DNA of 64,000 nt from an uncultured Clostridia bacterium (GTDB lineage Bacteria > Bacillota > Clostridia > Saccharofermentanales > Saccharofermentanaceae): contig CAMNGC010000004.1 in assembly GCA_946537885.1 (NCBI GenBank), forward strand, positions 1 through 64,000, given 5' to 3'. Made by a program: the position numbers and the translations under genes. Each line of letters begins with the position of its first letter. The stretch's first letter is position 1. Shown here one piece after another: positions 1-64,000 of the stretch. The notes beneath the pieces are model-generated. The model worked only from the letters and a program-made list of their open reading frames with translations. It had not been told where the DNA came from and did not search any database.

Positions 1-43
1 ATACGTCCTCGCCAATATCTTCTCAAGAAACCCACATGTTACA

Positions 44-75
44 GAAGAAAAGAGCCGACCCCTAAGGATCGGCCC
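44..75 (-). terminator. Intrinsic terminator (minus strand)
   Basis: The arms GCCGACCC (54-61) and GGATCGGC (66-73) pair over 8 bp, with one G-U pair and a four-base loop. On the minus strand the hairpin is followed by a U-rich run (TTTTCTT). It probably ends the transcript of the lipoprotein gene that stops at 214, although 140 bases lie between them. Confidence 0.6.
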
Positions 76-213
76 TCTACATAAACAACGCCCCGACCAA
101 ACAGAACCTTATATAGATAAGAAGAACACAAGATATTAAAGGAGGTGACGATCGGGGCGATTGTTCTTGTTTTTTATGAACCTCTGTGTTCTTTTTGTTT
201 GTAACGTTTTTCT
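76..213. other. Intergenic region with inverted repeat and orphan Shine-Dalgarno
   Basis: No convincing gene is present. CGCCCCGACC near 91-100 and GATCGGGGCG near 151-160 form a 10-bp inverted repeat with one G-U pair around a loop of about 50 bases. On the plus strand it is followed by a T-rich run. Inside the loop sits AAAGGAGGTGA, a near-perfect ribosome site. No start codon at normal spacing opens a reading frame longer than about 20 codons. Confidence 0.35.
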
Positions 214-1150
214 TTAAGGTGTGTCTCTGAGATCACGGTAGTTTGTATAATAGCAGGACCATCCGCCGGCGTGCCCGTTCATCTCTTCAACACAGCACTC
301 GCCGATGTATTCTTCGGTATCGAAAGATGCACGCCAGTCGTCTATGGCATTAGTTCCAAGAGATGCGTTATAAAGCGTAACACCTTCGACTACGAATTCA
401 TGATAAGAATCGTCATCCCAAGAAACGTTACAAACGGCATCCGCGGTGCAGTATGCGTAGATATGTACTGTCTCTTCGGGTTCGGGCTCAGGCTCGGGTG
501 TAGGAGTTGCCGTAGGAGCGGGAGCTTCAGTGGGTGCAGGTGTTGTGGCTTCCGGGGCGGTTGTGGGCTCAGGTGCCGTGGTAGGCGCGGGAGCTGTGCC
601 GTTATTGGAAGTTGTCTCAGCTGCGGTAGTAGTTGTGGTTGCTTCTGCAGTGGTTTCGGCAGGTTCTGTTGTTTCAGCCGTCTCATCGGGGTCTTCCGCG
701 GGTTCGGGCTCTACATCGCTAAGAGCGATCTTGGTAACGTAAAGAGCTGTACCGTCTTCTACTCCGTCTATACCTTCGGCTTCGATGATGTAGTAGGTGT
801 CGTTGTAGATACCGATGACGTGGTACTCAGCGCCGATCTCGGTCTTACCGACTGCTTCAGCGTTGAATGCAGGAAGAATCCTGATGTTGATCGCACGGGC
901 TCCGTAAAGAGTTGCGTCCAGATCTTCGACAAGGTCGACTCTCGTTTCAGCTGTCGTTTCGGTGGTTGTCTCTTCGGTTGCCTCTGTGGTCTCGACAGAC
1001 TCTTCGGTCGTCTCGGATGTTACAGAAGAGGTGGCCTCAGTAGGTTCTGTTGCCTCTTCAGTAGTAACGGGCGGATTGTTACATCCTGCAAAAAGTGTGC
1101 AAACGAAAATCGTTGCAATAATTGTTGCGATAAGTCTGTTGTTCTTCATG
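214..1150 (-). CDS. Thr/Pro/Glu-rich lipoprotein with probable SH3-like and C-terminal globular parts
   Basis: This is a predicted exported lipoprotein. The start is set at the ATG at 1150, which has AAGGAG just upstream, and not at the longer frame. The N-terminus is a basic stretch and hydrophobic core ending in the lipobox LFAGC. A Thr/Glu-rich linker follows. Next comes a short globular segment (INIRILPAFNAEAVGKTEIG), which resembles a bacterial SH3 repeat that would bind cell wall. A long Pro/Thr/Ala/Glu spacer follows, then a C-terminal domain of about 75 residues that I do not recognise. The low-complexity spacers fit a surface tether. The function is unknown, and the SH3 call is tentative. 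Confidence 0.75.
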
Positions 1151-1656
1151 TGGATCACTCCTTTTCCTCGCTCTACTAACACTTTACCATGTTGCAAAGG
1201 AAAAGTCCCGTCAACTCAGGATCCAGGGATAAACTAAGTCTCCCCGATCAAATCAACAAGGCACGAAGAGGGTTTCCAAACGTTATTTGCTTCTCGGATG
1301 AAATGATCTTGTTCTTCCTGTATCTGAAGTTCTGACAGCTTCTTAGTGTAATCAAGAAAGGCATTAAACCATCTGGGGGTCGGCTCTTTTCTTGTGTAAC
1401 ACACATTCGTCCAATCCAAATATCATTTCCAACATAATAAAGAAAACCATGTGAGAAAGGGCCTATTTAAGTCCCTGAAAGGAGCATCCGAATGAACAGA
1501 GTAATCCCGTACCTATGCGTATAGCCATAGCCTCGGATGATCACAAAAGTCGCTTTCGCGACTTATTATTCAAAATAAACAAAGAGACGATGATCTGCTA
1601 ATGCAGATCATCCGAGGCAAGCACTAGCAACCATTGGCTCGTAGAAGGAGTCAAAA
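1151..1656. other. 506-base intergenic region, probable left side of the integrative element
   Basis: No gene is supported here. A 61-codon minus-strand frame at 1234-1419 starts with TTG, has no proper ribosome site and matches nothing I know. The right part (1530-1618) holds a strong two-way RNA structure, listed separately. I looked for a copy of the tRNA-Arg 3' end that would mark the left attachment site and saw none. Confidence 0.5.
1530..1618 (+). ncRNA. Candidate structured leader or small RNA with two mutually exclusive stems
   Basis: GCCTCGGATGATC (1530-1542) is exactly complementary to GATCATCCGAGGC (1606-1618), giving a closing stem of 13 bp. Inside it lies a perfect hairpin, AAGTCGC/GCGACTT (1547-1553 and 1558-1564). 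A second perfect hairpin, GATGATCTGC/GCAGATCATC (589-598 and 603-612, add 1000), uses part of the same 3' arm, so the long stem and this hairpin cannot form together. It lies 39 bases before the XRE gene. It could be an attenuator, a small RNA or a DNA-level site such as an origin. Confidence 0.5.
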
Positions 1657-2067
1657 ATGACTAAAGATGAAATTCTATCTGAAGGAAGAATCTACTGCTC
1701 GCTAACGAATGATCTTACCCAATCCTGGAAGATGGTTCTTGACTGGAGGCACATCTCACAGGCTTCACTGTCGAGACGCATCGGAATCAGCGAGAGGACG
1801 ATCAGTCTAATCGTTCAAGGGAAACGTAAAGGAGAAGTGGAAACAATAGTCTTGATGTGCTTGGGTGCGAATTTGCCGTACTTGATTAGTTCCCACATCA
1901 TGTCGCTCTCCGGTATTAATCTCGTGCCTAGCAGAGAGGATCACTGTATCTTTCTTCATCTACTTCAGACGCATTACAAGGACTCAATACCCTCAATTCG
2001 AGATTATTTACTTGAAATTGGATCGGATTTATACATGATTTTTCCTGTGAAAGACGAAATGCATTGA
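1657..2067 (+). CDS. XRE-type helix-turn-helix regulator of the element
   Basis: This is a probable DNA-binding repressor or copy-control protein. Residues about 28-60 form a helix-turn-helix of the XRE/Cro type: the segment SQASLSRRIGISERTISLIV has the usual small-residue turn and recognition helix. The C-terminal half (about 60-136) does not match a family I recognise and may serve dimerisation. The ATG has a good ribosome site (GAAGGAG). The gene is first in the element, and a perfect palindrome overlaps its stop codon (2062-2082), which could be its operator. Regulation of the downstream replication genes is inferred from this layout. Confidence 0.75.
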   Translation: MTKDEILSEGRIYCSLTNDLTQSWKMVLDWRHISQASLSRRIGISERTISLIVQGKRKGEVETIVLMCLGANLPYLISSHIMSLSGINLVPSREDHCIFLHLLQTHYKDSIPSIRDYLLEIGSDLYMIFPVKDEMH

Positions 2068-2165
2068 ACTTTAAGTTCAATGGTAACAGACCCTTAAACT
2101 TCAAGGTAAATCGTAGTTTCTCCGAATACTGAACCCTAAAAAAGCCCAAAATCATTGAACCCTAA
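2062..2165. promoter_or_regulatory. Palindrome and repeated boxes ahead of the replication genes
   Basis: The palindrome has arms CATTGAACTT (2062-2071) and AAGTTCAATG (2073-2082) around one base, and it covers the stop codon of the XRE gene. An imperfect palindrome CCTTAAACTTCAAGG follows at 2092-2106. The decamer TGAACCCTAA then occurs twice as a direct repeat (2130-2139 and 2156-2165), 26 bases apart. Related TTGAAC-like boxes on both strands in 104 bases suggest operator sites for the element's regulator or origin iterons. No convincing -35/-10 pair was identified. Confidence 0.5.
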
Positions 2166-2233
2166 CGATCATTCTATAGCAGTTCGATTCCTAATAAAAT
2201 CGAAATCAATCAATCACAAAAGGAGGAAAGGCA

Positions 2234-3154
2234 ATGAACATCAATATCATTAAAGGTCGGATCGAATGCGCCAAGAAGGTCGTGATCTATGGTCCCGAGG
2301 GTATCGGCAAGAGCACTATGGCCAGCCAGTTCCCTCAGCCGGTCTTCATCGACTGCGAAGGTTCAACCAAAGAGCTCGATGTAGCCAGGTATCCACCCCC
2401 CAGATCCTTTGAAGACATTCTAGCCTTCATGGACGATGCGGTGACGAACCATACGTGTAAGACGCTTATCATCGACACTGCCGATTGGGCCGAGCATCTA
2501 TGTACGCGATACACCTGCAGACGTCTCAACGTTAAAGGCATCGAAGATCTCGGCTATGGCAAAGGATACACCTATCAGTCTGAGGACTTCCAGCTGCTGT
2601 TAAGCAAGGCCGATATGCTGATCGAGCACGGTATCAACGTCGTGTTCATCGCGCACGCGGTAATGCGAAAGTTCGAACAGCCCGATGAGATGGGTGCCTA
2701 CGATCGTTGGGAGCTGAAGCTCGCCAAGAGGATAGCACCTCTGCTGAAGGAATGGGCGGATATGGTTCTCTTCGTTAACTACAAGACTGCTGTAATTACT
2801 GATACCAAAACGAACAGCAAGAAGGCCACCGGCGGCACCCGTGTCATGTATACGACTCACCATCCCTGTTGGGATGCCAAGAATCGTTTTGAGCTCGCTG
2901 AAGAGCTTCCTGCGTCATATGACAGCATTCGCCACATCTTTGAAGCTTCATCTAGTACGAATGCCTCTATCAACAGGCTTCGGGAGATGATGGCTGAGGC
3001 TGATATCAGCGAAGAACAGTTGAAGCACCTCGTAGCGTCCAAGGGGCACTATCCTGAGACTACAGCTATAGACGAGTATTCTGCAGACTTCATTGAAAGC
3101 TGGGCGATCAAGCACTTCAGTCAAATCGTAAAAACTATAAAGGAGGACATTTAA
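2234..3154 (+). CDS. Phage-type RecA-like P-loop ATPase (PF13479, Sak4-like)
   Basis: The protein matches the phage nucleotide-binding AAA family that includes Sak4-type single-strand annealing proteins. Walker A is GPEGIGKST at residues 20-28, and Walker B is the hydrophobic strand KTLIID ending at Asp81. A following HAVMRK segment fits the sensor region of this fold. The family is found in phages and mobile elements next to single-strand binding proteins, and that is the case here, with the SSB-like gene starting directly after its stop codon. The likely role is recombination or annealing during replication of the element. The start is secured by AAAGGAGG before the ATG. Confidence 0.8.
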   Translation: MNINIIKGRIECAKKVVIYGPEGIGKSTMASQFPQPVFIDCEGSTKELDVARYPPPRSFEDILAFMDDAVTNHTCKTLIIDTADWAEHLCTRYTCRRLNVKGIEDLGYGKGYTYQSEDFQLLLSKADMLIEHGINVVFIAHAVMRKFEQPDEMGAYDRWELKLAKRIAPLLKEWADMVLFVNYKTAVITDTKTNSKKATGGTRVMYTTHHPCWDAKNRFELAEELPASYDSIRHIFEASSSTNASINRLREMMAEADISEEQLKHLVASKGHYPETTAIDEYSADFIESWAIKHFSQIVKTIKEDI

Positions 3155-3601
3155 ATGAACACAGATTCAAACATCGGTTGGAACGATACCATTAGGCTCG
3201 CCTCGAACGCGAGCAATAAGAACTTCTCTCTTCTCGAAGATGGAGAATACGACTTCACTGTCGTAAACGTAGAGAAGACAATCTTCGAAGGAAACTCCAA
3301 GGTGCCGAGATGCAACAAGGCTGTAGTGACCCTGGCAATCGGCAACACTAACATCAAGACTGATTTCTTGCTCCTTCAGGGAAGCGAGTTCAGGATCTCT
3401 TCTTTCTATCGCTCTATCGGGAGAGCTGCGAGCAACGATGAGGTCGTGATGGATTGGGACCATATAGTAGGTGCCAGAGGTAGGGCCTATATCTCCACAA
3501 AGAGTTTCACAGGTAGAGATGGTCGCGAACGTGAGATCAACGTGGTAAAGAAGTTCCTCTTCTCTGAGGTTGAGGATACTAATAGCTTCGACGAGTTTTG
3601 A
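3155..3601 (+). CDS. Phage-type single-strand DNA-binding-like protein (DUF669-like)
   Basis: This protein of 148 residues is predicted to be mostly beta-stranded. Its start (NTDSNIGWNDTIRLASNAS) and overall pattern resemble the phage DUF669 proteins that accompany Sak4-type ATPases. The C-terminus is acidic and ends in an aromatic residue (DTNSFDEF), like the acidic tip through which SSB proteins bind partner enzymes. The gene begins immediately after the ATPase stop, with GGAGG inside the end of the upstream gene, so the two are translationally linked. An SSB role is inferred from the tip and the neighbours; the family assignment is moderate. Confidence 0.65.
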   Translation: MNTDSNIGWNDTIRLASNASNKNFSLLEDGEYDFTVVNVEKTIFEGNSKVPRCNKAVVTLAIGNTNIKTDFLLLQGSEFRISSFYRSIGRAASNDEVVMDWDHIVGARGRAYISTKSFTGRDGREREINVVKKFLFSEVEDTNSFDEF

Positions 3602-3605
3602 CCCC

Positions 3606-3634
3606 GAGAGGGGGTATCTTCGGTACCCCCTCTC
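3606..3634 (+). other. Perfect 11-bp stem-loop between SSB-like and helicase genes
   Basis: GAGAGGGGGTA (3606-3616) pairs exactly with TACCCCCTCTC (3624-3634). The seven-base loop contains CTTCGG, so a stable UUCG-type cap is possible. No U-tract follows, so it is not an ordinary terminator. It lies just after the stop of the SSB-like gene and 21 bases before the helicase start. Roles in mRNA processing or 3'-end protection are possible. Confidence 0.6.
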
Positions 3635-3654
3635 TATCCCCAAAAGGAGGAATT

Positions 3655-4674
3655 ATGTATTTTCAGCAGCATACTACTAATCTCCCTGAGCCCTTCGCTC
3701 TTGGAGAATATGAAGGGAACATCCCCGAGCCGTCTCCATGTTTAATTGACGGCATATTGCGCAAAGGCCACAAACTCTTGATCGCAGGCCCGTCAAAGGC
3801 AGGTAAGACCTGGCTTCTCATATATCTTTGCATTGCTATCGCTGAGTCGCTCCTCTTCTTCGGGCATCAGTGTGCCAAGGGTAAGGTTCTGTACGTCAAT
3901 CTGGAGATCGACAAGAATTCAATCGTTCGTCGCTTTTTTGATGTTTATGAGGAGCTTAATCTAGCATCAAAAAGTCTAAGTAACATCATCGTCTGGAACC
4001 TTCGCGGATGTACCTTAACCCTCGACGAACTCGCACCTTTGATCATCTCCGCAACAAAGGATCAGGGCTTCAGCGCTATCGTCATCGATCCCATCTACAA
4101 GATTTCAACCGGAGATGAAAATAGTGCAACCGAGATAGGGCGCTTTTGCAATCTGTTTGATCGCATCGCTACCGAGACGGGCTGCTCCGTGATCTATTCC
4201 CACCATCACAGCAAAGGCGCGCAAGGGAACAAGAAAGCGATGGACCGCTCTTCAGGTTCCGGAGTCTTTGCTCGCGATCCGGACGCCGTACTCGATCTCA
4301 GTGAGCTCGAAGTCAAGCGCGAGGTCCTCGAGAAGCTTGGTGCTAGCAGTGCGTGGAGGATTGAGGGAGTACTCCGTGAGTTCCCTCCTTTCGATCCAAT
4401 CAACTGCTTTTTCAAATATCCCATCCACATTCTTGATACGGACGGCGATTTGGACTGTGCGAGGATCTTTGACGGAGCCAAATCCAAAGAGATGGTGCGC
4501 GATGAGCACAACAAAGCTCTCGAGAGAGCATACAGTCGGCACACCAACGGCGATTCTGCTCCCTTGCGGGAGGTTGCAAAGGAGTTGTGCATCACTGAAA
4601 GAACAGCACGTGAATGGGTCAAGGATTCAGGGGAATTCTACGTGCGCAGCAGTACTGTTCATAGGAATAGTTAA
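3655..4674 (+). CDS. RepA-like hexameric helicase/ATPase with C-terminal HTH
   Basis: The start is the ATG at 3655, which has AAAAGGAGG before it, giving 339 residues. The ATPase core is of the AAA_25/RepA type. Walker A is GPSKAGKT (45-52), Walker B is AIVIDP with Asp145, and the YSHHHSKG segment (181-188) is the conserved sensor region of RepA/DnaB-like ATPases. After a linker, residues about 302-324 (LREVAKELCITERTAREWV) form a helix-turn-helix, which could bind an origin. In plasmids and satellites such proteins unwind the origin, so this is the best candidate replication initiator of the element. The fusion of ATPase and HTH in one chain supports self-loading at a specific site, which is inference. 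Confidence 0.75.
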   Translation: MYFQQHTTNLPEPFALGEYEGNIPEPSPCLIDGILRKGHKLLIAGPSKAGKTWLLIYLCIAIAESLLFFGHQCAKGKVLYVNLEIDKNSIVRRFFDVYEELNLASKSLSNIIVWNLRGCTLTLDELAPLIISATKDQGFSAIVIDPIYKISTGDENSATEIGRFCNLFDRIATETGCSVIYSHHHSKGAQGNKKAMDRSSGSGVFARDPDAVLDLSELEVKREVLEKLGASSAWRIEGVLREFPPFDPINCFFKYPIHILDTDGDLDCARIFDGAKSKEMVRDEHNKALERAYSRHTNGDSAPLREVAKELCITERTAREWVKDSGEFYVRSSTVHRNS

Positions 4675-4700
4675 TTCTTTTTCTCTTAGCGTGGATGTTA

Positions 4701-4740
4701 GGTTAGTTGAGGAAGTGTCTTATACACTTCCTCAACCACC
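4701..4740 (+). other. Perfect 12-bp stem-loop before rusA
   Basis: TTGAGGAAGTGT (4707-4718) pairs exactly with ACACTTCCTCAA (4724-4735) around a five-base loop. GGT and ACC extend the outer stem across a small internal loop (4701-4740). No U-run follows, and the next gene begins 54 bases later. It resembles the hairpin at 3606-3634 in placement and lack of terminator features. Confidence 0.6.
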
Positions 4741-4793
4741 ATCCGTATCCCAACAACAAAAAACGATTCTAAAGAAAAGAAAGGCATTAAGAT

Positions 4794-5210
4794 ATGAATA
4801 AACTTCACATAAATCTTAACATCGATCCACCTACCGTGACCGCCCAGCAGAAGAAGATTCGAATCGTCAACGGCAGACCCATATTCTATTATCCGAACGA
4901 TGTTAAGCGTGCAAAGCAGCTTCTTTATGCCAACCTGCTGATTCGGCGGCCCCAAGAGCCCTTCGAATGCCCTGTCGAGTTGCGGACCATCTGGCGCTTC
5001 CGCCCGGGAAAGACCCATAAAAACAACGAATGGCGGTCAACCAAGCCCGACACGGATAATCTTCAGAAACTTCTCAAGGACTGTATGACGGATACCGGCT
5101 ACTGGAAAGATGATGCCCTCGTGGTTAAAGAAACCGTCGAAAAGTACTGGTCCGATACCCCCGGTATCGAGATTGAGATCACTGCACTTATGCATTTAAG
5201 GGAGGATTAA
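4794..5210 (+). CDS. RusA-like Holliday-junction endonuclease
   Basis: The protein of 138 residues matches the RusA family of phage-borne Holliday-junction resolvases in length and motifs. The acidic metal-binding residues are visible as KPDTDN (Asp86, Asp88) and WKDDALV (Asp106-Asp107), with the basic stretch KTHKNNEWRSTKP before them. RusA resolves branched intermediates from phage-type recombination, which agrees with the ATPase and SSB-like genes upstream. The ATG follows the A-rich, weak ribosome site AAAGAAAAGAAAGG. The next gene starts only two bases after its stop codon. Confidence 0.8.
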   Translation: MNKLHINLNIDPPTVTAQQKKIRIVNGRPIFYYPNDVKRAKQLLYANLLIRRPQEPFECPVELRTIWRFRPGKTHKNNEWRSTKPDTDNLQKLLKDCMTDTGYWKDDALVVKETVEKYWSDTPGIEIEITALMHLRED

Positions 5211-5212
5211 TC

Positions 5213-5458
5213 ATGAACTACGAGATATGTATATCTAATGACTACAGAAACACATATATTGATTTCGCGGATCGAGATGCTGAGGAAGTTCACATGGTAC
5301 TCATGAATGAGAGTGGTTATGTATTTTTTGCAAGGATTTTTGCCGATGATCCGTATGCCGCGGCCGATAAAGCCAGAGAATACTTCAAGGAGCAGGTCGG
5401 ATTCGATGAGGAGTGGTCCATGATCATAGATATGGAATTAAGATGCCTCCTGCCCTGA
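5213..5458 (+). CDS. Small acidic protein of unknown function
   Basis: I do not recognise this 81-residue protein. It is acidic, begins with a probable beta-strand (MNYEICISND), and has the pattern YVFFARIFADDPYAAADKAREYFKEQ, which suggests a small alpha/beta fold. It starts two bases after rusA, with GGGAGGA as ribosome site, so it belongs to the same transcript. A DNA-binding mimic, an anti-host factor or an integrase accessory protein are all possible. Nothing in the sequence decides between them. Confidence 0.6.
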   Translation: MNYEICISNDYRNTYIDFADRDAEEVHMVLMNESGYVFFARIFADDPYAAADKAREYFKEQVGFDEEWSMIIDMELRCLLP

Positions 5459-5534
5459 TACCGTAATTTTCCGGGTGTATATATCTGTTACCCATTAACA
5501 TTTAACTAAGAAACTAAGAAAGGAGCGTGGGTCT

Positions 5535-6764
5535 GTGTCAGGTTCATCTTTAACGGCCGAGAATATGATGCTATCATATATCTGCACCCCTGAAAGTGCA
5601 TCGTGGTTAGATATAGCTATGATTCGCAAGATCAAACAGGATTATGTGGATTCGAGACACACCCACGCTATCACTAGGCTCAATTCAACGAACAAATACA
5701 GGGATGGGCACTATCGAACCCACATATACGTAAATGGAAAACGAAAGAAGGTGGAACGGTCAACCAAAGAAGAGCTCTATGATTTCTTATTTGAATTTTA
5801 TCAGAAGCCTAAGACATATGACGATGTCTTCAAGGAATTAGTCGAGTATAAAAGAGAGTGCGCTCTGTCGCCAAATTCGATTAACGATCTGCTGAGGTAT
5901 CACGGATACTTCAGTTCAAATCTTAGGTCCAAACCCATAACTCACTTGACTGAAGACGACATCAGAAATTGGTTGATAAAAGAATACCTTCTTAGAAGGC
6001 CCAAGAAAGAGGCTCTTAAGAAGATGCTTCAGTTGATTCGATCAGTCTTTGAATTTGGAATTCGACACAAATATTGTCTCGATAATCCAGCACGGTACAT
6101 TCTCCTTGAAGAATACTCAAAGGCTTGTGACGTTAACACCAAAAGCAACGAGGATCACTCATTCTCGGAAGATGACATTCAACGACTGAGAGAGTATTGT
6201 CGCGAGCACCTTGGCAACCCGCATTCTGTCGTTATGCTAGTCGCCATGGAGACAGGAATGCGCGCCGGAGAGCTGGCCGCCCTCCATAAAAGTGACGTTG
6301 GTCAGGATCACATCCACATTCATCGTCAACAAATAAGGAATCCTAAGGAAGATCCTGACAGCAAATCCTCGTTTACGGAGGTCTGCTACACCAAAAACGA
6401 ACGTAAAAACCCCAAAGGTGGTCGTTATTTTCCGATCACACCTAGATGCAGAGAAGCTATAGATCTTGCATTGGCACTGCCGGGAGAATCTGAATATCTG
6501 TTTCACCACCCGAATGGGAATCCGATCCAGAAAGACTCTTATGGCTACTATTTGAGACGGGTCTGCGGTCGTTTGAACATTTCTGTCAAACATAACCACG
6601 CATTTAGGGTTCATGTGAACGCCAGATTAATAGCCGCAGGAATCGATGCTAACGGCAGATGTCTTCTATTGGGACACTCGATGCAGACGAACGAGAGGCA
6701 CTACTCATTTGCCGACTCAAGGAAGCTTGATGAGATTAAGGCCATACTCTCTGATGCTTCTTAA
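5535..6764 (+). CDS. int: Tyrosine recombinase integrase
   Basis: This is a phage-type integrase of 409 residues that would integrate and excise the element at tRNA-Arg. The start is GTG at 5535, with AAAGGAG nine bases upstream. An N-terminal arm-binding part (about 45-90) is followed by a SAM-like core-binding domain (about 92-190). The catalytic domain has Arg243 in TGMRAGEL, His355 and Arg358 in HAFR, His381 in LGHS and the nucleophile Tyr390 in ERHY. All five are intact, so the enzyme looks active. No excisionase gene is obvious. The gene ends close to the 3' end of the tRNA, the usual arrangement for tRNA-specific integrases. Confidence 0.92.
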   Translation: MSGSSLTAENMMLSYICTPESASWLDIAMIRKIKQDYVDSRHTHAITRLNSTNKYRDGHYRTHIYVNGKRKKVERSTKEELYDFLFEFYQKPKTYDDVFKELVEYKRECALSPNSINDLLRYHGYFSSNLRSKPITHLTEDDIRNWLIKEYLLRRPKKEALKKMLQLIRSVFEFGIRHKYCLDNPARYILLEEYSKACDVNTKSNEDHSFSEDDIQRLREYCREHLGNPHSVVMLVAMETGMRAGELAALHKSDVGQDHIHIHRQQIRNPKEDPDSKSSFTEVCYTKNERKNPKGGRYFPITPRCREAIDLALALPGESEYLFHHPNGNPIQKDSYGYYLRRVCGRLNISVKHNHAFRVHVNARLIAAGIDANGRCLLLGHSMQTNERHYSFADSRKLDEIKAILSDAS

Positions 6765-6787
6765 CACTTAGCGGGGGCAGTAAGGGT

Positions 6788-6807
6788 TTGCACCCACTTG
6801 CACCCAC
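6788..6807. repeat. Tandem decamer TTGCACCCAC x2
   Basis: The decamer occurs twice head to tail with no gap, between the integrase stop and the tRNA terminator. Position and repetition suggest arm-type binding sites for the integrase. Confidence 0.5.
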
Positions 6808-6816
6808 CATTTGAAT

Positions 6817-6856
6817 AAAATCAGGGGCTTCGAAAAACCTCGAAACCCCTGATTTT
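6817..6856. terminator. Bidirectional terminator between integrase and tRNA-Arg
   Basis: The 17-base arms at 6817-6833 and 6840-6856 pair with a single mismatch. The stem begins with AAAA and ends with TTTT, so it can terminate in both directions: the integrase transcript on plus and the tRNA-Arg transcript on minus. Confidence 0.85.
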
Positions 6857-6861
6857 ACTGG

Positions 6862-6935
6862 TGTTCGCGAGCGGATTCGAACCGCTGGCCTACCGCTTAG
6901 GAGGCGGTCGCTCTATCCTGCTGAGCTACGCAAAC
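6862..6935 (-). tRNA. tRNA-Arg (anticodon CCT)
   Basis: The minus strand folds as a cloverleaf. The acceptor stem is GTTTGCG with CGCGAAC (one G-U pair), and the T-arm contains GGTTCGAATCC. The anticodon loop reads CTCCTAA, giving CCT (arginine, AGG). CCA is encoded at 6859-6861. It is the apparent integration target of the neighbouring element. Confidence 0.93.
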
Positions 6936-6967
6936 TTGTAACCACGGCATTATAACACACTTTCTCC

Positions 6968-8065
6968 TCACAATAAAGTAACAGCTTCGACACACATTAT
7001 GGCGATCCCTCCGACGATCATCATGAGAGGCATCCCGTCTGCACAGGCAGGCCTTTCGGAGAATATGCTGCGTCTTTTGAATGTTGCAAGATAGCCGGTA
7101 GCGATTATGTCTGCTATCAACAGACTAAAATAGTAGAAAACATAAAGAAGAATTAATTTGCCACCGTCCGCTTCAAAAAGAGTCGTTTTTATAAACGGCA
7201 AAGATATCAATGCAACAGCCGAGACCGCTTCATAAACACCGAACCGTCCGTATCTTTTGCCGTCATGCGTTAGGAAACGATCAACGATCAAGAGTTCGGC
7301 AGCAAAGACGATAGCTGTAATTAATGGGATTACCGGCAAAAAGATGTCGTAATCTTCCTCCAGATAATGAGAATAAATATATCTACCCAACGAGGCAGCA
7401 ATAAAAGCCGGTATCAGTTCTATGGCAAATGCAAGTCTTGCAAATAGAAATCCTTTGAGCGCATCCATGGAGGCCGCCGGCATGCTGCTGTAGTCTTTCA
7501 GCAAAGGCGACGAAAAGAATACTCTTTTACCGGAAGTAAGATTAACAACTGCCGACAATAACACGAGTGTAAGAGCCGCTATAATAACTGCTACAGATAT
7601 CAATTTGTGATCCAGAACAATAGTAAGCAGTATCATGGGGGCAGAAGCTGCCAGTGCTGCAACTAAAGGAATGATCAATTCATTGACCGGTTCAAAGCGT
7701 CTGAAGTCAGCATCGTGATCCCCCTTCTCTGTGCCAAGTGCCGTTATTCCCGCTATCATTGGCATCATGTAGATATATTCGCCGGATGCTATATCTGCAC
7801 CAACGGCATTTGCCACAACTATCGAACCCAAAGCAAGAATGGTATTGACGAGGAAGTTAAATGCCGCGGTAGAACTTCTCTGCCAGAAGCTCATGGCTCC
7901 TGCCCAGAAGATAAGAACAGCTGCGCAGCAGGCAAAGAGTACCGGGATATCGGAACTTTTGGACAGGATCGAAGCGACGGTCAGTATAAGTCCGGCCAGG
8001 AAAACAGACGCGCGAACTGAAAGGTTCACATTATCATTAGACTTGTCTGTAACATTCTTTTTCAC
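6968..8065 (-). CDS. Polytopic membrane protein at the end of the Rnf-like run
   Basis: I place the start at GTG 8065, because AAAGGAG lies seven bases upstream; the longer TTG frame would encode that ribosome site inside the gene. The protein has about 365 residues and roughly ten hydrophobic segments, with a short charged N-terminus. I do not recognise the family. It is the last gene of a run with rnfC-, rnfD- and rnfG-like genes. Its position suggests the membrane partner that would replace RnfE and RnfA, but I see none of the motifs of those proteins. It might also be a transporter that uses the complex. Function remains unknown. Confidence 0.7.
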   Translation of the reverse strand: MKKNVTDKSNDNVNLSVRASVFLAGLILTVASILSKSSDIPVLFACCAAVLIFWAGAMSFWQRSSTAAFNFLVNTILALGSIVVANAVGADIASGEYIYMMPMIAGITALGTEKGDHDADFRRFEPVNELIIPLVAALAASAPMILLTIVLDHKLISVAVIIAALTLVLLSAVVNLTSGKRVFFSSPLLKDYSSMPAASMDALKGFLFARLAFAIELIPAFIAASLGRYIYSHYLEEDYDIFLPVIPLITAIVFAAELLIVDRFLTHDGKRYGRFGVYEAVSAVALISLPFIKTTLFEADGGKLILLYVFYYFSLLIADIIATGYLATFKRRSIFSERPACADGMPLMMIVGGIAIMCVEAVTLL

Positions 8066-8097
8066 GTCATATCTCCTTTTCGATAACAGCAAGCTGC

Positions 8098-9459
8098 TTA
8101 AGCAAGCCAGTCCAGATACTGTTTCAAGAATTTGTAGCCTGTATTGAGGGCCGTCAATACATTATGCGAAGCAGTCACGTTTCCTGAGAGGCCTTCGATA
8201 TAAGTCACTATCTCACTCATGGGTATCCCGTCAACACTATCAGTCAGGACACTGTCGCCACTGTTGTTTACTATGCCGTCTTCAGATCCGTCATTGTAAA
8301 CACTGGCAGACGGCTCAGATGCCGCTTCTGTCTCATCTGTATATTCCTCAGACTGGCCGGTCGTCTCTTCGTCAGATGGAACGGTTCCGCTATTTACGTA
8401 CTCGACAAATTCTCTGATGTTAAGATCCGACACTATATTGCCGGCATCATCGTAGGCCTTGAAATAATTAGGATACTCATCGAAAGAATAGACTACGAAT
8501 CCATCATCGTTCACCACTCCGAGCTCTTCAGCATCCATATCGAAAAGTCTCATGAATGCCAGATCCATACCCTCGTAGTAATCCGCCTTGGTAAAACCGG
8601 CGCGAGAGTTGTCGATGCACTCATTTGCCAGCTCCACAAAATCTCGGATATTAGTCGTTACGCCGTCCACGATCTCGGTAGTTCCATCCGATTTCATGGC
8701 CAGACGAGCCGGGTCCTGAAGATCGATAAGAGCATGGCAAAGATTATAGGACTGTGTTGCCCAGTTCTCACCGGAGATCGTATACGCACCCGTAAGTGAA
8801 GCCTCACGTCTATTGGGTGTTGTAGGATCAATATTAAACGCATCCCACTGGACACGTGTTATTACGCCTTCTGTTACATCTATCTCAACATAGTCAATAT
8901 AGCCGTTACGGTTGGCAAATTGTCTTTGGGCATAATAAGTGCCTTCACAAAGACCTCCAAGACGCTGGACGGTATCATCGGTCTCAGATGCGGAATGCCG
9001 TTCGGAAGACAAGGCCATGGGGATTTTTCGACCTGTTGTCTGTAATGATATCTGATCAAGCTCCTCGGATGATATTTCTACGGGATCCGACTCATCATTG
9101 ATCCGCTTGATACCCGTAACCAGCGCTCCGTCGGCTCTGATTCCCTCAAGCAGATGCAGCGAGCTCCCGTCTCTATTAGTGACCACAACATCGATAATAT
9201 AACCTATCTCCACACCCTCATCATCATATGCGGCATACAAATGCTTGATATCTCCGAAGTTGCTAAGTTCTGATGGATATAGCTCCCGATAGTCAGCTGC
9301 AGGCAGGACATCGCTGAACTCTGTAGAGTACTCGCTCTGAAGTCTGCTGTCGGCTTTATTTCCGGCCAGCCATTCACCGCCTGCCAGTACGATAATGCTT
9401 ATTATGGCGATTGCGATTATCTCGATCATCATCCTTCGAAGTAACTGACGGGTCATCAT
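8098..9459 (-). CDS. RnfG-like FMN-binding-domain protein, degenerate flavin motif
   Basis: A single N-terminal membrane helix (about 12-28) anchors an extracytoplasmic protein of 453 residues. Residues about 70-150 resemble the RnfG/NqrC fold (AAYDDEGVEIGYIIDVVV, LLEGIRADGALVTGI). Residues about 168-285 look like a second FMN-binding repeat (CEGTYYAQRQF, YVEIDVTEGVITRVQ). The usual flavinylation motif S(T)GAT is replaced by VDGVTTN (264-270), so covalent FMN attachment is doubtful. An acidic Ser/Thr/Glu linker (about 360-410) leads to a last small segment. The gene overlaps rnfD by four bases (ATGA), so the two are translationally coupled. Confidence 0.72.
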   Translation of the reverse strand: MMTRQLLRRMMIEIIAIAIISIIVLAGGEWLAGNKADSRLQSEYSTEFSDVLPAADYRELYPSELSNFGDIKHLYAAYDDEGVEIGYIIDVVVTNRDGSSLHLLEGIRADGALVTGIKRINDESDPVEISSEELDQISLQTTGRKIPMALSSERHSASETDDTVQRLGGLCEGTYYAQRQFANRNGYIDYVEIDVTEGVITRVQWDAFNIDPTTPNRREASLTGAYTISGENWATQSYNLCHALIDLQDPARLAMKSDGTTEIVDGVTTNIRDFVELANECIDNSRAGFTKADYYEGMDLAFMRLFDMDAEELGVVNDDGFVVYSFDEYPNYFKAYDDAGNIVSDLNIREFVEYVNSGTVPSDEETTGQSEEYTDETEAASEPSASVYNDGSEDGIVNNSGDSVLTDSVDGIPMSEIVTYIEGLSGNVTASHNVLTALNTGYKFLKQYLDWLA

Positions 9460-10418
9460 AGGCGGACTTTCCTCCTGCTTCTCATGGATGAGATCAAATA
9501 CTCCAATGTATATACAAGATAATTAGTAAGCAAGACAGGAACACAGATGAATACCATATCAGAAGTAAACTGACCTAAGATTACAGTCGTTATACCGGCA
9601 AAACATCCTGAGATTATTCCTCCTGACAGACCCTGGGCTACCGTCGTACAGTCTGTTATCATGAATGCCGCAACGAAAAGGACTCCTGAAGACACCATAA
9701 AAACAACAAGTTCTCTCAGGCCTTCAACCTTAAACAGATTCAGCTTCTGAAGGATAGTATATCCGGCTATGATCGTTACGATATAGGCGATAGGAGCTTC
9801 AATACGAACGATACGCTTAAAGACAAGAAATATGATCCCTATAAGGATCATCAGACAACATGCTGTCCCCATTCTGCCTGCATAGCTTCCCGTAAGGATC
9901 TCGGCAATATAAAGACCTTCTGTATCGTCTGCGGCTATTCCGCTGCCTCTTAAAGTAAATAATCCGTCGATGCCGAATCTGTCTGAATAAGGCGCTATAT
10001 AACAATAGTCCATATTAAGACAGAGCAGGTTCATCATCAGAGCGGAAGCCGCAGCCGTGTTGACCGGATTGCCGCCAACGCCTCCGAAGAGCTGTTTTAT
10101 GACCAGTTCTCCCAAGACCACTCCGCAGGCTGCTACTATAAGCGAGACGCCCGGCGGGAGAAGAAGCGCATAGACTACACCGTTGACCATAGCACTGATA
10201 TCGTAGTATTCTGCAGCAGCGACTCCCCTTAAACGATCGCAAACTCTGGCGGCAACAAGAGACAAGATGGAACTCATTGCGAGAAGGATAACCGCTCTTA
10301 TTCCATAGCAGAAAATCGCATATAGAGCACACGGCAGCAGTGCCGCCATCATATTGGTGTAGATATAGGGAGCATTAAGCTCCGTATGGATGTAAGGAGC
10401 ATTATTTCTTAAGATCAT
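9456..10418 (-). CDS. RnfD/NqrB-like membrane subunit
   Basis: The protein has 320 residues and about eight to nine membrane segments. It matches the RnfD/NqrB family through FGGVGGNPVNTAAASAL (111-127), which corresponds to the conserved GGxGxNPxNPA segment, and ILTGSYAGRMGTACCLMIL, which corresponds to the GxxGExS region. In Rnf and NQR complexes this subunit carries flavin and the ion path. The typical flavinylated SGAT threonine is not visible. The gene overlaps its neighbours by four bases on both sides, so it is co-translated with rnfC and rnfG. Confidence 0.8.
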   Translation of the reverse strand: MILRNNAPYIHTELNAPYIYTNMMAALLPCALYAIFCYGIRAVILLAMSSILSLVAARVCDRLRGVAAAEYYDISAMVNGVVYALLLPPGVSLIVAACGVVLGELVIKQLFGGVGGNPVNTAAASALMMNLLCLNMDYCYIAPYSDRFGIDGLFTLRGSGIAADDTEGLYIAEILTGSYAGRMGTACCLMILIGIIFLVFKRIVRIEAPIAYIVTIIAGYTILQKLNLFKVEGLRELVVFMVSSGVLFVAAFMITDCTTVAQGLSGGIISGCFAGITTVILGQFTSDMVFICVPVLLTNYLVYTLEYLISSMRSRRKVRL

Positions 10419-11947
10419 ACTTCCTTACCTCCCTCGAAAGGCAGATATATGCGGCTGTCGTCATCCGCTTCACCGGAAGACTCATCCTCAGTATAAGGCT
10501 CCAACATCGAGACGCTTCCGATGCTGATCTTTTCAGTATAAGGAACAGATCCCTGCGACTTTATATTCCTGATATCATTTTCGAGCGTCTTATTCTTACG
10601 TGAACCAAGACCGGCTGCATATTTGGCGACGCTCCCGGTCAGATCGAGGCCGGCAGGACAGACATAGGAACAGGTACCGCAAGCGATACACTCGCAGGCC
10701 TTCTCCTCATCTGCTACATTATAGGCTCTCTTGTTGATCAACTTGGCGATAAGGCCGGGATTAATATCCATCGGGCAGTTCTCAGCACATTTACCGCAAT
10801 GGATGCACTTGGTTATAACGATTTCGCGTTTACGAACTACCGTTATTGCCGTAGTAGTCTTTATTATCGGCGTATTGTCGGGATCCGATACCGGGAGGCC
10901 GGTAAGGCAAGCTCCCCATATAACACGAGATTCAGTCTCGCTGATGCCGTTTACTGTATTAAGCAGCTCGGATACAGGCGTTCCTATGGGAGCGAGAACA
11001 TTGTGACCTCCGCCCTCGCCATCGGATATGGTTATCAGGCGTCCTGTAAGCGGCATATTCCCGCCGATGGCATCCCAGCAGGCATACAGTGTGGAACAGT
11101 TAAAGAGTACAGCGCCGCATGTATCTTCCAGGGTATCGTCTTCGGATAGTTCTTTACCATAGAGTGCTCTGGCGACAAGTCTATAGTAGCCTTGAGGAAA
11201 CCTGTCCCTGAAAAGCTTGAAACTGATATTGAAATCCGAATATTCGGCCATTACACGCTTAGCAGCAATCTTTAAAGCTTCTATCTCGTCAGTCTTATCG
11301 GCTGCGATCAGAATACTGATATTATGGACTCCGCATGCGCCCGCCACAGCTACCGCGCCCATTATGACATAATCAGAATATTCACCTGCTATGAAAAGAT
11401 CCCCAAGCGCATATGGTTCACTCTGAAGGATATTAACGAGAAGCTCATTTACGCCTGCCTGTCTGGCCCGATTGATCTTCGCGATTGTCGGTATTCCTTC
11501 TCCGCCTAATCCGACGATTCCGGAATCTCTTATTATACCCATTACCATGGAAGCGCTAATATTCAGCTCCATTCTCGGCAGAACGACGGACGGATGCCTT
11601 GTTCTCTTACGGTCACTCTCAATACAGATAGCCTGGCACTCAGTACCGTTAGGCAGCCTGATCCTCTTTATCTCGGTAACATCTCCCGATATGCCGGCAT
11701 GGATCGGTACTGCGAATGTCCCCTCGCGCGGGATTCCGACACACTGTCCTATGAGGACATGCTCACCTTCCTTGACTATCGGAATGCATTCATCCCCATA
11801 ATGCTGTTTCATTGGAAGGATGATCCTTGTGGGAAAGACCCTTTCGAGCATAATCTCGCGGACAAAGGAAGAACGCCCGGAGAATCTCAAGGCGTTCCTT
11901 CCTCTTAAATTCCTTAGATAGGAATACTTATGCTCACCAAGAGACAT
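10415..11947 (-). CDS. RnfC-like iron-sulfur subunit
   Basis: The protein of 510 residues matches RnfC. The N-terminal part has the barrel-sandwich region (about 45-100). The GLGGEGIPT segment (146-154) matches the conserved Gly-rich NADH/FMN-binding region. Two [4Fe-4S] sites are intact: C381-C384-C387-C391 and C420-C423-C426-C430. RnfC normally takes electrons from NADH or passes them on at the cytoplasmic face of the Rnf complex. Its ATG overlaps the stop of rpoD by one base (TAATG), so it is translated from the rpoD message. RnfB, RnfA and RnfE genes are not present in this window. Confidence 0.85.
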   Translation of the reverse strand: MSLGEHKYSYLRNLRGRNALRFSGRSSFVREIMLERVFPTRIILPMKQHYGDECIPIVKEGEHVLIGQCVGIPREGTFAVPIHAGISGDVTEIKRIRLPNGTECQAICIESDRKRTRHPSVVLPRMELNISASMVMGIIRDSGIVGLGGEGIPTIAKINRARQAGVNELLVNILQSEPYALGDLFIAGEYSDYVIMGAVAVAGACGVHNISILIAADKTDEIEALKIAAKRVMAEYSDFNISFKLFRDRFPQGYYRLVARALYGKELSEDDTLEDTCGAVLFNCSTLYACWDAIGGNMPLTGRLITISDGEGGGHNVLAPIGTPVSELLNTVNGISETESRVIWGACLTGLPVSDPDNTPIIKTTTAITVVRKREIVITKCIHCGKCAENCPMDINPGLIAKLINKRAYNVADEEKACECIACGTCSYVCPAGLDLTGSVAKYAAGLGSRKNKTLENDIRNIKSQGSVPYTEKISIGSVSMLEPYTEDESSGEADDDSRIYLPFEGGKEV

Positions 11948-12999
11948 TAGTCGGCATATCCTTCAAGACGCTTTGCATCGCTTGAACGGCCGAGCTTCCT
12001 GATAGCCTTTGCCTCGATCTGACGAATACGTTCACGAGTAACGCCCAAGCTCTTGCCGACCTCTTCGAGAGTCCTCTGCTTATCATCATCCAAGCCGAAT
12101 CTCAGACGGATAACCTTGGCCTCCCTGTCTGTCAACTTATCGAGAACCTTGATCAGATCTTCCTTGAGCAGGTCTCTGGAAACTTCTTCATCGGGAGAGA
12201 TATATTCATCACTCGAGATAAAGTCAACCAGATGGCTGTCTTCCTCTTCACCGACAGGCTTATCTATGGAGACAGGATCCTGAGAGATCCTCTGAATATC
12301 TCTGATCTTATCTGCAGGCATGCCCATCTTCTCAGCTAGCTCATCAATAGTAGGCTCTCTTCCGAGATCCTGAACCAACTGACGCTGAACTCTTGTAAGC
12401 TTGTTGATCGTCTCGACCATATGAACCGGAATACGGATCGTTCTTGCCTGGTCAGCAATAGCTCTCGTGATGGCCTGTCTGATCCACCATGTGGCATAAG
12501 TACTGAACTTAAAGCCCTTGGAATAATCAAACTTGTCTACCGCCTTGATAAGACCGATGTTGCCCTCCTGGATAAGATCCAACAGGGACAAACCTCTGTT
12601 CATATATTTCTTGGCAATGGATACTACCAGTCTCAGGTTGGACTCAACAAGGATATCCTTGGCATCCATATCACCATCCTGCATCCTGCGAGCAAGCTCC
12701 TTCTCATCTTCCGCCTTCAGGAGCGGTATCTTACCGATTTCTTTCAGGTACATTCTTACGGAGTCATCGACTGCCACTTCCTCAGAAGGAGACAGTGTGA
12801 TGTCCTTATCGACATCATCTATATCCGATGCTTCGATCTTCATGCCTGCTTTACTCAGCTCGGCATTGAGCTTTTCCATGTCTTCCGGACCAAGACCGCA
12901 TTCCTCTGCGATCGACTCGAAATCCCCTTCATCGATCACATTTCCGTTCTTGCCGGCGATTGTCTTAAGCTGTGTCAGTGCGTCACTATATCCTGCCAT
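11947..12999 (-). CDS. rpoD: Primary sigma-70 factor RpoD/SigA
   Basis: This is the housekeeping sigma factor that directs RNA polymerase to -35/-10 promoters. It is short (350 residues), as in other Bacillota. Region 1.2 begins near 78 ([17 protein letters not shown]). Region 2 spans about 115-186, with the [10 protein letters not shown] and [13 protein letters not shown] segments. Region 3 has [11 protein letters not shown], and region 4.2 has [20 protein letters not shown]. An acidic linker lies at 55-70. The usual dnaG neighbour is absent; instead a Zn-ribbon membrane protein gene lies upstream and rnfC overlaps its stop. The ribosome site is weak. Confidence 0.95.
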
Positions 13000-13045
13000 A
13001 TTTACCCGCTTTCTTTACTTAACCCACTGTCTGCGAATCATCGCA

Positions 13046-13777
13046 TCAGTCTTCTTCCTCGATCTTAAGCTCCGAAGGTTCTTTATCAGCTTCCGCTCCG
13101 TCATTTGTTACTGTCCAGATACATCCGTCTGAATAGATAACTACTTTTACATCGCTCGCGGATGCAGATTTACCTCGGGCATCCCCACGTACTTCGCAAT
13201 AATTATCGAAAATCTTCAAAGCACCTTCCTCGTCAACTTCCTCAGAAGTCAGGAGCTTGATATTCTGTGCATTCTGTCCCCAGATGGTATAGCCCATATT
13301 GTCCTCATAGACACCGGCATATACATCGGAGATCCGATCCTCGATCTTGAGCTTTACATCTTTACGCTTGTTATAGAGCGGAATAGATATCACGAGCACG
13401 ATCATCAGTACAACGGCCGAGATTCCTACGATCAGGCTGACAAGCTTCAGAGGAGCCTTAACATCGTTAGGAGAAACTTCAAACTCGTTCTTCTTGACCG
13501 CTCCGGTCTTACCTGAGGCCGCATCGAGTTCTTCTCTCTTAATGGTATTCTTGATATTCTCATCTGAGAAAACTCTCGTCGTAGTGTGACGTCTTGTATC
13601 CTTGGAAGGCTCGTAGTGCTCATTAGGGAACTCGTAACCGTCCGGATTGTTCATGATCTCAACTGCCTCAGCAGAAGGAAAAACACAATTGCAGAAAACG
13701 CATTCGCAACTCTCGTCTCTGTCATCAAACATGATAAGAGAACCGCAATTCTTACATACACCTTGTAAAGTCGCCAT
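13046..13777 (-). CDS. Zinc-ribbon single-pass membrane protein
   Basis: The start is set at ATG 13777, with AAGGACGG upstream; the longer frame has no support. The N-terminus carries a zinc ribbon with CxxC pairs at Cys8/Cys11 and Cys26/Cys29. A charged linker follows, then one membrane helix (about 103-125), then an extracytoplasmic domain of about 115 residues that I do not recognise. Proteins of this layout are common in Clostridia without a known role. It lies 46 bases before rpoD on the same strand and may be co-transcribed with it. Confidence 0.75.
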   Translation of the reverse strand: MATLQGVCKNCGSLIMFDDRDESCECVFCNCVFPSAEAVEIMNNPDGYEFPNEHYEPSKDTRRHTTTRVFSDENIKNTIKREELDAASGKTGAVKKNEFEVSPNDVKAPLKLVSLIVGISAVVLMIVLVISIPLYNKRKDVKLKIEDRISDVYAGVYEDNMGYTIWGQNAQNIKLLTSEEVDEEGALKIFDNYCEVRGDARGKSASASDVKVVIYSDGCIWTVTNDGAEADKEPSELKIEEED

Positions 13778-14013
13778 TAATGACCGTCCTTTATAATGAT
13801 CTATGCCATCTAATGCTTCCTTTACCGTCTTGATCGCCACAAACAACCAACTCGATCCGCGTCCTGTTCCTGCTGAACAGCTACTGCGACAAAAGGCGAT
13901 TATCCACGGTATCTCAGCCCATTTGGGCATAGTTCCGCATTAAAAGGCAAACTATAATATAACGCGGAATAGGCCATAGTGTCAATACTTTTTTAATAAT
14001 AAAGAGACTACAC

Positions 14014-16149
14014 TCACTTAATATATCCGCCGCTAAAGCTCTCGGCAACTTCCCTTACCTTCTCGGAAATGCTGATAAAAGCCTCTGCAACATCCGGATC
14101 GAACTGTTTTTCCTTACCTTCACGAATAATATCCATAGCCTCCTCGAGACTGAAAGGCTCCTTGTAGCATCTTCTCGATACAAGCGCATCGAAAACATCC
14201 GCCACGGCCATTACTCTTGCAGACAAGGGGATCTCATCGCCCTTCAGACCGTTAGGATAGCCTTTGCCGTCCCAGCGTTCATGGTGGGATTCAGCAATCT
14301 TAACGGCTTCTCCCAAATAACCGGTGTAAGCAACATTTTCGATCGCCATCTTAAGTATCTCACGGCCTTCCACCGTGTGTCTCTTCATCATCTCATACTC
14401 ATCATCGGTAAGCCTCGTAGGCTTATTCAGGATAACATCCGACACCTTGATCTTGCCGATGTCATGAAGCGGCGCGGCGCTGGTGACTCTGTCAATATAC
14501 TCATCTGTAATGATGTCAGAGAACTTGCCTTCTCTACGCAGCTCTTCAAGGATAAGATTTACATAGGCCGCCGTCTTACGTACATGATCTCCTGTACTCT
14601 TGTCGCGACTCTCGACCATATCAGCCAATACCATAATAAGGCCGCTCTGCATTCTTGAGATAGTCTCCTGCTTATTCTGCAGATCCTCAACGTAATTATT
14701 GATATCATCCGTAGTTTTACACAGAGCTCTATAAAGATTCTCGATCTCATCTCCCGTGTGGATATCAAGACTATGAATATCATTCGAATTGGATTTCTTC
14801 TTCTCCTCGTCAAAGGCCATGGCCGAAGCCATCATTGCCATTGAATTTACAGGGAAGATCAGATGGTATTCGGCAATAAACAGACCAATGGCAATGATCA
14901 GAACGAAGAAGCCGAGGAAGAGCGACACCTGTCTTGCCAGGAAACTGTAGCCGAATGATCGCAGCTGGTTCATGGATATATCGACGCAAGCATAGCATAC
15001 TGTATTCCCATCGCTGTCATATACCGGATTATAGACAGTAAGCAACCAGCCGTATGAATCGTCCGTAATGATCGGCTCGATCGTCTCGCCAGCCAACAAA
15101 TCATCAATATAGGAGCTAAACGAATCATCGAAGGGGATTACCTCACCGAGTTCCGCCCCGGGAAGGTCATCTGTATCAAGATCGAAAACAACATGACATC
15201 CATCTTCTCTTATCTGATACACATAAACATACTCAACATCCGGGGCGCTGTTTCTGATATCATAAAGATGATCTAATGTTTCCCGGTATTCTGCCTGATC
15301 GCCCCGGCCATTCAGATAATCATTGACAGAATCACCATCAACAGCAGACGCTGCGAGTCCCGCTACACCTTCACCTAACAGCTTGTGATCCTCTATGGTC
15401 GATGTTCTGAAAAGGATGTAGCCGATGGATACCGCTGCTATGGCTATACCGATACATGCAGTGGCGATCAGGATCACGATCTTGGTTCTGAGGGATATCT
15501 TTCTTACCTTGTCGGCCTTGATCTCGACCAACTGAGCCTTTGTCGGGGGATTCTGCATCCAGCCTTCGTATCTGAATTTCTCTTTTATCCTGACAGGGAT
15601 CAATCGCAGGATAAATAGAACAGCTCCTACGGTAATCGCCTTATCAGCTATATCGATGATAAAATCGGCTGTCAGCTGCGAGAAAAATTTATTGATCGGA
15701 AGGATATCATATATCTTTCCGGCAAGATCAACAGATGCGCCTTCTGTCGCAAAGCCAAACAGGAACCATGTCAGAAGGGATCCGAAGCCACCGCCGACGA
15801 GAGCCAGCGCAAGTACCGTTACGATTATTCCGCCAAACTTCTTAAGATAACCCTTTGTCGCCATCCAAGCTGCGATCAGAGCGATCAGAACGCTAATAGC
15901 CCCATAAAAGATCGAAGAATGGTCAAACAATCCCTTTATGAAACTTGTCACTAATCCGATGATAACACCGGGGATCGGACCGCACAGGACAGAGGCCAGC
16001 ACTATACCGATACTATCAAGATAGAGTGGAATACCTGCAAGAGCAGCAATGTAAGAAACTCCGAAATTAATCGCAATACAGATGACACACATGAACAAGA
16101 CTCTAAATAGTCTTCTTCCGGATTTCCTCGCCATAGTGCTGTTCGACAT
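14014..16149 (-). CDS. Membrane sensor with HD-GYP c-di-GMP phosphodiesterase domain
   Basis: The protein has 711 residues. The first 185 form a multi-span membrane domain that resembles S components of ECF transporters (IPLYLDSIGIVLASVLCGPIPG). After a linker, helices at 221-247 and 403-427 enclose an extracytoplasmic sensor region (about 250-395) of the Cache type. A short HAMP-like or coiled segment leads to the HD-GYP domain (about 500-700). Metal ligands His562-Asp563 are present, and the GYP motif is intact at 630-632. HD-GYP enzymes hydrolyse cyclic di-GMP, so an external or membrane-bound ligand probably controls its level. A GC-rich CCCCGCGGGG palindrome lies before the start. No diguanylate cyclase is visible nearby. 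Confidence 0.85.
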   Translation of the reverse strand: MSNSTMARKSGRRLFRVLFMCVICIAINFGVSYIAALAGIPLYLDSIGIVLASVLCGPIPGVIIGLVTSFIKGLFDHSSIFYGAISVLIALIAAWMATKGYLKKFGGIIVTVLALALVGGGFGSLLTWFLFGFATEGASVDLAGKIYDILPINKFFSQLTADFIIDIADKAITVGAVLFILRLIPVRIKEKFRYEGWMQNPPTKAQLVEIKADKVRKISLRTKIVILIATACIGIAIAAVSIGYILFRTSTIEDHKLLGEGVAGLAASAVDGDSVNDYLNGRGDQAEYRETLDHLYDIRNSAPDVEYVYVYQIREDGCHVVFDLDTDDLPGAELGEVIPFDDSFSSYIDDLLAGETIEPIITDDSYGWLLTVYNPVYDSDGNTVCYACVDISMNQLRSFGYSFLARQVSLFLGFFVLIIAIGLFIAEYHLIFPVNSMAMMASAMAFDEEKKKSNSNDIHSLDIHTGDEIENLYRALCKTTDDINNYVEDLQNKQETISRMQSGLIMVLADMVESRDKSTGDHVRKTAAYVNLILEELRREGKFSDIITDEYIDRVTSAAPLHDIGKIKVSDVILNKPTRLTDDEYEMMKRHTVEGREILKMAIENVAYTGYLGEAVKIAESHHERWDGKGYPNGLKGDEIPLSARVMAVADVFDALVSRRCYKEPFSLEEAMDIIREGKEKQFDPDVAEAFISISEKVREVAESFSGGYIK

Positions 16150-16284
16150 TGTAACCGCCTTCCATTCCCCGCGGGGGCGTTCTCGTGTATATGCTTACCG
16201 GCGCTTCTGCTCTCGCCTGTTTATTTGTAATTATTTTCTGATATTTTAACATAAAAGAGGCTGCAAACATACGCCCAAATAGTC

Positions 16285-16314
16285 TTTTCGCTAATATTTA
16301 ATAAATGATATAAT
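16285..16314 (+). promoter_or_regulatory. Promoter placing the start site at the tadA ATG
   Basis: A consensus -10 TATAAT lies at 16309-16314, seven bases before the tadA ATG at 16322. A weak -35 (TTTTCG, 16285-16290) stands at 18-base spacing. Transcription would start at or next to the A of the ATG, so the message would be leaderless. Confidence 0.6.
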
Positions 16315-16321
16315 CATCCCC

Positions 16322-16795
16322 ATGGATAGCGATTACAGAACAAGATTCATGAAGGAAGCACTTAAAGAAGCGCGCAAGGGCTATGATCTCAAGGAATGCC
16401 CCATCGGCTGCGTCATCGTTCGCGACAACAAAGTGCTGGTGCGCGCCCACAATCTTCGTCTTAGCAAGAACAATGCCCTTCTTCATGCGGAGATAGTAGC
16501 CATAGACAAAGCCTGCCGCAAGGTCGGGGACTGGCGGCTTAACGATTGCGATATGTTTGTAACGCTCGAACCCTGCACGATGTGTTCCGGTGCCATAATC
16601 CAGTCAAGGATCCGCAAAGTGTATTTCGGCGCTTATGAACCTAAGAGCGGCGCTGTAGTCTCCTGCAATGATATTTTCGATGTTAAACACGGACACAACC
16701 ACAAAGTTGAGTTCGAAGGCGGGATAATGGAAGATGAATGCTCTGTCCTCATGAAGAGCTTCTTCAGGGAGATAAGAAATAGAGACAAGGATTGA
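16322..16795 (+). CDS. tadA: tRNA-specific adenosine deaminase TadA
   Basis: TadA converts adenosine 34 to inosine in tRNA-Arg(ACG), which lets one tRNA read several arginine codons. The 157-residue protein has the cytidine-deaminase-fold zinc site: HAE at 55-57 and PCTMC at 84-88, with Cys85 and Cys88 as ligands and Glu57 as proton shuttle. The length is normal for the family. There is no Shine-Dalgarno sequence before the ATG, and the promoter -10 sits seven bases upstream, so leaderless translation is likely. The gene converges with the DUF4214 gene, with a hairpin between them. Confidence 0.93.
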   Translation: MDSDYRTRFMKEALKEARKGYDLKECPIGCVIVRDNKVLVRAHNLRLSKNNALLHAEIVAIDKACRKVGDWRLNDCDMFVTLEPCTMCSGAIIQSRIRKVYFGAYEPKSGAVVSCNDIFDVKHGHNHKVEFEGGIMEDECSVLMKSFFREIRNRDKD

Positions 16796-16856
16796 TCAAG
16801 AGGAAAATATACCCGGACAATTCAACGATCAAATTCCAAAATACACGCATAGTTAA

Positions 16857-16891
16857 GAGGCTGCCTCTATTCAAGCGATCGAGACAGCCTC
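16857..16891. terminator. Hairpin between convergent tadA and DUF4214 gene
   Basis: GAGGCTGCCTC (16857-16867) pairs with GAGACAGCCTC (16881-16891) over 11 bp with one wobble position. U-runs on both sides are weak. The position between convergent genes argues for a shared terminator. Confidence 0.55.
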
Positions 16892-16913
16892 CGAGATTTA
16901 TGTTTGCAGACTT

Positions 16914-19223
16914 TTATTGCAGGATTCCAAAGGATGAACAGATCAAACCGAACTCAGTCGAATCTGCAAAGCCATGGAAAACATCCTCACGCGACGCCCC
17001 GGTTGCCAGCCTGTTCAGCCAATAAGCGCGCCCGTCAGGGTCAGGCTGCCTTCCCATAAAGGTCGTATAGAGGCGTTCCACATATTCGTCATCAGACAGA
17101 TTCTGATCAATAAACTCCCGGCTGAAGAAAAAACCGAATGCTGCGGCACTTCCGCTTATCTCCATGTTGGCTAGTCTTTCGGCCCAATAGTTAAGGCCGT
17201 ATTGATCATAATCACGGCCGAGGCAGGTTGTATAGAGTCTGGCGCAGAAAGCCAGCACACCGTCACTCGGCTGCACCCTGATAGTCGGTACAGCAAGGCC
17301 GCCTGAAGGGATGCCGTAGGTCAGACAGAGATTTGCCCATTCGATGGAATCGACAAATCCGATTATAACATCCTGTTTGGTCCACCCGTTTGCCATTCTG
17401 TTAAGCCAATCAGCCTTCCCGGCAGGGTCAGATACACGATCGAAAAATGTCTTATACAGCACCTCAACAAATTGCTCATTGCTCATGTTTTTTTCGATGA
17501 ATTCGGGGCTGAAGAGGAATCCCTTGGCCACATCAGCGCCTGTATAACCCTGAATCATTACACGATTGATCCAGTCTGCTTTGCCGTAAGGATCCGACGG
17601 TCTATCCAAAGCCACAGTATATAATCTCTCAACAAAATCAGCGATTCCGGGGCGGCTGGACTCCGGCAGGACAGATGGAGCAGCAGTCGGTTGGGAAGTC
17701 ACCGCAGAAGAAGAACCTGTCCTCGGAGTAGGCGTTGCCGTTGCCGTTGCTCTTGAAGCAGGAGCAGTTGTGGGACTTGATACAGGCCTTGTAATGTTGT
17801 CGAGAGTAATCTTGACATCATAGTTGTTCATCTCAGCGTTTCTGTATACCGGAAGAGCATAATAATAAGTCTTCCCGGCCGTCAACTGCGCCGTAAGGCT
17901 GCAATCACAGTGGTAACGATAACCATCATAGGTTATTATCTCGTTACCGAAAATAATACCGTCATATTTATAAGAAAAGCGCATATAATCAGCTCTGAGC
18001 TCACTCTCGAACAAAGGCATGTCACGACCTATCATCCTATAATCCTCATCGAAAAGAACCACCTCAGCTGACCCCGATACTCTGTTAAAGGAGCTAAATG
18101 TATACGTACCGCTAACTTCAGGCGTAAATTCGATCAAACGCTCATCTGCGGCTCCGCCGGTTTCACTGCTGCCAAATTCAACATGAATGCTCTCGCCTTC
18201 AGTTGCTCTGATCTTTTTTGTCGGATCGTCAACAAAGAGAAATGTTTCAGAAACAGCCCGCTGCGTGTAGTCCCTGTTCACAGAGTAAGAAATATAGACG
18301 GGAGAAGCAACATCCGGTATATCAATGCTGTCCACATCTCTAATGCTCGTTGATTCATCACCTGCATATAAGGTTATGATGCTATCAAGATTTTGATAGC
18401 CCTCTGCCACTGCCTTGTACGTGTATCGGTCGTGCAGGGGAAGCATTGTAGTCTCATAATTGAAGCTTTTCCCATTAATTGTGATGGCTGAGTAATTAGC
18501 AATTATGAGCGTTCCGCCATGACCTTTTTCCTGACCATCTACATAAACCTGCATATAAATACTGTAATCAGTGGCGGGACAACTGACAGTCAGCGAAGCA
18601 GAGTGATTATCCAGCTTCCTCCTTTGCTCAGATTCTCCCTCACGGATCGCCCAATCAACGACTATATCTTCATCAGATTCAAAGACCAATTTAAATTGAT
18701 CCCCGGGATTCGAATAGAATACATATGCATTATAGTGACGCGGATCACAATAGAATCGCTCTCCGTCATGCTCCACACAAAAAGCCAGATCCGTCTCCGT
18801 AATTTCGATCCTGTATATCAAGCCGATATATTCATCCTTAATGCCGAGCTTGATGTGGTAGATCTGTCCTTTTTCCGCTCTAAAGGCAACATCCGTTAAA
18901 TTGCCCAAACGACTCCCCAGCGCTATCAGTTCCATATTTGAATCATATACCATGATACAAGGGCGCTTGAATATCCCAAACTCAGGATCTACATTGACAC
19001 GATAAAGTCCGGACTTGTTTGGCTTAAAGCTGAACCAGTGACTGGTTCTTTCAATTCTTTGCCTATAAGCACTGCCGACCGTCAGTTCTGTCTCATCCGT
19101 AACAATTTCACCGATCGTCGGGCTGTCAGCGTTTACGAGCCGCCCCGGAATAAGTAAGCCGGATAGTATCATAAATACCGTTACGACCAGCATTAACAAA
19201 GCGCATGTTTTGATTTTTCTCAT
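16914..19223 (-). CDS. Secreted multi-domain protein with DUF4214 repeats
   Basis: An N-terminal signal peptide (about 1-32, ending near VNADS) directs export. The middle part (about 50-495) contains several beta-rich segments, two of which resemble pre-peptidase C-terminal domains (YRQRIERTSHWFSFKPNKSG and VEFGSSETGG). A Pro/Thr/Ala/Ser-rich spacer (about 497-535) is followed by DUF4214 repeats, recognisable by FVERLYTVALDRPSDPYGKADW and related copies. DUF4214 domains occur at the C-termini of large secreted clostridial proteins and are thought to act in surface attachment. The ribosome site GGAGG lies ten bases before the ATG, inside an inverted repeat that could hide it. Confidence 0.8.
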   Translation of the reverse strand: MRKIKTCALLMLVVTVFMILSGLLIPGRLVNADSPTIGEIVTDETELTVGSAYRQRIERTSHWFSFKPNKSGLYRVNVDPEFGIFKRPCIMVYDSNMELIALGSRLGNLTDVAFRAEKGQIYHIKLGIKDEYIGLIYRIEITETDLAFCVEHDGERFYCDPRHYNAYVFYSNPGDQFKLVFESDEDIVVDWAIREGESEQRRKLDNHSASLTVSCPATDYSIYMQVYVDGQEKGHGGTLIIANYSAITINGKSFNYETTMLPLHDRYTYKAVAEGYQNLDSIITLYAGDESTSIRDVDSIDIPDVASPVYISYSVNRDYTQRAVSETFLFVDDPTKKIRATEGESIHVEFGSSETGGAADERLIEFTPEVSGTYTFSSFNRVSGSAEVVLFDEDYRMIGRDMPLFESELRADYMRFSYKYDGIIFGNEIITYDGYRYHCDCSLTAQLTAGKTYYYALPVYRNAEMNNYDVKITLDNITRPVSSPTTAPASRATATATPTPRTGSSSAVTSQPTAAPSVLPESSRPGIADFVERLYTVALDRPSDPYGKADWINRVMIQGYTGADVAKGFLFSPEFIEKNMSNEQFVEVLYKTFFDRVSDPAGKADWLNRMANGWTKQDVIIGFVDSIEWANLCLTYGIPSGGLAVPTIRVQPSDGVLAFCARLYTTCLGRDYDQYGLNYWAERLANMEISGSAAAFGFFFSREFIDQNLSDDEYVERLYTTFMGRQPDPDGRAYWLNRLATGASREDVFHGFADSTEFGLICSSFGILQ

Positions 19224-19233
19224 TGATAAAAGA

Positions 19234-19275
19234 CCTCCTTATGCTTTGCATCTGCCATATAGACACATAAGGAGG
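19234..19275 (-). promoter_or_regulatory. Inverted repeat that can mask the ribosome site of the DUF4214 gene
   Basis: On the minus strand, CCTCCTTATG (19275-19266) is exactly complementary to CATAAGGAGG (19243-19234), with a 22-base loop. The second arm holds the ribosome site of the gene starting at 19223. Pairing would block translation. A U-rich stretch (TCTTTTATC) follows, so the same hairpin might instead end the addA transcript. Confidence 0.55.
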
Positions 19276-19304
19276 GCGCTTTATTCGAATCTTTTTCGAA
19301 AAGA

Positions 19305-22300
19305 TCAAATCTTTACATATTCTCCGAATCTCAAGAGCACAAGGTACTTCTCTTTTACACTAATCCCTGCCGTTTGGACAGCCGCCGCATAGCAGTCTAT
19401 CTGGATACCGTGTCTTTCCATTGCCACCATACTTCTGGCTTCGGCCGAATCCTCAACCCCGTACATGCTGTCAGTCTTGTAATCGAGAATAACTGCCTCG
19501 CCGTCCTCTTCATAGAAAATGCAGTCGATAATACCCTGAGCCAATGCATGATCCGTATCCGACACCGGGATCTCAAATACGATAGGTTTCTCGTACTCTG
19601 CCCGTCCGGCATTATCAGCGGCGGCAAGTCTCTGTCCCAAGTCGCTTTGAGCGAATCTTACTATATCATCGGCGAAGGAATATGCCTTTTCTTTGTCTTG
19701 AGTACGGATTATCCCCAGATCTGCCAGCTTATCGACTTCGGATCTGAAATCCGCCTCTGTCTGAGATTTGGCAAGATCAATAAATCTCAGAAGACGATGT
19801 ACGAATGTACCCGTCTCAGCAGCATTCTCACCCACGTCGCCGTTAAGCCTGTCCACATAATGTGAGAATTTCTGAACCTTCAGATTCAAGGGTTTAAGCT
19901 CTCCCCTATCATCTTCCTGGAGCTGGGATACCGAGACCTTAAAAGGAATCTTCGAAGCCGATTCATAAGGATAGGCCGGGAAGATCGGCATACCTTTGTC
20001 ATCAACACCCTCAGCAAAAAGCTCACCGTCGAACTGCCGGTCATCTTGTATTAGCAGGACAAATTCCTCATTATCAATATCCGTCTCAGATCCTTCCGGC
20101 TCATCTTCTGTGTCACCTGAGAGCAAATCAGCTTCATCGATCTGATCCGGCTTCGGCAGATCGTCATAGATGACGCATTCAAGACCTTCAAAATCAATGG
20201 GAACAACCATTCCGTCATATGCTCCGGCGTTAAAGCAATCATTCAGCCTCTGAAGTATCAAATCGGCGCCCCTGAGCCTTATGAGAGAAGCAATAAAAGC
20301 ATCCACCATTCTGCTGTTCATCGTAAGCCAGTGCTGTCTTGAGATAGCCTTTGCCGGCTGTCTTAAGACGCTCCTGATCATTTTGCCGTAAGAATCGCCC
20401 TTCTTGCTCTTCTTCTTCCCATCTTCCGGCTCTTCAACATCAAGGTTGGCTTCCGCCAGGATAGACAGATTCTTCTTGGCTCTTGTCATCGCAACATAAA
20501 GCAATCGCAAGTCCTCTGATATATCTGACAGTCTCTCCTTGGAGGAACGCGCTATGCTCTCGATAGAAGTGTATACCGATAACTCCTCTTCGCTGTAGTC
20601 CTCAGTTACAAAACCCATATCCTTATCGAAAGTTAATCTGTCATCACTTCTGCCCGGTGTATTGCTCCCCAACTCGGCAATAATAACGCAGTCGAATTCC
20701 AAGCCCTTACTGCCATGAATGGTCATGCATTTAACTCTATCATCATATTCAACATCCTGACTTACGGTAGCGCTTCCTCCGAGCTTGATCTTCATATCCT
20801 CGAGTCTCGTCGCGATCGCCGATATATCACTTCCAAAGCGCATAAAATTACTTATCAGCCACTTCTTAAACAGCGAGAATTTCTCGGCAGCAGCTACAGA
20901 AGCCGCACAGACTCCCGTATCCCTGTATATACGGTCAACGAGCATTCCGATATCAGTTATCACAAGGTCAGATCTTAAGTCATCAAACCAATCCAGGAAA
21001 GCACATATCCTTGCCTGTAAAGAGGGATATCTTACATCTTCCTCCAATGCACCGGCGTATATACGCAGCTTATCAATAAGCTGAAGATCTCTACCGTACT
21101 TCTCTCTTTTGGCAGCATATAAATGAACTTCCGCCAGCTCGTCTAATGTGAAATTCGATACCCGATAGGCAGACAATAATATACCTGTAAGAAATTCATC
21201 GCGTCTCTCGTTAGCCACAGCAATGAGGATATTACATATACCATGCACCTCCTCATCAGCGAAAATATCCAACTCTTGGGCATAAAATGCCGGTACGTCC
21301 GCCTTCCCAAGGTAATATGCTATCTGAGCCGCCATCTTACCGCTTCTCGTCAGCACACAGATCTGTCCGGGTTCTATCCCCTTCTGCATGTAATATTCGA
21401 TTTCCCGCTGAACAGCCTGTGGCGTGAAATTACGGAAATGAAGCTGCCCATCCGATGTAACATTGGATTTGGCTATACCATAGTTATTAACAAGAACAAC
21501 CCTCGGCAATTCACCATCGGCCTTATTCTCCGGATGATTAAGTCTGTGTTCTTCGTTATATTCAATTTCCGTAGCCTTAGTACACATCAGCTGTTCGAAA
21601 ACGATATTACACAGATCAAGAATCGCTACACTACTCCTGTGGTTACAATTCAGAGTAAACAGTTCACCTCGAGTATCCTCTCGCCTCAGTTCATTTGCTC
21701 TCTGTATAAATCTTGAAGGATTCGCATATCTGAACTTATAGATACTCTGCTTAACATCACCTACTCTGAAAACATTCCCCCTATCATCATCACGCGCTAT
21801 GAGTTCGATTATCGCATCCTGAAGCGCACTGTTATCCTGATATTCATCTATATAGATCTCCCTGAATTTGTTACGATAATATTCACCTGCTTCTTCCTGA
21901 GAAAGTATAAGCTTTGCCAGATGCTCCTGATCAGGGAAATCCATACCGTGTACTCTGGCCTTAAGCTCAGCATAACGACTATCCAGATTTCCTATGAGCC
22001 CGACAAATGATTCAACCGCATCAGTTCTCTTCCTCTGAAGGAAAAGGAATTCCTCCGGTGTTCTCATAAGGATATCTGTAATCTCACTTCCGGGCAGATA
22101 CTGCTCTGCTACTCCTCCATAGCCCGAAGGAGCTTTAGCGATCCCGATGACCTTCTTAAGGAGCAACAAGACTGCAGCAACAGGCCCGAAGGACAACTTA
22201 AATTCCTGAACCTCATCAGTGTCATCAGCCTTGGAATTGGGCAATCCGTTATACTTATCGCCTTCACTTCCGATGATAACGGCTTCATCCTTTATCATCT

Positions 22301-23192
22301 TCCATAAAACCTTTGGATCCTCATGTCTATTATGGGCTGCAATAATCTTACGCGTATATTCATATACTCTGTCTGTAAGAGCTAAGAACCACTCTTTCCG
22401 TTCGTCGTTGTCTTTGTCCTTGGCCAGAAAAGAGACATAATCGGCATACTCTCTTACAGCCGACACAGTCCTGTCATCCACAAAAGCAAATGTCTCGACT
22501 ATTCTGTCAATAACTTCTTCAAGACCGAGAACTCTTTCCTCTTCATCCGCTCTCTTACGTTTATCGACAAAATCATGACAAATATCCATATAATCCGGCA
22601 TGCTTCTTAACCGCTTGTAGACTTTAACCAAGCATTCCGCGAGCCCATTATCATTTCTTCCGTCTCCGAACATATGAGTCAGTTCTTCGAAATGCGGATC
22701 TAACTCCTGATATGATTCCTCTATGGCTTCCGAAGCAGCCTGCGTCATTATCAGATCAAGCTCGCTCTCACCAAGAACGGCCGCGCCGGCTTCTACAAGT
22801 TTCAGTTCTTTACGGTCAGCACATACATGGCTCTTCTCATTGATGACCCTTGTGCAGAAGCTGTCGATCGTCTGAATATAGCTGTTAGGAAGCTTTGCAA
22901 GTTCTGCGCGAAGTTTCTTCACAGTCTCGCGATCGCCGCCGGCAGCCCCCTCCCTGTTAATACAGTTGCGTAATTCAGTAGCGATCTTCTGCTTCATATG
23001 TGATGCTGCATCCCTGGTAAAAGTAACAACAAGGATCTGATCAAGCGAATAATCTCCCCTTAAGATCTTCTCTATTATCCTCTGAACCAGCACGGTCGTC
23101 TTACCCGATCCGGCTGCGGCAGAAACGAGGATATCTTCTATGGGAGCATCAATAACCTTCTGCTGTTCATCTGTAAAAATAATCTTATCCAT
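19305..23192 (-). CDS. addA: ATP-dependent helicase/nuclease subunit A
   Basis: AddA is the UvrD-type helicase and nuclease subunit of the AddAB complex, which processes double-strand breaks for RecA. The protein has 1295 residues, slightly long for the family. Walker A is AAAGSGKT near residue 26. Helicase motif II is IYIDEYQD, and motif VI is LRLLYVAMTRAKKNL. The C-terminal RecB-type nuclease has GTFVHRLLRF and the catalytic LDYKTDSM. An acidic insert (about 1080-1120) separates helicase and nuclease parts. The start overlaps the end of addB by eight bases, so the two are co-translated. Confidence 0.93.
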   Translation of the reverse strand: MDKIIFTDEQQKVIDAPIEDILVSAAAGSGKTTVLVQRIIEKILRGDYSLDQILVVTFTRDAASHMKQKIATELRNCINREGAAGGDRETVKKLRAELAKLPNSYIQTIDSFCTRVINEKSHVCADRKELKLVEAGAAVLGESELDLIMTQAASEAIEESYQELDPHFEELTHMFGDGRNDNGLAECLVKVYKRLRSMPDYMDICHDFVDKRKRADEEERVLGLEEVIDRIVETFAFVDDRTVSAVREYADYVSFLAKDKDNDERKEWFLALTDRVYEYTRKIIAAHNRHEDPKVLWKMIKDEAVIIGSEGDKYNGLPNSKADDTDEVQEFKLSFGPVAAVLLLLKKVIGIAKAPSGYGGVAEQYLPGSEITDILMRTPEEFLFLQRKRTDAVESFVGLIGNLDSRYAELKARVHGMDFPDQEHLAKLILSQEEAGEYYRNKFREIYIDEYQDNSALQDAIIELIARDDDRGNVFRVGDVKQSIYKFRYANPSRFIQRANELRREDTRGELFTLNCNHRSSVAILDLCNIVFEQLMCTKATEIEYNEEHRLNHPENKADGELPRVVLVNNYGIAKSNVTSDGQLHFRNFTPQAVQREIEYYMQKGIEPGQICVLTRSGKMAAQIAYYLGKADVPAFYAQELDIFADEEVHGICNILIAVANERRDEFLTGILLSAYRVSNFTLDELAEVHLYAAKREKYGRDLQLIDKLRIYAGALEEDVRYPSLQARICAFLDWFDDLRSDLVITDIGMLVDRIYRDTGVCAASVAAAEKFSLFKKWLISNFMRFGSDISAIATRLEDMKIKLGGSATVSQDVEYDDRVKCMTIHGSKGLEFDCVIIAELGSNTPGRSDDRLTFDKDMGFVTEDYSEEELSVYTSIESIARSSKERLSDISEDLRLLYVAMTRAKKNLSILAEANLDVEEPEDGKKKSKKGDSYGKMIRSVLRQPAKAISRQHWLTMNSRMVDAFIASLIRLRGADLILQRLNDCFNAGAYDGMVVPIDFEGLECVIYDDLPKPDQIDEADLLSGDTEDEPEGSETDIDNEEFVLLIQDDRQFDGELFAEGVDDKGMPIFPAYPYESASKIPFKVSVSQLQEDDRGELKPLNLKVQKFSHYVDRLNGDVGENAAETGTFVHRLLRFIDLAKSQTEADFRSEVDKLADLGIIRTQDKEKAYSFADDIVRFAQSDLGQRLAAADNAGRAEYEKPIVFEIPVSDTDHALAQGIIDCIFYEEDGEAVILDYKTDSMYGVEDSAEARSMVAMERHGIQIDCYAAAVQTAGISVKEKYLVLLRFGEYVKI

Positions 23193-26100
23193 CTTTGATA
23201 TCCTCCCTTCCTTCCATTCTCCTATTCATCTCATCAATGACAGACTGTGCCATTTCTCCCCTTCCGGGTTTGCCGGGGAGGTAGGCCCGCTGCTGCATGG
23301 AAGGTCTCGCGGCATCATTACCGCAGGCGCCTGAATATGGACACATTCCACATGCCGAATACCTGCGGTCACTGTTAAAGGCCTTGCTGTTGACAACAGC
23401 TCCGGCTTCGCCTCTTGCTATAGAATCGCAGCTTCGCTGTATGACATAGCGTGAATAATCAATATAGACACGAAGCTCTTCTTCACTCAGTTTTGCAATA
23501 TCAGGAGCCAGAGTCGGTCCCTTCCCCTCTTTGCCGGCCGCAAGGCCGATCTGACAGTAACCTACTGCATCAACCTTGTCACCGCGCTGTTCAAGCGCAT
23601 CGGCATATGCGAAGAGCTGAAGCTGGATCCCTGCCAACACCTTGAGATTCTCTACCTTCTTCACTCCGGTCTTATAATCGATTATGCGCAGTCCGTCTTC
23701 TCCGTACTTCTTGTCGACTCGGTCGATGGATCCCTTGAAATCAAAGACACTACCATCAAATGCCGTAAATCTTAAAGGCGACTCGAACTCGTTGATCTTT
23801 GCCTCGAATTCAGAAGGCATATAGCCACTGTTCCCTGCTTCTTCCAGGATCTTCGGCAAGGCTCTGGCAAAGATCCTCATTGCCTTGCGCCCGGGATTGA
23901 CACTGAACTGATAGGTCTTCTCATTAGGATTGTTAGACTCTTTGCAATATTCATCGAAAGCGATCTTCGCCTCATCCTCGGCTTTCTTCGGATCACTCAT
24001 CAGTTCACCTGCATATTCCAGCAGTTCCTCCGGTGTTTGATACTTCTCGACTATCCTCTTAACGGAAGTCTCGAACATTGCATGGACTATGGTTCCCATT
24101 ACATTCGCCTTGATACCGAGGGCGTTATCCCTCTGCGTAATATTAAGGATATAGCGAAGCATATACTGCATCGGACATGTATTGTAAGACTCTATGGAAG
24201 TCACACTGGCCGGCGCTCTGTCAGCCAGAAGTTCGTGCATGGTCTCCTCGTCTATTGAAGCATTGATATGATCATGTCTTCTCTTAACAGCTGTTCCAAA
24301 CAGAGGGGAATAGAAAGCCTCCCTCTTATCATCAGATGAGAACTTTCTCATGAAGGAAGACGCACTGCTTGCTTCATTCACATCTTCATCTACTATATAA
24401 AGCCTGTCCTTAACACAAGAGAACATGAGTGCCGACGATATAAACTCGCTTAAGTTGCGGCTTAATGCCTTATCCGGAAGTTCCACTCCGATCGCCCCTG
24501 CCATCAGATTCAGCTCATCCTGCGTCATGATCCCTTCATTAACGGATGAATAAGGGAAATTCCCCTCATTAGCGCCGAGAAGGAACAAGACCTTGCATTC
24601 GGTCATAAATGCCTGCTCCACGGGCGTTATCTCCACCGAATCGACCATAAGGGGGATCGTTCCCTGAGCTTTATTCCTCATATCGATACGAAGCAACGAC
24701 ACAAAGGCTTCCTGACTTATCGGTATATCGTTCATAGGAGAGGCGAAAGCAGCCAATATGTTCATCACCTCTCTATAACCCATTACCAAAGCGGATGCTC
24801 TCTCGCTATCACCACGGTCTACCATATCATGCGCCATCTTCTCCACAAGATAGCACAGGTCATCTATTGCCTTGCCCAAGGCTTCAGCCTTCCCCTTAAG
24901 CGTTACGGCTTCATTGACCTCCTCCGCCTTCTTCCTTAATGGGATCAGTACTCTCTCGACTACCTCATTCCAAAGATAGGGTCCTACCAGATGTTCAGTC
25001 CCATCCCTATAGATACGATCAAGGTATTTAAGCTTCTTCTCATCGCTGTAATCGGGAATAAAAAAGTCCTTATCGTAGATTCTCGAACCGTTTGTGATAT
25101 TACACTTGACACAATAATTCTCAAAAATATCACAATCACCGGGAAGCATCCCCGCGAGCCCTGTTCTGATAAGTCTTAACAGATCTGTATATTCATATCC
25201 GTGAAGGGGCAATTCGGTGAGCGTTACAGCGTAAGAATAAACAGGAGTATTCGTCAGAACGATCCTTCGATCTACGAATATATCCAGGCCGAAGATCTTC
25301 ATAATACCGGTCAACTCATTAAGAAGAGCGTTATCCGCGCATACGATCCTTATATCTTTATAACGGTAACCCTCTAGTCTGGTGAGCCTTATTATCTCGT
25401 TGGAAATATAGGCAATTCGATCATCAGATGAGGAAATAGCACTAAGCACGATACTGCTTGTCAGCCTGTCAGCTTTATCTTCAGAGGGCTCATCCTCAAG
25501 AGCATATCTTAAAGCGGCATCATAAAGGATCTCACGATCGTCATCAACTTCTTCTGCCTTAAGATCGAAAGCATCTTCAAAACGGATAACAGAACAGTCC
25601 GATAAAATCCCGGCAAGCCTCTTAACTGTCTGATTGCCATAGGAATAAACACGCTGATCTTCTCCATTCTCTTCCTCACTATAGACAGGATAGAATGACC
25701 AGTCAGCACCAAGCTTATCCATCAGACTGATGAATTCAAGCTCCTGAGGCGTAAACAGTCTGAAAGAACCGAACCCTATCACTGTAAAACTGCTTCTTAT
25801 CAGTTCATAAACCGGACGATAGATACGATCCTCTCTTAAAGAATCGTCTGCTATCATCTCCTTTAGCAGCTTACAGGCTTCGGTGATAGGATCCGTCAGG
25901 AAATCCATCCCGTTCTCTTCGCCAAGAGCTTTAAGACCGGCCATCAGAAGCTTAATATCATGAAGCTTATCAGTATAAACCGATCTGCTGTCAGCTTCTG
26001 TCTCAGCAGTCTCAAAAGCAGCGCAGATCCCATCTTCGTCTATGCCATATCGCGTAAAATCACCGATCAGATCTATCAGCATATCAACATATTCAAACTT

Positions 26101-26475
26101 GCCTACAAGCTTACCGAATGTCCTGAACTGTCCTGCATGCTCATAGAGAACCCTGTAAACAGCATTACGCATCATAATGTCGTCTACCGCATGAGCCGCA
26201 TCCCTTCCACAAGACTCCAGTAGCCTTACTGCCAATCTTACGAAGCTCAGGACATCACCATTCACCAGTGACGAACTTACACTGATACCGTCAAATGTAG
26301 TGATCATGGAGGCTTCATCACATCTTGTGACCTCTGTGACCATGCGTTCGATCGATGCCTTGATCCCCTCGGGTACAACGAATACTTTGTCGAGCTTATT
26401 ATCGCCGTTAAGTGTCAGCTTGACGATATCACGAGTCCTGCATCTTAAATTGTCTGAGATATAGATTGTGCTCAT
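23185..26475 (-). CDS. addB: ATP-dependent helicase/nuclease subunit B
   Basis: AddB is the second nuclease and recombination-hotspot recognition subunit of AddAB. I set the start at ATG 26475, with GGAGG upstream, giving 1096 residues. The helicase-like part lacks a clear Walker A here, so it is probably degenerate. The C-terminal nuclease has LRIIDYKTG. The four cysteines of the stabilising iron-sulfur cluster are visible: one in YNTCPMQYML and three in CGMCPYSGAC. A strong terminator lies directly before the ribosome site, so expression needs readthrough or a promoter within that structure. Confidence 0.9.
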   Translation of the reverse strand: MSTIYISDNLRCRTRDIVKLTLNGDNKLDKVFVVPEGIKASIERMVTEVTRCDEASMITTFDGISVSSSLVNGDVLSFVRLAVRLLESCGRDAAHAVDDIMMRNAVYRVLYEHAGQFRTFGKLVGKFEYVDMLIDLIGDFTRYGIDEDGICAAFETAETEADSRSVYTDKLHDIKLLMAGLKALGEENGMDFLTDPITEACKLLKEMIADDSLREDRIYRPVYELIRSSFTVIGFGSFRLFTPQELEFISLMDKLGADWSFYPVYSEEENGEDQRVYSYGNQTVKRLAGILSDCSVIRFEDAFDLKAEEVDDDREILYDAALRYALEDEPSEDKADRLTSSIVLSAISSSDDRIAYISNEIIRLTRLEGYRYKDIRIVCADNALLNELTGIMKIFGLDIFVDRRIVLTNTPVYSYAVTLTELPLHGYEYTDLLRLIRTGLAGMLPGDCDIFENYCVKCNITNGSRIYDKDFFIPDYSDEKKLKYLDRIYRDGTEHLVGPYLWNEVVERVLIPLRKKAEEVNEAVTLKGKAEALGKAIDDLCYLVEKMAHDMVDRGDSERASALVMGYREVMNILAAFASPMNDIPISQEAFVSLLRIDMRNKAQGTIPLMVDSVEITPVEQAFMTECKVLFLLGANEGNFPYSSVNEGIMTQDELNLMAGAIGVELPDKALSRNLSEFISSALMFSCVKDRLYIVDEDVNEASSASSFMRKFSSDDKREAFYSPLFGTAVKRRHDHINASIDEETMHELLADRAPASVTSIESYNTCPMQYMLRYILNITQRDNALGIKANVMGTIVHAMFETSVKRIVEKYQTPEELLEYAGELMSDPKKAEDEAKIAFDEYCKESNNPNEKTYQFSVNPGRKAMRIFARALPKILEEAGNSGYMPSEFEAKINEFESPLRFTAFDGSVFDFKGSIDRVDKKYGEDGLRIIDYKTGVKKVENLKVLAGIQLQLFAYADALEQRGDKVDAVGYCQIGLAAGKEGKGPTLAPDIAKLSEEELRVYIDYSRYVIQRSCDSIARGEAGAVVNSKAFNSDRRYSACGMCPYSGACGNDAARPSMQQRAYLPGKPGRGEMAQSVIDEMNRRMEGREDIKDG

Positions 26476-26488
26476 CCCCAAGCCTCCA

Positions 26489-26527
26489 TAAAAAAAATGC
26501 ACCTGTTCCAATCGGATCAGGTACATT
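26489..26527 (-). terminator. Intrinsic terminator directly before addB
   Basis: On the minus strand, AATGTACCTG and CAGGTGCATT pair over 10 bp with one G-U, separated by 12 bases and followed by a run of eight U. The U-run ends within a few bases of the addB ribosome site. It ends the acyl-CoA synthetase transcript or acts as an attenuator for addBA. Confidence 0.85.
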
Positions 26528-26570
26528 AATTATAGCAATGGTCAATAGGTCTTTCCAGCCTGCTGATGAC

Positions 26571-28418
26571 CTATTTATGGGACACAATCTTATCCAGATT
26601 CTTCCCGTTGACATCCCTCATACTGACACCCGCCTCAGCAAGCTTATCTTCGATAGCAGCCTGTTCCTTAGGGCGTTTGATCTTAAGGGTGGTGGTCTTT
26701 ATCATCTCTGTCTCGGAGAATACATAGTTACGTACGATCTTATAAGAAGGCATCTTGTGATTGACCTCCTTAAGCTCCTTTTCGAGATACTCACTGACCT
26801 GATCATCGTCGGGAAGTTCCTTAAGTTCAAGAGCATCCTGTAACAACTTACGGTTGATCAGGAGCTTGGCAGAGATGTCGATAGCTTCGCGTTCATTCTT
26901 GTAACCCCATACGAAGGATTCGCTTACGCCTTTGATACCGTTGATAAGAGACTCTATCTCTTCAGGGAAAGCCTTCTTACCGTTTGTAAGTACAATCATG
27001 GACTTAACACGTCCCGTGACATGGATACAGCCCTTCTTGTCGATATAACCCATATCTCCGGTATGGAACCATCCGTTATCATCAATAACCGCTTTGGTAG
27101 CTTCTTCATTGTGATAGTAGCCGAGCATGACACACTCTGAACGGGTGATAATCTCACCTTCGGCATTCTTGGCCTTACTGTCAGTGTCTATCGCAGCTTC
27201 GATACCAACCATAGGGCGGCCTACACTGCCGTGGACATTACATACTTCATTAGTAGTTGATATAACCGGGCTGGTCTCGGTAAGACCGTAACCCTGGAAG
27301 AACTGGATTCCAAAATTAGTGAAAGCGTCAACGTATTTCTTGTCGATACCTGCACCTCCGATTACGACCATACGCATATCTCCACCCAGCTTATCGATGA
27401 TCTCCTTAAACACGGCACGTCTGATATCAAGACCGAACCTCTTAAGGAATCTGGTTACGGGAACCATGATATTGATGAGCTTCTCTTTACCTGAGGCCTT
27501 GATTCCCTCTTCGATCTTCTGGTAGATATTCTCATAAAGCAGAGGTACGGATATACCTACTTCCGGATGCCATTCTTCAAGATTCTTGGTGATATATCTT
27601 AAACCGTCAGACAGGCAGAGACAGCAGCCGGCAGACAAAAGGAACATATCACATGTATTCTCGAAAGTGTGATGAAGCGGAAGTATCGCATAAGCCCTGT
27701 CGCCGGGCTTTACATACAAGGTCTGCGTGATGGCATAAACATTAGCAGTAATATTACGGTGAGACAGGAGAACGCCCTTGCTCATGGAAGTCGTTCCGGA
27801 TGTAAACAGGATGATCCTGGCAGCTTCTTCATCGATCTTCTTCTCCTCGAGTTTACGATCTCCTTCTTCTCTCATCTTCCTGCCTTTGGCGATCAGATCA
27901 TCCATCTTGACAAAACACTCGTCATCCTCGGGCCAGTTCGCTACGCCGGCAGGATACATGCAGACAAAATGCTCGACTACAACCTTATTCTCTCCCTTAC
28001 GCATCTTGGCGACTATGGACTCAACCATAGAGTGATGCTTCGGAGCGTAAAAAAGGATCTTACTCTCTGACCTTTCGAGCAAAGCCACAAGTTCATCTTC
28101 GGGCAGGGCTCTGTCCAAGGGAACTCCGATACTGTCCGTTGACAGAATGGAAATATAGGATACATACCATTCGTAGCAGTTCTCGCCTACTACAGCCAGC
28201 TTATCACCTGCATATTTGCAATTAAGTATGTATGTAGCCAGATTCCTGATATCTTCGCCGAACTCGGCGAAGCTTCTGTGAGACTCTGATTCCTTGGGGT
28301 TACGTCTGAATATAAAAGCATCAGATTCGGCGTGCTTATCACAGGCCGTGAGCATAAGCTCTCTGATATTGTAATATCGCTCAGCTTTGAATATGGGGGT
28401 TCCTGTTACGGGACGCAT
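26571..28418 (-). CDS. Long-chain acyl-CoA synthetase (AMP-forming)
   Basis: The enzyme activates fatty acids with ATP, forming an acyl-adenylate and then acyl-CoA. The start is ATG 28418, because CAGGAGG lies directly upstream; this gives 615 residues. The adenylate-forming signature is LFTSGTTSMSKGVLLSHRN. GYGLTETSPV and GWFHTGDMGYID mark the other core motifs. It most resembles the FadD/AMP-binding proteins of Clostridia. With the PlsC-type acyltransferase, the lone acyl carrier protein and the diacylglycerol kinase nearby it suggests recycling of exogenous fatty acids into lipids. That pathway link is inferred. Confidence 0.88.
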   Translation of the reverse strand: MRPVTGTPIFKAERYYNIRELMLTACDKHAESDAFIFRRNPKESESHRSFAEFGEDIRNLATYILNCKYAGDKLAVVGENCYEWYVSYISILSTDSIGVPLDRALPEDELVALLERSESKILFYAPKHHSMVESIVAKMRKGENKVVVEHFVCMYPAGVANWPEDDECFVKMDDLIAKGRKMREEGDRKLEEKKIDEEAARIILFTSGTTSMSKGVLLSHRNITANVYAITQTLYVKPGDRAYAILPLHHTFENTCDMFLLSAGCCLCLSDGLRYITKNLEEWHPEVGISVPLLYENIYQKIEEGIKASGKEKLINIMVPVTRFLKRFGLDIRRAVFKEIIDKLGGDMRMVVIGGAGIDKKYVDAFTNFGIQFFQGYGLTETSPVISTTNEVCNVHGSVGRPMVGIEAAIDTDSKAKNAEGEIITRSECVMLGYYHNEEATKAVIDDNGWFHTGDMGYIDKKGCIHVTGRVKSMIVLTNGKKAFPEEIESLINGIKGVSESFVWGYKNEREAIDISAKLLINRKLLQDALELKELPDDDQVSEYLEKELKEVNHKMPSYKIVRNYVFSETEMIKTTTLKIKRPKEQAAIEDKLAEAGVSMRDVNGKNLDKIVSHK

Positions 28419-28653
28419 TGCGACCTCCTGATCCATAAATAACTTTTTACGGATGAATATTATCATTTTAAGGTTTAATAGTCTACCGCAAGAGAAAGAA
28501 TATTTTGATTTTCAAAGCATTTGATACTTTTCTCGCTCCAATGACAATTATTTTACATTTTTCGATTAATAGCATATTAACAAGAAACGGCATATTTGTT
28601 TACTTAAATCGAAAAGTGATGTAAAGTTATCTTATGCACGAGGTGATACAACA

Positions 28654-29433
28654 ATGAACGAAGATAAGAATACGATAAGCGACAGCAAGACCGCCGAGAC
28701 AGAAGGCGGAGCATTACACCATAAGATCCATCTTGATAAACATGCCAAGGAACATCTGGATAAGCAGTATCCTACCAAGCGTGGTTTCTGGGATATCGTC
28801 GCCAAGAATCTTTTTCTGATCCTCACTCACATCTGTGTTGACATGAAGTGCATCGGCAAAGAGAACTTCCCTGCCGACAATCCCTATGTTGTTGCATCGA
28901 ATCATCAATCCTACCCTGATGGTGTGCTTATCATCGATTATCTGCCAAAGGGACATTTCAAATATATGTGTTGCCTTGCGGCATCCGACCTTGAGACTAA
29001 CCACGGAAAGCTCGGCCGACTGATAATGAGAGTCGGAAGAGGCATCGCGGTAGACCGTTACGGCAACCCGGTAAGAGGTCTGATCAAGGCGAAGAAAGAA
29101 GTCGATGAAGGCAATATTCTTTTCGTATTCCCGGAAGGAACCAGAACTGCATCCGGCAAGCTCGGAGAGCTTAAGGACGGCGCAGCATATATTGCCATCA
29201 AGTCAGGAACGCCTTTAGTTCCGGTATATATATCCGGCGCATATCAGATCTGGCCGAGACAGAGCAAGAAGCCGCATCCTTTCAAGGGCTTTCTTAAGAG
29301 ACGTAAGATCCGCATCTACGTAGGCGAACCGATCTACGGCAAAGACTATGATAACGACGCCCATCTAATGACGGCTGCCTTATCTGATTGGATGCACAAT
29401 ATGGAAGATCTGCATTACGATCCTGAGAAGTGA
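28654..29433 (+). CDS. 1-acylglycerol-3-phosphate acyltransferase (PlsC family)
   Basis: The protein of 259 residues belongs to the PlsC/lysophosphatidate acyltransferase family, which adds the second acyl chain to make phosphatidic acid. The catalytic NHxxxxD motif is NHQSYPD (Asn83, His84, Asp89). The glycerol-phosphate-binding motif is FPEGTR (Glu161 to Arg164). A hydrophobic stretch at about 46-63 would contact the membrane, and a charged N-terminal extension of about 40 residues precedes it. GAGGTGA provides the ribosome site. It is transcribed divergently from the acyl-CoA synthetase gene across an AT-rich gap of 235 bases. Confidence 0.88.
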   Translation: MNEDKNTISDSKTAETEGGALHHKIHLDKHAKEHLDKQYPTKRGFWDIVAKNLFLILTHICVDMKCIGKENFPADNPYVVASNHQSYPDGVLIIDYLPKGHFKYMCCLAASDLETNHGKLGRLIMRVGRGIAVDRYGNPVRGLIKAKKEVDEGNILFVFPEGTRTASGKLGELKDGAAYIAIKSGTPLVPVYISGAYQIWPRQSKKPHPFKGFLKRRKIRIYVGEPIYGKDYDNDAHLMTAALSDWMHNMEDLHYDPEK

Positions 29434-29474
29434 GAAGTAACAGCTCCGGGCCGATCAGCCGGAAGCATATAAGA

Positions 29475-30452
29475 TCAGCTCTCAAAGAAAGCCAATATCA
29501 GAGCCTTGGGATATACCTCAAAACGAATCCTGTGGCCGAAGAAATCCTCTCCGTCATAATTGCCTTCAAGCTGCAAAGAACTGTCCTTGCAGGTAATGAT
29601 ACCGCTGGTAGCTCTGAAGGTCTTAACTCCACGTCGTCCCACATGCCTTCCTGATCTATAGCTTATCAGAAGCGATATGGCGCGCAGCAGCTTGACATTC
29701 TCAACAACACAGATATCGGCAACACCGTCTGTCACCGACGCATTGGGCGCCGGACAGAAACCGTTACCATAGAATTTACCGTTACAGATACTGATAAGCG
29801 TATGCTCGGTCGTATCGCTAACATAGGTCTCACCGTTCTCAAGCTCAAGTGAATACGAGAACTCAGAGCTTCTATTACCGAAAATCGACTTTATGGCAGC
29901 CTTGCAGTAGGCCGTCTTCTCAACATACTTTGTCTTCTTGGCAAGCACCGCTGCTTTTGCTACAGACTGAACCTTTGTGTCCAGCCCTATCGAAGCCACA
30001 TTATTAAAATACCTGGACCAGTTCTGCAGATGAGTACCAAGGATGTCATAGCTGTCAACCCTGATCAGGTCGATGGGTCTTAGGACCACAGAATCAAGAT
30101 GAGATAACAGGTAGTATATATTCTTAGCCTTACGGCGCGGCAATACGGATTTTACGAAGTCATTACCGGTGCCGAAAGGAATACATACCATAGGTGTCTT
30201 ACGGAAAGCCAGAGCATTGGCAACTTCATGGATCGTACCGTCACCTCCGCAGGCAACGATGGCAACCTTATCTCCGAAGTTCTCGCTTGCCTCCACTGCG
30301 ATCTCCGAAGCATGTCCGCCATATTCTGTATAGCGGATCTCGATCCTGGCACGAAGGTCAGGATCTTTATTAGCTATCATGTTGATCGCATCATCAAGAG
30401 CTTCGAGCTTATTGACGGGAGATCGGCTGTTCACTATAAGAATGTATCTCAT
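29475..30452 (-). CDS. Diacylglycerol kinase/YegS-like lipid kinase
   Basis: This soluble lipid kinase has the DAGK catalytic signature GGDGTIHEVANAL at 69-81 and PFGTGNDF further on. DgkB and YegS relatives phosphorylate diacylglycerol or related lipids and return it to phosphatidic acid. The length of 325 residues is typical. It lies 20 bases after the acyl carrier protein gene on the same strand and lacks a strong ribosome site, which suggests translation linked to the upstream genes. It converges with the plsC-like gene. The exact lipid substrate cannot be told from sequence. Confidence 0.85.
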   Translation of the reverse strand: MRYILIVNSRSPVNKLEALDDAINMIANKDPDLRARIEIRYTEYGGHASEIAVEASENFGDKVAIVACGGDGTIHEVANALAFRKTPMVCIPFGTGNDFVKSVLPRRKAKNIYYLLSHLDSVVLRPIDLIRVDSYDILGTHLQNWSRYFNNVASIGLDTKVQSVAKAAVLAKKTKYVEKTAYCKAAIKSIFGNRSSEFSYSLELENGETYVSDTTEHTLISICNGKFYGNGFCPAPNASVTDGVADICVVENVKLLRAISLLISYRSGRHVGRRGVKTFRATSGIITCKDSSLQLEGNYDGEDFFGHRIRFEVYPKALILAFFES

Positions 30453-30471
30453 TTACTGATGTTCGTTCAAA

Positions 30472-30780
30472 TCACTGTTCGTGTTCAACTGTTAAGGTAT
30501 ATACAAGATCAACAAAATCGCCTACCGTTACTACGCTGTCAAGCATATCATCGGGCAATCTGATGTCATACGCTTCCTCAAGATCGACTACGAGCTCATA
30601 TATCTGAAGCGAATCGAAGGTCAGATCCTCTTCGATCGACATATCCGGATTGATCTCTGTGGGGGATATGTCAAGCTCTTTCACCAGAAACTTTATTATA
30701 TCGTCAAGGATCATATCCTTCTTCTTGGCGATATCAGTCTCTGTTAAGTTACGTTCTCGGGGGTCGCCGGTGTCATCCAT
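30472..30780 (-). CDS. Acyl carrier protein
   Basis: The protein of 102 residues has the acyl carrier fold. The phosphopantetheine serine is Ser57 in FDSLQIYELVVDLEE. The start is ATG 30780, with GAAGGAG upstream, and it overlaps the end of the MarR gene. An extra N-terminal stretch of about 20 residues is longer than in the housekeeping AcpP. No fatty acid synthase genes lie near it, so this looks like a dedicated carrier rather than the general one. Its place between a MarR regulator and a lipid kinase suggests a role in lipid or membrane modification. Confidence 0.85.
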   Translation of the reverse strand: MDDTGDPRERNLTETDIAKKKDMILDDIIKFLVKELDISPTEINPDMSIEEDLTFDSLQIYELVVDLEEAYDIRLPDDMLDSVVTVGDFVDLVYTLTVEHEQ

Positions 30781-31306
30781 TGTCTTCTCTCCTTCTTTGT
30801 TGTGCTGCCACATCCCGGGCAGTCTTTCTTATAGACATCTCATTGTCTTCTTCATCATCATATCTGACAAGCTGCGCTGTGAGGAATTCATCGATATCGG
30901 ATACCATCCTGATAAGCATATCCTTCTCGTCTTCCGCATAGGGCTCCAGTATATGTCTTGCAAGCACCGCATGGAACTTGGAATGCATTCTGCACGCCAC
31001 TTTACCGTCTCGGGTAAGACTGATCCTTACGATCCTTCTGTCATGTTCGTCTCTTTTCCTGATGACATATCCTTTACGAACCAAACGGTCGATCGATACC
31101 GTCAAGGTTCCGGTCGTAACGCCAAGGGACTGCGCTGTCTCTGACATTGTACGAGCCTCATATGGACCGATAGCATCGAGAGTATGCATCTCGGCGATGG
31201 AAAGATCAGAAAAGTACCCCTTCTGAAGGGACTTCTCTTCAGTCATTACCACATTCTCGAAAACACGTGATAACAACAATCCCAATTCCTGTTCCTCGTG
31301 TGTCAT
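30773..31306 (-). CDS. MarR-family transcriptional regulator
   Basis: This winged-helix repressor of 177 residues has the MarR pattern: a recognition region SETAQSLGVTTGTLTVSIDRL and a wing with KGYVIRKRDEHDRRIVRISLT. MarR proteins bind as dimers and respond to small ligands. It is first in a run with the acyl carrier protein and the lipid kinase, and it resembles FabT-type lipid regulators in that setting, so an acyl ligand is plausible. The ribosome site AAGGAGAG is strong. The C-terminal 25 residues are highly charged. No operator palindrome was identified upstream. Confidence 0.85.
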   Translation of the reverse strand: MTHEEQELGLLLSRVFENVVMTEEKSLQKGYFSDLSIAEMHTLDAIGPYEARTMSETAQSLGVTTGTLTVSIDRLVRKGYVIRKRDEHDRRIVRISLTRDGKVACRMHSKFHAVLARHILEPYAEDEKDMLIRMVSDIDEFLTAQLVRYDDEEDNEMSIRKTARDVAAQQRRREDNG

Positions 31307-31347
31307 ACCTCTCTCCTTACCGATCGGAAATTCAACGATTATCTATT

Positions 31348-32070
31348 TTACACCAAATTCTCGATCCCCACAATGTCAGGATATTCTCCGCCGTATAATG
31401 CCGTCCTTGTCACGATACAGTTATCAGCATCATCACGGTCATAACCCGTATGAAGACAAAGAGCATTAAGCAGGACATCACAGCGCAGATTCTGAGTGGA
31501 ACCGGCATATACCAGCAGCTCAATCACATCTTCGCTGTCCGTGACCAGCGGTTTTATCATCAGTGGTCTGATATCAGTATCCACCATTTTCTTCTTGGAT
31601 TTCTTTTCGATCTTGATCTCATCCATGGCAAAAAGCTTAAGCAAAGGTCTTGTTATACCTCTGGCCTCCAGCCTGTATGATGCACAACTGACCACGCTCA
31701 TGATGCTGTTCTTCGGCTCATCCAGATTGATCGCATGTATGAACTCGAGCCCGTCCGGCAATTGGGGACGAACCTTCTCCAGGAACTCCTCTGCCGGAAC
31801 CGGGACCGACATAGCAACATCGACATAATCACCGCATGTATTGATACCGACACCGAGGGGTAGAGCAAAGACCATCATGGGTCTGGGATTATAGCCCTGA
31901 GTGTAAAGGATCGGCAGCTCCGCCCTTCTTACTGCTCTTTCGATGACCTTCATAAGATCCAGGTGGCCAATATAGGATATGGCACCTTTACGCGAGAAAA
32001 GAGTCCGGCAGATATATTGTGTCTGATGCTGTTGAGTCGTCATCAAATAGCTTCGTTCATCTTGTCTCAT
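31348..32070 (-). CDS. Radical-SAM-linked protein (DUF2344/TIGR03936)
   Basis: The N-terminal region (about TLFSRKGAISYIGHLDLMKVIERAVRR) and the ILYTQGYNPRPMMVFALPLGVG segment are typical of the DUF2344 proteins encoded next to TIGR03960 radical-SAM enzymes. Its start is taken as ATG 32070, which overlaps the end of that enzyme's gene by 14 bases and has AAGGCGGG upstream; a later ATG at 32043 is possible. The biochemical role is not established. The pair often precedes ribonuclease E/G and rplU in related genomes, but those genes do not follow here. Confidence 0.85.
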   Translation of the reverse strand: MRQDERSYLMTTQQHQTQYICRTLFSRKGAISYIGHLDLMKVIERAVRRAELPILYTQGYNPRPMMVFALPLGVGINTCGDYVDVAMSVPVPAEEFLEKVRPQLPDGLEFIHAINLDEPKNSIMSVVSCASYRLEARGITRPLLKLFAMDEIKIEKKSKKKMVDTDIRPLMIKPLVTDSEDVIELLVYAGSTQNLRCDVLLNALCLHTGYDRDDADNCIVTRTALYGGEYPDIVGIENLV

Positions 32071-33937
32071 AACACAAACCCGCCTTATAGCATTGAGCAC
32101 CGCAGCCCGAGCATTTCTCACGACAATTCGGTGTAATGACCTCCTTGTAAGCCAGCTCTCTCTCCCTCAGAAGGAAATCGCGTCTGACTCCGATATCAAT
32201 ATGATCCCAGGCAAGGGGCGCACCGGCCTCTATGCCGTCTGTAAACATCTCGCGAGTCAGGCCGTGAGATACAAGAATAGACATCCAGCGTTCGTAATCA
32301 AAATTATCATCCCATGCATCAAAGATGGAACCGGCCTTGTAGCCCTCAAGGATCACGGGGCAGAGCCTTCTGTCTCCTCTCGCGAGTATTCCCTCCCACA
32401 CGGAAGTCTCAAGATCATGCCAGATATATCTGATATTACGAGAACGGATCAGGGACTTCAGATAAGTCTGTTTCTCCATGAACATTTCCCGCGTATTCTG
32501 CGCTTCCCACTGAAAAGGAGTAAAAGGCTTCGGAATGAACATGGACGTCGATACCGTGATCTCAGGTCTTCGCGGCTTGATACCCATCTCACGGAAGGTG
32601 TCATAATACAGGTCCTCGATCTTATGGGCAAGATCTGCGATGCCCTTGACATCCTCCATGGTCTCAGTCGGCAGTCCCAGCATGAAATACAATTTAACAG
32701 TGCTCCAACCGCCCGCGAATGCGATCTTCAGGGCACTCATGATGTCTTCTTCGCATATGCCCTTGTTGATGACATCCCGAAGTCTTTGAGTTCCCGCTTC
32801 TGGAGCGAAAGTAAGCCCCGTCTTTCTTGTCTGAGACACCTTCTCCATCAGATCGAGCGCGAAATTATCGATCCTCAAAGACGGCAGGGACAAGCTTGTA
32901 TGTCTCCCTTCGTAGGCAGCAAGCAAGCTGTCAGTCAGTTCTCTTAAGCCCGTATAATCGCTTGTGCTTAGCGACAGGATCCCCAGCTCGTCATAACCGG
33001 TATTGTGTTCGATGGCTATCCCCTGACGACACAAAGTCTCGACGCTCTTTTCTCTTACGGGCCTGTAGATATATCCTGCCTGGCAGAATCTGCATCCTCT
33101 TATACAGCCCCTGAAGAGCTCCAGATAAGCCCTGTCATGGACAATATTATTATTGGGAACGACCGGCGCATCGGGAAAGATGACACTGTCCAGATCCTTG
33201 ATTATCCTCTTATGGATAACCGCCGGAGCATTATCCAAAGGCTTTATACCGTTAAATCTTCCATTCTTATATTCAGGCTGATAAAGCGACGGAACATATA
33301 CGCCGTCGATCCCGGCCGCTTGCCTCAATAAGGCTTTACGATCCGGCTTGCCCGCGTCCTTATACTTTTTGATCTCTCTTATGAATTCAAGGTCCAGTTC
33401 TTCCCCCTCACCCATAAATACAGCATCGAAAAAGTCCGCCATGGGCTCGATATTGTAGGCTACCGGACCTCCGCAAACCACTATCGGATCCTTCTCAGTC
33501 CTGTCTTTGGCCAGCAGCGGAATGCCGCCTAAATCCAACATCTGGAGCACATTCGTAAATGCCATCTCGTATCCTATCGAAAATGCCACAACATCAAATT
33601 CGCTCAGAGGGGAACCGGTCTCTAATGTATGAAGCGGAATAGCCTTTCTTCTCATAAGCGCATCCATATCGTGCCAGGGACTGAAGGCTCTCTCGCAGGA
33701 AGTGTAATCCTCGGAATTTAAGACCTTATAGAGTATCTGCAGGGCCAGATTACTCATTCCTATCTCATATACGTCAGGGAAACAGAATGCTGTTCTTACG
33801 GCATCGCATTCGCCTCGCTCATTAAGTTGAGCAAGCACATCCGCTTTGATTATCTGGTTTTTCTCGCCACCCGTGTAACGTCCGGGGCTCTCGACCGACA
33901 TGAGGTCGGCATGTGAAAATCTGATCTCTTTATGCAT
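32057..33937 (-). CDS. B12-binding-type radical SAM protein (TIGR03960)
   Basis: The protein has 626 residues. An N-terminal region that corresponds to the cobalamin-binding-like domain is followed by the radical-SAM core, with cluster ligands Cys278, Cys282 and Cys285 in RGCIRGCRFC. The C-terminus carries extra cysteines (NCREKCSGCGAQCYKAGLC), which may hold a second metal site. The reaction is unknown; the family is conserved with the DUF2344 protein encoded immediately downstream. Length and both Cys clusters are intact. Confidence 0.87.
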   Translation of the reverse strand: MHKEIRFSHADLMSVESPGRYTGGEKNQIIKADVLAQLNERGECDAVRTAFCFPDVYEIGMSNLALQILYKVLNSEDYTSCERAFSPWHDMDALMRRKAIPLHTLETGSPLSEFDVVAFSIGYEMAFTNVLQMLDLGGIPLLAKDRTEKDPIVVCGGPVAYNIEPMADFFDAVFMGEGEELDLEFIREIKKYKDAGKPDRKALLRQAAGIDGVYVPSLYQPEYKNGRFNGIKPLDNAPAVIHKRIIKDLDSVIFPDAPVVPNNNIVHDRAYLELFRGCIRGCRFCQAGYIYRPVREKSVETLCRQGIAIEHNTGYDELGILSLSTSDYTGLRELTDSLLAAYEGRHTSLSLPSLRIDNFALDLMEKVSQTRKTGLTFAPEAGTQRLRDVINKGICEEDIMSALKIAFAGGWSTVKLYFMLGLPTETMEDVKGIADLAHKIEDLYYDTFREMGIKPRRPEITVSTSMFIPKPFTPFQWEAQNTREMFMEKQTYLKSLIRSRNIRYIWHDLETSVWEGILARGDRRLCPVILEGYKAGSIFDAWDDNFDYERWMSILVSHGLTREMFTDGIEAGAPLAWDHIDIGVRRDFLLRERELAYKEVITPNCREKCSGCGAQCYKAGLCYETR

Positions 33938-34002
33938 GCTATTATTTTAACACTTACTGAGCTGTCAGTGTATCTCTTAAAGATATAAGAAGCTTTTCGA
34001 TA

Positions 34003-34029
34003 TAAAAACAGGACCCCGTAAGGCCCTGT
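34003..34029 (-). terminator. Intrinsic terminator after the interrupted lipoprotein gene
   Basis: On the minus strand, ACAGGGCC pairs with the GGGGTCCTGT side, with G-U pairs, around a short loop, followed by TTTTTAT. It lies just downstream of the stop codon at 34052. Confidence 0.75.
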
Positions 34030-34051
34030 AAATAACGGATCTTAATGCTCA

Positions 34052-34657
34052 TCAACACATGCTCAGCGCAAAGTCGTAAACAGAAGCTCCCTGAAATACT
34101 CCATTCTCATCATTATTGATCATGCAGCAAAGAGTATCAGTGATGAAGTACTGAATATATGTATCACCCTCATCTGCCGGCTCGGCATCGATAGCGGCCT
34201 TTACATCAGCTACAGAGTCGCCATACTTGAACTGTCCGAGGAAGAGATCGTCTCCGATACCGCTCTCATATCCGTTGATCGAGATATTACATACAACACC
34301 GTCGTAATTCTCTTCTACGGTGTATCCTTCATATGTATGAATAATTGAAAGATACTCGCAATCACCCTCACAAGGAACGATCTTATCCTCGGGCTTGATC
34401 TCGTCACCAAGCTGATCCTTGATATCTGCATATGAGTCACCGAGACGGACCTCAACACCATTTAAGACAAAATACAGATCTATTCCGTCAGCAGCTCTCT
34501 CAGTCTCCGTTCCTTCGTCCTCTGACTCTTCTGCCACTGTATCTTCCGCGGGAGCCTAAGTCTCATCCTTCTTATCATCATCCTTGGAACACGCTGCCAT
34601 ACCGGCACCGATAACTGATACTGCAAGGATAGCAGCCAATGTCTTTCTAACTTTCAT
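34052..34657 (-). pseudogene. Lipoprotein gene interrupted by an in-frame amber codon
   Basis: Starting at ATG 34657 (GGAGGG upstream), the frame encodes a signal sequence with lipobox AGMAAC, an acidic linker ending KKDET, then TAG at 34556-34558. The same frame continues without any other stop for about 165 codons. The downstream part (APAEDTVAEE..., then two beta-rich repeats of about 60 residues) has no signal of its own. A CAG-to-TAG change would explain it. The terminator beyond the end is intact. Either the gene is freshly broken, the amber codon is read through, or the base is a sequencing error. The function of the intact protein is unknown. Confidence 0.7.
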
Positions 34658-34675
34658 CATTATTCCCTCCGTTTG

Positions 34676-36130
34676 TTATTCTATGGTGATATCGCCACCA
34701 TTATATGTATAACCGCCGCAGAAAACATTGACATGGTAACTACCGCTTGTCAGGTCATCCTTGGGGATTATAGCCGAGAAACCGAATGTTCCGTCACCAC
34801 CGAGCAGTTCACTCTCATAGATGGGGAACGCCTCATATACTGTTGACTCATCATCAACATTGACAATTTGCAGATACACTCTCCCGTCACCGGTATCAAT
34901 TGCATCCTCAAGAGAGCCATACAGTTTAACTCCATAACCCTCTATCGAGACATTAGTCTCAACACTTCCGCCATCGGCGGGTATCTGATCGAGTACAAAC
35001 GCATCTCTTACCGGGGCATACATAAACGGAGCTCTGCTGATTACCCTTGGAAGATTACGTTCTACGATCTCATATACATAGTCTGCTCCGTCAGCGAAAC
35101 TTACAACATCAGGTATATCCGTCCTTCTGAATGTAGCATTCTCGTAATTATCGATCATGAAGGGTAAAAGTGCGCGTCCAAAAGAGTCACGAACCATATA
35201 AAGGCTGCTCCCGTCGCGAAGCGCCATATTCGATGTCACGATATTATCGTCGCCCTCTTCCCTGTCACTCATAAAGATGTCCAGCTGAGCCTGTGTGTCG
35301 CGAACACCCTGAGGACGCATAAACATGAACGGCTTCCAGCTTATATCGTAATAGTATTGGTAATCCATAAACCCGCCTGCGGGATAAAGGAGCTTGTCAA
35401 GGTCAGCTCTCCAATCCTCAAGGCGCGTATAAGCTGCGTCCCCGTAGGTCTCGTGATCTCTTCCCAATGCATCCATTATGGCATTGTAACCGATCAAGGC
35501 TCCCCTGTAGTTCCAATGGGAATCCCTTCGATGGTAGATATCCCCTACGGGCTTAGAATCAGTCATGATCTGCCGCATATCCACAAAAGTAACACCATAT
35601 TCCTCAAGAGCGGCTGTTATTCTCGAGAGGTTATTCTCATCCGCTTCGATATACCAGGCAGGCATATACTCACCATACACGGAAGCCTTATTGGGCATAG
35701 GAACGAAAACAAAATTACCGCCTCTAGCCGTTACATTCTCTTCAATAAGAGAGAGTGTAACCGCGAATGCTTTAACCTGATCCTCGCTAAAGGCATTGGT
35801 GTCCATATAATCATTCTTCTCGGCATCATAGAAGAGCCATCCGTCTTCACCTACAATTACATTTGAAGTCGAAGAATGGAAGAGCTCGCCCTTGATCAGA
35901 TTTGATGCTGATAAAAGTTCAGGACGGAAAGGGATCCTATCATTAAACCATGACTCGAACTGCCCGGAGAAATCATTATTAAGTTTACCGTCATAGACAA
36001 ACTTAGGCATCTTCGTTAGCTCGCGTTTCTCGATGTTGGCATCATTCTTAAAGAAAGGCATAAGGCACAGAGGCGCAGCGCAGATAAGAAAGAAAAGAGC
36101 CGTATAGATCGATTTGAATACTTTATTCAT
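34676..36130 (-). CDS. DHHW/AlgX-like polysaccharide O-acetylation protein
   Basis: The protein of 484 residues begins with one membrane helix (about 5-25). The outer part resembles the AlgJ/AlgX/DHHW family: the DxHW-type motif is YHRRDSHWNYRG, and a later segment MVRDSFGRALLPF matches the conserved second block. In alginate-like systems these proteins transfer acetyl groups to a surface polysaccharide after an MBOAT protein moves them across the membrane. The MBOAT gene lies 14 bases upstream, which fits such a pair. A C-terminal beta-rich domain (about 385-484) is an addition I cannot name. AAGGAGG supports the start. Confidence 0.82.
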   Translation of the reverse strand: MNKVFKSIYTALFFLICAAPLCLMPFFKNDANIEKRELTKMPKFVYDGKLNNDFSGQFESWFNDRIPFRPELLSASNLIKGELFHSSTSNVIVGEDGWLFYDAEKNDYMDTNAFSEDQVKAFAVTLSLIEENVTARGGNFVFVPMPNKASVYGEYMPAWYIEADENNLSRITAALEEYGVTFVDMRQIMTDSKPVGDIYHRRDSHWNYRGALIGYNAIMDALGRDHETYGDAAYTRLEDWRADLDKLLYPAGGFMDYQYYYDISWKPFMFMRPQGVRDTQAQLDIFMSDREEGDDNIVTSNMALRDGSSLYMVRDSFGRALLPFMIDNYENATFRRTDIPDVVSFADGADYVYEIVERNLPRVISRAPFMYAPVRDAFVLDQIPADGGSVETNVSIEGYGVKLYGSLEDAIDTGDGRVYLQIVNVDDESTVYEAFPIYESELLGGDGTFGFSAIIPKDDLTSGSYHVNVFCGGYTYNGGDITIE

Positions 36131-36144
36131 CGCACATCACCTCC

Positions 36145-37551
36145 TTAGAACCTGAAATATATAAACGGGTTATAGCTGCTCGATATAAGTGACAAAACTG
36201 CCAGCGCGAAAACAAGCAGCGACCCGATGTATGCTGCGTAATTATATGTCGCCTCGTGCTTAGTTCCCGTGATCCTCGCCCGGATATTCGGGAATACAGG
36301 CGCAGAGATAATAAGCCCTATGATAAAGGCGACGATCGTAAGAGCGCCCACGGTAGAATAGATGCTCGAATTGACCGCTGCATTACCTGCCGCGCCGGAG
36401 AACATATGCCCTATCATGCCGAAGCCCTGTTTTAGTGTATCTGCCCTGAACAGAACGAAAGCAACGACGACTACCAGCATCGTGTAGATATGCCCGATCG
36501 GCTTAAACCATTTCTTCTTTGTAGGTATGATCTGATAAGTCTCAAGCATCTGACAAAGTCCGTGAAGCATACCCCAGAGGATAAAAGTAAAATTGGCGCC
36601 ATGCCAGAAGCCGGTCAGGAAGAATACGACCAGCTTATTGAAAGTAGTCCTGGCATCTCCTTTTCGATTACCGCCCAAGGGAATATAAACATATTCCTTA
36701 AACCATGTGGACAGCGAAATATGCCATCTTCTCCAGAATTCCTGAATACTCGGGGCAATAAAGGGATAGTTGAAATTCTCCCTGAAATCAAAGCCGAACA
36801 TCCGGCCGAGACCGATAGCCATATCGCTATAGCCCGAGAAATCGAAAAAGATCTGCAAAGTGTAGCATATCGCACCGATCCAGGCAGCCCCCATACCCAC
36901 AGCATGAGCTGAATAGGAGAAGACCGTATCTGCTACGAATCCCATCTGATTGGCTATCAAGACCTTCTTACCCAGACCGATGATGAATCTGTGAACACCC
37001 TGGCTTACGCGATCAAGTGTGAACTCTCTTTCCTCGATCTGCTTGGCAATATCTTCATATCTGACAATAGGGCCGGCAATTAGCTGTGGGAAGAAAGAGA
37101 TATATAGCAAAACATAGAAGAAGTTCTTCTGAACCAGCTTGGGCTCCCTGTAGACATCGATAACATAAGACAAGCCCTGGAAAGTAAAGAAAGAAATACC
37201 GATAGGCAATCTTATGTGCGGCACAGGAACGGATAAGCCGGTCACATCATTAAAAATATCTACGAAGAAACCGCTGTATTTATACGCCAGAAGAAGACCA
37301 ATATTGACGAGAACCGCCAGAAAGACCGCCAGCTTGGCTTTTTTACCTGAAGATGCCATCCGCCCGAATATGTAATTGAAGATAATCGAGACGATCATGA
37401 TCATCACTGCAACCGGCTCGCCAAAAGCGTAGAATACAAGGCTCGCCATTACAAGTATCAGATTACGTATTGTCTTCTGTTTGATGAGTGCGTATAGCAG
37501 AAATACAACCGGCAGGAAGATAAAAAGGAACACTACCGAGCTGAATGTCAT
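36145..37551 (-). CDS. MBOAT-family membrane O-acyltransferase (AlgI/DltB type)
   Basis: The start is ATG 37551, preceded by a G-rich ribosome site. The protein has 468 residues and about ten to eleven membrane helices. MBOAT hallmarks are FWRRWHISLSTWFKEYVYIPLGG and the catalytic histidine in FWHGANFTFILWG. Such enzymes pass acyl groups across the membrane to a surface polymer. Together with the DHHW protein downstream this forms a two-gene O-acetylation unit. The polymer target is not indicated by neighbours. Confidence 0.9.
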   Translation of the reverse strand: MTFSSVVFLFIFLPVVFLLYALIKQKTIRNLILVMASLVFYAFGEPVAVMIMIVSIIFNYIFGRMASSGKKAKLAVFLAVLVNIGLLLAYKYSGFFVDIFNDVTGLSVPVPHIRLPIGISFFTFQGLSYVIDVYREPKLVQKNFFYVLLYISFFPQLIAGPIVRYEDIAKQIEEREFTLDRVSQGVHRFIIGLGKKVLIANQMGFVADTVFSYSAHAVGMGAAWIGAICYTLQIFFDFSGYSDMAIGLGRMFGFDFRENFNYPFIAPSIQEFWRRWHISLSTWFKEYVYIPLGGNRKGDARTTFNKLVVFFLTGFWHGANFTFILWGMLHGLCQMLETYQIIPTKKKWFKPIGHIYTMLVVVVAFVLFRADTLKQGFGMIGHMFSGAAGNAAVNSSIYSTVGALTIVAFIIGLIISAPVFPNIRARITGTKHEATYNYAAYIGSLLVFALAVLSLISSSYNPFIYFRF

Positions 37552-37708
37552 TAACTTGCGCCCCCCCTTGCACATAGTTTTATATAACTATTCTACCATC
37601 CGACAAGGGATTTTGCTCGCCTCTCGTTCTTTATATCTCTGTCCTCTCAACCTCGATAATCAGTATGACTAACGACTTGTTCAAGGCGTCCCGGGGAAAT
37701 ATCCTGAT

Positions 37709-38263
37709 CTACAAGCCGAACGCATATCCTGCGACTATACCTGCAAAAGCTGACATAGCGATCAATAATATCGGATTCTTCTTCTTAAACGCCAGGATCG
37801 CTATGGCGATAAATATGATAATACTTATAAGAGTGCTAGTAGAGACATAGTACCCGTCCGGAAAAAACACCTGCTTTCCCAGAGAGATGAGAGCTGCCGC
37901 GATAAGTCCGATGACTGCCGGCTTTACTCCCGACATAGCCCCCTGCACTTTCTTACTTTTCATGAACTTGTCGTAAAGTTTGGAGACGATAAGTATTACG
38001 ATAAAGGATGGCAGCACTACACCTAATGTAGCGCAAAAAGCGCCGGGAATTCCGGCAGTTGATCTTCCGATAAAAGTTGCGATATTTACTGCAAATGGCC
38101 CGGGAGTGCTTTCGCTTACCGCAATAAAATCGATCAGATCTTCCGAGCTCGCCCATCCGTGCAGGATAACCTCTTCCCGTATCAGCGGGAGCATGGCATA
38201 TCCGCCGCCGAAAGTAAAAAGACCGATCTTAAAGAATGTCAAAAACAATTCAAGATATATCAT
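37709..38263 (-). CDS. Chromate transporter half-subunit (second gene)
   Basis: This 184-residue membrane protein belongs to the short-chain CHR family. It has the characteristic FTFGGGYAMLPLIREE start and STPGPFAVNIATFIG. Short-chain pairs act together as one transporter with inverted halves. The gene overlaps its partner by four bases. Chromate export is the named activity of the family, but the natural anion in anaerobes is often unknown. Confidence 0.88.
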   Translation of the reverse strand: MIYLELFLTFFKIGLFTFGGGYAMLPLIREEVILHGWASSEDLIDFIAVSESTPGPFAVNIATFIGRSTAGIPGAFCATLGVVLPSFIVILIVSKLYDKFMKSKKVQGAMSGVKPAVIGLIAAALISLGKQVFFPDGYYVSTSTLISIIIFIAIAILAFKKKNPILLIAMSAFAGIVAGYAFGL

Positions 38264-38805
38264 TTTCGATTGCCTCTGACACTAAATGCTACAATGCCTA
38301 CGACCGCGCAGAAAGCTATTATGATGATAGCGTTGACGTTAAAGAATAATACTGCCACGCCGGAGACAGCCATCAAAAGGTATGTAAGGATATCTTTGCT
38401 GCTCTTTTGGAACAATGACCACAGAGCCTTTAGGATCAGAGCCAGAACCCCGGCCCTGATACCCCAAAAGGCATATTTTATGATCGTCAAATGCTGAAAT
38501 GCTTCCAAAAAGAATGAGACAGCAACAATAATAACGAACGAGGGCAGAACAACCCCTGTCGTAGCACATACCGCGCCGGCAAATCCTCCGACCTTTTTCC
38601 CGATAAATGTCGCTGCATTTATAGCTATGGGGCCCGGCGTTGATTCCGCTATGGCTACGACATCTAAAAGTTCGCTTTCCGTGATCCACTTCTTGTTATC
38701 GACAGCTTCCTTCTCGATCAGCGGCAGCATGGCATATCCGCCGCCAAAAGTAAACAGGCCGATCTTGGCAAATGTCAAAAATAAGTCTGCCTTACTGCTT
38801 CTCAT
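38260..38805 (-). CDS. Chromate transporter half-subunit (first gene)
   Basis: Start is ATG 38805, two bases after the stop of the DUF134-NifX gene, giving 181 residues. It has FTFGGGYAMLPLIEKEA and STPGPIAINAATFIG, the same two signatures as its neighbour, and is about half identical by eye in those regions. It is the partner half of the transporter. The regulator gene directly upstream puts both halves under one promoter with operator sites. Confidence 0.88.
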   Translation of the reverse strand: MRSSKADLFLTFAKIGLFTFGGGYAMLPLIEKEAVDNKKWITESELLDVVAIAESTPGPIAINAATFIGKKVGGFAGAVCATTGVVLPSFVIIVAVSFFLEAFQHLTIIKYAFWGIRAGVLALILKALWSLFQKSSKDILTYLLMAVSGVAVLFFNVNAIIIIAFCAVVGIVAFSVRGNRK

Positions 38806-38807
38806 CC

Positions 38808-39536
38808 TTAGTCGTGACAGCTCCCGTGTCCGCATTCATGGCCGCCACGACCGCAATTATGATCCTCACCATGTCCATGGTGGTCGCACTTTGCATCAGG
38901 ATCATAGTTCAGCTTGCCTTCAATAAGAGCTTTCGCAGCCTCATCAGCAGAGCCGCTGACTCCTCCATATAATCTAATGCCGGCTTCTGCAAGGGCCATC
39001 TGTGCCCCCATGCCGATACCGCCGCAGATAAGAGCGTCTGCTCCTGCTGCCTTAAGGAATCCTGCCAAAGCACCATGTCCACTCCCGTTAGTATCGACTA
39101 TCTGACTGTTTACTATCTTGCCGTCCTCAACATCGTAGAACTTAAACTGCTCAGTATGTCCAAAGTGCTGAAAAACATTTCCGTCTTCGTAAGTTACTGC
39201 AATTCTCATAATATTAAGTCCTTTCCTTGCTATATCGACATCAAAGAATTCCTTCAGCCGGTATGCACCGCCGCTGATCAGAAGCCTTTTGCCGTCGATC
39301 AAAGCATCCGCGATCTTCTTTCTGGCCGAACTGTATATAGACGTTACCGTAGTACGCGCAACACCCATCCGGGCCGAACAGTCTTCCTGCGTCATTCCTT
39401 CTTTATCGATCAGCCTTATCGTCTCGAACTCATCGAGACTCATTACGACTGTCTCATCAGGAGAAACTTCATCAGGTGCGAACGACCAGTGATCGGGATA
39501 CTTACTTATACAACGGCATCTTTGTTTCCGCGCCAT
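38808..39536 (-). CDS. DUF134 HTH - NifX/NifB-like fusion with His/Cys tail
   Basis: The first 95 residues are a DUF134 domain with a sigma-region-4-like helix-turn-helix (TQEDCSARMGVARTTVTSIY). Residues about 110-205 match the dinitrogenase iron-molybdenum cofactor (NifX/NifB C-terminal) domain, which binds Fe-S or Mo-containing clusters in its family (MRIAVTYEDGNVFQHFGHTEQF). The last 35 residues are rich in His and Cys (CDHHGHGEDHNCGRGGHECG), a likely metal site. It is a probable metal- or cluster-sensing regulator of its own operon with the chromate-type transporter. Two palindromes in its promoter are the likely binding sites. Confidence 0.85.
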   Translation of the reverse strand: MARKQRCRCISKYPDHWSFAPDEVSPDETVVMSLDEFETIRLIDKEGMTQEDCSARMGVARTTVTSIYSSARKKIADALIDGKRLLISGGAYRLKEFFDVDIARKGLNIMRIAVTYEDGNVFQHFGHTEQFKFYDVEDGKIVNSQIVDTNGSGHGALAGFLKAAGADALICGGIGMGAQMALAEAGIRLYGGVSGSADEAAKALIEGKLNYDPDAKCDHHGHGEDHNCGRGGHECGHGSCHD

Positions 39537-39552
39537 AGCAGAACCTCTTTTC

Positions 39553-39598
39553 TGACATATGTCAACTAAATAATAGCTCGCTGTCTGACATATGTCAA
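39553..39598 (-). promoter_or_regulatory. Promoter with two palindromic operators for the DUF134-NifX operon
   Basis: On the minus strand -35 TTGACA (39593-39598) and -10 TATTAT (39570-39575) stand at the ideal 17-base spacing. The palindrome TGACATATGTCA occurs twice (39586-39597 and 39553-39564), centre to centre 33 bases. The first contains the -35 box; the second covers the start-site region. Occupation of either would block transcription. Confidence 0.8.
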
Positions 39599-39684
39599 TA
39601 AAGCTTATTGTGCGGGAATATCCGCTCGGATTAGAGAATTCTGATCCGGAATAAATAAGCCCACAGGAAACGCAAAGGGCAAAT

Positions 39685-39717
39685 AAAAGCCCGTAAACGC
39701 AGTGTTTACAGGCTTTT
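39685..39717 (-). terminator. Terminator after tRNA-Ser copy 1
   Basis: AAAAGCCCGTAAAC (39685-39698) pairs with GTTTACAGGCTTTT (39704-39717) with one mismatch, and the minus-strand product ends in TTTTATTT. It follows the encoded CCA of the tRNA directly. Confidence 0.85.
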
Positions 39718-39720
39718 TGG

Positions 39721-39808
39721 CGGAGACGGTGGGATTCGAACCCACGTGCCGGTTACCCGGCAAACGCATTTCGAGTGCGCCCCGTTATGACCACTTCGAT
39801 ACGTCGCC
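39721..39808 (-). tRNA. tRNA-Ser (anticodon CGA), copy 1, acceptor mismatch
   Basis: The minus strand has a class-II cloverleaf with a long variable arm (GCCGG-GTAA-CCGGC), T-arm GGTTCGAATCC and anticodon loop CTCGAAA, so the anticodon is CGA (UCG serine codon). CCA is encoded at 39718-39720. The acceptor pairs GGCGACG with CGTCTCC, leaving a C-U mismatch at position 3:70. The second copy has GGAGACG there and pairs fully. The gene may be impaired. Confidence 0.88.
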
Positions 39809-39975
39809 AAAAAGAGAAGTATCAGAGTCAATGATCTTGTCGGGCTTCCTCTCTTCTGCTCAGGTCAGGCCTGGGGAAAGGACATCCCTCTATGGGCCGG
39901 AGACAGAATGTCCGACCTTCTCAGCTATAGCTCATAAGTTCCACGAACAGCTCATGGAGTGGACAGGCGATCCGT

Positions 39976-42501
39976 TCAACTGTCCATAAACCAGCTTTCG
40001 AATGCTTCCGTGGTAAGAGCAGGATCAAGTGTAGACACATAGATAAAGCAGAATATACCGTCATCGATCTCACGAAGGTAATTGCTGTCATGGAACTCCA
40101 TGCCGTAAGCATATACCGTGTAGGTGTCGCTAAGATAGTCTTCTCCGTTTATATTTACTGTTTCCGTTCCACTATATGTATATTCGAACCCTGCCTCGGA
40201 AGTCTTCGATTCTGTTAATTCGTTATCGATACTAAGAATATCTTCAGCCGTGATCGAAGGATCGATATACATATTAGCGTTGAAGAACATTATCTGCACA
40301 GACGTCGTCTCGTTAACAAGATAAGCGTCCATTATTACTGCACTAAAGAGATCATGCATGGTCTCATTCTGTTCATACTCGTTATCAGCTGCCATTTGCT
40401 GATTGATCATGTCGACATCCTCACTGCTGAAGTCTCCCGGAACACTAAGCACAATCCCTGCAAATTCATTGACATATACATTGTCTTTGAACAGACCGGG
40501 AGCAAAGTCTGTGCCTTCAGAGAATACCTCCACCCGGCTCGGCTCATGACTCTCAGGTTCTTCGTCAAGTGCCTCAGGTTCGGTACGCGGTGTAAATCCT
40601 TCCGGGTAGGACAATCCGTATCCGATATCATATGCGCACTCATCAGTTCCTATCTGATCAAGTGATCCGTACCACGGTGAAGGCAGCCTTCCCGTAAAAT
40701 CAGCACATCCGCAGAGTACATCAGATATGCCCTTTCCTTCAGAACCCGGCAGATAACACATAACAACACTGTCCCAGTCGTTGACATCAGCCGGATCAAG
40801 GGTGACATGTCTGCCTGCAACGATCAGCGTTACTACAGGCTTACCGAGTGATTCAGCTTCTTCGATAGCCTCCGAGTTACCGTCAAGACCCAAGCTGCCG
40901 CAGAGCTCCAGATCCTCCGTATCGCCATTCCACTCTGCATAGGACTGTTCGCCAACACACAGAAGGACTACATCTGCTTCCGAAGCTTGCTCAGGATCCG
41001 TGATCACTTCAATACCATACTCTTCGCCATACCATTCGAAAGCTTCCTGTATCGAAGTAACTCCTTCGATCTCTCTTGTAGGACTGGAATTCCAGCTGAT
41101 AGTCCATCCTCCGCACTGCGCCTGCGGGTTATCAGCAGCAGGTCCCGTGATATATACCTTCGTCCCCTCCTGAAGAGGCAGGATGTCATTATCGTTCTTA
41201 AGGAGCACCAGGCTCTCCTCTACCAGCTGTTCTGCTACCGCCCTATACTCCATAGAGCCTGTCTCAGTCTGAACGGTCTCGAGATCCTCGCACAGCGGAT
41301 CATCGAAAAGCCCTGCGTCCATCTTTACCTTGATTATCCTCGTGACGGCATCATTTACACGCTCTTCGGAGATATCTCCACTATTGACTGCCTCAACGAT
41401 GATCTGTCTTGCTTCCTCGAAGCGGTCTATCTCCATAAGCATGTCGATACCGGCGTTAATACCGTTTATTACCTGCTCTTCGTATGTGGCTCCGCCGGTA
41501 TTCTGAACAGAATTCCAGTCACTTACGATAAAGCCTTCAAAGCCCATCTCGTTCTTAAGCTTCATAATGTACTCACCGTTCTCATGCATCTTAACGCCGT
41601 TAAGAGAAGAATGACTGACCATTATCGTCTGCACACCGGCATCTATCTGAGCCTGATATACAGCCAGGAGCTCGTCGATCTGTTCGTCAGTAAGCTGAGC
41701 ATCTCCGCGGTCTATAAGCATATCCCCTTCACCGGTACCGTATAAGACATTACCGTCAGCCAGGAAATGCTTTGTACAAGCTATCAATCCGCCGTCGATC
41801 AGTCCTCTTGTATATGCTGTACTGAGCCTCGTTATAAGATCGAGATCTGATCCGTATGACTCATATGTTCTTCCCCATCGGGGATCGACTGACTGAGCTA
41901 CTACAGGAGAAAAGTTCCAGAGCATATGACAGAGTCTTGCTTCATCCGCCGTAATCAGTCCCACCTGATACATCAGTTCTTCATCGTTTGCTGCGCCTGC
42001 ACCTATATTGTGCGGGAAGTATACAGCATCAAGGCAATAATTGACACCGTGGACGTCGTCCTGTCCATAGACATAGGGAATACCTGCTTCCGACTCTATT
42101 GCCGCCTGCTGGAATCCGTCGACGAGTTCTCTCCACTCAGCTGCACCCATACTTCCCTGTGTAGACAGGATGCTTCCATAGTCATTCTCTCTCATCGCAT
42201 CTTCATCAACACAATAGACTGCCGGCTGAACCATCTGAGCGGCTTTCTGCTCCAAGGTCAGGTCGGCAACTATCTCTTCAGGTGTCATTGTCGCATAAAG
42301 CTGATATTTATATTCAGGGATCTCTTCATCAGGCAATTGACTCTCCGTTGATTCGGTCGTAACCGATTCCGCAACTGATTCCGTTGTCTCCCCGACATCA
42401 GTCCCGTCAGTATTGTCTGACGATGACTTGCTGCAGGATGCAATGGAAGCTACGAGTAAGGATGCTGCCAATAGAGAAGTGATCAAACGTCTGTGTTTCA
42501 T
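39976..42501 (-). CDS. Glycoside hydrolase family 3 beta-glucosidase-like lipoprotein
   Basis: This is a predicted surface lipoprotein of 841 residues: signal sequence with lipobox IASC (Cys23), then an acidic Ser/Thr linker. The GH3 N-terminal barrel (about 70-400) has KHFLADG and the nucleophile Asp328 in GFIVSDW. The C-terminal GH3 alpha/beta sandwich spans about 420-640. GH3 enzymes release glucose or related sugars from beta-linked oligosaccharides. Residues about 660-841 form an extra domain that I cannot assign and that is not the usual fibronectin-type tail. The gene sits between two tRNA-Ser copies, 40 bases after an AraC-type regulator gene. Confidence 0.9.
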   Translation of the reverse strand: MKHRRLITSLLAASLLVASIASCSKSSSDNTDGTDVGETTESVAESVTTESTESQLPDEEIPEYKYQLYATMTPEEIVADLTLEQKAAQMVQPAVYCVDEDAMRENDYGSILSTQGSMGAAEWRELVDGFQQAAIESEAGIPYVYGQDDVHGVNYCLDAVYFPHNIGAGAANDEELMYQVGLITADEARLCHMLWNFSPVVAQSVDPRWGRTYESYGSDLDLITRLSTAYTRGLIDGGLIACTKHFLADGNVLYGTGEGDMLIDRGDAQLTDEQIDELLAVYQAQIDAGVQTIMVSHSSLNGVKMHENGEYIMKLKNEMGFEGFIVSDWNSVQNTGGATYEEQVINGINAGIDMLMEIDRFEEARQIIVEAVNSGDISEERVNDAVTRIIKVKMDAGLFDDPLCEDLETVQTETGSMEYRAVAEQLVEESLVLLKNDNDILPLQEGTKVYITGPAADNPQAQCGGWTISWNSSPTREIEGVTSIQEAFEWYGEEYGIEVITDPEQASEADVVLLCVGEQSYAEWNGDTEDLELCGSLGLDGNSEAIEEAESLGKPVVTLIVAGRHVTLDPADVNDWDSVVMCYLPGSEGKGISDVLCGCADFTGRLPSPWYGSLDQIGTDECAYDIGYGLSYPEGFTPRTEPEALDEEPESHEPSRVEVFSEGTDFAPGLFKDNVYVNEFAGIVLSVPGDFSSEDVDMINQQMAADNEYEQNETMHDLFSAVIMDAYLVNETTSVQIMFFNANMYIDPSITAEDILSIDNELTESKTSEAGFEYTYSGTETVNINGEDYLSDTYTVYAYGMEFHDSNYLREIDDGIFCFIYVSTLDPALTTEAFESWFMDS

Positions 42502-42541
42502 AGATAACTCCTATTTCCCGATATATGTATACTGAGTTTTC

Positions 42542-43375
42542 TTACAGTTTTGTCAGGGGAATGCAAATATAGCTGACTGTATCTGCAGGGTCCTGTGTCG
42601 GCGGCAGATAGAATTCCAGATCATAATTGCCCGCCAAAGCATATCCCTTCAATGAAGGAAGCCACTCGGACCATATCTGTGTATTGACCTTCTGCATACT
42701 GTCAGGCAACGGTCCTTCGCACTTAAATAGTGCCCACAGCCCGCCGGGAACCTGATAGATCCCGCACCCTTCAGGGATATCCTCCCAAGGCTGATACAGA
42801 TCCGCTATCCAATAGTCAAAGGTCTTTCCGTCCATATCCGAACAAATACCGAACGTACCCTTTAGGCCTTTCATATCCGAAGACCACTCATCCCAGAATC
42901 TCGGGATCGCTTCGTAACTCGTTTCCGAGTCAAATCTCTTTTTGATGCCGACGACAGTAAATGGTGCCTTCTCGATGATCTTGTAATCTAACATAGTTCC
43001 GCCCTCCAATGAGATCTTGATATGCAACGGAGCGAATGACCGCAATGAAGTTCCCGGTTCTCTGGCCTGAGTCGGATTGATGCCATGGAAGCACCGGAAT
43101 GCTTTGGTAAAACTGTCAGGAGAATCATAGCCGTACTTCAGAGCAATATCGATCACCTTGAGATCCGAGCACGCCAGTTCCTGAGCTGCCAGAGTCATTC
43201 GTCGTGAACGGATGTATTCTCCGACAGTCACACCGCACATCGCGCCGAAGATCCGCTGATAGTAAAACGGAGACAAAGCAGCTTTCTCAGCGATCTTATT
43301 AATATCCAGTTCCGACGTCAGATTCTGCTCGATATATTCGATCGAATCCTGAATTCCTTCTATCCAGCCATTCAT
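42542..43375 (-). CDS. AraC-type regulator with GyrI-like effector domain
   Basis: The start is ATG 43375, with GAGGTGA upstream, giving 277 residues. The N-terminal part (about 1-105) holds two AraC helix-turn-helix motifs (INKIAEKAALSPFYYQRIF and VIDIALKYGYDSPDSFTKAFRCFHG). Residues about 125-277 are a GyrI-like (Rob-type) effector-binding domain, with MLDYKIIEKAPFTVVGIK at its beginning. Such regulators respond to small organic molecules. It is followed by the GH3 gene, which may be a target. Confidence 0.88.
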   Translation of the reverse strand: MNGWIEGIQDSIEYIEQNLTSELDINKIAEKAALSPFYYQRIFGAMCGVTVGEYIRSRRMTLAAQELACSDLKVIDIALKYGYDSPDSFTKAFRCFHGINPTQAREPGTSLRSFAPLHIKISLEGGTMLDYKIIEKAPFTVVGIKKRFDSETSYEAIPRFWDEWSSDMKGLKGTFGICSDMDGKTFDYWIADLYQPWEDIPEGCGIYQVPGGLWALFKCEGPLPDSMQKVNTQIWSEWLPSLKGYALAGNYDLEFYLPPTQDPADTVSYICIPLTKL

Positions 43376-43464
43376 AACGGTCACCTCATTCAGTTTCAAT
43401 GTCAATGTATCATGCCGGTGAACTTCATTTATCGTCTTTTTGTGCACACTTTTTCAGGATAGCA

Positions 43465-43950
43465 TCAACACCTTGTTATCTCCATATAAACATCTACTTC
43501 GTTACGGTCATATTCCTTGAATCCGCACTGTTCATAGACGTGTATGGCTCTGGGATTATCGGCATACACACTAAGAAAGATTCGCGACAGACCGAGATCA
43601 TTGAACCCGTACTCAACAGACCTTTTGAGAGCTTCTTTTCCATATCCTTTATCCTGCATCTTTGCCGTTATCACTATGCCCCACTCCGCAGAATCATCGC
43701 TTCGGTTAAAGAATTCGATATTGCCGATGAACCTGCCGGTCCTTTTCTCGATCATCGAGAACATAGTCGCATTGTTATCCATCTTATCTTTGATATAATC
43801 GAACTCTTCTTCCTCAGTGTAGGGTTCACGCCTGTCGCCTATGAACCTCGCAACATTCTCAATGTCATTGACCATCTCAAGGTATTCAGGTATCAGATCT
43901 GTCGAAGGTCTTATATAGTTTATGTTCTCGGATTCAAAGATAGTATTCAT
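43465..43950 (-). CDS. GNAT-family N-acetyltransferase (RimJ/RimL-like)
   Basis: Start is ATG 43950, with GGGAAG upstream, giving 161 residues. The GNAT core includes the acetyl-CoA-binding segment QDKGYGKEALKRSVEYGF and the AIHVYEQCGFKEY strand typical of RimJ/RimL relatives. The substrate cannot be inferred. It lies 89 bases upstream of the AraC-type gene on the same strand. Confidence 0.87.
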   Translation of the reverse strand: MNTIFESENINYIRPSTDLIPEYLEMVNDIENVARFIGDRREPYTEEEEFDYIKDKMDNNATMFSMIEKRTGRFIGNIEFFNRSDDSAEWGIVITAKMQDKGYGKEALKRSVEYGFNDLGLSRIFLSVYADNPRAIHVYEQCGFKEYDRNEVDVYMEITRC

Positions 43951-44140
43951 GTTTCTTCCCTTTAAGCCTGTCATCTCAACTTCTATACCGGTCCGATCTG
44001 TCGAACGGTATGATCAATTCTAACATATTAGTGTAAGCCGGAAGCCCAACAGCCTTGTTCACCTTGTTGTAAACATAAGAATACCCCCGTAAATTGTAAC
44101 ATCACTGTCCAACTTACAGGGGTAACTTCACATTCTGTGG

Positions 44141-44228
44141 CGGAGACGGTGGGATTCGAACCCACGTGCCGGTTGCCCGGCAAACGCATTTCGAGTGCGC
44201 CCCGTTATGACCACTTCGATACGTCTCC
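44141..44228 (-). tRNA. tRNA-Ser (anticodon CGA), copy 2
   Basis: The sequence is identical to the copy at 39721-39808 except for two bases. One changes the variable-arm loop from GTAA to GCAA. The other restores full pairing of the acceptor stem (GGAGACG with CGTCTCC). CCA is encoded at 44138-44140. This copy looks fully functional. A hairpin beyond the 3' end (about 44085-44130), with TACCCC and GGGGTA arms, may be its terminator. Confidence 0.94.
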
Positions 44229-44342
44229 GTAAGCACGCACTATTGTAAATGATAAACGGAAATAATTCAACTTTTTGTGCATCAATAAACCGCGGGGAAT
44301 TATAAGCCGGATATTTATCCCACAGATTCCATTTAGAGCCCA

Positions 44343-44377
44343 AAGAAAAGCCGCACGGGAATATTCCCATGCGGCTT
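44343..44377 (-). terminator. Intrinsic terminator after eno
   Basis: The arms AAGCCGCACGGG (44348-44359) and CCCATGCGGCTT (44366-44377) pair over 12 bp with one wobble, and TTTTCTTT follows on the minus strand. It lies 29 bases after the enolase stop. Confidence 0.9.
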
Positions 44378-44405
44378 GATCGATCAGCTTAGATCCAAGA
44401 AAGAA

Positions 44406-45725
<1,320 letters not shown>

Positions 45726-45789
45726 TTATGCGCCTCTTCGGTTAGGGGCCGAAGAACGCAAACCTAGAACTTGGTTTTCACCTTCAATA

Positions 45790-45819
45790 TTTATACCAAT
45801 CAGAAGGGACAAATTTCAA
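45790..45819 (-). promoter_or_regulatory. Promoter of eno
   Basis: On the minus strand -35 TTGAAA (45814-45819) and -10 TATAAA (45790-45795) are separated by 18 bases. The predicted start lies about 75 bases before the enolase ATG. Confidence 0.7.
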
Positions 45820-45926
45820 GGAAAACTGACCGTCCGATGCGTGGTAAATCTGTGGAAGACGAGCGTTTTTTCGAGTAAAAAAGACAAAAAGCGCATCTCC
45901 GGCAAAAAAAGCCGGTAAAATGAAAA

Positions 45927-46712
45927 TCAGTCCATATCTTTTCGGTTGATCGCGGCCTTCATGGAACGAACATATTCTCCCACAAAAGGCGCTGCTTCCC
46001 TGCCGTGCTGTGCAATGATCTTGACGATAGCCGAACCGACAATAACACCATCGGCATGTTCTGCCATAGCGCCTGCCTGCTCCGGGGTCGAGATGCCGAA
46101 TCCTACGGCGCAGGGGACCTTAGCGGAAGCCCTGATAGCAGAGCACAGTGTAGATATATCGGTCGTTATCGAGCTTCTGACTCCGGTTACACCGAGGCTT
46201 GAGACCACATATATAAAGCCTTCTGCCTCAGATGCTATCATAGAGATTCGGCCCGCAGATGTGGGTGCTATAAGCGATATGAGGTCAAGTCCATAGCGGT
46301 GCATGATATCAACAAACTCACCCTTCTCCTCATATGGAATATCAGGGAGTATAAGTCCGTCTATCCCCACCTCAGCACAGCGCGCCATAAACTTCTCGGA
46401 ACCATAAGAGAACACCACATTTGCATACGTCATAAACACCATAGGAATGCTAATGCTCTCTCTAAGTCTTATGACCATATCGAAAACTTTGTCGGTCGTA
46501 CAACCCGCGCTAAGCGCACGAAGATTAGCTGCCTGGATAGTCGGTCCCTCAGCAGTCGGATCAGAAAAGGGAATCCCGAGTTCCACCAGATCCGCACCGG
46601 CGGCAACCATCTCTTTAACGATCTTTTCAGTGGTCTCAAGATCCGGATCACCGCAAGTTATGAAAGGTATAAATGCTTTACCATTCGCGAAAGCCTGTTC
46701 TATTCTGCTCAT
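45927..46712 (-). CDS. trpA: Tryptophan synthase alpha chain
   Basis: TrpA cleaves indole-3-glycerol phosphate to indole and glyceraldehyde 3-phosphate. The protein has 261 residues, with the family segments [19 protein letters not shown] (catalytic Asp) and [14 protein letters not shown] (catalytic Glu region). Its start overlaps the trpB stop by four bases. It is the last gene of the trp operon; a short GC-rich hairpin (CCGGC/GCCGG near 45900-45918) follows and may contribute to termination. Confidence 0.95.
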
Positions 46713-47899
46713 TCGTAGATCTCCTCTCCTCTGTACCTGGCCATGGCGGCACAGTCTTTATCACCTCGCCCCGAGATCGTTACTACAATGATCTTATCGG
46801 ACGCCATGGTCGGGGCAAGCTTACGGGCATAGGCGACTGCATGCGCAGACTCAATAGCCGGGATTATGCCCTCAACTCTTGACAGATACTCGAAAGCATC
46901 AACCGCCTCGTCATCAGTTATTGCAACATATTCCGCCCTGCCAATATCATGAAGCCATGAGTGCTCAGGTCCGATACCGGGATAGTCAAGCCCAGCCGAT
47001 ATCGAATAGACAGGAGCGATCTGACCGTATTCATCCTGGCAGAAGTAAGATTTCATGCCGTGAAAAATCCCGAGACGGCCTGTATTGATAGTAGCCGCTG
47101 TCTCCATCGTATCAATGCCTCTGCCGGCAGCTTCACATCCGATAAGCCTGACGCTCTTATCCTCGATAAAGTGGTAGAAAGAACCGATGGCATTGGATCC
47201 GCCGCCGCAGCAGGCGATGACTGCATCCGGCAGACGGCCTTCCTTCTGCTGAAGTTGGGATTTGATCTCTCTTGAGATTACGGCCTGGAAATCCCTGACT
47301 ATCGTCGGGAACGGATGAGGTCCCATAACAGACCCCAGACAATAATGAGTATCCTCGATCCTGGATGTCCACTCTCGCATAGCCTCGGATACAGCATCCT
47401 TCAAGGTGGCTGTACCGCTCTTTACGGGGATGACATCAGACCCCAACAGCTTCATCCTGTATACATTTAATGCCTGACGCTTGGTATCCTCTTCCCCCAT
47501 AAAGACAACACATTCCATACCGAGCAGAGCAGCCGCCGTGGCTGTTGCAACACCGTGCTGGCCGGCGCCTGTCTCGGCGATAAGCCTGGTCTTGCCCATT
47601 TTCTTCGCAAGAAGCGCCTGCCCGAGTACGTTGTTGATCTTATGAGAACCTGTGTGATTGAGATCCTCACGCTTCAGGTAGATCTTGGCACCCCCCAGGT
47701 CTCTTGACATCTTTTCCGCATAGTAAAGGCGGCTGGGGCGGCCTGCGTATTCGTCAAGCAACTCCGTCAGTTCTCTGTTAAAATCAGGATCAACCTTGTA
47801 GTGGTTATATGCTTCCTCCAATTCGATAACGGCATTCATTAAGGTCTCGGGTATGTACTGTCCACCGTGAACGCCAAATCTTCCTTTCGATTCGGACAT
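46709..47899 (-). CDS. trpB: Tryptophan synthase beta chain
   Basis: TrpB joins indole and serine to give tryptophan with pyridoxal phosphate. The 396-residue protein has the PLP lysine in [10 protein letters not shown], the phosphate-binding GGGSNAIG and the usual N-terminus [15 protein letters not shown]. This is the TrpB1 type that pairs with TrpA. Overlaps of four bases with trpA and one base with trpF point to tight coupling. AGGGAGG precedes the ATG. Confidence 0.97.
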
Positions 47900-48525
47900 T
47901 AGCCTTTTCCTCCCTTTATCATCTTTCTCACATTCATTACGAATGCGGTCATTTTATCAGCGTCTTTTAAGCTGTCAGTCTCGACACCTGAACTCACATC
48001 GACGGCATATGGCGAGCATTCGGATATTGCTTCCGTCACATTTTCCGGAGTTAGCCCGCCGGCCAGAAAGTAGTCGCGTTTTACTGCCTTTATCAAGCTC
48101 CTGTCAAAGCTTTTTCCGGTTCCGCCGATCCCGGAACCCGAATCCAAGAGCACCGCATCGGCACTGCTTTTGTCGGCTGCCAGAGCATCAGCCTCCGATC
48201 TGATCCTGAAGGCCTTGATGATCTTCTTGTCAGTCAGGCCACGAAGGCGGGAAATATATTCTTCGTCCTCTTCTCCGTGGAGCTGAATGATATCGATTAT
48301 ACCTTCATTTGCCGTATTTGCCAGCTTGATCGGATCTTCATCAACATAAACTCCCACTGCCTTTATGTGAGGATCGAGCATTTTCTTAAGTTCAGCAGCC
48401 TTTTCGACAGGAATATATCGTTTACTGTTTTCCCAGAACATGAAACCGATATAGTCCGGCAGTATTTTATTGGCAAGCTCGATGTCTTCCGTTCTTTTAA
48501 GTCCGCAGATCTTTATCTTCGTCAT
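47899..48525 (-). CDS. trpF: Phosphoribosylanthranilate isomerase
   Basis: TrpF performs the Amadori rearrangement of phosphoribosylanthranilate. The start is ATG 48525, with TTGGAG upstream, giving 208 residues. The N-terminal KICGLKR contains the catalytic cysteine of the family, and the C-terminal region has [16 protein letters not shown] and [11 protein letters not shown], which bind phosphate. It is a separate protein here, not fused to TrpC. Confidence 0.95.
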
Positions 48526-48543
48526 AACAAACTCCAATCTGCC

Positions 48544-49329
48544 TCATAAAAGAGATCTGAGATCCCTTAGGAACTGCGACTTATTATCCGACCTCATCAT
48601 CGCTTCTCCTATGAGAACCGCATCGACCTTGTTATCGTATAAAGCCCTGATATCATGGGCCGTCTTGACGCCACTCTCGGCAACAAAGAGCACATTGTCA
48701 GGTATTAGCCGTCTAAGTCTCAGGCAGTTAGTCGGATCAACGCTGAAATCCTTCAAGTTACGATTGTTGACTCCGATCACCCGGGCGCCGCAGTCAATGG
48801 CCGTGCTGACTTCATCGGCATCATGAGCTTCCACCAGAGCGGATAAGCCGAGATCATCGCAGATTCCGATATATGAGGCAAGCTCCTCGGCACTCAAGAT
48901 GGAACAGATCAGAAGCACAGCGGATGCACCTGCAAGCTTTGCTTCATAGATCATATAAGGGTCTACCGTGAAATCTTTTCGAAGGCATGGGATCTTGACC
49001 TCGGAAGCGATCTCTCTTAAATACTCGAGAGAACCCATGAACCACTGAGGCTCAGTCAGCACCGATATAGCGGAAGCCCCTGCCGCCTCATATTCGCGAG
49101 CTATGTCAAGATAAGGGAAATCCTCTGCAATAATCCCCTTAGAAGGAGACGCTTTTTTACACTCACAGATGAATGACATACCGTCCTTCGCCAGCGCCTT
49201 CTCGAAAAGGAACTCTCCCTTCGCCATATCATAAGCCGCCTGCCTGATCTCTTCCTCGGAAACAGTCCTCTTGGCGTTCTCGATCCGGCTCTTCGCCGCA
49301 TCAGCAATTGTCTTAAGTATATCTGTCAT
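48544..49329 (-). CDS. trpC: Indole-3-glycerol phosphate synthase
   Basis: TrpC closes the indole ring to give indole-3-glycerol phosphate. The start is ATG 49329, which overlaps the trpD stop region (TGAAATG) and has GAGG upstream, giving 261 residues. Diagnostic segments are FICECKKASPSKG (catalytic Lys and Glu), LRKDFTVDPYMIYEA and VIGVNNRNLKDF. The longer upstream frame is out of keeping with family length. Confidence 0.95.
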   Translation of the reverse strand: MTDILKTIADAAKSRIENAKRTVSEEEIRQAAYDMAKGEFLFEKALAKDGMSFICECKKASPSKGIIAEDFPYLDIAREYEAAGASAISVLTEPQWFMGSLEYLREIASEVKIPCLRKDFTVDPYMIYEAKLAGASAVLLICSILSAEELASYIGICDDLGLSALVEAHDADEVSTAIDCGARVIGVNNRNLKDFSVDPTNCLRLRRLIPDNVLFVAESGVKTAHDIRALYDNKVDAVLIGEAMMRSDNKSQFLRDLRSLL

Positions 49330-49330
49330 T

Positions 49331-50356
49331 TCAGTCCTCATTGGAAAGATCAACGAACTTCTCAAGTCTTTCCAGTGCCTTGCCGCTGTCAATAAGCTCG
49401 GCTGCCATTTTAACACCATCAGCGATAGTAGAAGCTGCGCCGCCGGCATAAATGGCGGCACCTGCGTTCATGAGAACCGTCACACGTCTCGTATCAGTGA
49501 TCTTGCCGCTTAAGATATCCCTTGTCACCTGAGCATTCTCTTCCGGCGTGCCGCCCAATATATCTTCCTTCTTACCTCTGGGAAGACCAAACTCCTCGGG
49601 CTTGATGTGATATTTCTTGTACTCTCCGTTGTTCAGCTCACATACAAAAGTCTCCTCACTTGCGGAGATCTCGTCGAGCCTGTCCATTCCGTGAACTACA
49701 AGCGCGCGCTTAACTCCGAGAGATCCCAATACATGCGCCACTACTTCGACGAGGTATTCGTCATAGACACCCAGAAGGAAGAACTCCGGCTTAGAAGGGT
49801 TCGTCAAAGGTCCGAGGATATTAAACACTGTCCTGAAACCCAACTCCTTACGGATAGCACCGACATATTTCATAGAGGTATGGTATTTCTGAGCGAAAAA
49901 GAAACAGAATCCGACTTCTTCCAAGAGCTTCAGACACTTCTCGGGAGTCAGGTCGATATTAGCTCCCAGTGCCTCGAGGCAATCTGCAGTACCGCTCTTA
50001 GATGAAGCTGCTCGATTTCCGTGCTTGGCAACCTTGATACCAGCAGCAGCGATTACGAAAGCCGATGTTGTAGAGATATTAAAGCTTCCGGCTTTATCTC
50101 CGCCTGTTCCTACGATCTCCAACACCTCCATGCCGGGGTGCGGAACTGCCTGGGCGTGCTCTCTCATGGCCTGAGCGCAGCCTGAGATCTCATCAATGGT
50201 CTCTGCTCTGGCACTTTTTGTGGACAGTGCAGCCAGGAAAGCCGCATTCTGCGTGGGCGTCGTCTCTCCGCTCATGATCTCGTTCATTACGGCATATGCC
50301 TCCTCGTATGAGAGATCTTCCTTGTTTACGATCTTAATGATTGCTTCCTTGATCAT
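49331..50356 (-). CDS. trpD: Anthranilate phosphoribosyltransferase
   Basis: TrpD transfers phosphoribosyl from PRPP to anthranilate. The 341-residue protein has [18 protein letters not shown], the glycine-rich phosphate-binding region, then [21 protein letters not shown] and the conserved [19 protein letters not shown]. It is not fused to the glutaminase. It lies 16 bases after trpG with AGGAGG before its ATG. Confidence 0.96.
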
Positions 50357-50372
50357 TTTCGTGTCCTCCTGT

Positions 50373-50948
50373 TTATTTAACGGTTATTTCGATAAAGTTC
50401 TTAAGCATTGTCGCGCCTTCGGGCGTCATTATTGATTCAGGATGGAATTGAACTCCGTACACATCGTAGTCTCTGTGTTTTACGGCCATTACCTCTCCGT
50501 CAGTAGTTTTTGCCATCACCGTCAGACACTCCGGTATGGTGTCCGCATCCGCCGCCAGCGAATGATATCTTGCCACCTTGACGATCTTAGGCAGCCCGGC
50601 GAAAAGTCTGCATTGCGTCTCCACCTCTGTCTCCGACTGTTTGCCGTGCATCAGTTCCTTGGCATAAGTAACAACAGCTCCGTATGCCGCACAGATCGAC
50701 TGATGACCCAGACACACTCCGAGTATCGGATAACGGTCCCCGAGCTTCTTGATTACATCTATACAGATACCTGCATCTTCCGGTCTTCCCGGTCCCGGGG
50801 AGATAATGATACCGTCAGGCTTCAGCTCGTCTATCTCCTCCACCGTCATGGCATCATTACGGATAACCTTGATATCCGGCTCGATAGCTCCGATCATCTG
50901 ATACAGGTTGTAGGAGAAACTGTCATAATTGTCTATCAGTAAAAGCAT
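50373..50948 (-). CDS. trpG: Anthranilate synthase glutamine amidotransferase subunit
   Basis: TrpG supplies ammonia from glutamine to TrpE. The start is ATG 50948, with AGGAGG eight bases upstream, giving 191 residues. The class-I amidotransferase triad is visible: Cys in LGVCLGHQS, and His and Glu in GVQFHPESI. The oxyanion region is [13 protein letters not shown]. It may also serve folate synthesis as PabA, since no separate pabA is seen here. Confidence 0.95.
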
Positions 50949-50961
50949 TCTCGTCACCTCC

Positions 50962-52425
50962 TCAGTTCTTGCCGTCAGCTTCTTTTACGGCTTTTATTAC
51001 CGCAGCCGCTTTGTTGATACATTCACGATATTCAGTCTGTGGAACAGAGTCGGCTACTATTCCCGCCCCTGATCTTACAAAGAGGTGCCCGTTTTTCTTA
51101 TAGGCGAGCCTTATTGCAATGCAGGTATCCAGATTGCCGGTAAAGTCCACATAACCGATCGCTCCGCCATATATGCCGCGTTTACAATTCTCCAGCTCAT
51201 TTATCAGACGGCAAGCCTTGATCTTAGGCGCTCCCGACAAAGTCCCCGCCGGCAGGATGGCATTTACCGCATCGAAAGCATCATATTCCTCCCTGATCTC
51301 CCCTCTCACCGTAGAGCCGATATGCATAACATGGGAATATCTCTCGATATTGTGGTATTTCTCTACAGTTACGCTGCCGAATTTGCTGATCTTGCCGATA
51401 TCATTACGTCCAAGATCCACTAACATGTTGTGCTCGGCAAGTTCCTTGGGATCAGCGAGAAGCTCCTTTTCGAGCATGATATCCTCCTCGGTCGTCTTTC
51501 CGCGTGGTCTGGTACCTGCCAGAGGGTAGGTATAGAGAACACCGTCCTCGAGTTTTACCAACGTCTCCGGAGAGGCTCCCGCGCACTCCACATCGGTTCC
51601 TGAGAAATAGAACATATAAGGAGAAGGATTCAAGGTTCTTAAGTATCTGTACACATTCAGGAGACTGCCCTCATAATCTGCCTCTAAGCGATTGCTCAAA
51701 ACGATCTGGAAGATATCACCTTCCTTTATGTGGTACTTGGCTTTCTCCACCATCTCGCAATATCTCTCTTCGTCAAACATCGGACGGATATCGCTTTTAA
51801 GGACGCCGGCAGTCTCTTCACAAGGCGTACCGTTAAGGATCAGATCCTCCATGTGCGACAGCTCGCTTATGGCCCGCTTATATTCTGTCTCATAGTTTTC
51901 GAGAGCGATATTTACTATCAAGATGATCTTCTGCTCATAGTTATCAAAAGCGATCACCTTATCGAAAAGCATCAGGTCACAATCCTTGAAGTTCTCGCTG
52001 TCCTCGGCATCGAGGTTAAGCGTCGGCTCGGCATACTTGATATAGTCGTAAGAGAAATAACCCACAAGACCGCCGGTGAAAGATGGCAGATAGTCAAGTC
52101 TCGGGCTCTTATGATCCTGTATGATCTGACGCAGATATTTGTTGGGATCATCTGTTTCTATCTCAAGTGAACCTGCCTTCAGGCGACCGTTCATTACAGT
52201 CACTTCCAGCTTGGGATCAAATCCGAGAAAAGTATATCTGCCCCACTTCTCACGGCTCTCGGCCGACTCCAGCATATAGCAGTGGCTCGAGATATTTTTC
52301 AAGATCTTCAGGACCTCGATGGGCGTCCTGACATCCGACAAGAGCGACTTGCTGACAGGGACACACTTAAATTCGCCCGTTTCCGCGAATCTTCTTACAT
52401 CCGACAATTCCGGTTTGATGTTCAT
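50962..52425 (-). CDS. trpE: Anthranilate synthase component I
   Basis: TrpE forms anthranilate from chorismate. The start is ATG 52425, with GGAGAAG upstream, giving 487 residues. The chorismate-binding domain has DIFQIVLSNRLE, TYPLAGTRPRG and AGIVADSVPQTEYRE. The N-terminal part includes LLESAESREKWGRYTF, which holds the LLES feedback-inhibition element of tryptophan-sensitive TrpE. It is the first gene of the operon and is preceded by a tryptophan T-box. Confidence 0.96.
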   Translation of the reverse strand: MNIKPELSDVRRFAETGEFKCVPVSKSLLSDVRTPIEVLKILKNISSHCYMLESAESREKWGRYTFLGFDPKLEVTVMNGRLKAGSLEIETDDPNKYLRQIIQDHKSPRLDYLPSFTGGLVGYFSYDYIKYAEPTLNLDAEDSENFKDCDLMLFDKVIAFDNYEQKIILIVNIALENYETEYKRAISELSHMEDLILNGTPCEETAGVLKSDIRPMFDEERYCEMVEKAKYHIKEGDIFQIVLSNRLEADYEGSLLNVYRYLRTLNPSPYMFYFSGTDVECAGASPETLVKLEDGVLYTYPLAGTRPRGKTTEEDIMLEKELLADPKELAEHNMLVDLGRNDIGKISKFGSVTVEKYHNIERYSHVMHIGSTVRGEIREEYDAFDAVNAILPAGTLSGAPKIKACRLINELENCKRGIYGGAIGYVDFTGNLDTCIAIRLAYKKNGHLFVRSGAGIVADSVPQTEYRECINKAAAVIKAVKEADGKN

Positions 52426-52477
52426 AATTGCTTCTCCTCTCTCTTCTGTCATATTCTCTGCCAGGGACCGGAGGCAA

Positions 52478-52775
52478 ATAAAAAGTCCCTGACAGAAGAT
52501 ATGATTCTTCTGTCAAGGACGAATAAACTTATCCGTGGTGCCACCTTGATTCACGATCGCTCGTGCACTTAGCGAGATACTGACATATCCCCGACAACTA
52601 ACGTATGCCTTACGTCACAGAATACTCGGGATCACCCTTTGACTGTGCCCTCAACGGTCCATTTGATGACTTGTTTTCCACCGGACTCTCAGCGCCGCCG
52701 GCTCTCTGTGGGAGCATCATCACCTTTATCTCCGTATCAACGGTTTACCTTATTCAATTGTGCTAACTATATTCC
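52478..52775 (-). promoter_or_regulatory. T-box leader (tryptophan) of the trp operon
   Basis: The T-box core AAGGTGGCACCACGG is at 52533-52547. The terminator follows: GTCCTTGACAGAAG with CTTCTGTCAGGGAC, then a U-run (52479-52520). Stem I contains AGAGAGCCGG and GAGAGTCCGG, and the predicted specifier loop reads AAATGGACC, giving UGG, the tryptophan codon. Uncharged tRNA-Trp would stabilise the antiterminator and allow trp transcription. Confidence 0.92.
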
Positions 52776-52847
52776 TGTTCATAATAATTGTCAATAGCAA
52801 AAATCGGTGTCCTCACAGACGACATTTTCACGGCACCGCTCCATTGA

Positions 52848-52881
52848 AAGAAAACCAAATGGACCCCGAAGAGTCCATTTG
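52848..52881 (-). terminator. Terminator after the 55-residue gene
   Basis: CAAATGGAC (52856-52864) pairs exactly with GTCCATTTG (52873-52881), followed on the minus strand by GTTTTCTTTC. It lies 27 bases after the stop codon at 52908. Confidence 0.85.
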
Positions 52882-52907
52882 CCTTAGATCTTAAGTTATA
52901 GCAAAGA

Positions 52908-53075
52908 CTATTTGATCTTCTTAGCAAGATCCTCCGCATCAGGGATATCAATCTTTGTCTTCTTCTCAATTGCATCAGCAGCCTTATCGAAAATCTTCTG
53001 AGCCTGCTTATTATCAGCTACCTTATCAATTGCATCTTCTGCAACATCTTTGATCTTCTTTACATCCAAGTCCAT
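52908..53075 (-). CDS. Small Lys/Asp-rich helical protein, 55 residues
   Basis: ATG at 53075 follows AGGAGG at good spacing. The product (MDLDVKKIKDVAEDAIDKVA...) is almost entirely charged and helical, with heptad-like hydrophobic spacing and no cysteine, tryptophan or membrane segment. Its own terminator follows, and an upstream gene fragment ends 36 bases before its start. I do not recognise the family; similar small helical proteins are frequent in Clostridia. Gene reality is well supported by ribosome site, codon pattern and terminator. Confidence 0.75.
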   Translation of the reverse strand: MDLDVKKIKDVAEDAIDKVADNKQAQKIFDKAADAIEKKTKIDIPDAEDLAKKIK

Positions 53076-53111
53076 GGGGAAGTACCTCCTGTGTTAAGTA
53101 GTATACTCTAA

Positions 53112-53501
53112 TTATACTTTACCTGTTGAGGCTTTCAAGCTTGTTTTTAAGAACTCGCCTGCAATCCATGCAATGATATCAGCCACTATCGATCCAATGC
53201 GCATCAACAGGACAAATGCTATAACCAGCTCCTCATCGGCGGCAGAACATACAAGCAGCATAACCGCTTCCCTGACTCCGATACCTCCCGGAGCACCGGG
53301 GGTCACAAAACCGATCAACCAGGCAAAGAGATATGCCCCGGTAAGAACTATGGCTTTGCTGAGAGACACTGTATCATTAAAAACAACAGATATGCAGATG
53401 AAATACTCAACTGACGACAGGATGCAGTTAAAGAAAGTAATCGAGTCCCCCAGCATTGCTATAGACAAGAGGCTATAAAAAGAGAGTTGAATGATAAGCA
53501 T
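53112..53501 (-). pseudogene. Truncated lysylphosphatidylglycerol-synthase-type flippase (3' fragment)
   Basis: The frame encodes 129 residues with four or so membrane segments. The segment GFVTPGAPGGIGVREAVMLL is the conserved C-terminal motif of the UPF0104/LPG-synthase transmembrane family, whose members usually exceed 300 residues. Nothing matching the N-terminal two thirds lies upstream; instead there is a terminator and a small unrelated frame. No ribosome site precedes the ATG. This looks like the remains of a deleted gene, though a short functional form cannot be excluded. Confidence 0.65.
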
Positions 53502-53526
53502 AATAACTACACATAATATAGCACAA

Positions 53527-53567
53527 CAAAAAGGAACTGTCCCCGACTACAACTCAGGAACAGTTCC
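53527..53567 (-). terminator. Terminator of a short transcript
   Basis: GGAACTGT (53533-53540) pairs with ACAGTTCC (53560-53567) around 19 bases, followed by TTTTTGTTG on the minus strand. It ends a transcript that could begin near 53755 and would be about 190-230 bases long. Confidence 0.7.
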
Positions 53568-53627
53568 AATATGTGTTCTATGCGGATTATATCGATTATG
53601 TCCTTTCCAGATGAAAGAAAATAAAAC

Positions 53628-53699
53628 CTAAGCTAATGAAGTGGAAAAAGACAACTCCGACGCTGTAAAGCTTACTTTCCGCGTCTCTTCACTTCCCAT
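53628..53699 (-). CDS. Possible 23-residue peptide on a short transcript
   Basis: ATG at 53699 follows GGATGGAGGTGA, a very strong ribosome site. The peptide is MGSEETRKVSFTASELSFST plus three residues. A second frame over the same stretch would encode a hydrophobic run (VVFFHFISLGFIFF) but lacks a start. A possible -10 (TATGAT) lies near 53760, and a terminator follows at 53527-53567. The layout of tiny frame, strong ribosome site and own terminator resembles type I toxin or small-peptide genes, but the product lacks the usual membrane helix. It may equally be a small RNA. Confidence 0.35.
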   Translation of the reverse strand: MGSEETRKVSFTASELSFSTSLA

Positions 53700-53840
53700 C
53701 GGAATCACCTCCATCCTTTCTCTTTTTGATCAGTTAATCTCTTAACTGTCTTAAGTTTATCATATGATTTTCATTAATGTGTGAACAGACTGTTAATAAT
53801 TTTCATTTGCTTTCATTTCTTTTCGAAAAATTTCAAACAG

Positions 53841-55040
53841 TTACACCAAAGAATCAATATACTGTCTGGCAAGGCGTGCCGACCTGCCGCCGCCTCTAAG
53901 CGCAAATCTCTCCGCACCGGCGCAAAGCTCCTCATCATCAACACTGATCCTCTTAAGCGCGGCCAACTTACGCACGATCTCCAGGAAAGTATCCTTATTC
54001 GGCTTATCGAAAAGAACCCTCAGCCCGAATCTCTCCGACAAGGACATCTGCTCAGCTATGGTATCCGAAGTATGTATCTCATCGCTTCTGTCGGCAAATG
54101 ATTCCTTGATCAGATGACGCCTGTTGCTGGTACAGTAGATCACCATATTCTTACGTCCGCCGGATGCTGCCCCTTCGAGAACCGACTTAAGAGAACCAAT
54201 TCTCTCATCATTACTCTCAAATGAGACATCATCGATAAAGAGAACAAATTTCATGGGTATCTTGCTGAGCTTTACGATTACGGAAGAGAGATTCTCCAGT
54301 TCACTCTTAGGCAGTTCGACCAGTCTCAGACCTGCTTCCCTGAATTTTCTCACCACCGCTTTAACAGTAGAAGATTTACCTGTACCGGCATCACCGTAAA
54401 GGAGTACATCGGCAGCGGGCTTGCCTTTAAGAAAATCTGCGGTATTCTTAAGCACCAGCCCCCTTTGTCTCTCGTAACAAAAGAGCTCCTCTTCGCAGAT
54501 CGGATCCGGGTGTTCGACCGGAACGATCTCCCCCTTCTCGATCCTGAACATCAGGAATCTTGAATATATACCATAACCTTCACGCTCGATATTCTCGATC
54601 AGGCGCATATATCTTTCCTTAAAATCGATATGAGAAGAGTTGAAATCAGGCAGGTAACCGTCGTAGTACATCTGCTCCTTGAAATCATATGAGGTGCAAT
54701 CACTTATCTCACTTAACAGATCAAGCTCTCGCTCGGCTGTCAGTCTCATAAGTGTACTGATCTCGCGGGAATTCTCAGGATCCAAGATACTGTCTATCTT
54801 ACATTTCAGAAAAGGATTCTCACTGTCAACCAAAGCTTCCCAAAGGGCAGCCGCCAGATTGGCATCGCTCCTTAACTCATAAAGTACTGATACAAAGTGA
54901 CCATAAGCCGAGATCATCTCATCGATCGTATAGCCTGCTTCCATTTTACGAAGAAAATCACAAAGGCTTCTTAAAGGCTCTTTATCTCGAAGTCCCCTGA
55001 ACAGAGCAAGCGAATCGATCTGTCTCAGTTTATCAGTCAT
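53841..55040 (-). CDS. DUF815-family AAA+ ATPase
   Basis: The protein of 399 residues matches the DUF815 ATPases of bacteria. Walker A is GDAGTGKS (216-223), Walker B is [10 protein letters not shown], and the sensor region reads [17 protein letters not shown], a typical DUF815 segment. The first 200 residues are helical and charged. The family function is unknown, though its AAA+ fold is related to DnaA/RuvB-type loaders. Its start overlaps the ilvD stop by eight bases, so it is probably translated from the ilvD message. Confidence 0.85.
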
Positions 55041-56694
55041 TTATTACAGCTCCCTTGTCCGCAGAAGAAACCATCTTGGCATATCTCTTCAGATAGCCCT
55101 TAAGATCTTTCTTGATTTTGAGCTCTTCACCGGCGCGTCTTGCAGCCAATTCTTCATCGGATATTTTAAGCTCGATCTTATACTCAGGGATATTAATGGA
55201 AATAATATCTCCGTCATGAACATATGCGATAGGCCCGCCGCTTACAGCTTCAGGACTTATATGACCGATGGAAGCTCCTCTTGTCGCACCGGAGAAACGG
55301 CCGTCAGTAATAAGGGCAACTTCCTTATCAAGACCTGCACCTGCGATCGCGGATGTAGGAGACAGCATCTCCCTCATTCCCGGACCGCCGGCAGGACCCT
55401 CATAGCGGATAACGATTACGTCACCCGGCTGAACCTTACCGGAATAGATAAATGCAATTGCATCCTCTTCACTGTCAAAGCAACGGGCGGGGCCCTCGTG
55501 AACCAACATCTCGTGAGCAACGGCGGAGCGCTTGACTACGCAGCCGTCGGGAGCCAGATTACCCTTAAGAACAGCAAGTCCGCCGGTCTTGGTAAATGGA
55601 TCATCGACAGGTCTTATTACCTCGGGATCAAATACAACAGAATCAGCAACATTCTCTCTCAATGTCTTACCTGTAACTGTCATGACATCACCGTTTATAA
55701 GGCCAGCATCAAGCAGTTCCTTAAGAACGGCATGAATACCGCCTGCCTCCTGCAGATCTTCCATATAAGTCGGGCCGGCAGGGGCCAGATGACAGATATT
55801 GGGGGTTCTCTCGGATATCTCGTTAACATGATCCAGATCGATCTTAATGCCGAGTTCATTGGCTATAGCGGGGATATGGAGCATGGAATTGGTGGAACAT
55901 CCGATGGCCATATCAGCAGCGAGGGCATTCTCGAAAGCGTCAGCCGTAAGGATATCACTCGGTCTGATATTTTTACGGACACACTCCATTACCTGCATTC
56001 CGGCATGCTTGGCAAGCTCGATCCTTGCTGAGTAGACTGCAGGGATCGTGCCGTTTCCTTTAAGGCCAAGACCTAAGACCTCGGTCAGGCAATTCATTGA
56101 ATTAGCCGTATACATGCCGGAGCATGAACCGCATGTCGGACATACCTTATGTTCAAACTCAGCCAGCTTTGCTTCATCGATCTTGCCGGCAGCAAATGCG
56201 CCTGTTGCCTCAAACATAGCCGAGAGCGATCTCTTCTTACCGTCAACACGTCCGGCCAGCATAGGTCCGCCACTGACGAAAACGGTAGGCAGATCAAGCC
56301 TTGCAGCCGCCATCAGAAGTCCGGGAACATTCTTATCGCAGTTAGGGACCATGACCAGACCGTCGAAGCCGTGCGCCATAACCATGGCCTCAGTCGAGTC
56401 GGCAACAAGATCACGGGTAACCAGCGAATACTTCATACCCACATGCCCCATAGCGATTCCGTCACATACCGCGATAGCCGGAAAAACAATGGGCGTACCG
56501 CCTGCCATTGCAACACCGAGCTTAACGGCATCTACTATCTTATCTACATTCATATGACCGGGAACGATCTCGTTATATGTACTGACGATACCGATGATCG
56601 GCCTCTCCATCTCTTCCTTCGTAAGTCCCAATGCGTGATAAAGGGATCTGTGGGGTGCATTGTTAAAGCCGTCTACGATTGTATCTTTGATCAT
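55033..56694 (-). CDS. ilvD: Dihydroxy-acid dehydratase
   Basis: IlvD dehydrates dihydroxy acids in valine and isoleucine synthesis. The 553-residue protein has the Fe-S ligand segments [18 protein letters not shown] and [19 protein letters not shown], and the C-terminal [19 protein letters not shown]. It is separate from the ilvBNC group and has its own upstream gap of about 170 bases. A -10-like TATAAT lies at 56763-56768 on the minus strand, followed by a leader with a CTCGC/GCGAG stem; no T-box was seen there. Confidence 0.96.
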
Positions 56695-56865
56695 AGGAAT
56701 GATGCCTTCTTTCGATTAATAGGGTCTCGCATAACTTCTCAATGTCAGGCGAGTCACTATTGATTATACACCCGGATAGCCCGGACCGTATAACTATCTT
56801 AAATGTATTCATTGACAATAACAGAACTGTTATAGTTTTCTATTCCGTCTGATAATCGACCGGAC

Positions 56866-57378
56866 TCAGCAGCTGACGACAAATCTGTCGTCAGCTGTTA
56901 TTTTCGAGACAGTTTCCGGAATCGTAAGATGGGTCGAATCCAGATAACAATCGTATCCATAGTCGTAAGCCTTTATCTCTCTAAGAAGATCGAGACACCT
57001 TTCCCCCATCTGACAGTCAAGAGGCCGTTCCGAATCTCGTGCCAATAGTGTCTTCTCATCAACAGTAAGAACGGCAAAACGGATCGTAACATCCGGAAAT
57101 GCCTTCTTCAGCATAGAGAGCTGCTCCGGGTTTATTATATAGTTGAGCACAACATCAAACCCCGATTCGATATATGTCTTTATCGAATCGAAAACGATCT
57201 TCCACATCACATCCAGATGGTTTCCTTCCAACCACGGCAGGATATATCCGCCGACCACCTGATTATAGATATCGTCACCCTCGATAACGGCTGACTTCGG
57301 AAGCGACCCGGCGATGGCCCTTGATATAGTGCTCTTTCCTACTCCGGCAGGACCGGTAATTATGTAAAGGGTATTCAT
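56866..57378 (-). CDS. Small P-loop nucleotide or metabolite kinase
   Basis: The 170-residue protein begins with Walker A GPAGVGKST (9-17) and resembles small kinases of the AAA_33/shikimate-kinase-like group. LTVDEKTLLARDSERPLD would be the lid region, with arginines for phosphate contacts. The substrate is not evident. A perfect 12-bp inverted repeat forms its last codons. It lies between ilvC's terminator and ilvD and is probably transcribed alone. Confidence 0.75.
   Translation of the reverse strand: MNTLYIITGPAGVGKSTISRAIAGSLPKSAVIEGDDIYNQVVGGYILPWLEGNHLDVMWKIVFDSIKTYIESGFDVVLNYIINPEQLSMLKKAFPDVTIRFAVLTVDEKTLLARDSERPLDCQMGERCLDLLREIKAYDYGYDCYLDSTHLTIPETVSKITADDRFVVSC
56870..56897 (-). 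other. Perfect 12-bp hairpin in the last codons of the kinase gene
   Basis: CAGCTGACGACA (56870-56881) is exactly complementary to TGTCGTCAGCTG (56886-56897), with a four-base loop. It codes for the last nine residues before the stop codon at 56866. No U-run follows. It may protect or define the 3' end of the message. Confidence 0.6.
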
Positions 57379-57482
57379 TTACTGTCTCCTGAACTTTTCG
57401 ATAATTGTCCCTTTATTATGTGACCCTGTCAAGCCGCCACAGATACTCGAAAAGGGTTTCCCAATTGATGACGAGGCCTTAC

Positions 57483-57511
57483 AAACAAAAACCGCGCCCC
57501 ACAAAGAGGGC
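57483..57511 (-). terminator. Terminator after ilvC
   Basis: CCGCGCCC (57488-57495) pairs with GGGCGCGG (57504-57511), and the minus-strand product ends in TTTTTG. It closes the ilvBNC operon. Confidence 0.9.
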
Positions 57512-57547
57512 GCGGCCGCATTTAACAATGTTACAAAACAAGCTATA

Positions 57548-58573
<1,026 letters not shown>

Positions 58574-58639
58574 TTAACCTCCTGTTAATTAAATCACTTT
58601 ATTATATACTTTCGCATCCGATATGTGAACGCGCTTGTA

Positions 58640-59149
58640 TCATTCCTCATGCGACAAAATACTGTCAGCGCCTCTTTCAATGGCAACAATTCCCGTACGG
58701 CACATCTCAATGATACCGAAAGGCTTCATATTATCGATAAAGGCATCTACTTTATTGGTATCTCCGGTAATCTCCAGGCAGAGCGCCTCTGCGGAATAGT
58801 CGACGATCTTAGCCTTGAAAACATCGACCGCATCCTTGATATCGGCTCGGTTCTCGGGACTGTTCTTTACCTTGATCAGCATCAGTTCTCTCCTGATCCC
58901 CTTATCTGCCGTGATCACCTCTACTTTCTTTACATTGTAGAGCTTCTTAAGCTGACTTATAAGCTGTCCGCGATCTGTCTGATCTCCGCTAAGAGAGATG
59001 GTAATACGGGAATACTCAGGCGATTCCGTCTCACCCACGGTGAGAGTATCGATATTAAATCCGCGGCGAGTGAACATACTGGTGACACGTGTAAGCACAC
59101 CGTACTTGTTCTCAACATAAACTGCAATAACAAAGCTGTTCTTACTCAT
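58640..59149 (-). CDS. ilvN: Acetolactate synthase small (regulatory) subunit
   Basis: The start is ATG 59149, with AAAGGAG upstream, overlapping the ilvB stop by eight bases, and the product has 169 residues. The N-terminal ACT domain (VIAVYVENKYGVLTRVTSMFTRRGFNIDTLTVG) binds the feedback inhibitor, usually valine. The C-terminal domain contacts and activates IlvB. Length and sequence match the IlvH/IlvN type. Confidence 0.95.
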   Translation of the reverse strand: MSKNSFVIAVYVENKYGVLTRVTSMFTRRGFNIDTLTVGETESPEYSRITISLSGDQTDRGQLISQLKKLYNVKKVEVITADKGIRRELMLIKVKNSPENRADIKDAVDVFKAKIVDYSAEALCLEITGDTNKVDAFIDNMKPFGIIEMCRTGIVAIERGADSILSHEE

Positions 59150-60812
59150 TGATATCACTCCTTTCGCAGATGATCTTGTCGTAGGTTCCGCCGCCGGGTA
59201 CCATGGGGAGAACAAGATCATCAGTGTCGATCCTCATATCGATAAGAGACGGGCCCTCATCATTATAAGCCTTTTCGAAAACATCCTTGAACTCATCTAT
59301 CGTCGTTGCCCTATACCCCTTGGCGCCCATAGCCTCAGCCAGCAACTTGAAGTCAGTCTTACGGTTCAGAGTCGTGTTGGAATAATTCTTCTTGTAAAAG
59401 AAAGTCTGTAACTGCCTTACCATTCCCAAAGCGCCGTTATTCATAACAACGATGGTAAGCGGAACATTATATGTAACTGCAGTCGCCAACTCATTCATAT
59501 CCATACCGAAAGAGCCGTCGCCGGTAAAGAGTACAGACCTCTTACCTGTGCCATAGGCCGAACCGATAGCAGCACCCATTCCGAATCCCATAGTGCCAAG
59601 ACCGCCGGAGGAGATCCAAGTGCGCTTATCCGTGAATTCATAGAACTGAGCTGCCCACATCTGATGCTGACCTACATCGGTAACGCATCTGGTATCCGCC
59701 GTAGTTATATTCGAAGCCGCTTTCACTACCTGTTCCGGCAGGAAATCCGGATCATCGAATTCCTTTTCCTGAACCTTGAGCTTCTCGATCTTAGCCATCC
59801 ATGAAGGCCGCTTTTTCTCATCAACTGCATCGATAAGCTTCTTAAGGAAATCAATTATGTCGCATGCAGAAGAAAGATTTGTCTCAACATTCTTGTTAAG
59901 CTCTGAAGCATCCACGTCAATATGGATCTTCTGAGCTCCGCTGCTGAACTTGGAAGTGTCTCCCGTAGCGCGATCAGAGAAGCGAACACCTATGGCGATT
60001 ATCAGGTCAGCCTTATGCATCGCCTTAGATGAAGCATAGTGACCGTGCATCCCCTGCATTCCCAGAAATCTCGGATTGGAGGTCGGAACCTCCGACAGCC
60101 CCATCAGAGATGAGCCCATTGCCGCATCGATCTTGTCTGCAAGCTTCTCCAATAGTTCACCTGCTCCTGCTCTTACCGCGCCTCCGCCGAAATAAATAAA
60201 CGGTCTTCCGGAATCGGCGATCATCTTGGCAGCTTTTGCAACTACCGCATCATCTGCAGGACGGTTAGGCCTGATCTTAACCGGCTCGGCTTTCTCATAA
60301 TCAGCCGTCTTCTGCTGTACGTCCTTCGGTATATCAACAAGTACCGGACCCGGTCTTCCGCTCTTGGCGATCCTGATCGCTTCACGGATCGTGTCAGCCA
60401 GATCCTCTGTTCTGTGCACGATAAAATTATGCTTTGTGATGGGGAGTGTGATACCCGTGATATCGATCTCCTGGAAACTGTCACGGCCGATCATGGTCGT
60501 ACCGACGTTACCTGTAATAGCCAACATTGGAACAGAATCCAGATATGCCGTAGCGATGCCTGTTACAAGGTTCGTAGCGCCGGGGCCCGATGTCGCGAGA
60601 ACGACACCGATATCACCGCTTGCTCTTGCATATCCGTCTGCAGCATGCGCAGCGCCCTGCTCGTGGGCTGTAAGGATATGCTCGATCTGCCCCTCATACT
60701 TCTTCAGCTGATCGTAGATATCAATAACAGTTCCTCCGGGATAACCGAAGATAGTCTTGATATTCTGCTCGATCAATGTCTTAACAACGATCTCCGCTCC
60801 ACTTAATCTCAT
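59142..60812 (-). CDS. ilvB: Acetolactate synthase large (catalytic) subunit
   Basis: IlvB condenses pyruvate with pyruvate or 2-oxobutyrate using thiamine diphosphate. The 556-residue protein has the N-terminal FGYPGGTVIDIYDQL, the activating glutamate in LTAHEQGAAHAADGYARASG, and the TPP-binding GDGSFGMDMNELATAVTYNVPLTIVVMNN. The ATG follows AAGGAGG. It is first in the operon and lies after a T-box leader. Confidence 0.97.
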   Translation of the reverse strand: MRLSGAEIVVKTLIEQNIKTIFGYPGGTVIDIYDQLKKYEGQIEHILTAHEQGAAHAADGYARASGDIGVVLATSGPGATNLVTGIATAYLDSVPMLAITGNVGTTMIGRDSFQEIDITGITLPITKHNFIVHRTEDLADTIREAIRIAKSGRPGPVLVDIPKDVQQKTADYEKAEPVKIRPNRPADDAVVAKAAKMIADSGRPFIYFGGGAVRAGAGELLEKLADKIDAAMGSSLMGLSEVPTSNPRFLGMQGMHGHYASSKAMHKADLIIAIGVRFSDRATGDTSKFSSGAQKIHIDVDASELNKNVETNLSSACDIIDFLKKLIDAVDEKKRPSWMAKIEKLKVQEKEFDDPDFLPEQVVKAASNITTADTRCVTDVGQHQMWAAQFYEFTDKRTWISSGGLGTMGFGMGAAIGSAYGTGKRSVLFTGDGSFGMDMNELATAVTYNVPLTIVVMNNGALGMVRQLQTFFYKKNYSNTTLNRKTDFKLLAEAMGAKGYRATTIDEFKDVFEKAYNDEGPSLIDMRIDTDDLVLPMVPGGGTYDKIICERSDINE

Positions 60813-60873
60813 CCGACTTGATACCTCCTTGGTCGATTTTTATGAGTCGGTCCTCCAAGCTTTAGCCGGCAAT

Positions 60874-61160
60874 AAAAAAGCCTCTTCCGCACAAAGAACC
60901 TGTGCAGAAGAGACGAAATAAATTCCGCGGTACCACTCTTCTTGGCATCTGTCGACGCCCACTCACCTGTGTCATATAACACATCTCTCTGTAACGGGAG
61001 AACCCGGACCGATCTACTCGCCTGCAATAAAGCTTTCAACCGACGGCTCCGAGACGACTTATCCTGCATTTATATCACCGACTTCCACCTGCCGTCGGCT
61101 CTCTGTAGATACGCCTGCATCTTTTTTCTCTTCAACGCCTGTAACAATCATTAAATCACG
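60874..61160 (-). promoter_or_regulatory. T-box leader of the ilvBNC operon
   Basis: The core AAGAGTGGTACCGCGGAA is at 60923-60940. The terminator arms GTCTCTTCTGCACA and TGCGGAAGAGGC follow, with a U-run at 60874-60879. Stem I has AGAGAGCCGAC with GGAAGTCGG. The specifier loop reads near AAGTCGTCTCGGAGCC; CUC (leucine) and GUC (valine) are both possible readings. A branched-chain amino-acid tRNA is the expected effector. Confidence 0.88.
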
Positions 61161-61186
61161 ACGTGTGACGATTGTCAAATGAAGAC

Positions 61187-61570
61187 TTAAGGTCTTAACA
61201 TCGATTCAAGCTCTTTTACGGCATCATTCAGGCTGTTGATCGAGTCATTCAGTGTGTCAATATCAATACTGTTGATCTTGGTTACCGATTCATTGACACT
61301 CTCGGTATTATCAACAACGACCGTATTTACATTACCGACCATCTCATCTATTCCCGTAAGAGAGTTTTGAGCGTCCTTTAATGTATCATCTGCATTATTA
61401 AGGGTTACGAGCATTGCAGGGATAGCTACACAAAGTCCGATAACAATTGCTATGGCTATTCCGAGCAGCGCGATCGACAATATCCTCGTATGACGGGTTG
61501 CCGCTTCCTGAGACTCCAACAGCTTTATGAGCAGATCCTTCTCATCCATATTCTCATATTTCTTATCCAT
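61187..61570 (-). CDS. Small membrane protein with coiled-coil exterior
   Basis: The protein of 127 residues has a charged N-terminus (about 1-28), one long hydrophobic segment (about 29-55), and then about 70 residues of helical heptad pattern rich in Asn, Asp and Val (NNADDTLKDAQNSLTGIDEM...). The form recalls the stalk of a membrane-anchored coiled coil, such as part of a methyl-accepting or cell-division accessory protein, but no domain follows. The family and function are unknown. It lies upstream of the ilv T-box promoter region's 5' end and is probably a separate unit; the ribosome site is AGGGAGG. Confidence 0.7.
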   Translation of the reverse strand: MDKKYENMDEKDLLIKLLESQEAATRHTRILSIALLGIAIAIVIGLCVAIPAMLVTLNNADDTLKDAQNSLTGIDEMVGNVNTVVVDNTESVNESVTKINSIDIDTLNDSINSLNDAVKELESMLRP

Positions 61571-61719
61571 TGCCTTACCTCCCTCAAATGACAGTAATGA
61601 TGATATTGTACTATCTTTTTATCGAAAATTGTCCTTTTCTTAACTCTTTCTTTGCATTTGAAATCTATTATCTAATTGTAAGGATCAGACAGAATCGATC
61701 CGGAAAGAAGGAATAGATA

Positions 61720-62712
61720 ATGAGAAACAAGATAGATAAGAGCATCAGAGTATTTGAGGAGAATTTTAAGATCGCGAAGAGCTCTTTCGCTCTGAATTCT
61801 TCTAATGAAGCTTGCGGCTGTGCATCAGCCCTGATAGGAAGAAATGAAGCCGTCAGCAAAGAGCAGCTCATGGAGGCCAAAAGACTTGTTAAGAACAACA
61901 CCGGCATCTTCTCGACGATCGGCCGCGGCAACGCTTCACAGGCTCTAATGGCAACGATCGCAGTTGAAGCCGACCCTCAGTACGCTTTCGAGAGGATCAA
62001 CGCTATTTACAAGATGCTGGATAAGAGATTCATCAATTCGGATTATCTTGTATTGTCGGCCATCATGATCTATAAGAACACTACTCCCGGAGAGTATGAG
62101 CACATGACTGCCCGCACGCGCCATATATATGAGCTCATCCGTAAGGATCACCCTATGATCACGGGACGTGAAGATATCGTAAACTGCACGCTGATGGCTC
62201 TCTCCGGTATTGATCTCGAGGTCTTAAGGGAAAGATGCGAGGAATACTTCATCGCCTTGAAGAAGTACTATAGAAACAAGAACAAGATACAATATATCGC
62301 CTGCATGATGAGCATTTTCGATGGGGATATAACAGAATCGGCAGCCGGAGCAAAAAACATACAGAATCATCTGAAGTCTCTTGGCATCACATATGATCCC
62401 CCGGCTCTTCCCATTATAGGCGCGATCACGGTAATCGTAGATAAGAATGATCTGGATCTTGTCTGCCGTGAGATCCGCGATGTATCTGACAGACTTCACA
62501 AGATACACGGCATGGGAGCTCTCGGCGCCGGCAAAAAGTTCCGCAATATGATCGCCGCTGCTATCGTCATGGATGCCTATGCTGCCTCGTCTTCCAAATT
62601 GGTCGGAAGCAGTGTAAGCGCTGCCATCGTATCAGCTATCATCGCTGCCGAGACTGCTGCTATATGTGCTGTCGCCGCGGCAAGTGTGGCAGCATCATCA
62701 GCTTCCAATTAA
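61720..62712 (+). CDS. DUF4003-family protein
   Basis: The 330-residue soluble protein matches DUF4003, a Bacillota family without assigned function. Recognisable parts are the N-terminal helical region and GREDIVNCTLMALSGIDLE, typical of the family. The C-terminus (about 275-330) is Ala/Ser-rich and hydrophobic (SVSAAIVSAIIAAETAAICAV) and could associate with a membrane. GAAGGAA lies before the ATG. It converges with the EamA gene, leaving only three bases between the stop codons. Confidence 0.8.
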   Translation: MRNKIDKSIRVFEENFKIAKSSFALNSSNEACGCASALIGRNEAVSKEQLMEAKRLVKNNTGIFSTIGRGNASQALMATIAVEADPQYAFERINAIYKMLDKRFINSDYLVLSAIMIYKNTTPGEYEHMTARTRHIYELIRKDHPMITGREDIVNCTLMALSGIDLEVLRERCEEYFIALKKYYRNKNKIQYIACMMSIFDGDITESAAGAKNIQNHLKSLGITYDPPALPIIGAITVIVDKNDLDLVCREIRDVSDRLHKIHGMGALGAGKKFRNMIAAAIVMDAYAASSSKLVGSSVSAAIVSAIIAAETAAICAVAAASVAASSASN

Positions 62713-62715
62713 AGC

Positions 62716-63606
62716 TCAGCCCTGCTGCGCAGCATCCTCTTCATGCTCATGAGTCAGATTCCAATACCAGCGGAAGACTGCCATGCCGATAATGATCACA
62801 TAGCCTACAATGCTTAGGTGCGCAGGCACCTCGCTTAGGAAGATAATGCCCAGAACAGCAGAGAATACCACCTGTGTATTATCAAAGACTCCGATCTTAC
62901 GGGCGGGGGCGAACTTGTATGCGGAAGTTATCGAGAACTGCGCGATAGCGGCAAAGATGCCGGCTGCGATGAGACAGCCGAGCTGCCAGAACTTAAGAGG
63001 AGCAAAATCCGCGATCATAAACGGAAGTGACAGGAGACAGGAGAAGATCGAGAAACAAAGAACTATTACGGAAGTCCTTTCCTGTCTTCTTCCCAGCAGT
63101 CTTACAAAAGAATATGCGATTCCTGCACCGGCACCGCCCCATATACCGGCGATCGCGGGGATCATTGACACCCCTTCCGAAGGACGGGCTATGAGGATAA
63201 CACCCATAAAAGCGATAACCGTAGTCATAATATCGATCTTGGTGGGCTTCTCTTTAAGGATCGGGATCGACGCCAGTATGGCAAAAAAAGGCGACAGCTT
63301 ATTAAGCATATTCGCATCAGCTAAGGGCATATGATCAATAGCGTAGAAATTACAGAGCAGCCCGGTAGTTCCGAAGATGCACCTGAAGAATATATAGCGG
63401 GCATTACCCTTTTTGATCTTAAAACCTTCTTCGGATCTTAACAGAGTTACGCCGGCGATCACTGCGGCAAAGGCATTTCTGAAGAAAGCCTTCTCCATGG
63501 TCGGAACATCGCCGGACAGCCTTACAAAGAAAGTCATGAGCGCGAAGCCCATGGCCGCCATCAGTATACATATTATTCCTTTGGCATCATTACTCCTGAT
63601 CTTCAT
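62716..63606 (-). CDS. EamA/DMT-family transporter
   Basis: The start is taken as ATG 63606, giving 296 residues with ten membrane helices in two EamA repeats. Family landmarks are MEKAFFRNAFAAVIAG in the first repeat and ILASIPILKEKPTKIDIMTTVIAFMGVILI at its end, with FLSEVPAHLSIVGYVIIIGMAVF in the second. DMT proteins export or import amino acids, nucleotides or other metabolites; the substrate is not evident. No Shine-Dalgarno precedes the ATG, but a promoter-like -35/-10 pair ends seven bases before it, so the message may be leaderless. Confidence 0.85.
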   Translation of the reverse strand: MKIRSNDAKGIICILMAAMGFALMTFFVRLSGDVPTMEKAFFRNAFAAVIAGVTLLRSEEGFKIKKGNARYIFFRCIFGTTGLLCNFYAIDHMPLADANMLNKLSPFFAILASIPILKEKPTKIDIMTTVIAFMGVILIARPSEGVSMIPAIAGIWGGAGAGIAYSFVRLLGRRQERTSVIVLCFSIFSCLLSLPFMIADFAPLKFWQLGCLIAAGIFAAIAQFSITSAYKFAPARKIGVFDNTQVVFSAVLGIIFLSEVPAHLSIVGYVIIIGMAVFRWYWNLTHEHEEDAAQQG

Positions 63607-63613
63607 AGCGTCT

Positions 63614-63642
63614 ACTGTAGAGTACCGAACGATTTTTTGCAA
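63614..63642 (-). promoter_or_regulatory. Possible promoter seven bases before the EamA start
   Basis: On the minus strand TTGCAA (63637-63642) and TACAGT (63614-63619) stand at 17-base spacing, and the ATG at 63606 follows after seven bases. The -10 is weaker than at tadA. Confidence 0.4.
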
Positions 63643-63703
63643 TGAGCAGATATGCCAAAATGCACGGCCGTCAAGACGTGATCTGAGGTCATATTTCCTT
63701 TTC

Positions 63704-63740
63704 GAAAAAGCTATGCCCGCTCTCAATCAAGAGAACGGGC
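63704..63740 (-). terminator. Terminator after the FtsX-type permease gene
   Basis: GCCCGCTCTC (63715-63724) pairs with GAGAACGGGC (63731-63740) with one mismatch, and the minus-strand product ends in TTTTTCG. It follows the stop codon at 63767. Confidence 0.8.
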
Positions 63741-63766
63741 AATTGCCTTTTCTATATCCTGATCCT

Positions 63767-64000
63767 TTATCCCAGAACGATCTTGTAGTAAATGCGGGAT
63801 GTCAGCTTGTATACGATGAAGTATACGATTATGAATACTATGAAAGTGACAAACAACACTTTAATGAAGACATCCGTAAACCACATTCCCTGCATTTTCA
63901 TGAAGAACATCAGGAAGGGCGTTGCCATGATGGTATGAAGAACCGCGAGGATTACCGGGGATACAAACACCACCAGGATCTGAGAGTTGATCGATGCCGC
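63767..64000 (-). CDS. ABC transporter permease, FtsX type (C-terminal end, partial)
   Basis: The frame is open to the window edge, so only the last 77 residues are seen. They contain two membrane helices and end in VYKLTSRIYYKIV, which resembles the C-terminal end of FtsX-like permeases of the bacitracin/BceB type. The rest of the gene and its ATPase partner would lie to the right of the window. Confidence 0.65.
   Translation of the reverse strand, partial: AASINSQILVVFVSPVILAVLHTIMATPFLMFFMKMQGMWFTDVFIKVLFVTFIVFIIVYFIVYKLTSRIYYKIVLG

Follow-up and report, generated by a model that had tools for sequence, protein, structure and literature searches.

In the leader-peptide attenuators of Escherichia coli trp, Bacillus subtilis bmrBCD (PMC4191407), ermC and cat-86, a short ORF led by a Shine-Dalgarno (SD) sequence lies beside alternative stems, and the same arrangement is found at the locus described here. 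In the immunity system of satellite phage P4, the CI RNA pairs with seqA and seqC, located on either side (PMC4825925).

The locus lies in the window, the whole 64-kb stretch of DNA that was analysed, which is the start of a contig from a gut-type bacterium in the group of Saccharofermentans. A small integrated element lies between positions 1657 and 6764, and its genes include one for an HTH regulator. The non-coding DNA ahead of this gene contains a strong fold, which is most likely an RNA leader of a known kind. The features of the locus are collected in Table 1.

Table 1. Positions of the leader segments and of the genes of the element in the window
Feature	Position	Strand	Basis or remark
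Shine-Dalgarno AAAGGAG of the putative leader ORF	1478..1484	+	with ATG 5-9 nt downstream in 0.66% of shuffles (computed after the pattern was seen)
Segment 1, GAGCATCCGA, in the ribosome-binding site of the putative leader ORF; can pair with segment 2	1482..1491	+	
Putative leader peptide ORF, MNRVIPYLCV-stop	1492..1524	+	sequence reading, architecture scan
Segment 2, 5′ arm of the 13-bp outer stem, GCCTCGGATGATC	1530..1542	+	read in sequence
Middle hairpin, 7 bp, loop TTTC	1547..1564	+	sequence, RNA folding
Segment 3, 5′ arm of the 10-bp hairpin, GATGATCTGC	1589..1598	+	read in sequence
Segment 4, 16-nt 3′ arm, GCAGATCATCCGAGGC	1603..1618	+	read in sequence
HTH ribosome-binding region, Shine-Dalgarno AAGGAG at 1645-1650	1634..1656	+	
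HTH (Cro/C1-type) regulator, 136 aa	1657..2067	+	Pfam HTH_26, 22.1 bits (cut-off 22)
Probable HTH operator, CATTGAACTTTAAGTTCAATG, perfect palindrome	2062..2082	+	inference
Replication/recombination operon: Sak4-like annealing protein, phrog_2698 protein, RepA/DnaB-like helicase, RusA resolvase, 81-aa protein	2234..5458	+	
Tyrosine integrase	5535..6764	+	beside tRNA-Arg(CCT), 6859-6935 (-)

Competing stems ahead of the HTH gene

The three perfect stems described in the earlier note are all exact. The outer stem pairs segment 2 with GATCATCCGAGGC (1606-1618) over 13 bp, the 10-bp hairpin pairs segment 3 with GCAGATCATC (1603-1612), and the middle hairpin pairs AAGTCGC (1547-1553) with GCGACTT (1558-1564). 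The 3′ arm, segment 4, is shared by the two longer stems, with its first 10 nt complementary to segment 3 and its last 13 nt to segment 2. The folding energy of the RNA from 1520 to 1628 is -37.8 kcal/mol, compared to -18.4 ± 3.3 kcal/mol in shuffles (z = -5.96). The minus strand and the single-stranded DNA also fold strongly, with z scores of -5.0 and -5.3, respectively, and as a result the strand is not chosen by fold strength. The window contains other long perfect stems, namely seven hairpins with arms of at least 10 and loops of at most 12, and six stems of at least 12 bp with loops of at most 80. Overlapping stems of 13 and 10 bp are found only once in the window, and 12 dinucleotide shuffles yielded no such pair, in agreement with the earlier view that chance is an unlikely origin. 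The fold is real and non-random.

The two long stems had been described as mutually exclusive. This is true for 7 bp, where GATGATC at 1536-1542 and GATGATC at 1589-1595 contend for GATCATC at 1606-1612, but the outer 6 bp of the long stem (GCCTCG with CGAGGC) coexist with the 10-bp hairpin. The alternatives are the 13-bp stem, or a three-way junction with stems of 6 and 10 bp, and the corresponding forced folds are nearly equal in the model (-64.0 versus -63.7 kcal/mol). As only 7 bp are contested and the energies are so close, the structure is better described as a branch-migration switch than as two fully exclusive states. A gap of 0.3 kcal/mol in a folding model is expected of a switch, and also of an accident. 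A fourth segment, GAGCATCCGA at 1482-1491 (segment 1), pairs at 9 of 10 positions with TCGGATGATC at 1533-1542, providing a third competing pairing. Segment 2 can therefore be paired with segment 1, in the ribosome site of the putative leader ORF, or with segment 4, while segment 4 can be paired with segment 2 or segment 3.

A putative leader ORF and its predicted effect on the fold

The putative leader ORF consists of AAAGGAG, a spacer of 7 nt, an ATG and 10 codons, and its stop codon ends 5 nt before the 13-bp stem. A strong SD combined with an ATG at this distance arises in the tabulated fraction of shuffles of 1198-1640. The spacer and part of the leader SD are covered by segment 1, which matches the 3′ arm at 9 of 10 positions. 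Such a match is reached in 0.06% of shuffles for the 10-mer of segment 1 and in 1.1% when every 10-mer of the 3′ arm is allowed, frequencies that were likewise computed after the pattern had been seen. In 4.3 Mb of strand-specific sequence taken from related loci, only eight other short SD-led ORFs end beside a stem of at least 10 bp, and none of the eight combines a 13-bp stem with a loop of at least 40 nt. No recognised stalling motif was found in the putative peptide MNRVIPYLCV when read by eye.

The putative ORF would thus supply one feature of ribosome-mediated attenuators of the trp and bmrB type, a ribosome-binding site and a reading frame adjoining alternative stems. Among the functions suggested in the earlier note, an attenuator-like leader RNA upstream of the HTH gene has the best support, because of this putative ORF and the third competing arm. 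The part of the suggestion that falls is the attenuator with an intrinsic terminator: no U tract follows any of the plus-strand hairpins, and no terminator-like site is present on the plus strand between 1180 and 2300.

We tentatively propose that the region is a cis-acting, translation-sensitive 5′ leader RNA that sets the expression of the HTH regulator. If the leader ORF is idle, segment 2 would pair with segment 1 early in transcription, hiding the leader ORF's own ribosome site. Alternatively, it would pair with segment 4, with the 13-bp stem extended up to the HTH SD; the extension is provided by UUGGCUCGUAG (1634-1644), which pairs with the last part of the leader ORF. A ribosome finishing the leader ORF would cover the first bases of segment 2 and break the long stem. 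Segments 3 and 4 would then close, and the bases directly before the HTH start would be released. The level of the HTH protein would in turn control the replication operon through the palindromes located between the HTH gene and the operon. What the sequence and the folding model show are the arms, the leader frame with its strong SD, the rival pairings and the predicted shift described below; we infer that the RNA is made and the peptide translated, and likewise the signal and the direction and size of the effect.

The predicted shift is seen in an ensemble model in which a ribosome at the leader stop was represented by masking. With the mask extending from 1505 to 1532-1540, a 2:4 pairing probability of 0.77 gives way to a 3:4 pairing probability of 1.0, and the HTH SD becomes more accessible, its mean unpaired probability being 0.27 before masking and about 0.55-0.6 after it. 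The extended pairing that reaches 1644, beside the HTH SD, is removed by these masks, while with the mask edge at 1528 the long stem persists. The HTH SD is fully open with a probability of at most about 0.001 in all modelled states, and the start-codon hairpin of the HTH gene persists in the model after masking of the leader stop. Since the SD changes only modestly and this hairpin stays closed, the model hints no more than weakly that leader translation promotes HTH expression.

No convincing promoter was found upstream of the leader ORF in a consensus scan. The sole promoter-like match near the leader on the plus strand is at 1540-1569, inside the structure, and if this promoter is real its transcript would not contain segments 1 and 2.

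A more elaborate version of the proposal seems to us quite improbable. Here the element would couple its master regulator to host translation by way of the leader peptide and a near-isoenergetic three-way switch, with host stress or growth deciding replication, and one arm would also cover the leader's own ribosome site.

Alternative readings of the structure

The alternative that survives best, which we consider somewhat unlikely, places the function in the DNA. The repeats of TCGGATGATC would be protein-binding sites (an operator, or origin iterons), and the RNA stems would simply follow from inverted copies of the site. The 24-bp palindrome at 1589-1612 and the 18-bp palindrome at 1547-1564 would be operators around the promoter at 1540-1569. 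Copies of the motif are indeed present at 1294 (+, 8/10), 1482 (-, 9/10), 1533 (+), 1589 (+, 7 nt) and 1606 (-), and the 18-bp palindrome fills the spacer of the promoter-like sequence ATCACA-18-TATTAT (1540-1569). Such promoter-like sites are not in excess, however, with 2 observed versus 2.3 in shuffles. Repeated or inverted motifs also occur in the non-coding DNA before the rep gene of a related element (L155), and in another (L085) GTCCGAC runs precede the HTH gene. On the other hand, the TCGGATGATC-like copies in the window are irregularly spaced, and outside the GATGATC core that they share the arms are extended in a different way on either side, with segment 4 matching both of its partners. 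Each of the 16 nt of segment 4 has its complement in segment 2 or segment 3, a property that repeated binding sites for a protein would not require. The earlier suggestion of a replication origin keeps the repeated motif in its favor, and is weakened by the irregular spacing and by the fact that no dedicated initiator gene was recognised among the element genes, which do include a RepA-like helicase. A packaging origin finds no backing, as none of the genes of the element matched a capsid or terminase family at a convincing score.

The leader motif also differs from the motif that recurs around the HTH gene. Repeated sites downstream of this gene are the likelier HTH operators. A partial copy of the palindrome CATTGAACTTTAAGTTCAATG is located at 2153, about 91 bp on, and the related locus L086 has paired sites at a comparable place (13/14 repeats separated by 102 bp), with weaker ones in L085. 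The probable operator motif TTGAAC lies downstream of the HTH gene; it is absent from 1200-1660, and the leader was rejected as an HTH operator. Integrase arm sites were rejected as well, since the candidate arm repeats TTGCACCCAC, near 6785-6805, are unrelated to the leader motif.

An immunity RNA like that of P4 is unlikely. In this case a small RNA processed from the leader and carrying segment 2 would act in trans, and its pairing with segments 1 and 4 would block the replication operon at the level of transcription or translation. The layout is alike, with one segment complementary to sequences both upstream and downstream, ahead of replication genes, and the leader has a strong RNA fold. 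Against this, no Rfam match was obtained at E values up to 10, including C4 and other phage RNA families. The spacings in P4 immunity, moreover, are much longer than those in the leader of the window. The Rfam L19 leader was rejected (17 bits, compared to a cut-off of 36).

Searches for homologues of the leader returned nothing beyond the locus itself. A DNA search of 188 genomes of the order gave matches at chance level only (best E 0.015). A covariance model of the three-way form recovered only itself among 49 related loci, and its matches in the order (E 0.03-0.9) were chance matches, the five inspected being in or beside unrelated genes. The palindrome pattern was not found in the viral contigs of IMG/VR, and a distant blastn search against phages and plasmids gave no leader homologue. 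The structure is also absent from both close relatives of the HTH gene, one of which (L086/L169) has only about 95 bp upstream. As no other copy was found by DNA, pattern or covariance-model searches, the structure is a singleton. A MITE or palindromic repeat element was rejected, with one copy in the genome and none in the 188 genomes of the order.

Such a single copy, missing from relatives and located in a window that holds other long stems, is what would be expected if the structure had no function, its inverted repeats being accidental or in decay in non-coding DNA of a single genome. We nevertheless judge this improbable, slightly more so than the elaborate form of the leader model, since the overlapping stem pair is absent from the shuffles and coincides independently with the leader ORF and with segment 1.

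A copy-control RNA, as raised in the earlier note, or an antisense RNA, in either case from the minus strand, is very unlikely: the 10-bp hairpin is followed on that strand by a T-rich, terminator-like tail and the middle hairpin has a GAAA loop, but a consensus scan of the minus strand between 1180 and 2300 found no promoter-like site from which it could start, and the minus-strand fold is no more exceptional than that of the plus strand (z scores of -5.0 and -6.0).

The integrated element and comparison with known systems

A second copy of the tRNA end is absent from the window and from the rest of the assembly, and therefore the left end of the element is not seen. Upstream of the leader, a 26-nt inverted repeat (25/26 identical; 37-62 and 1376-1401) brackets a lipoprotein gene (214-1197), and its sequence does not occur elsewhere in the genome. 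Possible explanations are an invertible segment, a duplicated terminator tail, or an effect of the assembly close to where the contig starts.

Related integrases were found in 18 other genomes of the genus, with about 50-59% identity for the fuller matches. Where the surroundings were read, the same tRNA adjoins the integrase, and several of these loci have a second copy of the tRNA 3′ part, which marks the far end. Two of these elements encode a RepA-like helicase and a MobV-like relaxase, both recognised by eye. The tRNA-Arg(CCT) gene is a repeated integration site in the genus (for example, at G026:C72, G052:C41 and G064:C16). Several partial tRNA copies are arranged in tandem at such loci, and many contigs begin with one of them, as would result from excision or stacking of elements.

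Two relatives of the HTH regulator, at 52% identity, were found in the genus by a GTDB scan with the HTH alignment; the scan used short peptide patterns and reaches close relatives only, so that more distant ones may exist. In Ruminococcus phages, weaker relatives occur as the C-terminal domain of larger proteins, whose N-terminal part appears, by eye only, to be ImmA/IrrE-like.

The non-coding DNA of the related elements has repeats of its own. In L085, about eight direct repeats of the GTCCGAC type, with a spacing of roughly 11 bp, directly follow the stop codon of a gene and precede the HTH relative (2440-2520), and they look like iterons. A motif like CTCTCCCATTCCTTATAGGTGAAGG, partly inverted, is common to the non-coding DNA of L155 (5250-5800), L153 (10780-10840) and L151 (9550-9590); in L155 and L151 it precedes the RepA-like gene. 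These motifs are possible origin repeats, judging from their sequence and position.

Elements with related parts also carry a described structured RNA, the pemK RNA motif (RF02913), in their non-coding DNA. It is placed after the HTH gene, ahead of the gene that follows, in L085 (3410-3526), and before the rep gene in L155 (5859-5921) and L151 (8647-8766 and 9239-9357). No pemK RNA is present in the window, where the leader is unrelated to this motif in both sequence and fold.

The P4 immunity region (CI RNA, seqA/seqB/seqC) differs from the present leader in that there is no sequence or family match between the two, and the leader has short spacing and a leader ORF; a processed RNA is only hypothesised here. 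The likeness lies in a structured leader, with complementary segments on both sides, before the replication operon of a small integrated element.

The leader also differs in several respects from the leader-peptide attenuators. Unlike those of the trp and bmrB type, it has no intrinsic terminator. Compared to the ermC type, the controlled SD is only modestly affected in the model (mean unpaired probability of 0.27 becoming 0.55-0.6, full opening at most about 0.001). The controlled gene is the HTH regulator of a mobile element, and the leader, known from its sequence alone, has no homologues; at present it is one unreplicated case. If it works as proposed, it would show in compact form how a mobile element can set its own regulator by reading host translation, in rumen- and gut-type Clostridia, where such control has been little studied. 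As in the leader-peptide attenuators, the position of the ribosome is predicted to choose the stem.
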